From IMG/VR virus record IMGVR_UViG_3300025122_000066, positions 1 through 36,675 of that record: 36,675 nucleotides of DNA. The stretch is one strand, 5' to 3'. The notes under the pieces were generated by a model. It had not been told where the DNA came from, did not search any database, and saw only the letters and a program-made list of their open reading frames with translations. Positions 1 through 36,675 of the stretch are shown here, in pieces. How positions within the stretch are numbered: position 1 is the stretch's first letter; each line of letters opens with the position of its first letter. A program made the position numbers and the translations under genes. The stretch is from a virus.

Positions 1-1
1 G

Positions 2-466
2 AATGCCGGCGCAAACTGGGACAGCGCGAACTACGGCAATGTTTTCCAGTGGTATGGCGACAGCGACAGCACCGTTGCGCAGACCGGTACATATCCCGGG
101 CTCGGTTTCTTCAAGGGGAGCATTTCCTCGAAGGGGAAGGTTAGGATGAGCACCGCCGCGGCTCTAGAGATACAGGGCGGCGACTACATGAACGTCGACA
201 CATGGTACTTCATGTCCTGGCGCGCCGAAGACACGGATACTTATGTCCTCCAGACCGTTGCAGTGGGCGACGACTGGGGGAACGCCGAGATCCTAAGCGG
301 CAGTTGCTCGGGCACCAAGGATGGGTTAACGCTTGGAATGGCCATGTACAACAGCGCTCCGAAGGACTTCGATGGATGGCGATGGGGTCCGATGGCTGCC
401 TTCGACGACGATATAGGCGAAGACGCGATGCAAGCCATCTTCGAGGCAACCGCCGGTGAGGAGTAA
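2..466 (+). CDS. C-terminal part of a LamG/concanavalin-like virion protein (5' truncated)
   Basis: The frame is open from base 2 to the TAA at 464-466, so this is the 3' end of a longer gene whose start lies upstream; the ATG at 146 is internal. The visible ~154 residues are rich in Trp, Gly and Asp and look all-beta. The end, with a Phe-Asp-Gly-Trp segment, a GPMAAFDDDIGEDAMQAIF stretch and a short final helix, resembles the close of LamG/concanavalin A-like jelly-roll domains (fdG...vfd..Ls.ee). Such domains occur in phage fibres and capsid decorations that bind glycans; that role here is inferred. Third codon positions are strongly G/C, unlike the AT-richer genes that follow, which may indicate separate acquisition. 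Fold assignment is by eye only. Confidence 0.55.
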   Translation, partial: NAGANWDSANYGNVFQWYGDSDSTVAQTGTYPGLGFFKGSISSKGKVRMSTAAALEIQGGDYMNVDTWYFMSWRAEDTDTYVLQTVAVGDDWGNAEILSGSCSGTKDGLTLGMAMYNSAPKDFDGWRWGPMAAFDDDIGEDAMQAIFEATAGEE

Positions 467-551
467 GTCGCGCCCCCGGGGGTATAAAAATTGGCTTTTA
501 TATGTTTATATCACTAATTACATTGATTAGTTATATTTTTGGGAGAAAACT

Positions 552-1574
552 ATGTCCTCATTGTTAGAACAAGCTATTGTTGATGCTGCGGCACTTAAAG
601 AAGCTGCGCTTAAAAACGCAGAATATTCCGTCTTGGAAAAATACTCATTAGAAGTAAAAGATGCCCTAGATACATTGCTTGAACAAGAGGCGCCTGATGT
701 GGGCTTTATAGATGAAGTTCCATTGGCACACGAAGATGAAGATATCGATGGTGTTGCGGATAATGAAATGATTGAAATCGATTTCGATGATCTGAAAGCA
801 CGACTTGATGCTGAGGAAGAAGAAGGAATCGAACCTGCTCCCGAAGAACTACTTAGCCCAGAAGAAACTGCACAGGATATTTTTGGTGATGAGAGCGCCT
901 TAGCTGCGGTCCCACCAGAAATGGAGGCACCCGCCGCGCCACCCGGCGCCCCACCGGAGATGCCCCTTGCCGAAGATATTGCCATTAGCGATGCATTAGT
1001 TGATGCACTAGTGGAAGAGCTCACTGTGGACGTCTCGCCCGAACTGGGCGGATGGTCACCGATGGCAGCTGCCGATACGCAGCCGCAGGTCGCGGAAAGG
1101 GCTGCTGAAGCAGCAGCCGCCGCGGCACAGTCAGAAGAGGTAACTGACGAACAAGAAAATCACCTCGAACTTTATGAAGCCAAGCTAACGGAACTGTCCG
1201 ATGATCTTGGCGCGATGCGATCTTTGCTTTTTGAAGCAAAGAAGCAATTAAATAATCTGATACTGGAGAATGCCAAACTCCTTTATCAAAACAAGGCATT
1301 GAATAGCGCCTCCTTGAATGAGCGACAGAAAGAGAAAATTGTCGAGGCTGTTCGTAACGCCAATACTGTAGAAGAAACCAAAGTGTTGTTCGAAACACTT
1401 CAAAGCGCAGTGGGTACCCGACGAGGGAACCGTTCTGAATCACTTCGCGAAGCTGTAAATCGACCTACTACCACTATGACTATGTTGCTAAGCTCTAGAA
1501 AAGATAGCGATACTTCCACTGTAGATCCGAATATGGATCGTATGTTACGTTTGGCAGGTTTAAAAAAACAATAA
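552..1574 (+). CDS. 22: prohead core scaffold protein (T4 gp22-like)
   Basis: A 340-residue, very acidic protein immediately upstream of the major capsid gene, as T4 gene 22 is. In T4, gp22 forms the internal scaffold on which gp23 assembles and is then degraded by the gp21 protease. Residues ~30-180 are Glu/Asp/Ala/Pro-rich and low complexity. Residues ~200-285 form a predicted coiled coil, and the segment around LLYQNKALNSASLNERQKEK (about residues 241-260) is the characteristic block of T4-type core proteins. The start ATG at 552 follows a GGGAGAAAA ribosome-binding site in an AT-rich leader. Numerous Leu/Ile-x-Glu tripeptides could serve as gp21-type cleavage sites, though the protease gene is not in the window. 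Confidence 0.9.
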   Translation: MSSLLEQAIVDAAALKEAALKNAEYSVLEKYSLEVKDALDTLLEQEAPDVGFIDEVPLAHEDEDIDGVADNEMIEIDFDDLKARLDAEEEEGIEPAPEELLSPEETAQDIFGDESALAAVPPEMEAPAAPPGAPPEMPLAEDIAISDALVDALVEELTVDVSPELGGWSPMAAADTQPQVAERAAEAAAAAAQSEEVTDEQENHLELYEAKLTELSDDLGAMRSLLFEAKKQLNNLILENAKLLYQNKALNSASLNERQKEKIVEAVRNANTVEETKVLFETLQSAVGTRRGNRSESLREAVNRPTTTMTMLLSSRKDSDTSTVDPNMDRMLRLAGLKKQ

Positions 1575-1600
1575 TTTTTTAAGGAGGTATATATAAAAAA
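1575..1600 (+). promoter_or_regulatory. capsid gene ribosome-binding site flanked by A/T inverted repeat
   Basis: AAGGAGGT (1581-1588) is a near-perfect Shine-Dalgarno sequence 11 bases before the capsid ATG. It is flanked by TTTTTTA (1575-1581) and TAAAAAA (1594-1600), a perfect 7-bp inverted repeat that would place most of the Shine-Dalgarno in the loop and end at the A of the start codon. The A/U stem would be weak, so the effect, if any, would be on accessibility or mRNA stability. Confidence 0.55.
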
Positions 1601-3432
1601 TGTCTATTGTACAAAAACTAACAGAAGGTATCATTAATCGTGACCTCTCAAGAGAGGGTGCTGCGCTCATTAATAAATGGGAGCAGACCGGACTACTTGA
1701 GGGACTCGACGGTGATCACCTTCGCAATGGCATGGCTTGTTTACTTGAAAATCAAGCCAAAGAGCTTCTTCGTGAGTCTTCCAGCATGGCTGCTGGCGAC
1801 GTCGAAGGCTTTGCTGCTGTTGCATTTCCCCTGGTTCGCCGAGTATTCGGCAACCTAATCGCTAACGATCTTGTTAGCGTTCAGCCTATGAGTTTGCCCT
1901 CTGGTCTGATCTTTTTCCTAGATTTCACGGTAAGTACGCAGTCTGCGGATCGCAATATTACCGAGTCCCGTCTGGGCTACAACCTCTCTGCATCGTTCTT
2001 CGGTGGCAATGTTGTTGGTAGTCAGATCACCGGTGGTGTCGATCTTTCGTCTCAGCTGGGTCGCGCCGGCGGTCCGTATAACCTAAATACAGGTTATGCA
2101 TCCCCGACTGGCTCACTAGCTTCTAGCTCTTGGAGCCCTTTGCTGATGCCTTCGGCATCTCGCGGCACCGCTATTTTCGGTTACGATCTGGGGCTCGACG
2201 CCGCTGTTGAGTTTGACGCGGATTTCACATCCGGCTCTACCCACGTAGGGGTCTTCAGCGTACTGCTTTCTGGTCTTGATCAGGTTAATTTGGACACCCC
2301 CGCGTCGTTCAATATTTCCTCTTCACAGGGAAATAGTATTCTTGGGGCAACTGCTAACGGCTCCCTCGCCGGCGCCGCCGGCGAAGCCGCCGCGCGTCTT
2401 ATTCGTCGTCATACCAAAATTTCTGGTTCTGGCGCCAAGACACGCTTACAGCTTGTTTTCGTGAGTACCGGTAGTAACGGTGCACTCTCGGGCGTAGGCT
2501 CTAATGGCGTGACCGCTGCGCAGTGGTCGAGTCTCGTTATTGGTGGTCTTACGTCTAGTGTTAACACGATTACGTGGGCTCAAACTGACGACTTTGCCAA
2601 CGGACCTGGACCCGATCGTATCGGTTCCGTCCGAGGTCAAGAGGTCTGGGGTCTTGAGGGTGCAACAAACATCCCCGAGATCGACATCAAGATTGATTCC
2701 GTGGCGATTACCGCTGTGACTAAGAAGCTCAAGGCTAAGTGGACCCCCGAGTTGGGACAGGATCTCAACGCGTACCACAACCTTGATGCCGAGGTCGAGC
2801 TAACTCAGATTCTGTCTGAGCAGATCGCACTTGAAATCGATCGTGAGATCCTTGCTGATCTTGTGAACGGTCAGACGGCTGCTACTCGTTACTGGTCGCG
2901 TGCTCCAGGTAAGTTCCTGGATCGTGTTACTGGTGTCGAAGTTGGTGCTTCTACGGTTGCTCCCGACTTCACTGGTAACATCAGTGAGTGGTATGAGAGC
3001 CTCATTGAGACAATCAATGATGTTTCTGCCCAGATCCACCGCAAGACTCTACGGGGTGGTGCCAACTTCATTGTCTGCGGACCTGAAGTTGCCAACATTC
3101 TTGAGTTTACCGCCGGTTTCCGTGCTAATGTTGCGGTCGATAGCGATCGCGGCGATGCCGGTACCGTTAAGGTGGGTTCGCTCTCTAAGAAGTTTGATAT
3201 CTATGTTGATCCTTACTTCTTACGGAACGTTGTTCTGGTCGGACGTAAGGGAGGCAGCTTCCTTGAGTCCGGGTACGTCTATGCGCCTTATGTGCCGCTA
3301 CAGACTACCCCCACTATCTTTGGACCCGAAGACTTCGTGCCCCGCAAGGGCGTGATGACTCGCTATGCCAAGAAGATGGTGCGTCCTGACTTGTATGGCT
3401 TGGTTGTTATCTCTGATATGACTGTTGGCTAA
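1600..3432 (+). CDS. 23: major capsid protein (T4 gp23 family)
   Basis: A 610-residue HK97-fold major capsid protein of the T4 gp23 family; T4 gp23 is 521 residues. Diagnostic blocks are SVQPMSLPSGLIFFLDF near residue 92-108 (T4: GVQPM.SPTGQVFALR) and the region around KLKAKWTPELGQDLNAYHNL with the following helix ending IALEIDREILADL. The extra length lies mainly between these blocks (~residues 115-320), probably surface insertions. T4 gp23 loses an N-terminal propeptide at a Leu/Ile-x-Glu site; Leu57-Arg58-Glu59 is the best candidate here (inference). The codons favour a small subset, consistent with high expression. It has an excellent ribosome-binding site and its own terminator, so capsid transcript output is probably insulated from the neck genes. 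Confidence 0.97.
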   Translation: MSIVQKLTEGIINRDLSREGAALINKWEQTGLLEGLDGDHLRNGMACLLENQAKELLRESSSMAAGDVEGFAAVAFPLVRRVFGNLIANDLVSVQPMSLPSGLIFFLDFTVSTQSADRNITESRLGYNLSASFFGGNVVGSQITGGVDLSSQLGRAGGPYNLNTGYASPTGSLASSSWSPLLMPSASRGTAIFGYDLGLDAAVEFDADFTSGSTHVGVFSVLLSGLDQVNLDTPASFNISSSQGNSILGATANGSLAGAAGEAAARLIRRHTKISGSGAKTRLQLVFVSTGSNGALSGVGSNGVTAAQWSSLVIGGLTSSVNTITWAQTDDFANGPGPDRIGSVRGQEVWGLEGATNIPEIDIKIDSVAITAVTKKLKAKWTPELGQDLNAYHNLDAEVELTQILSEQIALEIDREILADLVNGQTAATRYWSRAPGKFLDRVTGVEVGASTVAPDFTGNISEWYESLIETINDVSAQIHRKTLRGGANFIVCGPEVANILEFTAGFRANVAVDSDRGDAGTVKVGSLSKKFDIYVDPYFLRNVVLVGRKGGSFLESGYVYAPYVPLQTTPTIFGPEDFVPRKGVMTRYAKKMVRPDLYGLVVISDMTVG

Positions 3433-3457
3433 TACACGTTAGCGAGTAAATAATATG

Positions 3458-3487
3458 AAAGCCCTGGCTCGTTAGAGCCGGGGCTTT
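3458..3487 (+). terminator. intrinsic terminator after the capsid gene
   Basis: AAAGCCCTGGCTC (3458-3470), loop GTTA, and GAGCCGGGGCTTT (3475-3487) form a 13-bp stem with one T-G wobble. The run CTTTCTATTTAT follows. It lies 26 bases after the capsid stop codon and is the strongest terminator hairpin in the window. Confidence 0.9.
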
Positions 3488-3494
3488 CTATTTA
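3488..3494 (+). promoter_or_regulatory. CTATTTA motif, candidate late promoter element (copy 1)
   Basis: CTATTTA starts on the base after the capsid terminator and lies 35 bases before the neck gene. The same heptamer recurs in the leaders of the sheath and tube genes (6256-6262, 9546-9552). T4 late promoters consist of a single -10-like TATAAATA box without a -35, so a one-box late promoter would be a natural reading. This is a pattern observation only. Confidence 0.3.
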
Positions 3495-3529
3495 TAACAG
3501 CAATCACTACTTAAATCAGAGGGCAAAAC

Positions 3530-4798
3530 ATGGCGGTTCCAAAGCTTAATCCAAAATCTACAACGAATACAAATGTTTTGCCCGTTACCGGAGCTTCAGG
3601 AGACGTCGCTGCAACGCTACCCTTTGGAGTTTATCAATATTCTGCAGATTTTCTAGCCGGCGCTTCCGACCAAGTAGCCTATACATATAAAAAGCTCGGC
3701 GGAGATGTATTAGATATTGAGCTGACGGCGGGAAATGTTTATGCTTCCTATGAAGAGGCGGTGTTAGAATATTCTTATATTGTTAACATACATCAAACTA
3801 AAAATTCCCTCGGTAGCTTTTTGGGGCACTCGACTGCCTCTTTTGATCAAGATGGTCAAATTAAAAGTGGAGACAAACTATCTGGATCCAATATCGAACT
3901 AAGGTACCCCAAGTACGATTATGGTCACATGCGTCGGGTTTCGGACCAGCTAAGTACCGAAGCCAATATTGGAGGAACGGAACCAATTTACTCCGCGTCC
4001 TTCGATATGATCTCGGGACAACAGGATTATGATCTCCAGCAAATCATCGTTGCCTCGGCTACGACGGACGCGACTAAAGAATATTTTGGACGCGTTGGAA
4101 ATAAACGAATTATAATCAGGCGTGTGTTTTATAAAACGCCTCAAGCTATGTGGCGTTTTTATGGCTACTACGGGGGCTTTTCTGTGGTTGGTAATCTCCG
4201 AACCTATGGACAGTATGCTGATGATTCGACTTTCGATATAGTCCCCACGTGGCAAAACAAACTACAGTCCATGGCTTACGAAGACGCGCTAAATGTTCGC
4301 GTGTCTCACTGGTCCTATGAAATTAAAGATAATCGAATACGAATTTTTCCAATTCCCGTGGATGGAGTCAGTCCAAATAAGTTTTGGTTTCAGTTCAGTA
4401 TCGAGCAAGATCCATGGGAGGCAACCGGCTCCGCTGGGGTGGCGAGTGTTTTAGGCGTTAATAATATGAATACAATGCCATTTCAGAACGTCTCATATGG
4501 AAGCATAAATTCTATCGGCAAGCAGTGGATCCGTCGCTTTGCGCTAGCTTTATCGAAAGAAATGCTTGGACAAATTAGGGGAAAATTTGCGGTGATACCG
4601 ATTCCAGGAGAAAGTGTAACTTTAAATGCAGCCGACCTATTGTCGCAAGCCAAAGCGGAACAAGATGGTCTAAGAGAGGAATTGAAGGCGACCTTTGATG
4701 AACTTACTTACACGAGCGTAGCCTCTAAGGATACAGAGATGGGCGAGAACACGAAGGCGCTTTTCGGGAAGGTTCCCGTTGGCATCTTGGTAGGGTAA
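3530..4798 (+). CDS. 13: neck protein (T4 gp13-like)
   Basis: A 422-residue protein, longer than T4 gp13 (309). The C-terminal ~110 residues carry the recognisable features: GKQWIRRFALALSKEMLGQI, then a Lys/Gly-rich strand with PIPGESVTLN, a charged helix, LTYTS, and a terminus ending in hydrophobic VGILVG, all typical of marine T4-type gp13. In T4, gp13 with gp14 forms the neck collar that seals the filled head and accepts the tail. The gene follows the capsid terminator and precedes gp14- and gp15-like genes, matching the T4 13-14-15 order. The N-terminal half is not obviously like T4 gp13. Assignment rests on the C-terminal pattern plus gene order. Confidence 0.7.
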   Translation: MAVPKLNPKSTTNTNVLPVTGASGDVAATLPFGVYQYSADFLAGASDQVAYTYKKLGGDVLDIELTAGNVYASYEEAVLEYSYIVNIHQTKNSLGSFLGHSTASFDQDGQIKSGDKLSGSNIELRYPKYDYGHMRRVSDQLSTEANIGGTEPIYSASFDMISGQQDYDLQQIIVASATTDATKEYFGRVGNKRIIIRRVFYKTPQAMWRFYGYYGGFSVVGNLRTYGQYADDSTFDIVPTWQNKLQSMAYEDALNVRVSHWSYEIKDNRIRIFPIPVDGVSPNKFWFQFSIEQDPWEATGSAGVASVLGVNNMNTMPFQNVSYGSINSIGKQWIRRFALALSKEMLGQIRGKFAVIPIPGESVTLNAADLLSQAKAEQDGLREELKATFDELTYTSVASKDTEMGENTKALFGKVPVGILVG

Positions 4799-4803
4799 GG
4801 TAA

Positions 4804-5298
4804 GTGGGTGACCCAGACGACAGATGGAAGCAACCCGAGGCTCCCCCTCCTCCCATGTTTTTTGGGGAGAAGGAGCGTAATCTGGTCAAGCAAGTTAATG
4901 ATGAGCTAGCTGAGCGAGTTGTTGGTCAGACAGTCTTGTATTACCCTATCGATATTAAGCGCACCAATTTTCATCCACTTTACGGCGAGAGTATTAATAA
5001 AACATTTTTACCACCCGTACGTGTCTATGCGTATGTCGTTGTAGAAAATGAGCAAACTAATGATAAATACTCTTACGAGTACCAGAGCAGATTGACAGTA
5101 AATTTTCATCGAAAAAGATTAACCGCTGATCAAAATTTATTTGTGCGCGCCGGAGATTTTGTTTTGTATGGCGATAAGTACTATGAGATAATGCGCACCT
5201 ATAACGATACACGATATTACTTTGGACAAGTGGAACACAAGTTCCAAGTAAGTGCTGATTGTAGAAGAGCCAGAAGAGGACTATTCGATGCCACGTAG
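4804..5298 (+). CDS. 14: head-completion neck protein (T4 gp14-like)
   Basis: A 164-residue protein with a GTG start five bases after the preceding stop codon. T4 gp14 is 256 residues. The central order of elements matches gp14: a VLYYPIDI strand, a YGESINKTF segment, a VRVYAYVV strand, then LTVNFHRKRL, an RAGDFVLYGDKYYEI strand pair and a tyrosine-rich YYFGQVEHKF segment. T4 gp14 shows CYYVPREYV, FGEDLKNKF, VTLSINPNLF, EGDLIYFP and YQLGQ in the same order. gp14 forms the head-proximal collar ring with gp13. Similarity is at pattern level, so the call depends partly on position between gp13- and gp15-like genes. Confidence 0.65.
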   Translation: MGDPDDRWKQPEAPPPPMFFGEKERNLVKQVNDELAERVVGQTVLYYPIDIKRTNFHPLYGESINKTFLPPVRVYAYVVVENEQTNDKYSYEYQSRLTVNFHRKRLTADQNLFVRAGDFVLYGDKYYEIMRTYNDTRYYFGQVEHKFQVSADCRRARRGLFDAT

Positions 5299-6232
5299 CC
5301 AATCTATTCAAACTCAAGAGGAAATTGAAAACCCCAAAAAGAATACTTGGACAGGGGTGAAAGACACTTCTATATTACAAGAAATAGAGTTTATGCCGTC
5401 CACTTTAGAGACCATAGATTATGCGGTTTACGATTACATAAATGATAGGTTAAATTTGGCGACGACTTCGAACAAAGGTTTCAAGGAGGTGCCTATTATT
5501 TGGGCTTCCAACGAGCGCTCCTATCAACTTAAGGCATACAAGGACCTACGAGACGCCGAAGAGACTTTAATTTATCCCTTGATTACTTTGGAGAGGAAGG
5601 GTGTTACTAAAGACCTTGCTACGCGCGTCATTCCTTATGCAAACCTCTATCCGCCGGACGACCCGCGCGGCGGTACTGTAACTATAGCCCGTCGTATTAA
5701 TCAAAAAAAGACAGCAGAATTTCAGAATAATGTTTCTCGAAGAAAATTTGTTGACGGTCGTATCGCCGGTCTGGGCTTTGGGCAAAATACTTTTCCTGGA
5801 ATAGTGGGTTTGAAGCCGGTATATGAAACTATTACCATTCCATTACCAGTTTGGGTAAGCGTTCAATATGAAATTAGTTTACGTACAGACTATCAACAAC
5901 AAATGAATGATCTGATCACTCCTCTTTTGCGACAAGGAGGGTTGAATAGTATGCCCAAGCGCTTAGAGCGCGATGGACACAAGTTTGAGGCATTTGTGCG
6001 TGGCAATTTTGGGAACAATTCCAACTCTGGCGGTCTAGAGATGAATCCCCGTGTTTTTGAAACCATTATTCAACTTGAAGTCTTGGGCTATTTGATAGGA
6101 GACGGACCCAATGCTGACCGCCCCAAGGTTGTTATTCGTGAAAATGCCGTTGACGTACAAATTCCTCGCGAACGCGTGATAACGGGGGATATAAATGAAT
6201 ATCTGGGCGCCCGCGGCTTTTATAGAGATTAG
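5288..6232 (+). CDS. 15: tail sheath stabiliser / tail completion protein (T4 gp15-like)
   Basis: A 314-residue protein starting at ATG 5288, which has AGAGGA seven bases upstream; the open frame extends to a GTG at 5252 but that lacks comparable support. It overlaps the gp14-like gene by 11 bases. It shares with T4 gp15 (272 residues) the VPIIWASNERSYQLKA block (T4 VPITYASKEHFMMKL), a hydrophobic strand with LITLERKGV, and PVYETITIPLPVWVSVQYEI followed by a helix ending LITPLLRQ (T4 PIKMIYELSIFTRYEDDM...). gp15 caps the tail tube and sheath and docks the tail to the neck. Confidence 0.75.
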   Translation: MPRSQSIQTQEEIENPKKNTWTGVKDTSILQEIEFMPSTLETIDYAVYDYINDRLNLATTSNKGFKEVPIIWASNERSYQLKAYKDLRDAEETLIYPLITLERKGVTKDLATRVIPYANLYPPDDPRGGTVTIARRINQKKTAEFQNNVSRRKFVDGRIAGLGFGQNTFPGIVGLKPVYETITIPLPVWVSVQYEISLRTDYQQQMNDLITPLLRQGGLNSMPKRLERDGHKFEAFVRGNFGNNSNSGGLEMNPRVFETIIQLEVLGYLIGDGPNADRPKVVIRENAVDVQIPRERVITGDINEYLGARGFYRD

Positions 6233-6255
6233 AAGGACTTTGGAATTATTATCTA

Positions 6256-6262
6256 CTATTTA
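6256..6262 (+). promoter_or_regulatory. CTATTTA motif, candidate late promoter element (copy 2)
   Basis: The second copy of the heptamer found before the neck gene, here in the 90-base AT-rich gap between the gp15-like and sheath genes, 60 bases before the sheath ATG. The gap also contains a weak CTATT/AATAG inverted repeat and no convincing terminator. Confidence 0.28.
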
Positions 6263-6322
6263 CTATTGAAAAGTAATAGAAAAATTAGCCAATTTTTTAA
6301 TTAATCGAGGAGAAGCCCAAGA

Positions 6323-9300
6323 ATGTCTGTAGATAGATTTAGATTTGTTTCGCCAGGGGTATTTATAAATGAGATTGATCAATCTGGTATACCCTCCGAA
6401 ACCTCAATAGCTACTGGTCCCGCCATCATTGGTCGGACCCAACGAGGACCCGCATTAGTACCCACTCAAATAGGTTCTTTTGACAACTTCGTTCAAACAT
6501 TTGGAAACCCCATTCCTGGCGGAAAAGGGGGTGACGTTTGGATCGACGGGAACTACGCTGCTCCCACCTATGCAGCATACGCAGCACAGGCTTACTTAGC
6601 TAATAACGGACCGATTACGGTCGTGCGCCTTTTGGGCGATCAAAGCCCCAAGAATGACGGCAGTCTAGCTGGCATGGCGGGCTGGACAACGCCCGATACC
6701 ACCACCCAAGGAGACGTTTCAACGAGCGATGGTCGAGGCGTTTACGGTCTTTGGATTTTCAGTTCTGGTTCACAGGACCAGGGACCGGGACCCCTCGACC
6801 CGGTGACCGGCGGCACACCGTCCGACCAATATTCGGATGGAGTGAACACCGCCCACATCTCAGGTACTCTCGCTGCTAAATTTTATGTAAACCTTAACGC
6901 TCGTATAGAGCTTTCTGGTTCTCCTCTGTCATTTTCTGGTTCAGCTACGAGGGCAGCCATCGTGCCCCTCGGAAGCAACGGAATGCAGTCGAATGCTATT
7001 TTCTTGCAGACCGTAACCAATGCCGGCGTTCAGGAGTTCAAGATTGTGGTGACCAGCGGCAGCGCCGAGCATCTTTCGACAACCTTTAATTTTAATCCTA
7101 CGAGCGCTCGATACATTCGTAAAGTACTTAACACCAATCCGCAGCTCACTAATTCTAATATTACCCCCGCGGCTAATTTAGAACCTTATTGGTTGGGAGA
7201 AACTTTTGATAGAAATATCAAGGATCAGTTCCCGCACTATGCTAGTGCCGATAACGTTCGTTTCGGAGTGATACTGGGCATGGGCTCGGGTAGTAGTTAT
7301 CCAGGGGGTTATTTTAAAACCGGTTACCAGCTTCCACAGACTCCACCAATTATTGGACAGGATCTTAATGCCGCCGGTACCACCTTCAATGTAAACAATA
7401 CGACACAAGAGCTTTTTACTATTATTGCTCGTGATGATGCAGAGTGGATCCAAAAAAATATTAAGATTTCTATTATTGATGTAAAGGCGTCACCCAATCC
7501 CGAGTTTGAGCCGTATGGTACCTTTGGAATTCAAGTGAGAGACCTAGCGGACTCCGACAACACGCCTATTATTCGAGAACAGTTTAATAATTTGACCCTT
7601 AACAGCGATTCGCCCAACTATGTTGCTCGGCGCATTGGTAACACCAGTTATACCTGGGACTCTACTAATAAGAAGTATAGGCAAGAAGGAGAATATCCCA
7701 ATCGGTCTAAGTTTATTCGTATGTCAATGGCGACGGGTCAAGAGGGACTGGATAGCGCTCTCTTGCCATTTGGTTTCAAGGGAGTTCCGAAATGGACTGG
7801 CTTCAATTTTGCTTCCGGCTCCGCTTTGGGTCAAGGCAATGGCGCGCCAACGCGTACGTTGGATCTCAACAATACCGGTTCTTCCCTGGTTAGTGCAAAG
7901 TTTGCAGCCTTAAGTGGGGCTATCTTCATGAACCCGGTGGTTTCTAATGTAACTAACGGACTTGATGCTATTAGGACCGTGTGGAAGGCAGGCGGGCTCA
8001 ACGCCACGGGCGAGCCGGTCCAAGCTGCTCCTATTACTGCGAGCTTTCAATATCCTATCTTGCCTCAGCGATTCTCCTCATCGGATGGCGGCTTGGTCGA
8101 TAATACCAACGCCTACTGGGGTCTCACTACCACCAAGTCGAGAACAAGTACTGTTTTTGATCCCACTGTGAGAGAGTATTTGCGAATGGTTCCGGTGACT
8201 GGATTCAATCGTACTGATCCGACTGCTAATTCGTTTCAAGAGAGAGGACCCGGATTTACACTAGACGATCTATGTTTTGACCTTAAGGCGGGGGGCGCCT
8301 ATCACAGCGGCTCTGCGTTTGGACCCGCGGGTTTTGCAGCTTATATGCAAACTCCTTGGAGTACAGTGACTAACGCCAGCGGCGCTACTGATTCCGCGCA
8401 AGCGTGGGGCTCACGTGCTGATGGCACCTCTATGACGGCAGTAAGTGCCTCCTATCAAGAAGTACTTAATAAGGGTTACGATCGTTTTACGGTTCCACTC
8501 TTCGGCGGTTTCGATGGTGTGGAAATTACGGAGAAAGATCCTTTTAATAACACGCGCGCCCTTGGGGGCGAAGCACCGTCGACGGCTCCCACTGAGGAAG
8601 CTAATGCGATGGTGTACACTGTGAAGAAGGCGATCGATACAGTTGCCGATCCCGAATTGGTGGATATTAACCTGGGAATAGTACCGGGCATCACTCCTCG
8701 CATCATTACAGGACACCTTTTAGAGGTTTGTCAGGACCGCGCGGATGCTCTCGCGATTATTGATCTCGAAGGTGGCTACGTTCCTGTTGCTAATAACACC
8801 GATTCGTTTGCTGACCGCGCAGGAAATGTCGATGATACGGTGACAAACATCAAACAGCGTGCCCTTAACAACAGCTATGGCGCCGCTTACTATCCGTGGG
8901 TTATGTCTAGCGATACGCTGAGTGGTATTCGAGTATGGATGCCTCCGTCTGTTGTAGCTTTAGGTACCTACGGCTCATCGGCTGCAGTGAGTGAGCTTTG
9001 GTTTGCACCCGCGGGCTTCAACCGCGGGGGTCTGAGTCAGGGTTCCGCAGGAATTCCTGTCTTGGGTATTGTTGACAAGCTCACAAGCAAGCAGAGAGAT
9101 AAATTATACGAAGTAAACATTAATCCGATTGCAACATTCCCCGCTGAGGGTATAGTGATCTTCGGTCAGAAGACACTTCAAGCTACACGCAGTGCCCTCG
9201 ATCGTGTCAATGTGCGGCGTCTGATGATCTTTTTGAAGAAGCAAATTTCTAGAATCGCAAGAAACATCCTGTTTGATCCGAATGTTCAGGTCACTTGGGA

Positions 9301-9517
9301 CCGCTTCCTGGGACAGGTTAACCCGCTTCTACGCTCTGTGAAAGCCAACTTCGGACTTCAAGAGTATCGGGTGATTCTTGATGAGTCTACAACCACCCCC
9401 GAGTTGGTTGATAGAAACATCATGTATGCCAAGGTATTTCTTAAGCCGACGCGTGCAATTGAGTTTATCGCTCTAGACTTTATAATCACAAGATCGGGAG
9501 CGTCGTTTAATGACTAA
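6323..9517 (+). CDS. 18: tail sheath protein (T4 gp18-like), enlarged
   Basis: A 1064-residue contractile sheath subunit; T4 gp18 is 659. The N-terminus, FVSPGVFINEIDQSGIP followed by a GPAIIGRTQRGPALVPTQIG segment, is the standard sheath signature (strand exchange arm plus first fold). The C-terminal domain is also typical: RLMIFLKKQISRIARNILFD, a VTWDRFLGQVNPLL helix, and a KVFLKPTRAIEFIALDFII strand at the end. The extra ~400 residues lie between roughly residues 110 and 680, where T4 gp18 carries its surface-exposed domains I and II, so they probably decorate the tail exterior. The ribosome-binding site CGAGGAGAAG precedes the ATG. The sheath contracts to drive the tube through the envelope. 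Confidence 0.95.
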   Translation: MSVDRFRFVSPGVFINEIDQSGIPSETSIATGPAIIGRTQRGPALVPTQIGSFDNFVQTFGNPIPGGKGGDVWIDGNYAAPTYAAYAAQAYLANNGPITVVRLLGDQSPKNDGSLAGMAGWTTPDTTTQGDVSTSDGRGVYGLWIFSSGSQDQGPGPLDPVTGGTPSDQYSDGVNTAHISGTLAAKFYVNLNARIELSGSPLSFSGSATRAAIVPLGSNGMQSNAIFLQTVTNAGVQEFKIVVTSGSAEHLSTTFNFNPTSARYIRKVLNTNPQLTNSNITPAANLEPYWLGETFDRNIKDQFPHYASADNVRFGVILGMGSGSSYPGGYFKTGYQLPQTPPIIGQDLNAAGTTFNVNNTTQELFTIIARDDAEWIQKNIKISIIDVKASPNPEFEPYGTFGIQVRDLADSDNTPIIREQFNNLTLNSDSPNYVARRIGNTSYTWDSTNKKYRQEGEYPNRSKFIRMSMATGQEGLDSALLPFGFKGVPKWTGFNFASGSALGQGNGAPTRTLDLNNTGSSLVSAKFAALSGAIFMNPVVSNVTNGLDAIRTVWKAGGLNATGEPVQAAPITASFQYPILPQRFSSSDGGLVDNTNAYWGLTTTKSRTSTVFDPTVREYLRMVPVTGFNRTDPTANSFQERGPGFTLDDLCFDLKAGGAYHSGSAFGPAGFAAYMQTPWSTVTNASGATDSAQAWGSRADGTSMTAVSASYQEVLNKGYDRFTVPLFGGFDGVEITEKDPFNNTRALGGEAPSTAPTEEANAMVYTVKKAIDTVADPELVDINLGIVPGITPRIITGHLLEVCQDRADALAIIDLEGGYVPVANNTDSFADRAGNVDDTVTNIKQRALNNSYGAAYYPWVMSSDTLSGIRVWMPPSVVALGTYGSSAAVSELWFAPAGFNRGGLSQGSAGIPVLGIVDKLTSKQRDKLYEVNINPIATFPAEGIVIFGQKTLQATRSALDRVNVRRLMIFLKKQISRIARNILFDPNVQVTWDRFLGQVNPLLRSVKANFGLQEYRVILDESTTTPELVDRNIMYAKVFLKPTRAIEFIALDFIITRSGASFND

Positions 9518-9545
9518 TAAAAGAGGGAGGAATTGTTTCCTTTCA

Positions 9546-9552
9546 CTATTTA
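9546..9552 (+). promoter_or_regulatory. CTATTTA motif, candidate late promoter element (copy 3)
   Basis: The third copy of the heptamer, 27 bases upstream of the tail tube ATG in a 62-base gap. A small hairpin AGGAA/TTCCT (9528-9541) lies just upstream and could attenuate readthrough from the sheath gene. Confidence 0.28.
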
Positions 9553-9579
9553 GTTTGACTAATAGGAGACTTTAAAGAG

Positions 9580-10128
9580 ATGGCTTTTTGGAATAGTGCA
9601 GCGATTGAACCGAAACGCGCACATAGATTTTTGCTTCAGTTTGAACTACCCGGTGGAACCACCACCCAAATTTATGCACGCCGCGTCTCAAAACCCTCGT
9701 TTGATGTCGGTCAGTCCGAACATAAGTTCCTGGGTTCTACATATTACTACCCCGGCGCCGTCACTTGGAGTGACGTGTCTTGTACTCTCGTTGATTCTGC
9801 AAGTCCTGATTTCGATCTTCTCTGCAATCTGCTCCTCAGAAATGCCGGCTATGTGGATCCTAATGATGTTTCCACGACTGGAAACGTCGACGACGGCGGC
9901 ACCATCAGCAAGCAAAGTGCGGTTGATGCGCTGGGAGCACAAGTGCTTATTAAAGAGTTAGATGGCGACGGCAATGTAATGGGGCATTGGGTACTTAACA
10001 ATCCATGGGCGCGATCCATTTCGTTTGGTGATTTGGATTATTCGTCTGAGGAATTAATGACAGTTGACGTAACTCTTCGTTATGATTGGGCTCAATATTT
10101 TAGTGGACCTCCTACCGGTCAAGGGTAG
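9580..10128 (+). CDS. 19: tail tube protein (T4 gp19-like)
   Basis: A 182-residue tube subunit, close to the 163 residues of T4 gp19. It begins MAFWNSAAIEPKRAHRFLLQF, the usual tube opening strand. The middle has YARRVSKPSFDVG and a PGAVTWSDVSCTLVD strand; the end has NPWARSISFGDLDYSS then a VTLRYDWAQYF strand, the canonical last two strands of tube proteins of this family. It directly follows the sheath gene, as in all contractile-tail phages. The protein polymerises into hexameric rings forming the inner tube through which DNA passes. Confidence 0.93.
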   Translation: MAFWNSAAIEPKRAHRFLLQFELPGGTTTQIYARRVSKPSFDVGQSEHKFLGSTYYYPGAVTWSDVSCTLVDSASPDFDLLCNLLLRNAGYVDPNDVSTTGNVDDGGTISKQSAVDALGAQVLIKELDGDGNVMGHWVLNNPWARSISFGDLDYSSEELMTVDVTLRYDWAQYFSGPPTGQG

Positions 10129-10138
10129 GAGACAACTA

Positions 10139-11158
10139 ATGCCCTTTTGGGACGACGCACGCATAGAGCCTAAAAGAGCTTATAGGTTTCTTGTTCCTTT
10201 CCGTGTTTTTCTCCCGGCGACTGCGGCTCCGACAAATCCTGTTGCCATTTCTGAGTGGGCACGGTGTGGTCATGACCTGATAGACACCCAGAGATCTAAG
10301 TATGGTCGCAATAATGTTTTTTGGTTTCTCGCCCAGAGCGTAACCAAGCCAGGAATTTCTACATCCCTATCTCGTACGGAGCATGTGGTTAACGGTTATA
10401 GCCCTCAGCGCCGCAACCAGCCACTCGCGTGGAATTTTGAGCCTATATCTTTGCAGCTTATCGATACTTATGACCACGACATTGAGATGTCTATTACTGC
10501 ACAGCTGTTCGCGCTGGGTGGTATACAGCAACCCGGCGTCGGGGTTTGGGCATCTCACTACTCCGAACGAAATTTTGCTGGATCTATGGTGCCCCTTGAC
10601 AATGGCGTCCCCGGCGAGTTCGCCATATATGAGTTGCTCGACGGGCACTACGGCGCCCAAGGAAAAGTTTCCAGCTTGCGGGGATTGAACTCACCTCGCA
10701 TGACACCCGGACAGTTGCTCAATCCGAGCCCGGACGCCACCTCCCTCACACCGGACCAACAAGCGGAAAGACAGCGAATGACCACCCAGTGGGCACGCAA
10801 GATCGTGCTGAAAAATCCATATCTTGTCTCGGCAGATTTTGGATCGCTCGATTATAATTCGAACGCTTTTTCTACGGTGTCATTACAAATAGACTACGAT
10901 GCCTATGATATAGTGCACATGGTTGACCGTCATAATTTTGACCCAAGCGACTTTTCATCGCGTACGCTGGGACAACTTCGACAGAATCAGCGAGACTCAC
11001 GCCGGCACCACCGCGAGCGCCTAACGCATAGAGGCGCAACTCCCGGGGAACGGGCTTCACATATGAATAGTGTTAGACGGGAGCAACGTCTCGATCGTCG
11101 TGCTCTTAGAGAGGAAACGCGTTCCGGGAACGTTGAAGCCGGAAGAACTGTCGACTAA
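10139..11158 (+). CDS. second tail tube-like protein with basic C-terminal tail
   Basis: A 339-residue paralogue of the preceding tube protein. The ATG at 10139 has AGGA (10127-10130) upstream and starts MPFWDDARIEPKRAYRFLVPF, almost the tube N-terminus. The last tube strands recur at ~residues 230-262 (NPYLVSADFGSLDYNSNAF and a DYDAYDIV strand). It differs by long insertions, a Pro/Gln linker (~195-220), and a strongly basic Arg/His/Gln-rich tail of ~65 residues at the end. It could cap or initiate the tube, acting like T4 gp48/gp54 or gp3, or be a specialised minor ring; the tail could contact DNA or the tape measure. The fold is confident by internal comparison, the role is not. Confidence 0.8.
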   Translation: MPFWDDARIEPKRAYRFLVPFRVFLPATAAPTNPVAISEWARCGHDLIDTQRSKYGRNNVFWFLAQSVTKPGISTSLSRTEHVVNGYSPQRRNQPLAWNFEPISLQLIDTYDHDIEMSITAQLFALGGIQQPGVGVWASHYSERNFAGSMVPLDNGVPGEFAIYELLDGHYGAQGKVSSLRGLNSPRMTPGQLLNPSPDATSLTPDQQAERQRMTTQWARKIVLKNPYLVSADFGSLDYNSNAFSTVSLQIDYDAYDIVHMVDRHNFDPSDFSSRTLGQLRQNQRDSRRHHRERLTHRGATPGERASHMNSVRREQRLDRRALREETRSGNVEAGRTVD

Positions 11159-11221
11159 TAAACAATTAACTTAAAAATAATTTTAAAAAGTATATAATTA
11201 TATAAGAAAGAGAGGCTACTT

Positions 11222-12097
11222 TTGGCACGCAATAATCAAAACCGATTTTCAGCTCCCCATCCAGATGAGGACACTCCCCCCCAGGCAACTACCACGACAG
11301 GCACTCCCCAAGGAGACCCGCTATCTTTTGTGGTACCAACTGAGTTCGTGAATCTCCCTAGTCAGGGTGCGCACTATGATCCGGCACACCCCCTCCATGG
11401 ACAGGACACTATTGAAATTAAATTTATGACAGCGAAAGAGGAGGATATATTAACCTCTCAAACACTCCTGGAAAAGGGGGTTGCGCTAGATCGTCTAACC
11501 GACAATTTGATTATGGATAAAAGAATTAGACAGCAATCTCTTTTAACCGGCGACAAAAACGCCATTTTAATAGCGGCGCGCATGTCCGGCTTTGGCGAAG
11601 AATATGAAACCTCGATCACATGCCCCACATGTAACAAGGCAGACAAGTATGTTTATGATCTAAATACCGCAGTTGTAACTTCAGGACTCACCCTAGAGGA
11701 GCTTGAAGAGAGCGAGATTGGAACGGACGACAGCGGGACCTTCACGGTTACTCTTCCAAAGAACCCCGTTGTTGTAGAATTTCAGCTTTTGACGGGCGCC
11801 GAAGAGAGAGCTATAGCCAATGCAGCAGAGCAGCGTCGAAAGAAAAAAGAGCCGGAACAGATAGTCACTGATCAATTGAAACTTATTATTGTGTCGGTAA
11901 ACGGTTATACAGATGTAGCCCTCATAGATCGTTTTGTCGAGAGCATGACTCTTTCGGATAGTCGCTACCTACGAGATGCATATCAAAAGGTAAATCCCAA
12001 CATAGAACTTAAGGAGGTGTTCGTCTGTAATGAATGTGGTCATTCAGATGAAATCAACTTTCCCTTTACAGCCGACTTTTTTTGGCCTAACCGATGA
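11222..12097 (+). CDS. 26: gp26-like baseplate hub / tail assembly protein with zinc-ribbon cysteines
   Basis: A 291-residue protein with a likely TTG start at 11222 behind an AGAGAGG site. It has the T4_baseplate (gp26-type) pattern: LPSQGAHYDPAHPLHG, then IEIKFMTAKEEDILTSQTLL, then LLTGDKNAILIAARMSGFGE. Two CxxC pairs, C134/C137 and C269/C272, probably form one zinc ribbon. In T4, gp26 is a small hub-assembly factor; in many phages its relatives sit just before the tape measure gene and behave as tail-assembly chaperones. The 3' end overlaps the next ORF by 68 bases in the +1 frame and contains a run of seven T. Confidence 0.75.
   Translation: MARNNQNRFSAPHPDEDTPPQATTTTGTPQGDPLSFVVPTEFVNLPSQGAHYDPAHPLHGQDTIEIKFMTAKEEDILTSQTLLEKGVALDRLTDNLIMDKRIRQQSLLTGDKNAILIAARMSGFGEEYETSITCPTCNKADKYVYDLNTAVVTSGLTLEELEESEIGTDDSGTFTVTLPKNPVVVEFQLLTGAEERAIANAAEQRRKKKEPEQIVTDQLKLIIVSVNGYTDVALIDRFVESMTLSDSRYLRDAYQKVNPNIELKEVFVCNECGHSDEINFPFTADFFWPNR
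12011..12018 (+). promoter_or_regulatory. strong Shine-Dalgarno inside the gp26-like gene
   Basis: AAGGAGGT lies 11 bases before the ATG at 12030, the same sequence and spacing as upstream of the capsid gene (1581-1588 to 1600). This argues that the overlapping small ORF can be initiated independently. Confidence 0.6.
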
Positions 12098-12329
12098 ATA
12101 TTCTGAGAATATTTACGAACAGATTTTCTTTTTAAAATATTATGGGGGCTGGAGTTTCACTGAGGCGTATAATTTACCCATCAAATTAAGAGAATGGTTT
12201 GTCAATCGTCTGTCTAAACAGAAGGAAGATGAAGCCGAGGCAATGAAAGAGGGCACAGGAAACAATAAAACAACCACAGTACTTGGACCCGATAGCCGTC
12301 CGCCCAAGTCCTTTACTTTAAAAGAGTAA
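12030..12329 (+). CDS. small tail-assembly protein overlapping the gp26-like gene (tape measure chaperone candidate)
   Basis: A 99-residue ORF in the +1 frame relative to the gp26-like gene. Its core, from IYEQIFFLKYYGGWSFTEAY through YNLPIKLREWFVNRL, resembles the short helical protein (GGWs..EaYnLPi.lR.w) commonly found between the gp26-like and tape measure genes of aquatic myoviruses. The tail after residue 65 is charged and low complexity. Position and overlap match the G/GT-type tape measure chaperone arrangement of long-tailed phages. It may be made from its own start (strong Shine-Dalgarno) and also as a frameshift extension of the upstream protein. Function is inferred from context. 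Confidence 0.65.
   Translation: MNVVIQMKSTFPLQPTFFGLTDEYSENIYEQIFFLKYYGGWSFTEAYNLPIKLREWFVNRLSKQKEDEAEAMKEGTGNNKTTTVLGPDSRPPKSFTLKE
12077..12113 (+). other. possible programmed frameshift signal (T7 slip run plus stem-loop)
   Basis: A run of seven T (12077-12083) lies where both frames read TTT TTT, so slipping by +1 (or -2) keeps Phe codon pairing. The 0-frame stop TGA is at 12095-12097. Beginning 13 bases after the run, AATATTC (12097-12103), loop TGA, GAATATT (12107-12113) forms a perfect 7-bp stem. Shift to the +1 frame would fuse the gp26-like protein to the small ORF. The stem is A/U-rich and therefore weak. Confidence 0.4.
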
Positions 12330-12379
12330 CCTTTAAATTATTTTAAAACTAATTACCTTGGATAGTTGTGAGGTCCCCA

Positions 12380-12715
12380 GTGAGTGAACTTGTACCCATA
12401 GTGGTTGATTTAAATAAAGCCAAGAACAATACAGTTAATGAGAGCTGGTTGTCTATGTTTGGTGGTGCTATTGAAATGATGCTCAAGCGCATGTTCCACA
12501 CGACGGAGCCTCTTGAAGATGTACGTTATAGCGTAAGGGGCACCCCCTCCCAGATAGCTAGTTTTGGAGATGCTCTCGCCGGTGAAAAGAGATACATGGA
12601 AGCTTTCATGAATTATGGATTGAATGATCCGCGGAGCTTTAGCACTCGTCACGACCTTGAAAAAGCAGTCGCAAATTTTGAGCGAGAGACAGATTTAAAG
12701 TGGCCATTTACTTAG
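12380..12715 (+). CDS. small tail-region protein of unknown function
   Basis: An ~111-residue protein between the chaperone-like ORF and the tape measure. Two GTG starts are possible: 12368, and 12380. The second is preferred because GAGG (12370-12373) sits six bases ahead and the product then begins MSELVPIVVDLNKAKNN. It has a helical middle (MFGGAIEMMLKRMF) and a C-terminal helix with NFERETDLKWPFT. The ALAGEKRYMEAFMNYGL and ...RHDLEKAV pattern looks like a compact helical adaptor. I do not recognise a family. The position suggests a tail or baseplate assembly role. Confidence 0.6.
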   Translation: MSELVPIVVDLNKAKNNTVNESWLSMFGGAIEMMLKRMFHTTEPLEDVRYSVRGTPSQIASFGDALAGEKRYMEAFMNYGLNDPRSFSTRHDLEKAVANFERETDLKWPFT

Positions 12716-12724
12716 AGATAAACC

Positions 12725-15061
12725 ATGGCGACTGAAGAAGAAGTAGCACTAGAACAACAAAAGCTTAAACACCTCGAAGAGGGGCTTGAACTTATCGCGG
12801 CACACCGACGCGGTGAGACTGAAGTCCTGCGCCTGACACGCGAACAGATTGCCGCGATCAACGATCTGACAGCCTCGGAAAGGCGATCGGTAGAGCAACT
12901 TCAAAGTCGTTTAACAACCACTCGCGAGTTACTAGAGTACAGCAAGCAAGAGGCGACATCCGCGCGCGATCACTATGATATTCTTAATTTAAATAAGCGC
13001 CTACGAGAAGAAGAACTTCAAGTAGCACAGCACGCGTTGGACAGCCAACGCGCCAAAGTTGCCGCAGCAAAGCAGGCTGCGTCAGCAGCAAGCACCGCAG
13101 GGCGTGCTGCCCGAGAAGACGCGGCAGCCGCATTGCGCGCCGAGACCGCGAAACTTGCAGCAGCACAGAAAGCAATTCGTGCGCTCAACGACCAGCAACG
13201 TGCACAATCAAGTATATATTCTAGCGCCAATTCTATTCTTAAAACCACACTGGGGATCAGTGACGCCTGGAAGGATACCAGTTTTGGCTCCGTAGCCATG
13301 GCGGGACAGGGAGCTTTTGATACTCTCAAAGGCACCCTCCAGAGTACACTGTCACCTATGAATATTCTCGGCTCTACGCTGATGAAGATTCAGGAAAGTA
13401 CACTTGCGCTTATCCAGAGCGCTGATAAATTAGGTTCTTCCTTCGCAAAGCAAACGGGCTTAATGGGTACCAATACAGCCGCGTTACAGCGAAATTATTA
13501 CGCAATGAATAACATTCGCGCTAGCATGGACGAGGTTAACAATTCCGCAGCGGCATTGGCGACCCAGAGTAGTAAATTTATTGACCTCAGTCAAGCTGAA
13601 GCTGATGCGTTAGTTCGACTGTCTACTACTATGGATAAAGCGGGCTACGGAACTCAATTTGTGGCATCCCAGTTGGATACTTTCACTATTGGATTAGGAA
13701 TGAGTGCGAGCGGCGTTGAAAGATTTAATAGAAGCATGGATAGCATGCGCCAGACAGTGGGAATGTCAGTTGAACAGTTTAAAACAGATTTTCCTGCTGC
13801 TTTGAAGACTGCTATGTTTTACACTGGCAGGATGGAAGAAGAATTACGAGGATTAATTACCGCGGCGAAGACTACGGGCGTTGCAGTATCTCAATTGCAA
13901 GGCGTCGTAGCTCAGTATGATACTTTCGCCGGCGCCGGCGAGGCAGTGGGAAGACTGAATGCAATTCTAGGTGGTCCGTATCTCAACGCTATTCAGATGG
14001 TATATTCCACGGAAAGCGAGAGACTCAATTTACTGCGCCAATCAATAAGCGCTTCCGGAAGACAATTTTCGACCTTGGAGAGATACGAAAAGAAGGCTAT
14101 TATGGCTGCAGCGGGAATTCAAGATATCAATACTGCGCTGCAACTATTTGGTCAGGGCGCCTCTGCCTATAACGAACATATACAAAAACAACAACAGTTG
14201 GAACAGCTCGCACGTCAAGCCACTCCGGTGTTTGAACAGATGAGAGAGCTGGGAATGCGACTAGCAATTAGTTTTAGACCTTTCCTCGTGGTGATGGAGA
14301 AGCTCGTCAGAGTAATGGAGGCGCTTGCTCCAAAGACCGAGATCGCGGCTGGTGTGATGAGTGCCTCTCTTGCCGCAGCATTTTCCGGCATGGCATTCCA
14401 GGCTCAAGCAGCTGCCGCCAACATAGTATCATCCTCCCAAGCAATAGTTGCAGCGCTAGGGAGAGAATCTATGGCTGCCACCGCTACCGCGGGAGCCCTC
14501 CAGCAGCGCGCAAGCGCCGCGGCTTTGGGCATGCGAGCAGCTGGGAGACTTGGTGTGGCAGGTCTCGCCGGCTATGGCGCATACCAAGCTGGGAAAGGTG
14601 GCAGCTATGCTGGTGCTATAGGAGCAGGAGCAGTAGCAGGAGGCATGGCGTTCGGAGCGCCCGGCGCTGCCGCCGGCGCAGCTATCGGAGGCATCGGAAC
14701 CTATTTGGGCGGCATGGCAAGCGGGCGCACCGGTGGTCGAGCCGGCACTGCCATGGTGGGGGAACGCGGTCCAGAGATGGTGTCTCTCCCGCAGGGAAGC
14801 AACGTGGTGAGCAATGAAAACATTGGCAGGATGATGGCATCATCAGCTCGATCAGCACAACAGATGAGTCAGATGACATCAGCTTTGAAAAGTTCTTTAG
14901 ATAATTTGTCATCAAAACTAAATACTGTAATAACGTTAGATGAAAGGAAGGCAGACAGAGATCGCGGCAATGTGATCGTACTCGAAATGGATCGACGCGT
15001 GGTGGGTCAAACAGTTGTGGATTATATCAACGAAGACTCTGAACTGTCCTTGACTTCTTAA
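12725..15061 (+). CDS. tail tape measure protein
   Basis: A 778-residue protein, functionally equivalent to T4 gp29 (590). Residues ~1-165 are a long coiled coil rich in Ala, Glu, Gln and Arg. The middle is helical, with repeated Met/Gln-rich turns. Residues ~535-580 form a hydrophobic Ala-rich stretch and ~600-668 a Gly/Ala-rich membrane-active segment. It ends with the classic tape measure motif GERGPEMVSLPQGSNVVSN (~675-693) and a terminal coiled coil. These proteins set tail length and are ejected into the envelope ahead of the DNA. The ATG lies ten bases after the preceding stop codon. The location before baseplate genes fits. Confidence 0.9.
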   Translation: MATEEEVALEQQKLKHLEEGLELIAAHRRGETEVLRLTREQIAAINDLTASERRSVEQLQSRLTTTRELLEYSKQEATSARDHYDILNLNKRLREEELQVAQHALDSQRAKVAAAKQAASAASTAGRAAREDAAAALRAETAKLAAAQKAIRALNDQQRAQSSIYSSANSILKTTLGISDAWKDTSFGSVAMAGQGAFDTLKGTLQSTLSPMNILGSTLMKIQESTLALIQSADKLGSSFAKQTGLMGTNTAALQRNYYAMNNIRASMDEVNNSAAALATQSSKFIDLSQAEADALVRLSTTMDKAGYGTQFVASQLDTFTIGLGMSASGVERFNRSMDSMRQTVGMSVEQFKTDFPAALKTAMFYTGRMEEELRGLITAAKTTGVAVSQLQGVVAQYDTFAGAGEAVGRLNAILGGPYLNAIQMVYSTESERLNLLRQSISASGRQFSTLERYEKKAIMAAAGIQDINTALQLFGQGASAYNEHIQKQQQLEQLARQATPVFEQMRELGMRLAISFRPFLVVMEKLVRVMEALAPKTEIAAGVMSASLAAAFSGMAFQAQAAAANIVSSSQAIVAALGRESMAATATAGALQQRASAAALGMRAAGRLGVAGLAGYGAYQAGKGGSYAGAIGAGAVAGGMAFGAPGAAAGAAIGGIGTYLGGMASGRTGGRAGTAMVGERGPEMVSLPQGSNVVSNENIGRMMASSARSAQQMSQMTSALKSSLDNLSSKLNTVITLDERKADRDRGNVIVLEMDRRVVGQTVVDYINEDSELSLTS

Positions 15062-15074
15062 AGGAGGAATAACG

Positions 15075-16160
15075 GTGGCTGATTATAGAACACAGGAAGT
15101 TGATATAGTAGCGCTGCTGGGTCGCATATCGGGAAATCCCCGCGCCGAGGCAATCCATGGAGCGATTACCAGCGGACAGTCGCGCCTTATTAAGGCGAAG
15201 ATGTCAGTCCACGATCTGTACCTCGCGCACTCCTTCGCAGAAAGCTCTGTAGAGGCTTCCGATATTGAATATTTGATGGACATCGTCGCGACGGTTGCTA
15301 TAAGAATGGCGGATGGACAAGTCGGCGCCGGTGGCGACACTGACATGTACAATCCCGATTTGTTGAGTGTAACTTACGTTGCATTAAATAAAAATATTGA
15401 GATTCCCGGCGCCCTCCTGTCGTTTGATGATAATTATAGACCCAGTTTTCGTCGAGAAGAGGTATATGGAAGGATGGATCCGATTGCGACCTATCAGGGT
15501 ACCGGTCGTACCATAAACTTAGAATGGGAGATGAATCTAGCCAGCTCCCCCAATCCCCAAATTAATTTGGCAGCCTTTCAAGATCTCATTAAGTTTATGT
15601 ATCCAGTCTATCAAGATACAACCTTTAATCAACTGGGTACCGGTACCCTCGTTGCTCCTCCCGTGCTTCGGATTGAAATTCTAAATGCGGGTATTGGACA
15701 CTTAGGTTTGATGCAGGGATATAATCAGGGACTTTTGTGTATAGTTGACAGCTTTAGTTATGATCGTTTTGCTACTTCTGCAGCCGGGGGGGGACCCAAC
15801 GTGGTGCGTAGCCTCGCCGGCGGTGATGACGATGGCTCTGTCGTGCGCCCCACCCACCTAACTCTTTCTCTGTCGCTTACCGTCTTACACGAAGAGGCAA
15901 AGGTTGGTTTTGTGTATAGTAAGGTTGGAGGTGCTGAGAGCCCCACCGTTACTGTGCAGTTTGGGCAGGGAGAGGGTTATCCGTATGGGTATGGCACCAC
16001 ACTGGATCTTGCCAACATTCCAAAGAACCCCCGCATGGCGCGCCTCGCCCGGGAGCTCGTGGAGATTGCGATGGATGAGAGCGGAGAATCTCTGCGCGAG
16101 CTAGGCGACGCTACGGCGGAGCATGAGGCGCAGGTGCGCGCAAGGATCGAAAACAGCTAG
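15075..16160 (+). CDS. baseplate tube-initiator-like protein (gp48/gp54-type topology)
   Basis: A 361-residue protein with a GTG start at 15075 and AAGGAGG (15061-15067) seven bases ahead. Its core has tube-like strands: SFRREEVYGRMDPIATYQGT, a LEWEMNLAS strand, a helix ending DLIKFMYPVY, PPVLRIEILNAGIG, LLCIVDSFSYDRF and LTLSLSLTVLHE. The same order (tube strand, helix, central strand, FGPCQIQSIRFDKTP-type strand, FTLEITMREI-type strand) is found in T4 gp48, which nucleates the tube on the hub. The C-terminus is charged and helical. No sequence-level match to gp48 could be verified, so gp54 or a hub adaptor remain possible. Confidence 0.5.
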   Translation: MADYRTQEVDIVALLGRISGNPRAEAIHGAITSGQSRLIKAKMSVHDLYLAHSFAESSVEASDIEYLMDIVATVAIRMADGQVGAGGDTDMYNPDLLSVTYVALNKNIEIPGALLSFDDNYRPSFRREEVYGRMDPIATYQGTGRTINLEWEMNLASSPNPQINLAAFQDLIKFMYPVYQDTTFNQLGTGTLVAPPVLRIEILNAGIGHLGLMQGYNQGLLCIVDSFSYDRFATSAAGGGPNVVRSLAGGDDDGSVVRPTHLTLSLSLTVLHEEAKVGFVYSKVGGAESPTVTVQFGQGEGYPYGYGTTLDLANIPKNPRMARLARELVEIAMDESGESLRELGDATAEHEAQVRARIENS

Positions 16161-16175
16161 GAAAAAACGATTATT

Positions 16176-16514
16176 ATGGCATCTAGATATAACGGCAGAT
16201 CAAGGTTCACAAACGCGGACAAAATATATGAGAATATATTGGAGGAGCGCGGACTCGGTAGTATTAGACAATACACAACGGGTTTTATGAGAAAATTGAC
16301 TCGTCAACAACGCAACCACCTATCAATTGCTCAGCAGCGCTGGACGGTGGGGGACAGGCTATATAAGCTGGCGGCTCATTATTACGGCAATCCCAAATAT
16401 TGGTGGGTGATAGCTCGGTTCAACAGTAAGCCAACAGATGCTCACTTTAAGGCGGGAGATATCGTTTATATTCCTATGCCGCGCGAGACGATATTTGATA
16501 TGTATGGGGTATAG
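16176..16514 (+). CDS. 53: LysM-domain baseplate protein (T4 gp53-like)
   Basis: A 112-residue protein whose C-terminal half is a LysM fold: QQRWTVGDRLYKLAAHYYGN, then KYWWVIARFN, then a HFKAGDIVYIPMPRE segment (~residues 50-105). Both T4 gp53 and gpX/gpU-type hub proteins carry LysM-like domains, here with the WW pair typical of phage baseplate versions. In baseplates it clamps wedge or hub components rather than binding peptidoglycan. The ~45-residue basic N-terminus may anchor it. It sits three bases before the large hub-like gene, supporting a baseplate role. Confidence 0.75.
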   Translation: MASRYNGRSRFTNADKIYENILEERGLGSIRQYTTGFMRKLTRQQRNHLSIAQQRWTVGDRLYKLAAHYYGNPKYWWVIARFNSKPTDAHFKAGDIVYIPMPRETIFDMYGV

Positions 16515-16517
16515 AGG

Positions 16518-19500
16518 ATGACAACGAAATATACAGCCGAGCAGGGTAGATTCGTAGCGGACCTTGCGTCCGAGGGGATTGCTTTTCAAGGGGACAGCTT
16601 GGCGCGAGATTTTGCTTTTAACGCACAGTGTTTTCTTATCCAGAATATGTTCACCATCTCAAAGAGCACAGAGAAAGCCTCCCCGGGCATTCCAGGGAAC
16701 GTGACGCACACTCAAGGACGCGCAACACACCAGTGGTACATTGATCAGGGCAAGACCTTGCATAAAAAACACGTGGAGACGCACCGCGGCTCTCAGGGTT
16801 TTCATAGAAAGGGACAAGGCGGGCACAACCCGGGCATGAACCCCGGGCAAAAGATGTTAAGTTGGCCATCGGGGTATAAATTTATTAGTCCCGTTTTATC
16901 CGACGGAACATACTCACCGGCACAACAGTTCACCAGTTTATCGCAACAAAAACAAGAAAATGTTAGAGCACTTTTAAATATGACACCTAGTCAGCAAGCA
17001 CAGTTGGTTCCTCTGGTGAGACTTTACAAGGTCGAATATGAAACCGACCAGGAAACCGGTCGACCCGATCTTAACACCGGACAAGACATAGAAATTGTCT
17101 TTGATGACTTCACCCGAGAAGAATCACTTTTGAAAATGTCAGAGGGCTCCGCGCACGAGATGTATCAAAACCGCGGCGGTCGACTCGGCGGCGCCGGAAT
17201 TAAATCATTTTCATGGGACTGGAAAGGGGTCAATCCTGCAGAGATAGACGCAAACATAACTGCGGATCTAGATATTCATTTCAACAGTATCGATGATCTT
17301 TTTCAAGACCAGCACAGGAGTCGACTTGACCCCCTCAGCTTCGATCCCGCTCAAATCGGACGAGCTAGCTTTTTAGATTTGATAATTCACGCACCCACCG
17401 TAACGCGCGACCCCGACGCCCCGGTACCGACACCGGAAGAGCAGAGGCAGGAGCTACAAGCCGAATTGGCTGCGAGACCATGGCACTTGCTTTATAACGG
17501 AAAGTTTTTTGAGCTTAAAGCGGTAGTGGGATGGCAAGTACCCCCCAACATACGGGTGGAAGATGAACAGTTCGACGAGCACCCCCTTCAAGAGATCTTA
17601 AGAGAGACCCAGTTGCCGTTATATTTACAACTCGTATCTCACAACTTTAAATTTGAACAGGATGGGTCTGTGGACCTAAGCATTCGCTTTCGAGCGCGCC
17701 TCACCGCTCGGGATGATAGATATGACCTCTTGCGTGTTAGCGAAGAATTTCTTACAACAAAGATTCAGCGTCTAAAAAAGAAGAAGGGCTCCCTCTCAGA
17801 TGCACAGCAAGAACAGGCGCAACATCTTCAGGACGATATTGATGCGTTAGAAAGAGATCTAAAGGATCAGTTGGGCGAGCGTTATACTTGGATTTTAGAC
17901 CAATTGGCTGGGGGCATCACTGCTCAAGATAAGGGCTACCTATATGAAGCCATGGCGCGCCCCGTTCAGCTACGCGCTTTAAATACATTTAGTATTGAGG
18001 GAGCTGATACCGCCGTAGTGAGTAGTTATGCACAACCAGCTTCGGTGGATGGGCTTGCAGCGCTGCTGGCGGGGGAGGATACCGGCGAAGTGTTGGCTTT
18101 CGATCATCTTGGCATTGCGAGAGGCACCACGGCAGATCGCGGCAACCAGTACGCTCAAACAATGCAACCCGGGGCGCAGTATGGCGACCCCGCGATTGAA
18201 TTTGAAAACATTGGTGCAGGGAGACACTCAAGGGCTCTTCAGGGTCAAGTTCATGAAATGGGCGCCATAGAACGCGACCTTGTAAGCGATACGCCGGGCT
18301 CTACCAGTGCCGAGGCTGCAGTATCGGTGGGGTCTGTGTACCAGAATCAAGCTTTTTATGATTATGGGCTCAGTACCAATAAGAAGACCGGTCGCCCTAA
18401 TTTTGAGGAGTGGAAATTTTTTGAGGCTCCATCGGTCTATCATAAAAGCGGAGACCCTAGATTTCGAAGGTTTGTTCAGGGCATTAATACGACGCGCGTT
18501 AACCTCGGTCTATACCAGAGTGATGAGGAACGTGAGCGCGAAAAGATTCAGGAGAAGGAACTGATAAACAATACCACCTTCGGCGTCAGAGCACGACAAC
18601 TAGATACAAATAATAAATACGATGAGCGCTTTCCAGTAACCTTTTTTCTTCTTGGCGATCTGTTGGACATAGTAATAGGGCGTTTTCGATCCACGCAGCG
18701 CCCCGAGAACCGCGGAGTGTGGTGGGACATGGTCAACGGCGGGCTTGGCTTTATCACCAGTGATATAGAATTTTATGATATGAAAACCTTGTACGCGACA
18801 GCTTATAATGCGGGCGCTGGCGCAGATCCGCGAGCATTTTTTACAAACTTAAATGAACGAACCGTTTCTTTTAATCCCCAAGCACGCAAGCAGTTGATCA
18901 AGCCCATCAATCTGGCTTCGATCCCTATTCAATATGATTTGTTTCTAGACTGGTACATCCAAAAAGTAGTGAAACCTAAAAGGCAACGATATTATTTTTA
19001 CGATTTTATTTCAGATTTGCTCCGCGAGGTGGTGGCGCCAGCACTGTCCTCTCGATGCTTTCCTGGCTTGCCCCCCGCCGCTTTTCAGCTTACCCTTGGA
19101 GATATTATAACCGATGCCGACTCCCACCTCAGCAAGGCGTTGGGATGGGGTCCGTCGACGAAGCAACACGGCGGTGCCGGCGCCCGGAGAGCTCACAATG
19201 TGAACACCAATGCCACTACGATGAGTGAGCTAGTAATGGGGACCGCCATCCCGGTGAAACTTGACGGCAAAAAATTAAAGCACCCCGGGCTGGAGTCCTC
19301 CCCCGGCACCCCGTGGGTGGGTGAGGTCCATCGCAATTTTAAAGTATTAATGGCAACAACCATGAAACCTCAAATGGATGGTATTTTCATGAATGACACC
19401 GGCACTGGTGATTTTAATTATGGTATATATCATTTTGTTTTGGGTGCGGATCGGGGATTACTCAAGCGCGCAGTGTTTAACCGCACTGATGCTCCTTATT

Positions 19501-19871
19501 TGCCCGAGGGGAGAATGGCTCGTGACCGCACTCTGGGGGCTAACCAGCTTCGCGAACTCTACAGCGTGTCACTCCGTCTCTATGGCAATACCATCATAAA
19601 ACCGGGTCAATATATTTATGTGATGCCCTACCCGATCGGCTTTGGTAATCCTCGATACCCCGGTACAATCTCACGCACGTTGGGCATTGGGGGATATCAT
19701 CTTGTAACCTCAGTGCATTCGGTCATTGATAGAAACGGTTATGAAACAAGCTTAACGGCGCTCCATGAGGCGATGCCCCTGCTACATCAGGACCATCGCA
19801 AAGACACCCCGGTGGCGACCGAGTTCGGCACCTACAAGAACGCAACCACTGCGCCGACGCCGACGACGTAG
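16518..19871 (+). CDS. large baseplate protein with hub-like C-terminal domain
   Basis: A 1117-residue protein beginning three bases after the LysM gene, with GAGG directly before the ATG. Residues ~185-410 contain VRLYKVEYE, IVFDDFTREE and FSWDWKGVNPAEID, suggesting beta-barrel domains. Residues ~415-455 are a charged coiled coil. Residues ~770-850 (PINLASIPIQYDLFLDWYIQ, then FISDLLREVVAPAL) and the final ~170 residues (IYHFVLGADRGLLKRAVFNR; LKPGQYIYV-like IIKPGQYIYVMP; LGIGGYHLVTSVHSVID) resemble tail hub proteins with a GpD/gp27-type fold. The hub sits at the baseplate centre around the spike. Its size suggests several fused functions. The exact T4 equivalent is uncertain. Confidence 0.6.
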   Translation: MTTKYTAEQGRFVADLASEGIAFQGDSLARDFAFNAQCFLIQNMFTISKSTEKASPGIPGNVTHTQGRATHQWYIDQGKTLHKKHVETHRGSQGFHRKGQGGHNPGMNPGQKMLSWPSGYKFISPVLSDGTYSPAQQFTSLSQQKQENVRALLNMTPSQQAQLVPLVRLYKVEYETDQETGRPDLNTGQDIEIVFDDFTREESLLKMSEGSAHEMYQNRGGRLGGAGIKSFSWDWKGVNPAEIDANITADLDIHFNSIDDLFQDQHRSRLDPLSFDPAQIGRASFLDLIIHAPTVTRDPDAPVPTPEEQRQELQAELAARPWHLLYNGKFFELKAVVGWQVPPNIRVEDEQFDEHPLQEILRETQLPLYLQLVSHNFKFEQDGSVDLSIRFRARLTARDDRYDLLRVSEEFLTTKIQRLKKKKGSLSDAQQEQAQHLQDDIDALERDLKDQLGERYTWILDQLAGGITAQDKGYLYEAMARPVQLRALNTFSIEGADTAVVSSYAQPASVDGLAALLAGEDTGEVLAFDHLGIARGTTADRGNQYAQTMQPGAQYGDPAIEFENIGAGRHSRALQGQVHEMGAIERDLVSDTPGSTSAEAAVSVGSVYQNQAFYDYGLSTNKKTGRPNFEEWKFFEAPSVYHKSGDPRFRRFVQGINTTRVNLGLYQSDEEREREKIQEKELINNTTFGVRARQLDTNNKYDERFPVTFFLLGDLLDIVIGRFRSTQRPENRGVWWDMVNGGLGFITSDIEFYDMKTLYATAYNAGAGADPRAFFTNLNERTVSFNPQARKQLIKPINLASIPIQYDLFLDWYIQKVVKPKRQRYYFYDFISDLLREVVAPALSSRCFPGLPPAAFQLTLGDIITDADSHLSKALGWGPSTKQHGGAGARRAHNVNTNATTMSELVMGTAIPVKLDGKKLKHPGLESSPGTPWVGEVHRNFKVLMATTMKPQMDGIFMNDTGTGDFNYGIYHFVLGADRGLLKRAVFNRTDAPYLPEGRMARDRTLGANQLRELYSVSLRLYGNTIIKPGQYIYVMPYPIGFGNPRYPGTISRTLGIGGYHLVTSVHSVIDRNGYETSLTALHEAMPLLHQDHRKDTPVATEFGTYKNATTAPTPTT

Positions 19872-19875
19872 GAAA

Positions 19876-21261
19876 ATGGCTAATAATAACACACCCAAAG
19901 CGGCTCTTGCGTTGCCCTCTCCTTTGAGTCAGTATACCATGGGAGAACTGGCGTCTCCACCCGGTGTAAACGGTTTGGATGCGCTGGACGCTTACAGAGC
20001 CCGCAAGCTGTACCAAGACGCAGACTATTTTCTAGATCTTCCCGCTCCTCTTCGTTCATTGTATGAAAAGCTTTATTTTGGACGCGTCGACGCCTTTCAG
20101 AATGGGATCTTGGTGAAGTGTAGCACCGCCGGTCTTAAGCAAGTTACAACGAAGGGGCTAAACGTCTTCGCGTTGGATTTTGTAGTCGATGCGTTTGAAG
20201 ATCTGCGCACACACATTCAGAGAGTGGCAGATCATGGTTTTATAAATGCTGATAGTTTTTATTATGATCTAAATCCTCTTAATGGACTAGAAAGGATACA
20301 ACCCCGCCTCACAAAAGCCCATCAGAAGTGGCACGACACGATGAATAGGTATATCAACTCGAATAGTAATACAAAAAAGAAGGTCACTGATTTTCGCTCC
20401 TACGTCGTCGCTCTTCTAAATTTTATGGAAAGAGGAATTCAAGATCTGCCACTAACGACGACGGGGATAGTTGTTTCCAACGCCAGTAGTCCTATGATTT
20501 CGGGGTTGTCTTTGGAACTAGCAAAAGAAAACTATTCAGTGGACCAAAAGAAGGTTAGAAGCTTTATCTTCGATAACAATTTTCGATATTTTGTTCGTGC
20601 AGCTAGAAAGTATGGATTTTATGTTGATCGTAATGGTCCGTGGAAGATTACAGCCGACCCGTTTTCGGGTCCTATGCTCGACTACATGGCAGCCTATGGC
20701 GTCACTAGAGATACATTTTTTTCCACCTACTATGATCGCACCTACACACTAGATTATGATAATCTTAGGACAACCCTAAAGAAAATGTATAATCAGTTTG
20801 TGACTCAGAACCCTCGACTGGTGCTTGAATCGGTCGGCGGCGCCATCGGCGCCAGCTGCCCTAACGCGTTGCAGGTGGAAACTAAATACCGCAAAAAGGT
20901 AAGCGATCAAGATATAAATAATATGGGTGACATCTATTGGTTAGAATTATATTTTAAGCTTCGCGCGCAAGAGTGTAATATTAAATTTACAAACTACGAG
21001 GAAAAGTTTCGAACGATGACGGATATTTATCGGAGTTACCCCCAAGCGGCAGCAGCCGGGCAAAGTGGCACCGTGGGGCGCCACAAAGCGATAATGTTTA
21101 TTAATAATGAGATAAAACCTTATCTTTATAATCTACAAATTAATAAATTACCCTTGACAACAGTTGAAGAATCAATTAGAATAGGGTCAGTGAGTGATCG
21201 TCCAACGGTAGTTGTGGGCGTCGACGGTACCGGAACTTCAGGCGCGGACCCGTCCTATTAG
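19876..21261 (+). CDS. conserved virion-region protein of unknown function
   Basis: A 461-residue protein beginning at ATG 19876 (MANNNTPKAALALPSPLSQY). The frame is open further upstream to 19765, but that part overlaps the hub gene and has compositionally odd Arg runs. The protein is largely helical with many Tyr and Phe. Notable pieces are LPAPLRSLYEKLYFGRVDAF, a Trp-His-rich helix with HQKWHDTMNRY, and YAAYGVTRDTFFSTYYDRTY. No transmembrane segment or catalytic motif is evident. It is the last gene of the structural arm, and its stop codon overlaps the ribosome-binding site of the polymerase gene. A baseplate or internal virion role is inferred from position only. Confidence 0.6.
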   Translation: MANNNTPKAALALPSPLSQYTMGELASPPGVNGLDALDAYRARKLYQDADYFLDLPAPLRSLYEKLYFGRVDAFQNGILVKCSTAGLKQVTTKGLNVFALDFVVDAFEDLRTHIQRVADHGFINADSFYYDLNPLNGLERIQPRLTKAHQKWHDTMNRYINSNSNTKKKVTDFRSYVVALLNFMERGIQDLPLTTTGIVVSNASSPMISGLSLELAKENYSVDQKKVRSFIFDNNFRYFVRAARKYGFYVDRNGPWKITADPFSGPMLDYMAAYGVTRDTFFSTYYDRTYTLDYDNLRTTLKKMYNQFVTQNPRLVLESVGGAIGASCPNALQVETKYRKKVSDQDINNMGDIYWLELYFKLRAQECNIKFTNYEEKFRTMTDIYRSYPQAAAAGQSGTVGRHKAIMFINNEIKPYLYNLQINKLPLTTVEESIRIGSVSDRPTVVVGVDGTGTSGADPSY

Positions 21262-21269
21262 GAGGCTTC

Positions 21270-22457
21270 TTGTTATTTCAGACCCTTGATGTTAAAAATC
21301 AATGTGTGGGCTATTACGTGAATGAGTCCTTCGTCTACGGGCACCCCATAACAGAGCTCACTCAGACGTGGGATTATTCTCCTTCACTACGCAACTTAGA
21401 TATAGATTATGCGCGCGTCTACTGCGGGGGTAAGACTCTGACGGACGTTTGCCCTCCGCAATATCAAAACATGTGGTCGGAAATTAAATCCCGGCTTGCA
21501 CGCTACTTAAAGGCGCTAGGGACAGCTAAAATTGATCTCGACGAGGTGTGCTTTTATGACCTTATACCAGAGCACTTTCTTTTTGAGTTTTGTGACATGA
21601 AAAACGAAATCACAAAATCTGTTTTTGCCAAAAAATCGCGCCCTCAAAATTACAGACTTTTTGCTAATATTCTCAAGTTTCTCGGAGATATTCGACAACA
21701 GCCATTAAATGTGAATATAGGTGCGATCAAACACAAGGGAGGCTCGATTGCGGGACGCAATTTCATCAATCGGCTACAGAAGGTGAGATGGGTGTGTGAT
21801 TATAACCCATGGGGGACCATTACTGGGCGTCTAGCGACAAATCCCAATTCTTTTCCGATTATGACAATGAACAAAGAATTTCGCGCTTGTCTGGAGCCTC
21901 ATCACGACTGGTTTGTGGAGCTTGATTATAACGCAGCTGAAGTTCGAACTCTGTTGGCTCTCTCGGGACAAGAGCAGCCGATGAATGATATTCACGAGTG
22001 GAATATGAAGAATATCTATACTGACGTTACGGACCGGGCTGTGGCAAAGCAAAAGATATTTGCATGGCTTTATTCGCGCCGAACCAATAAAAAAGCAGAG
22101 CAATTTTATAGCAAAGAATTGGTGCTTCAAAAATACTGGAAATCAGGCACAATATTAACTGAATTTGATCGGTGCATTGAAAATGTTGACGATCATCACG
22201 CATTGAATTATATTATCCAAAGCACCACCAGCGATTTGGTCCTATCTAGGGCGATAGAGATCAACGAACGATTGAGAAACCTGGGCACCAACATAGCCTT
22301 TACGCTGCATGATTCGATCGTTCTTGATTTGAAGAACGAGGATCGTTACATTCTTCCGGAATTGATTAGGATTTTTGAAAATACCAAATTTGGAGAGTAT
22401 AAAGTGAATATTTCTGCCGGCAAAAATTTTGGCAATATGAAGAGGATGAATCTATGA
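21270..22457 (+). CDS. short family-A DNA polymerase without exonuclease domain
   Basis: A 395-residue protein with a TTG start at 21270 behind GGAGG (21261-21265). The polymerase core is intact by motif: TGRLATNPNSF (~185-195, as TGRLSS in Pol I), motif A D219-YNAAE-224 (Pol I DYSQIE), an O-helix R256/K260/F264/Y268 at exactly the Pol I spacing (R754/K758/F762/Y766), QSTTSD (318-322; Pol I QGTAAD), and motif C LHDS with D348. Motifs A and C are 129 residues apart versus 177 in E. coli Pol I, so the fingers are trimmed. The ~170 N-terminal residues are too short for a 3'-5' exonuclease plus thumb, and none is visible. It could be a repair, primer-processing or lesion polymerase. It overlaps the next gene by ATGA. 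Confidence 0.85.
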   Translation: MLFQTLDVKNQCVGYYVNESFVYGHPITELTQTWDYSPSLRNLDIDYARVYCGGKTLTDVCPPQYQNMWSEIKSRLARYLKALGTAKIDLDEVCFYDLIPEHFLFEFCDMKNEITKSVFAKKSRPQNYRLFANILKFLGDIRQQPLNVNIGAIKHKGGSIAGRNFINRLQKVRWVCDYNPWGTITGRLATNPNSFPIMTMNKEFRACLEPHHDWFVELDYNAAEVRTLLALSGQEQPMNDIHEWNMKNIYTDVTDRAVAKQKIFAWLYSRRTNKKAEQFYSKELVLQKYWKSGTILTEFDRCIENVDDHHALNYIIQSTTSDLVLSRAIEINERLRNLGTNIAFTLHDSIVLDLKNEDRYILPELIRIFENTKFGEYKVNISAGKNFGNMKRMNL

Positions 22458-23311
22458 ACGTTATTGGGCTCGGTCGCGCCGGGTGTGCCATAGCAGACCG
22501 CTTCTCAAAATTTCCCCAATATCAAATTTATAAGTTTGACGTTGGAGTAAAGGGTGAAAACTGTTTTCATATTACAAAACGATCAACTCATGAGGAATAT
22601 GAAAAGAATTTTCCCAGCCTAAAAAGAAAACTGAAGGGGATTAAGGGAGAGACTTTATTTATTCTCAGCGGCGCCGGAGACATCAGCGGAGGTGCGCTGC
22701 GGTTGCTGGCGCAGCTGGAAAATGTTAAGGTTAGTGTTCTCTACATCGAGCCTGATTTGTCACTTCTCAGCGAAGTAGAACAGACACAAGAAAAAATAGT
22801 TAAAAATGTCTTTCAGGAATATGCGCGCTCTGGACGGTTCGAGAGAATATATTTAGTTTCCAATCAGGCGATCGAAGAGTGTGTAGGAGAGGTGCCCATT
22901 ATTGAGTATTATGAAACGCTAAATCAGGCGATTGTTAACACATTTCACATGAGCAGTGTATTCGCCAACACTGAGCCGATTCTGGGCACTTTCTCGCAAC
23001 CAGCTGAAATTGCTAGAATTTCAACCATTGGGGTGGTGGACGTTGAAAAAAATGAAGAAAAGTGGTTTTATCCCTTGCGTTCTCCGAGGGATGTGGTATA
23101 CTACTATGGTATAAGTGAAGATGACCTAAAAACGGACAGCACTTTGTTTAAAAAGATTACAAGCTATATTAAGGGAATGGCAATTGATAAAGTAAACATC
23201 TCGTATGGAGTTTACAAAACAAGCTATGAACAGAAATATTGTTATTGCATTAAACATTCGTCTGTGGTACAATCTTACTTAGATGAAATAGACGATCAGG
23301 ATATTGGCTGA
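22454..23311 (+). CDS. tubulin/FtsZ-superfamily-like protein
   Basis: A 285-residue protein translationally coupled (ATGA overlap) to the polymerase gene. The N-terminus MNVIGLGRAGCAIADRF matches the first strand and Gly-rich T1 loop of tubulin/FtsZ GTPases. LFILSGAGDISGGALRLL (~68-85) matches the position and form of the T4 signature loop (GGGTGSG) but is degenerate. LEN-VKVSVLYIEPD and the helix up to FQEYARSG then correspond to the next strand and helix. A clear T7 catalytic loop (NxDxxD/E) is not visible in the C-terminal half, so polymerisation-driven hydrolysis may be lost. Similar proteins occur, to my recollection, in cyanophages as hypotheticals. It could position replicating DNA or be a non-polymerising regulator. 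Confidence 0.6.
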   Translation: MNVIGLGRAGCAIADRFSKFPQYQIYKFDVGVKGENCFHITKRSTHEEYEKNFPSLKRKLKGIKGETLFILSGAGDISGGALRLLAQLENVKVSVLYIEPDLSLLSEVEQTQEKIVKNVFQEYARSGRFERIYLVSNQAIEECVGEVPIIEYYETLNQAIVNTFHMSSVFANTEPILGTFSQPAEIARISTIGVVDVEKNEEKWFYPLRSPRDVVYYYGISEDDLKTDSTLFKKITSYIKGMAIDKVNISYGVYKTSYEQKYCYCIKHSSVVQSYLDEIDDQDIG

Positions 23312-23328
23312 TCGTACTTTAACCCAAT
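23292..23328 (+). promoter_or_regulatory. H-type RNA pseudoknot, candidate gp32 translational operator
   Basis: Stem 1 is ACGATCAG (23292-23299) with CTGATCGT (23308-23315), eight perfect pairs. Within its loop, ATTGG (23303-23307) pairs with CCAAT (23324-23328), giving a five-pair stem 2, a 3-base loop 1 and an 8-base loop 3, which is sterically standard. The stop codon of the upstream gene lies in stem 1. The structure ends two bases before the AAGGA ribosome-binding site (23331-23335) of the gp32 gene. T4 gp32 represses its own mRNA by nucleating on a pseudoknot upstream of an unstructured A/U-rich leader, as seen here. Confidence 0.7.
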
Positions 23329-23342
23329 GAAAGGAAAATAAA

Positions 23343-24134
23343 ATGGGTATTGATGTAGACAAGATGCGAGCAAAGCTCGCTAACGTTCGCGGCGAAGGCG
23401 GCGATAAGGACACCTTCTGGCGTCCTAGTGATGGGGAACAAAGCATTCGAATTGTTCCCACGGCTGATGGAGACCCCTTCAAGGAGAAGTGGTTTCACTA
23501 TAACCTGGGCACTAACCCGGGATTTTTATGTCCCAAGCGCAATTTTGGTGAGGAGTGTCCCGTATGTGACTTTGCCTCCCAGCTCTGGCGTGAAGGAGTA
23601 GAGAACGATGACAATGAGAGCAAGAAGCTCGCTAAGAGTCTTTTTGTTCGAGCTCGATTCTTCTCCCCAGTCCTCGTCCGAGGCGATGAGGAGAAGGGGG
23701 TCCGTATCTGGGGATACGGGAAGATGGCATATGAGAACCTGCTCACGTTGGTATTGAATCCGGAATACGGCGACATTACCGATCCAGAGACGGGAACGGA
23801 TCTGACGATGATCTATGGTAAGCCTCCTGGGGCGAGCTTCCCGCAAACGAAGCTTACGCCTCGCCGTCGTAGTTCAGAGTTGTGCGAAGATATGACTCCT
23901 GACAAGTGTGCGGAGCTGTTGGATTCTATTCCCGAGTTTGATACGCTCTTTGAGCGCAAGACGACGAAGGATGTTACAGCGCTGCTGGACGCTTTTATTA
24001 ACGGGGGTCTAGACGATCCCGAGTCGGTATCTTCGGAGACTTCGAAGTATAACACCGACACCACCACTACAACCGCCACTGACGGTGAAACTAATGCTGT
24101 TGATGCTGCTTTCGCTGAACTAGGCGCCCTATAG
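23343..24134 (+). CDS. 32: single-stranded DNA-binding protein (T4 gp32-like)
   Basis: A 263-residue ssDNA-binding protein; T4 gp32 is 301. The zinc site is intact: H52, C63, C72 and C75 (H-x10-C-x8-C-x2-C; T4 H64/C77/C87/C90). The Lys/Arg-containing N-terminus (DVDKMRAKLANVRGEG) corresponds to the cooperative interaction region, followed by an FWRPSDGEQSIRIVP strand of the OB fold and a VRARFFSPVLVRG strand. The C-terminal ~45 residues are Thr/Asp/Glu-rich and acidic, matching the T4 tail that recruits replication partners. The gene lies directly behind the candidate pseudoknot operator, suggesting autogenous control. Confidence 0.95.
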   Translation: MGIDVDKMRAKLANVRGEGGDKDTFWRPSDGEQSIRIVPTADGDPFKEKWFHYNLGTNPGFLCPKRNFGEECPVCDFASQLWREGVENDDNESKKLAKSLFVRARFFSPVLVRGDEEKGVRIWGYGKMAYENLLTLVLNPEYGDITDPETGTDLTMIYGKPPGASFPQTKLTPRRRSSELCEDMTPDKCAELLDSIPEFDTLFERKTTKDVTALLDAFINGGLDDPESVSSETSKYNTDTTTTTATDGETNAVDAAFAELGAL

Positions 24135-24144
24135 TGGGCTGAGT

Positions 24145-24984
24145 GTGACGAAGATTAGAACACCTCTTCGTTACCCGGGGGGCAAATCACGTGCCGTCAC
24201 GCACATTTTGCCCCTCATTCCTCCAGATTGTGGGGAGCTTTGCTCCCCCTTTCTGGGGGGTGCATCCGTCGAAATAGCTTACGCACTTCAAAACCCTACG
24301 ACGCCGGTTTATGGATATGATATTTTTACACCCATTGTTTGGTTTTGGAATGCCCTTTTGGAAGATAGACACGCGTTGGCGGGTGCTGCAGATATTCTGC
24401 GGAAAAAACAATCTGATTTTGTATTGAATAAAAAGACGGTTCGCGGACTATTAAAAGAAGACTTCTTCACGTTCAGAAAAGATTTGCTTCGGGAGTCGCG
24501 AATGGGATGTTTTTCGTTTAAGAACGCAGCCAAAGTCTATGCGATTAACCGCAGCAGCTTTTCGGGCGCAACCTTCTCGGGCGGCTATTCCCAGAAGGCA
24601 GCCTACGCTCGTTTTACAGATTCTTCAATACAACGGTTGAGAGACTTTAGGGTTCCGAACCTAATGGTCGAAGAAGCTGATTTTAAAGTTTCTTTGAAGA
24701 AGCACCCTGATGCCTTTCTCTACTGTGATCCTCCCTACAAACTTAAGAAACGAAGCAGCAGCCTTTATGGTGTCTCGGGAAGCACCCACTTTGGATTTGA
24801 TCACGAGGGTCTATCTGAGGTATTAAAAAATCGCACCGGATGGGTTCTTTCTTATAATAATTGTGATTGGGTGCGTGAGACTTATAAAGATTTCGAAATT
24901 AAAGAAGCTGCGTGGGCTTACGGTATGAAAAATATTGGCGGCACCACGATGGGAGAGTCCTCCGAGCTACTAATTAGAGGGTGA
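24145..24984 (+). CDS. dam: DNA adenine methyltransferase (Dam, D12 class)
   Basis: A 279-residue N6-adenine methyltransferase. It has the Dam-family N-terminus LRYPGGKSRA, the SAM-binding motif PFLGGASVE (~35-43), YGYDI, the NRSSFSGATFSGGYS segment (135-149), and catalytic DPPY (195-198). E. coli Dam and T4 Dam have about 278 and 259 residues, so length is typical. Start is GTG at 24145, ten bases after the gp32 stop codon, with no strong ribosome-binding site. It probably methylates adenine in short sites such as GATC, which are present in the window, to protect phage DNA. It overlaps the frame leading into the nuclease-like gene, suggesting paired use. Confidence 0.92.
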   Translation: MTKIRTPLRYPGGKSRAVTHILPLIPPDCGELCSPFLGGASVEIAYALQNPTTPVYGYDIFTPIVWFWNALLEDRHALAGAADILRKKQSDFVLNKKTVRGLLKEDFFTFRKDLLRESRMGCFSFKNAAKVYAINRSSFSGATFSGGYSQKAAYARFTDSSIQRLRDFRVPNLMVEEADFKVSLKKHPDAFLYCDPPYKLKKRSSSLYGVSGSTHFGFDHEGLSEVLKNRTGWVLSYNNCDWVRETYKDFEIKEAAWAYGMKNIGGTTMGESSELLIRG

Positions 24985-24989
24985 GACAC

Positions 24990-26018
24990 ATGAAAGATGC
25001 CCTGCACCGGTTCCAGACGTTTTTAATTGAAAGCGAAGGGCTCAATATGGAAGTGGCGCGAGAAGCGATTGAAAATGAGGGGTATGAATATGTGGAGAAA
25101 GGAAACGTTCTCAAGGTATTAGACGATAACCGACAGGATGCTCGTGACAAGCTAGAAGGCATCCTAACGCGTTTTGGATTTATACACAATCCCCTAATTG
25201 GCGGAAGCCTCGGTCGTCTTGAAATAAAAGATCGTGTTCGCGGCAATGTGTTTATTCTTTTTAAACCTAAGAGTCGCACCCGAGCCGCCGACGTCGGCAA
25301 GGAGTTCGAAGACCGGCTCGCAGCTGCAATGAATAACTTTGGGATGGAAGCGCTTACCGCCGGTTACGGACACGGCTCCGACCTTACCATTACTGGCGAC
25401 AAACAGACCATAACTGTTGAAGTAAAGACTGCTCTTTCGGCGGATTTTGGACAATTTCGAGTGCAATACAATAGCAGACTGGGTACGTGGGAACCTCGCC
25501 GCACGGCGCAGTACGTGAAAAACGAGCACATATTTACCCCCCTCTTCGATGAGTTACTGAGGGATTACTTAAATAAGTATTGCATACTCCCTCTAGGCGC
25601 CGCGCGCCTCAATCAAGACGGAAATGGAAAGATATTTGGACTGAAGGCATCCCTAACGACGGGCGATCTCAAACGTGAGCTTCAAGCTGCATGGTTTGCA
25701 GGTAAAACCGACTACAAGACGGGGTTTGAATTCTCACGTATTGCCAACTACTACTCCGACAAGGGAGATCAATATATTCAGATTGGGAGTCGAGGGCTTT
25801 ATGCGCTCACCGACAAAGCCGCTCTGAATTTGGGCGTTCCTCTTTTTGCGGACAGCGGGCTTAGTGCCTACATAAGATTCAGGTTGAAGCCCAGCGTGAG
25901 TGAGAATAGCAGCACCAGCTTTACTGCGGCAATTAAGATTAAAGGGCGCCTGCAAAGCTCCCCCATTACACTCACCGATGCAGAAGATATTGAAAAATTA
26001 AAAGCATTATTAGCTTGA
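24990..26018 (+). CDS. PD-(D/E)XK-like nuclease candidate next to Dam
   Basis: A 342-residue protein starting at ATG 24990, six bases after the dam stop codon (an in-frame GTG at 24981 is an alternative overlapping that stop). The central part looks like a restriction-endonuclease fold: KEFEDRLAAAM (E106 region), HGSDLTITGD (D131), then ITVEVKT (E144-V-K146), the usual E...D...ExK order. The N-terminal ~90 residues are helical and basic, and resemble short DNA-binding modules. The C-terminal half has a FGQFRVQY strand and many beta strands. It could be the cutting partner of the methylase, a host-DNA degrading enzyme or a recombination nuclease. The fold call is by eye. Confidence 0.55.
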   Translation: MKDALHRFQTFLIESEGLNMEVAREAIENEGYEYVEKGNVLKVLDDNRQDARDKLEGILTRFGFIHNPLIGGSLGRLEIKDRVRGNVFILFKPKSRTRAADVGKEFEDRLAAAMNNFGMEALTAGYGHGSDLTITGDKQTITVEVKTALSADFGQFRVQYNSRLGTWEPRRTAQYVKNEHIFTPLFDELLRDYLNKYCILPLGAARLNQDGNGKIFGLKASLTTGDLKRELQAAWFAGKTDYKTGFEFSRIANYYSDKGDQYIQIGSRGLYALTDKAALNLGVPLFADSGLSAYIRFRLKPSVSENSSTSFTAAIKIKGRLQSSPITLTDAEDIEKLKALLA

Positions 26019-26043
26019 TTTGATCCCACGAATATGCTATATT
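26015..26043 (+). promoter_or_regulatory. sigma70-type promoter upstream of small membrane protein and uvsX
   Basis: TTGATT (26015-26020), a 17-base spacer, and TATATT (26038-26043) preceded by TGC, an extended -10. The -35 overlaps the stop codon of the nuclease-like gene. It would drive the 41-residue gene and uvsX as an early or middle unit. Confidence 0.65.
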
Positions 26044-26077
26044 AAGAGTGTTAGAGAATCGTATTTTAGGAGAAAAC

Positions 26078-26203
26078 ATGGAGTTACTACCAGCCCTGGC
26101 GTTTTTTATAGGTGCGTCTTATTTGGTGTACCGGCTACGCAAGTTGGATATAGAAATCAACAAGCTTAAAAAGAAACTAGGGGAGCGTAATGGCAAGGAA
26201 TAA
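26078..26203 (+). CDS. 41-residue single-pass membrane protein
   Basis: A small gene with AGGAGAAAAC just before ATG 26078 and its own upstream promoter. Residues 3-18 (LLPALAFFIGASYLVY) form one hydrophobic segment. The rest, RLRKLDIEINKLKKKLGERN, is a basic amphipathic helix likely in the cytoplasm or a short coiled coil. It overlaps the start of uvsX by 14 bases, so translation is coupled. The hydrophobic N-terminus and positive tail resemble phage inhibitors or membrane-anchored adaptors, but no family can be named. Confidence 0.65.
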   Translation: MELLPALAFFIGASYLVYRLRKLDIEINKLKKKLGERNGKE

Positions 26204-27302
26204 ATCTACCGCAGGAAAGGTTTCAATTGGGGACCTTCGAAGCTTAATTAATAAGACTTCCGGGATGGAAGTCGCCTATAATCTTAAGGATGAAAATCCT
26301 ACCGAAGTCAAGGAGTGGATCCCTACGGGCTCGCGGTGGCTCAATAGTATTATTTGCCGCGGCAAGCTAGCTGGTATTCCCGTTGGAAAGATTTCAGAGA
26401 TTGCCGGATTGGAAGCAACTGGCAAGTCATTTATGGCAGCTCAAATAGCTGGAAACGCGCAGAAGTTGGGTATGACCGTGGTCTACATGGATGCCGAGTC
26501 GGCGATCGATCCCTCGTTCTTAGAGCGCGCGGGGTGCGATCTAGACGAACTTATTTATGTTCAGGTGCAATCTGTCGAGCAAGTGCTTGAAACTATTGAA
26601 AGTATTCTTAATAGTGGAGCGTTGAGAACCCTGTTTATTTGGGATTCGCTCGCCCTTACGCCGTCCGTTTCTGATGTAGAGGGTGATTTCAACCCTCAAT
26701 CGTCGATGGCAGTGAAAGCACGCATCCTCGCGAAGGGGATGTCGAAGCTGACTATTCCCATCGCCAACTCACAATCTATATTTCTCGTCCTTAACCAGCT
26801 TAAGACGAACATTACACGCTTCCCCGCCGAGGCGATGACGACCCCATACGTCACGCCGGGTGGGAAGGCTATGATTTATGCTTACTCTCTGCGTATCTGG
26901 TTGACCGGTCGCAAGGCGAAGGCTAGCTTCGTCTTGGACGATAACGGATTCCGCATTGGCTCCGAGGTTAAAGTAAAACTTGAGAAGTCTCGCTTCGGCA
27001 CGCAAGGGCGCAACTGTGCGTTCAAGATTCTATGGGGCGAAGAGGTGGGAATTCAGGATGAAGAGTCCTGGTTTGAAGCCATCAAGGGCTCCGAGCGCAT
27101 CCGCCGAGCGGGTGCGTGGTATTCATTGGTTTATGAGGATGGCAGCGAAGAGAAGTTCATGGGCTCTCATTGGGTAGATAAGCTTCAGGACGAAAAATTC
27201 CGAAACCGTGTTCTTGAAATTATGGATGAAGAAATTATTATGAAGTTTGACAAGCGCCTGGGCGAGGCTGAAGATTTTTATACGCTCGAAGGCGAAGAGT
27301 AG
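26190..27302 (+). CDS. uvsX: UvsX-type recombinase (RecA family)
   Basis: A 370-residue RecA-like strand-exchange ATPase; T4 UvsX is 391. Walker A is GLEATGKS (residues 73-80), preceded by a GIPVGKISEIA strand. Walker B is LFIWDSLALT with D152. The loop after FNPQSSMAVKARILAKGMSK and a VLNQLKTNI strand correspond to the L1 region and motif 3. It promotes homologous pairing for recombination-dependent replication and repair. The ATG overlaps the end of the small membrane gene. It lies between gp32 and helicase genes, its usual working partners. A terminator and a new promoter follow. Confidence 0.95.
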   Translation: MARNKSTAGKVSIGDLRSLINKTSGMEVAYNLKDENPTEVKEWIPTGSRWLNSIICRGKLAGIPVGKISEIAGLEATGKSFMAAQIAGNAQKLGMTVVYMDAESAIDPSFLERAGCDLDELIYVQVQSVEQVLETIESILNSGALRTLFIWDSLALTPSVSDVEGDFNPQSSMAVKARILAKGMSKLTIPIANSQSIFLVLNQLKTNITRFPAEAMTTPYVTPGGKAMIYAYSLRIWLTGRKAKASFVLDDNGFRIGSEVKVKLEKSRFGTQGRNCAFKILWGEEVGIQDEESWFEAIKGSERIRRAGAWYSLVYEDGSEEKFMGSHWVDKLQDEKFRNRVLEIMDEEIIMKFDKRLGEAEDFYTLEGEE

Positions 27303-27314
27303 TCTACTTTTCTA

Positions 27315-27343
27315 TTGACATGAAGGCTCCTATGGGTTATACT
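27315..27343 (+). promoter_or_regulatory. near-consensus sigma70 promoter embedded in a terminator
   Basis: TTGACA (27315-27320), a 17-base spacer and TATACT (27338-27343); start expected near 27350. The -10 lies in the loop of the hairpin at 27326-27352. It would drive the deaminase, exonuclease, helicase and probably nrdJ block. Confidence 0.8.
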
Positions 27344-27356
27344 TATAGGAGCTTTT
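27326..27356 (+). terminator. intrinsic terminator of the uvsX transcript
   Basis: GCTCCTAT (27326-27333), an 11-base loop, and ATAGGAGC (27345-27352), then TTTT (27353-27356). The stem is eight perfect pairs. Transcripts from upstream contain both arms and can stop here; transcripts starting near 27350 lack the 5' arm and cannot. Confidence 0.7.
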
Positions 27357-27371
27357 GTTATTGGAGTTAAG

Positions 27372-27758
27372 GTGAATAAAAACACACGTTACATCTCTCT
27401 CGCAAAGAAGGTTGCAGAGCAGTCAGACTATGGAAAGTTTAGACACGGCGCCGTTCTTGTGAGGGGGAGTTCAGTAAGAAATATGGCATGCAATAAGCAT
27501 CGTCATTGTCATTTTGGAAAAAGATTTCGCGAAGCCCACAAGGGTAACGCCACACTACATGCCGAGCTGGGGGTAATCCTAGGGATGGACCGCGCCGTTA
27601 CACAGGGCGCCACCGTTTACACGGCACGAGTTAACAATGAAGGACAGCCGCGTATGAGCAAGCCATGCCCCATGTGCGAAAGCGCCATGCGTCACGTCGG
27701 AATACGACGCGTGGTATATACAGACCGACACGGAAGAATCGAGAGTATGAGACTATGA
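27372..27758 (+). CDS. CDA-superfamily zinc deaminase
   Basis: A 128-residue cytidine/deoxycytidylate deaminase-fold protein. It has the zinc signature H63-A-E65 and P98-C-P-M-C102, with E65 the proton shuttle. T4 dCMP deaminase is 193 residues with an extra zinc site; this one is a minimal core closer in size to cytidine or tRNA-type deaminases, so substrate is uncertain. The neighbouring nrdJ gene makes a nucleotide-pool role likely. GTG start at 27372 has GGAG (27363-27366) five bases ahead. Its stop codon overlaps the exonuclease start (ATGA). Confidence 0.85.
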   Translation: MNKNTRYISLAKKVAEQSDYGKFRHGAVLVRGSSVRNMACNKHRHCHFGKRFREAHKGNATLHAELGVILGMDRAVTQGATVYTARVNNEGQPRMSKPCPMCESAMRHVGIRRVVYTDRHGRIESMRL

Positions 27759-28735
27759 AAAGAGTAATGATTGTAGATGCCTTGAATATGTATTTTAGGG
27801 CTTACATCGTCGATCCTAGCCTGTCCACGAACGGACAGCCTATCGGGGGTCTAAAGGGCTTCTTGAAGATCTTACAGAAGCTCTCACGCGACCTGAAGCC
27901 CGATATGGTGGTCATTTGCTGGGATGGTCCGGGTGGCTCCCTCAAGCGGCGCCAGATTGTCAAGGAATACAAGCAGGGGCGCAAGCCGATTCGCCTCAAT
28001 CGTGAGACAAATTTGTCCGAGGATGAAGAACTACAAAATAAAGTGTGGCAGCAAACGCGGCTTCTCGACTACCTTAATCAACTACCGGTGGTTCAATATA
28101 TGTTTCCCGAGGTAGAAGCCGATGACGTCATCGCGTATGTTGCTCAGTCAGACCAGCTTCAAGGGTGGCAAAAGATTATTGTTTCTAGTGATAAAGACTT
28201 TTTACAGCTTTGTGACGAGGAGACTGTTTTATTTCGCCCCATCCAAAAGAAGGTGCATAACCAAAACAATGTGATAGAAGAATATGGGATCCACCCAAAG
28301 AATTTTGCTGCAGCCCGAGCTATCGCCGGCGATAAATCTGACAATCTCAAGGGGGTTCGAGGAGCGGGGTTGCCGACCATTAAAAAACGGCTCCCCTTCC
28401 TTGAAAAAAATAAAGAATTTTCTTTGAAAGAGATTATTGAGTATTGTCGGGAGTTTAGCCCAAATGACAAGAGAAGACCAAAATTTTATGAGGCAGTAAC
28501 GGCAAACGAGAACATAATTAGAATGAACTATCGACTCATGCAATTGTATAACCCGAGCCTCTCCAGACAAACACAAAAAAAGATTGACTACGGGTTTAAT
28601 AATTTTGCTTACGATTATAATAGAACCGAGTTCATTAAGATGATGATGCAGGATGGTTTTGGGACTTTTAACTGGACCGATCTTTATGCGATTATGAATC
28701 GAATCGCGGTTGATAAACCACTCCACAAAGAATAA
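27755..28735 (+). CDS. rnh: FEN-type 5'-3' exonuclease / RNase H-like (T4 Rnh family)
   Basis: A 326-residue flap/5' nuclease; T4 RNase H is 305. The start ATG at 27755 overlaps the deaminase stop; the frame is open upstream but that part lies within the deaminase. Acidic metal-binding residues are in place: D8 in the first strand (MIVDALN), EVEADDVIAY, SSDKDFLQL, and GDKSDNLKGVRGAG, the helix-hairpin-helix clamp. It removes RNA primers and 5' flaps on the lagging strand. This matters because the nearby family-A polymerase has no attached 5' nuclease. Confidence 0.93.
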   Translation: MKRVMIVDALNMYFRAYIVDPSLSTNGQPIGGLKGFLKILQKLSRDLKPDMVVICWDGPGGSLKRRQIVKEYKQGRKPIRLNRETNLSEDEELQNKVWQQTRLLDYLNQLPVVQYMFPEVEADDVIAYVAQSDQLQGWQKIIVSSDKDFLQLCDEETVLFRPIQKKVHNQNNVIEEYGIHPKNFAAARAIAGDKSDNLKGVRGAGLPTIKKRLPFLEKNKEFSLKEIIEYCREFSPNDKRRPKFYEAVTANENIIRMNYRLMQLYNPSLSRQTQKKIDYGFNNFAYDYNRTEFIKMMMQDGFGTFNWTDLYAIMNRIAVDKPLHKE

Positions 28736-28751
28736 AACAGAAGAAACACCA

Positions 28752-30125
28752 ATGGACTTTGCCGACACACATACAGATTTTTCCCGTTATGGAAAAGCGT
28801 TCCAAGAGCAACTGTGCATGGTTATTCTTGATGATCGCCCCTTTGCCGATCAAGTAGAAGAAGTACTCGATGTTAATTTTTTGGAGTTGAAATATTTGCG
28901 TCTTTTCGTTGATCAGGTTTTTTCCTATAGAAAAAAATACGGTGTCCATCCCAGTCGTCAAATTATGGCAACCCTATTGAGGGCTGGCATCGATGATTCT
29001 AGTCCATTGACGCAGCAGCAAGTACGTGAATATTATGCGCGTGTCATGAGCGCGAGTCCACAAAATGCCGAGTATATAAAGGACACAACTTTAGATTTCT
29101 GTCGCAAACAGAATCTGAAATCTGCCATGATTAAGTCCATCGGACTTTTACAATCTTCTTCCTTTGATGAGATATCCAAAGTAATTAATGATTCTCTTAA
29201 GCTCGGCGCCGATAATACCGAAGGGTACGATTGGAAGAAAGACTTCGAAGAGAGGTTCAAGCCTAAATTTAGAAACCCGGTATCCACCGGCTGGCATCTT
29301 ATCGATAATATTTGTGAAGGCGGTTTAGGACAGAAAGAACTGGGGGTGGTAATTGCTCCTACGGGCGTCGGAAAATCTATGGCTTTGGTGCATTTAGGGG
29401 CAGCCGCTTTGAAGCACGGACTCACGGTGGTACACTATACTTTTGAATTACAGGACACCGTGATAGGGTCACGTTACGATAGCTGCATTACCAAAATTCC
29501 TTTATTCAATTTGCCGTCCTTTAAAGAAAAAATATATGAAGACGTCCAGGACATTGAGGGGCGTCTTATTATTAAAGAATATCCCACCAAGTCCGCCACA
29601 ACTCAAACCTTAAAAAATCATCTGGAAAAGCTCAGAATGAAGGAAATAAAGGTTGATATGATTATTGTAGATTATGCTGATCTTTTAAAGCCCATTGTAT
29701 ATCAAAGAGAGAAAAGAAATGAGTTGGAATCTATTTATGAAGAGCTGCGTGGTTTGGCTCAGGAGTATAAGTGCCCTGTGTGGACAGCTTCCCAAACCAA
29801 CAGGTCCGGACTAAATGCCGAAGTGGTCACCATGGAATCAATTTCTGAAGCATTTAACAAGTGTTTTGTGTCAGATTTTATTTTTTCTATCTCCCGAACC
29901 CCAGAAGATAAACTAGGAAATACGGGACGCATGTTCGTGGCAAAGAATCGAAATGGTCCCGATGGCATGGTGTTTCCCTTGTTTATGGATACGTCGAATG
30001 TTTCCATTAAAGTCTTGGAGGCATTATCGTCCGGAGAAGGGGAAGAGGGGATCGTCAAATCGCAAAAGCAAAAATTGGCGGAGAGATATCAAAAGTTCAA
30101 GAAGAATAAAAATGGAGGCGGCTAA
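28752..30125 (+). CDS. 41: replicative DNA helicase (DnaB-like, T4 gp41 type)
   Basis: A 457-residue protein starting at ATG 28752 (MDFADTHTDF). An open frame goes back to a TTG at 28710, but that would overlap the exonuclease and has no better site. The C-terminal RecA-like domain has Walker A APTGVGKS (202-209), a VVHYTFELQD strand with the catalytic Glu, Walker B IIVDYADLL, and a SISEAFNKCFVSDF segment. T4 gp41 is 475 residues. The N-terminal ~150 residues are the smaller interaction domain. It unwinds the lagging strand template as a hexamer. A loader (gp59) and primase (gp61) are not in this window. Confidence 0.92.
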   Translation: MDFADTHTDFSRYGKAFQEQLCMVILDDRPFADQVEEVLDVNFLELKYLRLFVDQVFSYRKKYGVHPSRQIMATLLRAGIDDSSPLTQQQVREYYARVMSASPQNAEYIKDTTLDFCRKQNLKSAMIKSIGLLQSSSFDEISKVINDSLKLGADNTEGYDWKKDFEERFKPKFRNPVSTGWHLIDNICEGGLGQKELGVVIAPTGVGKSMALVHLGAAALKHGLTVVHYTFELQDTVIGSRYDSCITKIPLFNLPSFKEKIYEDVQDIEGRLIIKEYPTKSATTQTLKNHLEKLRMKEIKVDMIIVDYADLLKPIVYQREKRNELESIYEELRGLAQEYKCPVWTASQTNRSGLNAEVVTMESISEAFNKCFVSDFIFSISRTPEDKLGNTGRMFVAKNRNGPDGMVFPLFMDTSNVSIKVLEALSSGEGEEGIVKSQKQKLAERYQKFKKNKNGGG

Positions 30126-30127
30126 AA

Positions 30128-32560
30128 ATGTATAGCGATGAAGAGGTTAGAGGAGCAACCCGCGCTTATTTTGATGGAGACGATCTTGCCACTAATGTTT
30201 TTATGACGAAATATTGCATGCGCAATAAGGAGGGGGAGTTTGTGGAAAAAACCCCCGATGATATGCATAAACGTCTTGCTGCGGAGTTTGCGCGGATCGA
30301 AGCTAGCTTCTCCGGAGCCTCTACCCCCCATCTCACTAAAGAAGAAATTTACTCCTATCTTAAAGAGTTCAAGTATATTGTTCCACAGGGGTCCCCCATG
30401 ATGGGAATAGGAAATAATTATGTTAATGTCTCTCTTTCAAATTGCGTGGTTGTGGAATCACCCGACGATAATATTTCTTCAATCATGGACGCCGGCAAGC
30501 ATCTTGCTAATTTATTTAAGCGCCGGTGCGGCGTCGGTGTTGACATATCTAATTTGCGCCCCGAGGACGCCCCCGTAAACAACTCTGCGCGTACTACTAC
30601 GGGAGCATGGTCATTCGCAGATTTTTATTCGTACGTTTGCCGGATGATAGGACAAAACGGTCGCCGCGGCGCGCTGATGATATCGATGGATGTGCGCCAT
30701 CCCGATATTGAAAAATTTATTGCTATGAAGCACGATCTTACAAAAGTGACGGGAGCAAATATCTCCTTGAAGATTACTGATGATTTTATGCGCGCCGTTG
30801 AAAATCAACAACAATATGAACTTCGATTTCCAGTAGAGGCACAGAATCCCCAGTTTACTAAGCTGGTTGATGCATGTGCCCTCTGGGATTTAATTATAGC
30901 ATCTGCCACCACTACAGCGGAACCGGGGCTGCTCATGTGGGATAACATCAGAAATAATCTTCCGGCTGAGAGCTACGCTGATGTCGGCTTTAAAACTATT
31001 TGCACCAATCCGTGTGGAGAAATACCGCTCTCCGCCTACGATAGTTGCCGCCTTATATCTTTAAACCTAAAGCACCTCGTCAAGAATTCTTTTAGTGATA
31101 AAGCATGTTTTGATTTTAATAAACTAAAAGAAGTGGCTGCGATAGGCATGCGCTTATCGGATAATTTGGTAGAGTTAGAAATAGAAAAACTTCAGAATAT
31201 TCTTCAGGTAGCCGACACTCTCGATGAAAAGAATTTATGGGCGCGACTTTTAGAGGCGTGTAAAAACGGTCGCCGAACGGGACTTGGGACCCACGGGCTT
31301 GCAGATGCCGTTGCTCGATTAAATTTGCGCTACGATTCCAAGGAGGCTATCGCAATTATTCAACAAATTTACGAGACCATACGCGATACGGCATATCAGG
31401 AAAGCGTGTTTCTCGCTCAGGAGCGCGGTGTTTTTCCTGTATTTGATTGGGCGAAAGAGGAAGATAACGATTTTATTAAGCGCCTTCCGCTCGATATTCA
31501 AGAGGCAATCGCAACCCATGGGCGCCGTAATATTTCTATTTTAACAAATGCCCCAACCGGTTCTGTATCTATTATGTCTCAAACGAGTTCTGGATTGGAA
31601 CCCGTCTTCCGTAATTCTTACATTCGTCGACGTAAGCTGTCCCACAACGAACAACACTTAGAAGCAGACTATACAGACGATTTGGGAGATAAATGGATAG
31701 AATATACAGTCTTTCATCACAACGCTCAAGAATGGTTGGATACTTGGGCAACTGATTTAGATGCGTCTCTTCCTGATTATTTTGTAGAGTCTAACGCTAT
31801 AGATGGTAACTGTCGAATTGCCGTTCAGGCAGCCATTCAGAAAAGTATTGATCATTCTATCAGCTCAACAATTAATTTACCAAAGGGAACATCTGCGGCT
31901 ACCGTTGGAGATTTATATTTCCAGGGATGGAAATTGGGGCTTAAAGGGGTCACCGTGTATGTAGAGGGATCTCGGTCCGGTGTGCTTCTATCTTCCGATC
32001 GCCTGGATGGGGGCTTCCCCCAGTATCGTGCACCTCGGCGTCCTATCGAATTACCATGTAATATCCACCACACCACCATTCAAGGGGAGAGGTGGGCAAT
32101 CTTGGTTGGTCTGATGGACGGCATGCCCTACGAAGTTATGGGAGGGTTGGCTAATCTTATTGAGATTCCCAAGCGATACACAGAAGGCATTTTGGTGAAA
32201 AATCCCCGCAAGACAATGAACTCTATCTATGATTTAAAGATAGGGCGTAATGGTGATAGTATAGTAGTACGAGATTTGGTGCGCGCGTTTGATAATCCCA
32301 ACCACTCTGCGTTTACACGCATGATGTCATTGGGACTACGACACGGCGCGAGTGTGCAATATGTTGTTGAACAAATGCAAAAAGACAAAGACTCAGATAT
32401 GTTTAGTTTTGTACGCTGCGTGGCTAGAATATTGAAAAACTATATCAAGGATGGCACCGAGGTTACCGAAAAAACATGTGGTGAGTGCGGGCAAGACGGG
32501 CTCGTGTATCTGGAGGGGTGTGCAACCTGTAAGGCATGCGGCTTTGCAAAGTGTGGTTAA
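30128..32560 (+). CDS. nrdJ: class II (adenosylcobalamin-dependent) ribonucleotide reductase
   Basis: An 810-residue reductase that converts ribonucleotides to deoxyribonucleotides. GGAGG (30114-30118) precedes the ATG. C106 and C307 are the redox pair. N294-P-C296-G-E298 is the catalytic block with the thiyl cysteine C296. Residues with NAPTGSVSIMSQTSSGLEPV form the conserved phosphate loop typical of NrdJ. The C-terminal cysteines, CGECGQ...CATCKACGFAKCG, provide the electron relay and probably a zinc ribbon. No small-subunit (NrdB) gene is adjacent, in keeping with class II. Class II depends on vitamin B12 supplied by the host and does not need oxygen or iron, unlike T4 NrdA/NrdB. Confidence 0.93.
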   Translation: MYSDEEVRGATRAYFDGDDLATNVFMTKYCMRNKEGEFVEKTPDDMHKRLAAEFARIEASFSGASTPHLTKEEIYSYLKEFKYIVPQGSPMMGIGNNYVNVSLSNCVVVESPDDNISSIMDAGKHLANLFKRRCGVGVDISNLRPEDAPVNNSARTTTGAWSFADFYSYVCRMIGQNGRRGALMISMDVRHPDIEKFIAMKHDLTKVTGANISLKITDDFMRAVENQQQYELRFPVEAQNPQFTKLVDACALWDLIIASATTTAEPGLLMWDNIRNNLPAESYADVGFKTICTNPCGEIPLSAYDSCRLISLNLKHLVKNSFSDKACFDFNKLKEVAAIGMRLSDNLVELEIEKLQNILQVADTLDEKNLWARLLEACKNGRRTGLGTHGLADAVARLNLRYDSKEAIAIIQQIYETIRDTAYQESVFLAQERGVFPVFDWAKEEDNDFIKRLPLDIQEAIATHGRRNISILTNAPTGSVSIMSQTSSGLEPVFRNSYIRRRKLSHNEQHLEADYTDDLGDKWIEYTVFHHNAQEWLDTWATDLDASLPDYFVESNAIDGNCRIAVQAAIQKSIDHSISSTINLPKGTSAATVGDLYFQGWKLGLKGVTVYVEGSRSGVLLSSDRLDGGFPQYRAPRRPIELPCNIHHTTIQGERWAILVGLMDGMPYEVMGGLANLIEIPKRYTEGILVKNPRKTMNSIYDLKIGRNGDSIVVRDLVRAFDNPNHSAFTRMMSLGLRHGASVQYVVEQMQKDKDSDMFSFVRCVARILKNYIKDGTEVTEKTCGECGQDGLVYLEGCATCKACGFAKCG

Positions 32561-32563
32561 GGT

Positions 32564-32941
32564 ATGGCGTATTCAAAAAAAGTTTTAGATCATTTCGAAA
32601 ACCCACGTAACGTGGGATCTCTTGACAAAGAGGACTCTACCGTAGGTACTGGCATCGTGGGCGCCCCAGAGTGCGGCGATGTTATGCAACTACAAATTAA
32701 AGTAGATGGTTGTGGATGCATCCAGGACGCAAAGTTTAAAACTTTTGGGTGTGGATCCGCAATCGCCGCCTCTTCGCTTGCGACCGAGCGTCTGAAGGGG
32801 CTAACACTGAAAGAAGCTAACGACATTAAAAACACTGAAATTGTGGAAGAGCTTTCGTTGCCTCCCGTTAAGGTTCATTGTTCGGTCCTTGCAGAAGAGG
32901 CGATAAAAGCAGCAATTAAAGATTTGGAGAAAAAGAAATGA
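32564..32941 (+). CDS. iscU: IscU-type iron-sulfur cluster scaffold protein
   Basis: A 125-residue protein very similar to bacterial IscU. It starts MAYSKKVLDHFENPRNVGS and keeps every functional residue at E. coli numbering: C37, D39, C63, H105 and C106, plus the HscA-binding motif LPPVK (99-103). It lacks the NifU C-terminal domain. IscU builds [2Fe-2S] clusters with IscS and hands them on via HscA/HscB. Those partners are not present, so it would work with the host ISC machinery. Two extra cysteines, C50 and C52, occur in the turn after the second strand. It sits three bases after nrdJ and overlaps the next gene by ATGA. Confidence 0.95.
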   Translation: MAYSKKVLDHFENPRNVGSLDKEDSTVGTGIVGAPECGDVMQLQIKVDGCGCIQDAKFKTFGCGSAIAASSLATERLKGLTLKEANDIKNTEIVEELSLPPVKVHCSVLAEEAIKAAIKDLEKKK

Positions 32942-33231
32942 TATTTGCACCCTTAGCAAAAAATATAGCTATTGAGTTTATAAAAAAAGAAGAGGAACAG
33001 CAAGCAATTTTGTTGCCCTCAGACTACCGCCCTACAGACGCACCCTACGAGATAGTACGCGTGGCTCCTCATGGAGCTGGTGACGCGTGTGATCAGGAGT
33101 GGAATCCCGGCGAATTGCTGGTGGTAGAAGCTCACATGATTCGGCAGTTCGAATTTGAGGGAAGCCCCTATCACACCATAGGAGAAAATTATGTGGTGGG
33201 GTGGTTTTACGATGAGCCCACGGAAGACTAA
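32938..33231 (+). CDS. GroES/gp31-like co-chaperonin
   Basis: A 97-residue protein with the Cpn10 layout: FAPLAKNIAIEF as first strand, a mobile loop-like segment with AILLPSD, YEIVRVAPHGAGDAC, then a WNPGELLVVEAHMIRQF pair and a closing strand GENYVVGWF. GroES shows IRPLHDRVIV, mobile loop, GxVxAVGxG, GDxV and ILAIV in the same order. T4 gp31 replaces GroES for folding gp23. The same role is plausible for the 610-residue capsid protein here. Overlap with IscU (ATGA) implies coupled expression. Primary-sequence identity is low, so the fold needs checking. Confidence 0.6.
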   Translation: MIFAPLAKNIAIEFIKKEEEQQAILLPSDYRPTDAPYEIVRVAPHGAGDACDQEWNPGELLVVEAHMIRQFEFEGSPYHTIGENYVVGWFYDEPTED

Positions 33232-33238
33232 TTACAAC

Positions 33239-33964
33239 ATGAAAATCGATACAAAAAAGCTTTGCAGCCTAATCGAGGAGGTCAAACAGGAGCGCGCCTC
33301 ATCCGTGCTGCTCACAAAACCTAGTGCGAAACTCATTAAAGAATCGTCGCTATCGCGTGTCCTTCAACATATAATCGAACATGACGCAGCTCTTTTAAGT
33401 GCCTTTAGGGAAGATCCCAGAGACAGCGGACCTTGCGCCGACTCGGCGCAGATTGAAACCGATCTTGATGCCGCGTCCGCGCTTTCTCTTAATAAAAGGC
33501 GCAATCGTGATTTGAAAGCAACCCTGTTAACTTTGGGGTACGGAGTGACCAAGATAGGGGGTACGTATATAGAAGATTTTAATACACCCGAAGCCGTAGA
33601 GGTGGCGGAAGATTCTCTTTTTGTAGTTAACTTGAAAGATGCTCCTACTTTTTTTCGAGACATAGAAGATCTCGGCGCGCGCTTTTGTCAAGATTCAGTT
33701 TTGATTGTTCCGAAGGGGGGCAAAGGCGCCCATCTTCTTGGCACCAACAACAGTGAATTTCCAGGACTCGGAGAGAAAATAGAGGTGGGAGATTTGAAGT
33801 TGGGCGAAGAGGCAGAATTTATGAGCCGCGTTAACAAGCGCCCCTTCACGTTCGGAGAGGGGCTCGACACCTACAAACAACTATCTCGAAATTCTCGAAT
33901 GGCGGCAAAAACTATTGCCAAGAAAGTTTTGAATGCACGAAGTTCCGAACTTAAAAACAAATAA
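33239..33964 (+). CDS. phage conserved protein, DUF3293-like candidate
   Basis: A 241-residue protein starting at ATG 33239, seven bases after the preceding stop codon. The core (~85-195), NKRRNRDLKATLLTLGYGVT, IGGTYIEDF, AEDSLFVVNL, LGARFCQDSVLIV and RPFTFGE, matches a common phage family of unknown function in which a catalytic or ligand-binding strand pair follows the LGYG turn. The N-terminus is helical, and the C-terminus basic. The resemblance to DUF3293 is from memory and unverified. Its context among helper genes before the DNA polymerase gives no specific role. Confidence 0.6.
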   Translation: MKIDTKKLCSLIEEVKQERASSVLLTKPSAKLIKESSLSRVLQHIIEHDAALLSAFREDPRDSGPCADSAQIETDLDAASALSLNKRRNRDLKATLLTLGYGVTKIGGTYIEDFNTPEAVEVAEDSLFVVNLKDAPTFFRDIEDLGARFCQDSVLIVPKGGKGAHLLGTNNSEFPGLGEKIEVGDLKLGEEAEFMSRVNKRPFTFGEGLDTYKQLSRNSRMAAKTIAKKVLNARSSELKNK

Positions 33965-34676
33965 ACTGGTGATTGGATATTCATTAGAAGCTTTAGAATA
34001 TTCCAAAAAAACTCGAGCGTCGCTTCTAATCAACGGTGAGTTAAAACCCCACAGGTACGAGCACCCCGAAGAACATCGTCGATGGAATCTTCTTTCTTTC
34101 GAACTGGGAATGGCAGGACTCCAGCCGATTCCTTCGAAGATAGAAGGTATAAGGATTGAGGAAGGAATGGCAAACATCTCGACTGAATTTTATAGAAAGA
34201 TAAGAATTTCTTTTGATGAGCTCTATATTTTTGATTTAGAACTCGTCGAGGGGTTAAATGCGCGCGAAGAGGTTTCTGAATATATCGCGTATGATTGGTT
34301 TGATGTTAAGCGTGGAGCCAAACAAATTCTTGCCAAGCTCCAGGGAGAGACAGACTTTGTTAACGAAATAGTTTTTTATCCGTCCGAACGACGTGATGGC
34401 AATTCAGGACAGATAAAAGATTGTTACAGTAAATCTTTTATTTCGGGTAAAGACCTTCACAAATTTGAAAATTCGGAAACAAGTGCTCGACTGGCTGCGC
34501 TAGGATTAATGAGAAAGAAAAAGGTCACAGGTCCTGCTCGGCTTATTGATGAAAAAATCCACTATTTAAATGTTGTTCTCGAACACCGTCGACGCGATCT
34601 CTACAAAAATAAAAAGCAGTACATTTTAAACGAAGAGTTGCCAGCTAATGTTTATTGGCGTAATATACACTCATGA
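33933..34676 (+). CDS. unknown protein with Rossmann-like N-terminal strand
   Basis: A 247-residue protein overlapping the previous gene by 32 bases and the next by four. It could instead start at GTG 33969 (VIGYSLEAL), but ATG 33933 is the first ATG. KLVIGYSLEALEYSKKTRAS looks like a nucleotide-type strand-turn-helix without the usual GxGxxG. It has a WNLLSFELGMAGLQPIPSKI helix with Trp, and further SYIAYDWFDVKRG. The architecture recalls phage proteins of the UDP-galactopyranose-mutase-like N-terminus, but no catalytic motif can be assigned. Composition is normal for the region. Confidence 0.55.
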   Translation: MHEVPNLKTNKLVIGYSLEALEYSKKTRASLLINGELKPHRYEHPEEHRRWNLLSFELGMAGLQPIPSKIEGIRIEEGMANISTEFYRKIRISFDELYIFDLELVEGLNAREEVSEYIAYDWFDVKRGAKQILAKLQGETDFVNEIVFYPSERRDGNSGQIKDCYSKSFISGKDLHKFENSETSARLAALGLMRKKKVTGPARLIDEKIHYLNVVLEHRRRDLYKNKKQYILNEELPANVYWRNIHS

Positions 34677-35572
34677 TGGAAGAGGCACCCCAGAAGGCGG
34701 CATCTTTTCATTTGGCGGGGATAGTCCCCATAGCGCGCGCCCAATCGGAGTTTGGTTTTGAGTGGCATGGGGGCTTTATTCCCTTGGCACCCGGCATCAA
34801 TGCTATTGAGTACGCGGTTCACGAGTGTGCGCTGCTGGGATGTGAGACGATTTGGATTGTGTGTAACGACGATGTTGCTCCTCTCTTGCGCCACCGCTTG
34901 GGCGATTATGTCCGCAGCGCTGACAGTCTGGAGCGAGGAGCTTTTATTGATTTTTCCTCCACAGCTTATACGTCTATTCCTATTTATTATGTACCAATCC
35001 ATCCTCGACATCGCGATAAAATAGATTGTTATCCTTGGTCCATCATCCATGGGGCTAATGTGGCTTATTGGCTGTGTCGCAGGCTCTCGCGTTGGCTCAT
35101 ACCCGATCGTTACTACGTCAGCTTTCCTTTCGGAGTTTACAGCCACGCGCCCCTTAAGGAAGTGCGAAAAGAAATACGGTCAGCTTCTCCGTTCTATTTT
35201 TCACACGAAGGAAATACAGTTCGCGACGGCTTGCCTTTGGGCTTTACTTTCGATAGTCAAGAGTGGAAGAGAGCACGGCATGTTATTAAATCCAATTCCC
35301 GCGGCTACCACCCGCCGGAAGATGGTGAACAGTTCCCTACGCGCCGGCTGCCCAAAGATGAAAGATATCAATCACGTGACTACACCCTGCAAAATGTTTT
35401 TGCCGATGCCCCGCTGGAAGCGGCGGCTATTGAAGAATTAAATTGGTTTTATGACTTGACAACGTGGGGCGGATATTGTAAACTATTATCATCTACACAC
35501 TGTCAAGAGATTAGCGCGCCGACGAGGCTGCTATTCCCCGGAAGCGTACTAAACAAACTTGGAGAAGGATAA
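34673..35572 (+). CDS. nucleotidyltransferase-like protein of T4-type marine phages
   Basis: A 299-residue protein beginning at ATG 34673 (overlapping the preceding stop codon; ATG 34676 is an alternative). The start LAGIVPIARAQSEFGFEWHG, then PLAPGINAIEYAVHECALLG and CETIWIVCNDD, matches the sugar-1-phosphate nucleotidyltransferase fold with the P-loop-like GxVPxA, product-binding NAIEYAV, and metal-binding DD region. GNTVRDGLPLGFTFDSQEW follows later. GlmU and RmlA-type enzymes activate sugars for surface or DNA modification. Similar proteins, as I recall them, lie near DNA polymerase genes in marine T4-type phages. Substrate unknown. Confidence 0.55.
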   Translation: MMEEAPQKAASFHLAGIVPIARAQSEFGFEWHGGFIPLAPGINAIEYAVHECALLGCETIWIVCNDDVAPLLRHRLGDYVRSADSLERGAFIDFSSTAYTSIPIYYVPIHPRHRDKIDCYPWSIIHGANVAYWLCRRLSRWLIPDRYYVSFPFGVYSHAPLKEVRKEIRSASPFYFSHEGNTVRDGLPLGFTFDSQEWKRARHVIKSNSRGYHPPEDGEQFPTRRLPKDERYQSRDYTLQNVFADAPLEAAAIEELNWFYDLTTWGGYCKLLSSTHCQEISAPTRLLFPGSVLNKLGEG

Positions 35573-36675
35573 TGAGAGATACTAGAGGCAAAAGAAAAAC
35601 CCCAGCTATCCCCTTTGTGGGGCTGCATGCCCACAGCGTGGCGGGTTCAATTTTTGACGCGATTGGGTACCCACCCGAACATATGGATTTTGCCTACGAA
35701 AATGGATGCGACGCCCTCGCACTCACCGACCACGGTAACATGAATGGATTCAGCTATCAGCTTCTTCACTGGAAAAAGATGAAGGGAGAGGGGAAAGATT
35801 TTAAGGCTATCTTTGGCGTTGAAGCATATTTTCTCCCGAGTATCCGAGAATGGAGAGAAGAGTACGAAAGAATCAAAGAAGACGCAAAAGCTGCAAAAAA
35901 GTTGGCGAAGCAGGAAACTTCGGGCGCCACAGTAGAAGATGAGGGCGAAAGCAAGAAGGCGCAGGACATTCTAAAAAGGCGCCGCCACCTTATCCTGCTG
36001 GCTCAAAATCAAATCGGGCTAAATAATATTTTCAAAATGATTTCGGAAAGTTATCGCGAGGAAAACTTTTATCGCTACCCTCGCGTCGATTATGACATGC
36101 TTGAAAAGTATGGCGAAGGAGTGATTGCAGCTTCGGCGTGCCTTGGCGGTGTATATGCAGGTAATTACTGGGAAAATCGTGAAAACGGTGCAGAGGCAGT
36201 CCTAGAATCAATGCGTAAGACCACGCGACGCATGGTGGAAATCTTTGGAGAGCGGTGGTTTGGAGAACTACAGTGGAACAATATCGCTGAGCAGCATGAG
36301 CTCAATCAGTATATTATTCAAATGCATGAAGAGTTCGATATTCCTCTGATCTCAACAGCCGATAGCCACTATCCAAATCCGGACGCCTGGAAGGACCGTG
36401 AACTCTACACACGCCTGGGCTGGCTCGGCAAGGGAGGGCTTCCAGAATACATGGACAGCGAATTACCTCCGGGAGTAGAAGAAATAGGATACGAGCTGTA
36501 TCCTAAAAACGGTGATGAAATATGGAAGAGTTACAAACAATACTCGGCTGACAATAATCAGACTTATGATGACGAACTAGTGTTGGGGTCTATTATTAAG
36601 ACCCACGAAATTGCTCATGAAATGATTGAGAATTTTGAACCAAACACGGCGGTTAAACTACCGAGTTTTGTGGTA
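35572..36675 (+). CDS. dnaE: DNA polymerase III alpha subunit, DnaE-type, N-terminal PHP part (3' truncated by window)
   Basis: The frame is open from ATG 35572 (overlapping the previous stop by one base, with GGAGAAGG upstream) to the window end, 368 residues. It opens with the PHP domain: FVGLHAHSVAGSIFDAIGYP, ALALTDHGNMNGF, FGVEAYFLP, then HLILLAQNQIGLNN, VDYDMLEKYGEGVIAASACL and LISTADSHYP. The metal-binding His/Asp set (LHAHS, TDHGN, E in GVEAY, DSHY) is present. An unusually charged insert of ~50 residues (RIKEDAKAAKKLAKQE ...) lies in the PHP domain. The catalytic palm is beyond the window. This family-C enzyme is expected to be the replicase. Confidence 0.92.
   Translation, partial: MRDTRGKRKTPAIPFVGLHAHSVAGSIFDAIGYPPEHMDFAYENGCDALALTDHGNMNGFSYQLLHWKKMKGEGKDFKAIFGVEAYFLPSIREWREEYERIKEDAKAAKKLAKQETSGATVEDEGESKKAQDILKRRRHLILLAQNQIGLNNIFKMISESYREENFYRYPRVDYDMLEKYGEGVIAASACLGGVYAGNYWENRENGAEAVLESMRKTTRRMVEIFGERWFGELQWNNIAEQHELNQYIIQMHEEFDIPLISTADSHYPNPDAWKDRELYTRLGWLGKGGLPEYMDSELPPGVEEIGYELYPKNGDEIWKSYKQYSADNNQTYDDELVLGSIIKTHEIAHEMIENFEPNTAVKLPSFVV

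Follow-up and report, generated by a model that had tools for sequence, protein, structure and literature searches.

A covarying leader hairpin of gp32 genes in uncultured T4-like phages, apparently distinct from the T4 pseudoknot operator

Introduction

Gene 32 of bacteriophage T4 is a textbook example of autocontrol, in which a replication protein regulates its own mRNA. In T4 and RB69, gp32 represses its own message from a structure in the leader (PMC535899, PMC3014915), an operator that combines a pseudoknot with an unstructured A+U-rich region (PMC535899, PMC3014915), and in the model for T4, the surplus of gp32 over single-stranded DNA binds the structured site and spreads across the unpaired stretch to the ribosome-binding site (PMC535899). 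What happens in relatives of T4 that lack the pseudoknot? RB49 shows none, autocontrol in diverse T4 relatives is considered to need study, and the control of gene 32 in relatives without a pseudoknot has been stated to be open (PMC3014915, PMC535899).

The gp32 leader described here raises the same question. A first-pass annotation had read it as an H-type pseudoknot operator like that of T4. Is this reading correct; and if not, what is the RNA in front of this gp32 gene, and what does it do? We report a strongly covarying, non-T4 leader RNA that accompanies gp32 across many uncultured T4-like phages, most of them marine. Our comparisons indicate that the element is a leader RNA of the gp32 gene and is not a member of the T4 pseudoknot operators, and our literature search found no description of a leader RNA of this kind. 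Leader-RNA control of gene 32 may reach far beyond the T-even phages, and the element lets one ask two things: is self-control universal and the RNA replaceable, and what does a DNA-binding protein presumed to be non-specific recognize? Because the loop is nearly invariant, mapping the recognition should be straightforward. If these leaders form a class of their own that is read by gp32, this RNA would represent a second, separately evolved solution to the self-control of a phage single-stranded-DNA-binding protein.

The locus and its genes

The window, i.e. the whole stretch of DNA analyzed, is an IMG/VR virus record of 36,675 bases, and its capsid protein is nearest to those of Flavobacterium phage immuto, Microcystis phage Mel-JY01, and Rhodothermus phage RM378. 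The features of the gp32 leader and its surroundings are as follows.

22454–23311, + strand: upstream ORF of 285 aa with a tubulin/FtsZ fold (AlphaFold2 pLDDT 90; Foldseek to FtsZ/TubZ, E 6e-13, probability 1.0)
23245–23273, + strand: candidate gp32 promoter, TTGCAT (23245–23250), 17 nt, TACAAT (23268–23273); 8/12 consensus matches, at the same place in window-clade relatives
23290–23291, + strand: conserved AG just 5′ of the hairpin, present in 78/83 leaders
23292–23299, + strand: 5′ arm of hairpin P1, ACGATCAG; 8 pairs, every one with compensatory changes
23300–23307, + strand: P1 loop, GATATTGG; family consensus R-A-N-A-U-U-N-R, length always 8 nt
23308–23315, + strand: 3′ arm of P1, CTGATCGT, with the TGA stop (23309–23311) of the upstream ORF; compensatory changes as for the 5′ arm
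23316–23326, + strand: conserved 3′ tail, ACTTTAACCCA; family ACUNUARCC, with ACCCA (23322–23326) as the proposed anti-start arm of P2
23324–23328, + strand: CCAAT, 3′ arm of the stem 2 of the first-pass annotation (proposed partner 23303–23307); unsupported, with bases shared with P2
23331–23335, + strand: AAGGA, Shine–Dalgarno sequence of gp32, by direct reading; the P2 loop would enclose it
23343–24134, + strand: gp32-like single-stranded-DNA-binding protein, 263 aa (Pfam PF08804, E 2.8e-13; PHROG 1192, E 1.6e-23)
23344–23348, + strand: UGGGU, proposed 3′ arm of P2 over the AUG and codon 2 of gp32, from cross-lineage complementarity and the predicted minimum-energy fold

The gene downstream of the leader had been called a gp32 homologue with an intact zinc site. 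The Pfam match confirms the homologue, and the zinc site is plausible: H52, C63, C72, and C75 are invariant across 14 relatives, and H52 aligns with T4 His64, which we take to be a zinc ligand. A profile of the protein found no match among PDB sequences at E up to 1, and the assignment of its zinc ligands therefore rests on alignment. No gp32 of at least 60% identity is present in the annotated phage collection, where the best matches reach ∼29–33%.

The upstream protein has no Pfam match of its own, and the tubulin-like nature proposed for it is borne out by the predicted structure and its Foldseek matches. In most relatives, a tubulin-like gene likewise precedes gp32, making the two a conserved pair. 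The genes for gp32, the tubulin-like protein, and recA and the leader hairpin occur together in a 2.8-Mb chromosome labeled candidate division WOR-3 (L159, CP070664.1:2248072-2252836), which is either a prophage or phage sequence assembled into a MAG. Elsewhere in the window, at 32564–32941, lies a phage-borne NifU/IscU N-terminal protein, an iron–sulfur cluster scaffold (Pfam NifU_N, E 3e-49), and the gene adjoining it is, as judged by eye, ribonucleotide reductase-like.

The stop codon of the upstream gene had been noted to lie inside stem 1. This is so in the window, and the arrangement is confined to the window's clade, the only one in which the tubulin-like ORF overlaps the hairpin. Translational coupling of the tubulin-like gene to the gp32 leader could thus operate only within that clade, because elsewhere the hairpin sits in non-coding sequence, mostly behind a promoter of its own.

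A covarying hairpin in gp32 leaders

Is the hairpin more than a chance fold? Stems of 8 bp with loops of 3–10 nt number 12 in the window versus 2–8 in base-shuffled windows, and because an 8-bp stem alone is unremarkable there, comparison with relatives was needed; the window leader does fold better than its shuffles (z −3.1). Protein searches retrieved gp32 loci on viral contigs (39 and 80), together with one close relative in a WOR-3 MAG. Nearly all of these loci share the leader feature, which consists of AG, an 8-nt arm, the 8-nt loop RANAUUNR, a second 8-nt arm, and ACUNUARCC, with stem letters that vary, and 73 leaders align gap-free across 46 columns. In unforced counts over 83 leaders, A2 of the loop is kept in 81, A4 in 82, U5 in 77, and U6 in 82; among 91 distinct hairpins, a set gathered with the loop pattern, the counts are 89/91, 91/91, 85/91, and 91/91, respectively. 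The AG at 23290–23291 may extend the helix by pairing with CU at 23317–23318 (A 23316 bulged), a pair of positions so nearly invariant that covariation is uninformative.

The first-pass annotation had the letters and coordinates of its stem 1 right (8 bp, 23292–23299/23308–23315), and covariation supports this stem strongly, with compensatory changes in all eight pairs and changes on both sides of each. When the structure is scored as 10 pairs, standard pairs fill 95.5% of cells versus 68.5% after shuffling, and cells with double changes number 222 versus 72, with 0/500 shuffles as good; sliding an arm as a control drops the paired cells to 21–54%. RNAalifold recovers the P1 stem unaided. Additionally, when changes are mapped by parsimony onto the gp32 protein tree, 85 double changes convert one standard pair into another, versus 3–5 when an arm is slid by 1–2 columns. 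On these comparative grounds, we conclude that stem 1 is real and conserved across the gp32 leaders of diverse uncultured T4-like phages.

An inverted repeat beside a promoter might also be a DNA-level element, such as a repressor operator or a replication origin, but here the stem letters vary freely with compensation, the conserved letters are those of an asymmetric loop, and the site is downstream of the predicted +1. The inner six pairs, read on the sense strand, include 26 G-U versus 1 A-C, and this imbalance therefore points to P1 acting as a sense-strand RNA and not as DNA or antisense RNA. Taken with these observations, a DNA-level function is exceedingly improbable.

The hairpin is missing in the gp32 lineages L111, L121, L123, L130, L149, L157, and L160, and therefore is dispensable there. 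Three of these (L111, L123, and L130, from one gp32 clade) retain the promoter, have lost the hairpin, and have a short leader, providing natural cases of loss. In other leaders (L099, L104, L108, L131, L139, L151, and L153), a further small hairpin, e.g. GGCAAAAGCC and GGGTAATTAACCC, separates P1 from the ribosome-binding site, and in some of them the anti-start letters lie within its 3′ arm. The first 39 leaders suggested by eye that loop position 7 pairs with the variable N of ACUNUA, an idea that we discarded because later leaders break it.

Linkage to gp32

Which genes carry the element? Three DNA patterns, blind to protein, were run over the viral collection, whose matching contigs partly overlap the protein-found ones, and gp32 is the directly next gene in 117/120 hits; two of the remaining three are on truncated contigs, and in the third (L307), a small ORF intervenes before gp32. 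The two later patterns left the outer arm positions free, and 444/448 of those positions pair. A covariance model (R1) was also run over 40 whole records of up to 193 kb, comprising 39 virus records and the WOR-3 MAG. It finds one copy in 36 of the virus records, two copies in two, none in one (L144, which has a degenerate hairpin), and one copy in the MAG. The copies are always at gp32 or at the gene preceding gp32, and the single copy of the window scores 54.7 bits. Across the collections searched, P1 with its fixed loop is thus shown to be linked near-exclusively to gp32, and such a pattern would not be expected for a general mRNA stabilizer or a phage-wide signal.

In L040 (289-2025) and L042 (around 3090-3134, − strand), the second copy precedes an ORF of ∼580 aa that is the gene immediately before gp32, and the L040 protein matches HATPase_c_3. 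These elements have no evident P2, and their placement suggests either a two-gene regulon or a duplication.

The main rivals to autogenous control are mRNA stabilization, considered below, and another RNA-binding protein. If the leader is a translational operator for a protein other than gp32, then the loop would be read by some other phage repressor or by an RNA-binding protein of the host, and the invariance of the loop implies that specific letters are recognized; binding by gp32-type proteins is mostly indifferent to sequence, and two phages bear the element also on the gene upstream of gp32. Near-exclusive linkage to gp32 is, however, what autogenous control predicts, and two candidates are unlikely readers. 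The GGA core needed for CsrA is not conserved (a CsrA/RsmA-type GGA in the loop is found only where the closing pair is G-C and is missing in L090 and L099, among others), and a gp43-type polymerase is at odds with the family A polymerase of the window. We consider an operator for a different protein to be improbable.

Promoters and the 5′ end of the mRNA

Where would this RNA begin? Most lineages outside the window's clade have TTGACA-17-TATAAT-like boxes with a −10 box that ends 6–7 nt before the AG of the hairpin, a spacing found in 43/52 leaders with strong sigma70-like promoters. The RNA is therefore predicted to start with the hairpin; in other words, the start of the hairpin usually coincides with the +1 predicted from a sigma70-like promoter. 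In the window's clade, the promoter boxes lie within the upstream gene, and a transcript from the candidate promoter of the window would carry ∼9 extra nt ahead of the hairpin. The T4 gene 32 message is cleaved by RNase E at −71, and its pseudoknot region starts near −67 (PMC3014915); a structured 5′ end of the functional mRNA thus seems common to both systems.

A hairpin that starts at the predicted +1 could also serve as a 5′-terminal stabilizer, shielding the end from pyrophosphohydrolase and RNase E and giving a long-lived gp32 mRNA with no dedicated repressor. T4 offers a parallel: no T4 message is more stable than that of gene 32, whose 5′ end as processed by RNase E (−71) immediately precedes the pseudoknot (PMC3014915). 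A plain stabilizer, however, has no need of an invariant 8-nt loop and leaves the P2 signal unexplained, and it would be expected on other mRNAs as well, whereas nearly all genomes contain just one copy. Stabilization as the sole function is, in our view, unlikely.

The proposed pseudoknot

Does a second helix turn P1 into a T4-type operator? The proposed stem 2 joins ATTGG (23303–23307) to CCAAT (23324–23328), with loops GAT and ACTTTAAC, ahead of AAGGA (23331–23335). These letters and positions are right, and the window contains a single pseudoknot of that kind, compared with none across 5 shuffles. The ATTGG/CCAAT pairing exists, however, in the window and its close relatives only (L001–L004), and within the window's clade a G-to-A change at loop position 7 breaks a stem 2 pair in L024, L025, and L101. 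In the family-wide alignment, 55% of stem 2 cells pair, mostly at A/U-rich positions; across 83 leaders, complementarity between the loop and the downstream sequence is 8.35 versus 8.46 when shuffled, with 3/83 leaders below p 0.05; and in some leaders, the ribosome-binding site lies immediately behind the hairpin. Another pairing that we considered, TTTGC/GCAAA in the GGTCGG clade, is at chance.

The topology also differs. According to our own reading of the T4 and RB69 leaders, each has a 7-bp hairpin whose loop appears to pair, on its 5′ side, with the upstream flank, whereas P1 at a predicted +1 leaves no upstream arm for pairing of the T4 type. Because stem 2 fails covariation, a second helix being at chance across the family, the proposal of a conserved mechanism with divergent RNA is not supported. 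An H-type pseudoknot operator formed by stem 1 and ATTGG/CCAAT is very unlikely, and on this evidence the window RNA is not a T4-type pseudoknot. From the original idea of T4-like leader control, a structured leader RNA dedicated to gp32 survives and the pseudoknot does not. The 3′ arm assigned to stem 2 appears better explained as an anti-start-codon arm.

An anti-start tail

In the predicted fold of the window leader, ACCCA (23322–23326) pairs with UGGGU (23344–23348), covering the AUG. The tail tracks codon 2 across lineages: ACCC is found with AUGGGU, AGCC with AUGGCU, AUAGGCA with AUGUCUAU, and AUAGCUA with AUGGCUAU. Complementarity of tails to their own starts is 9.07 versus 7.59 to the starts of other lineages (z 3.4 for 22 lineages, thinned at 70% gp32 identity), with z 4.1 for 39 lineages at 80% thinning and a median z near 3 (2.1–4.6) over 20 random thinnings, where the test shuffles partners among lineages over 15 offsets and the thinning lessens shared ancestry without eliminating it. 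The signal is confined to the surroundings of the AUG, with nothing comparable in windows placed deeper in the coding sequence. P2 is clear in only 20/39 lineages and is absent where the spacer is too short; we consider this anti-start helix probable and moderately supported.

A model for control and comparison with known systems

What might the leader do? The reading that we favor, and consider reasonably probable, is that P1 and the P2 tail together make up a cis-acting RNA, conserved across these phages, that lies at or close to the 5′ terminus of gp32 mRNA and serves translational control, probably autogenous. Translational control of gp32 is the most likely role, gp32 itself would be the ligand of P1 by analogy with T4, and autogenous binding is plausible on the same analogy. 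In this scheme, gp32 exceeding the available single-stranded DNA would bind P1 and then spread over, or stabilize, the tail and start region, an occupancy that would block initiation of gp32 translation; the tail would pair with the gp32 start region (P2), with the ribosome-binding site placed inside the loop thus closed. The T4 spreading model fits here because the spacer between hairpin and gp32 is A-rich (53% A, 16% T) and mostly unpaired (mean unpaired probability 0.76), as would suit a site for gp32 spreading. No one uniform steric mechanism is evident from the leaders, because the hairpin-to-AUG distance ranges from 15 to 52 nt, and P2 could bring the AUG beside P1 whatever the linear distance. 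A bolder form of the model, which we put forward tentatively, is that these leaders constitute a new kind of regulatory RNA, separate from the T4 pseudoknot: gp32 reads a 5′-terminal hairpin with an invariant octaloop, the tail clamps the start codon, and hairpin and AUG are brought together across the 15–52 nt.

How does such an RNA compare with established leaders? In Rfam release 15, the window has no match at the gathering score and only chance-level matches with the E-value limit raised to 5 or 2. Like the T4/RB69 gene 32 operator, the element is a gp32 leader that has a structure at or near the functional 5′ end of the mRNA and then an A-rich unpaired stretch with the ribosome-binding site, and the 7–8-bp helix and 8–9-nt loop also resemble those of the T4 leader. 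Unlike that operator, it has no conserved pseudoknot, its near-invariant loop is different from that of T4, and it carries an anti-start tail and an A-rich spacer. The unstructured stretch of the T4-type operator has UUAAA/UAAA repeats over the ribosome-binding site; UUAAA repeats are not readily evident here.

The gene 43 operator of T4/RB69 is similar in being a single leader hairpin of a replication gene, bound by the gene's own product, with recognition carried by loop letters (PMC3014915); its core loop is -UAAC-, as opposed to RANAUUNR, and the gene here is gp32 in a phage with a family A polymerase. The working principle is also a familiar one in cells. Bacterial ribosomal proteins such as S15 and L10 gauge their free pools through their own leader RNAs and block initiation; the likeness is in principle, and no relation in sequence or structure is claimed.

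The gp32 leaders of S-PM2-type cyanophages share a promoter-proximal inverted repeat that directly follows a TTGAC-N-TATAAT-like promoter. Unlike the present family, their sequences and layouts vary by lineage, and the RANAUUNR loop and ACUNUARCC tail are absent; we rejected them as the same element, the covariance model finding nothing in S-PM2. The lineage-specific inverted repeats directly behind sigma70-like promoters in cyanophage leaders L184, L189, L196, L201, L203, and L229 are perhaps other independent solutions.
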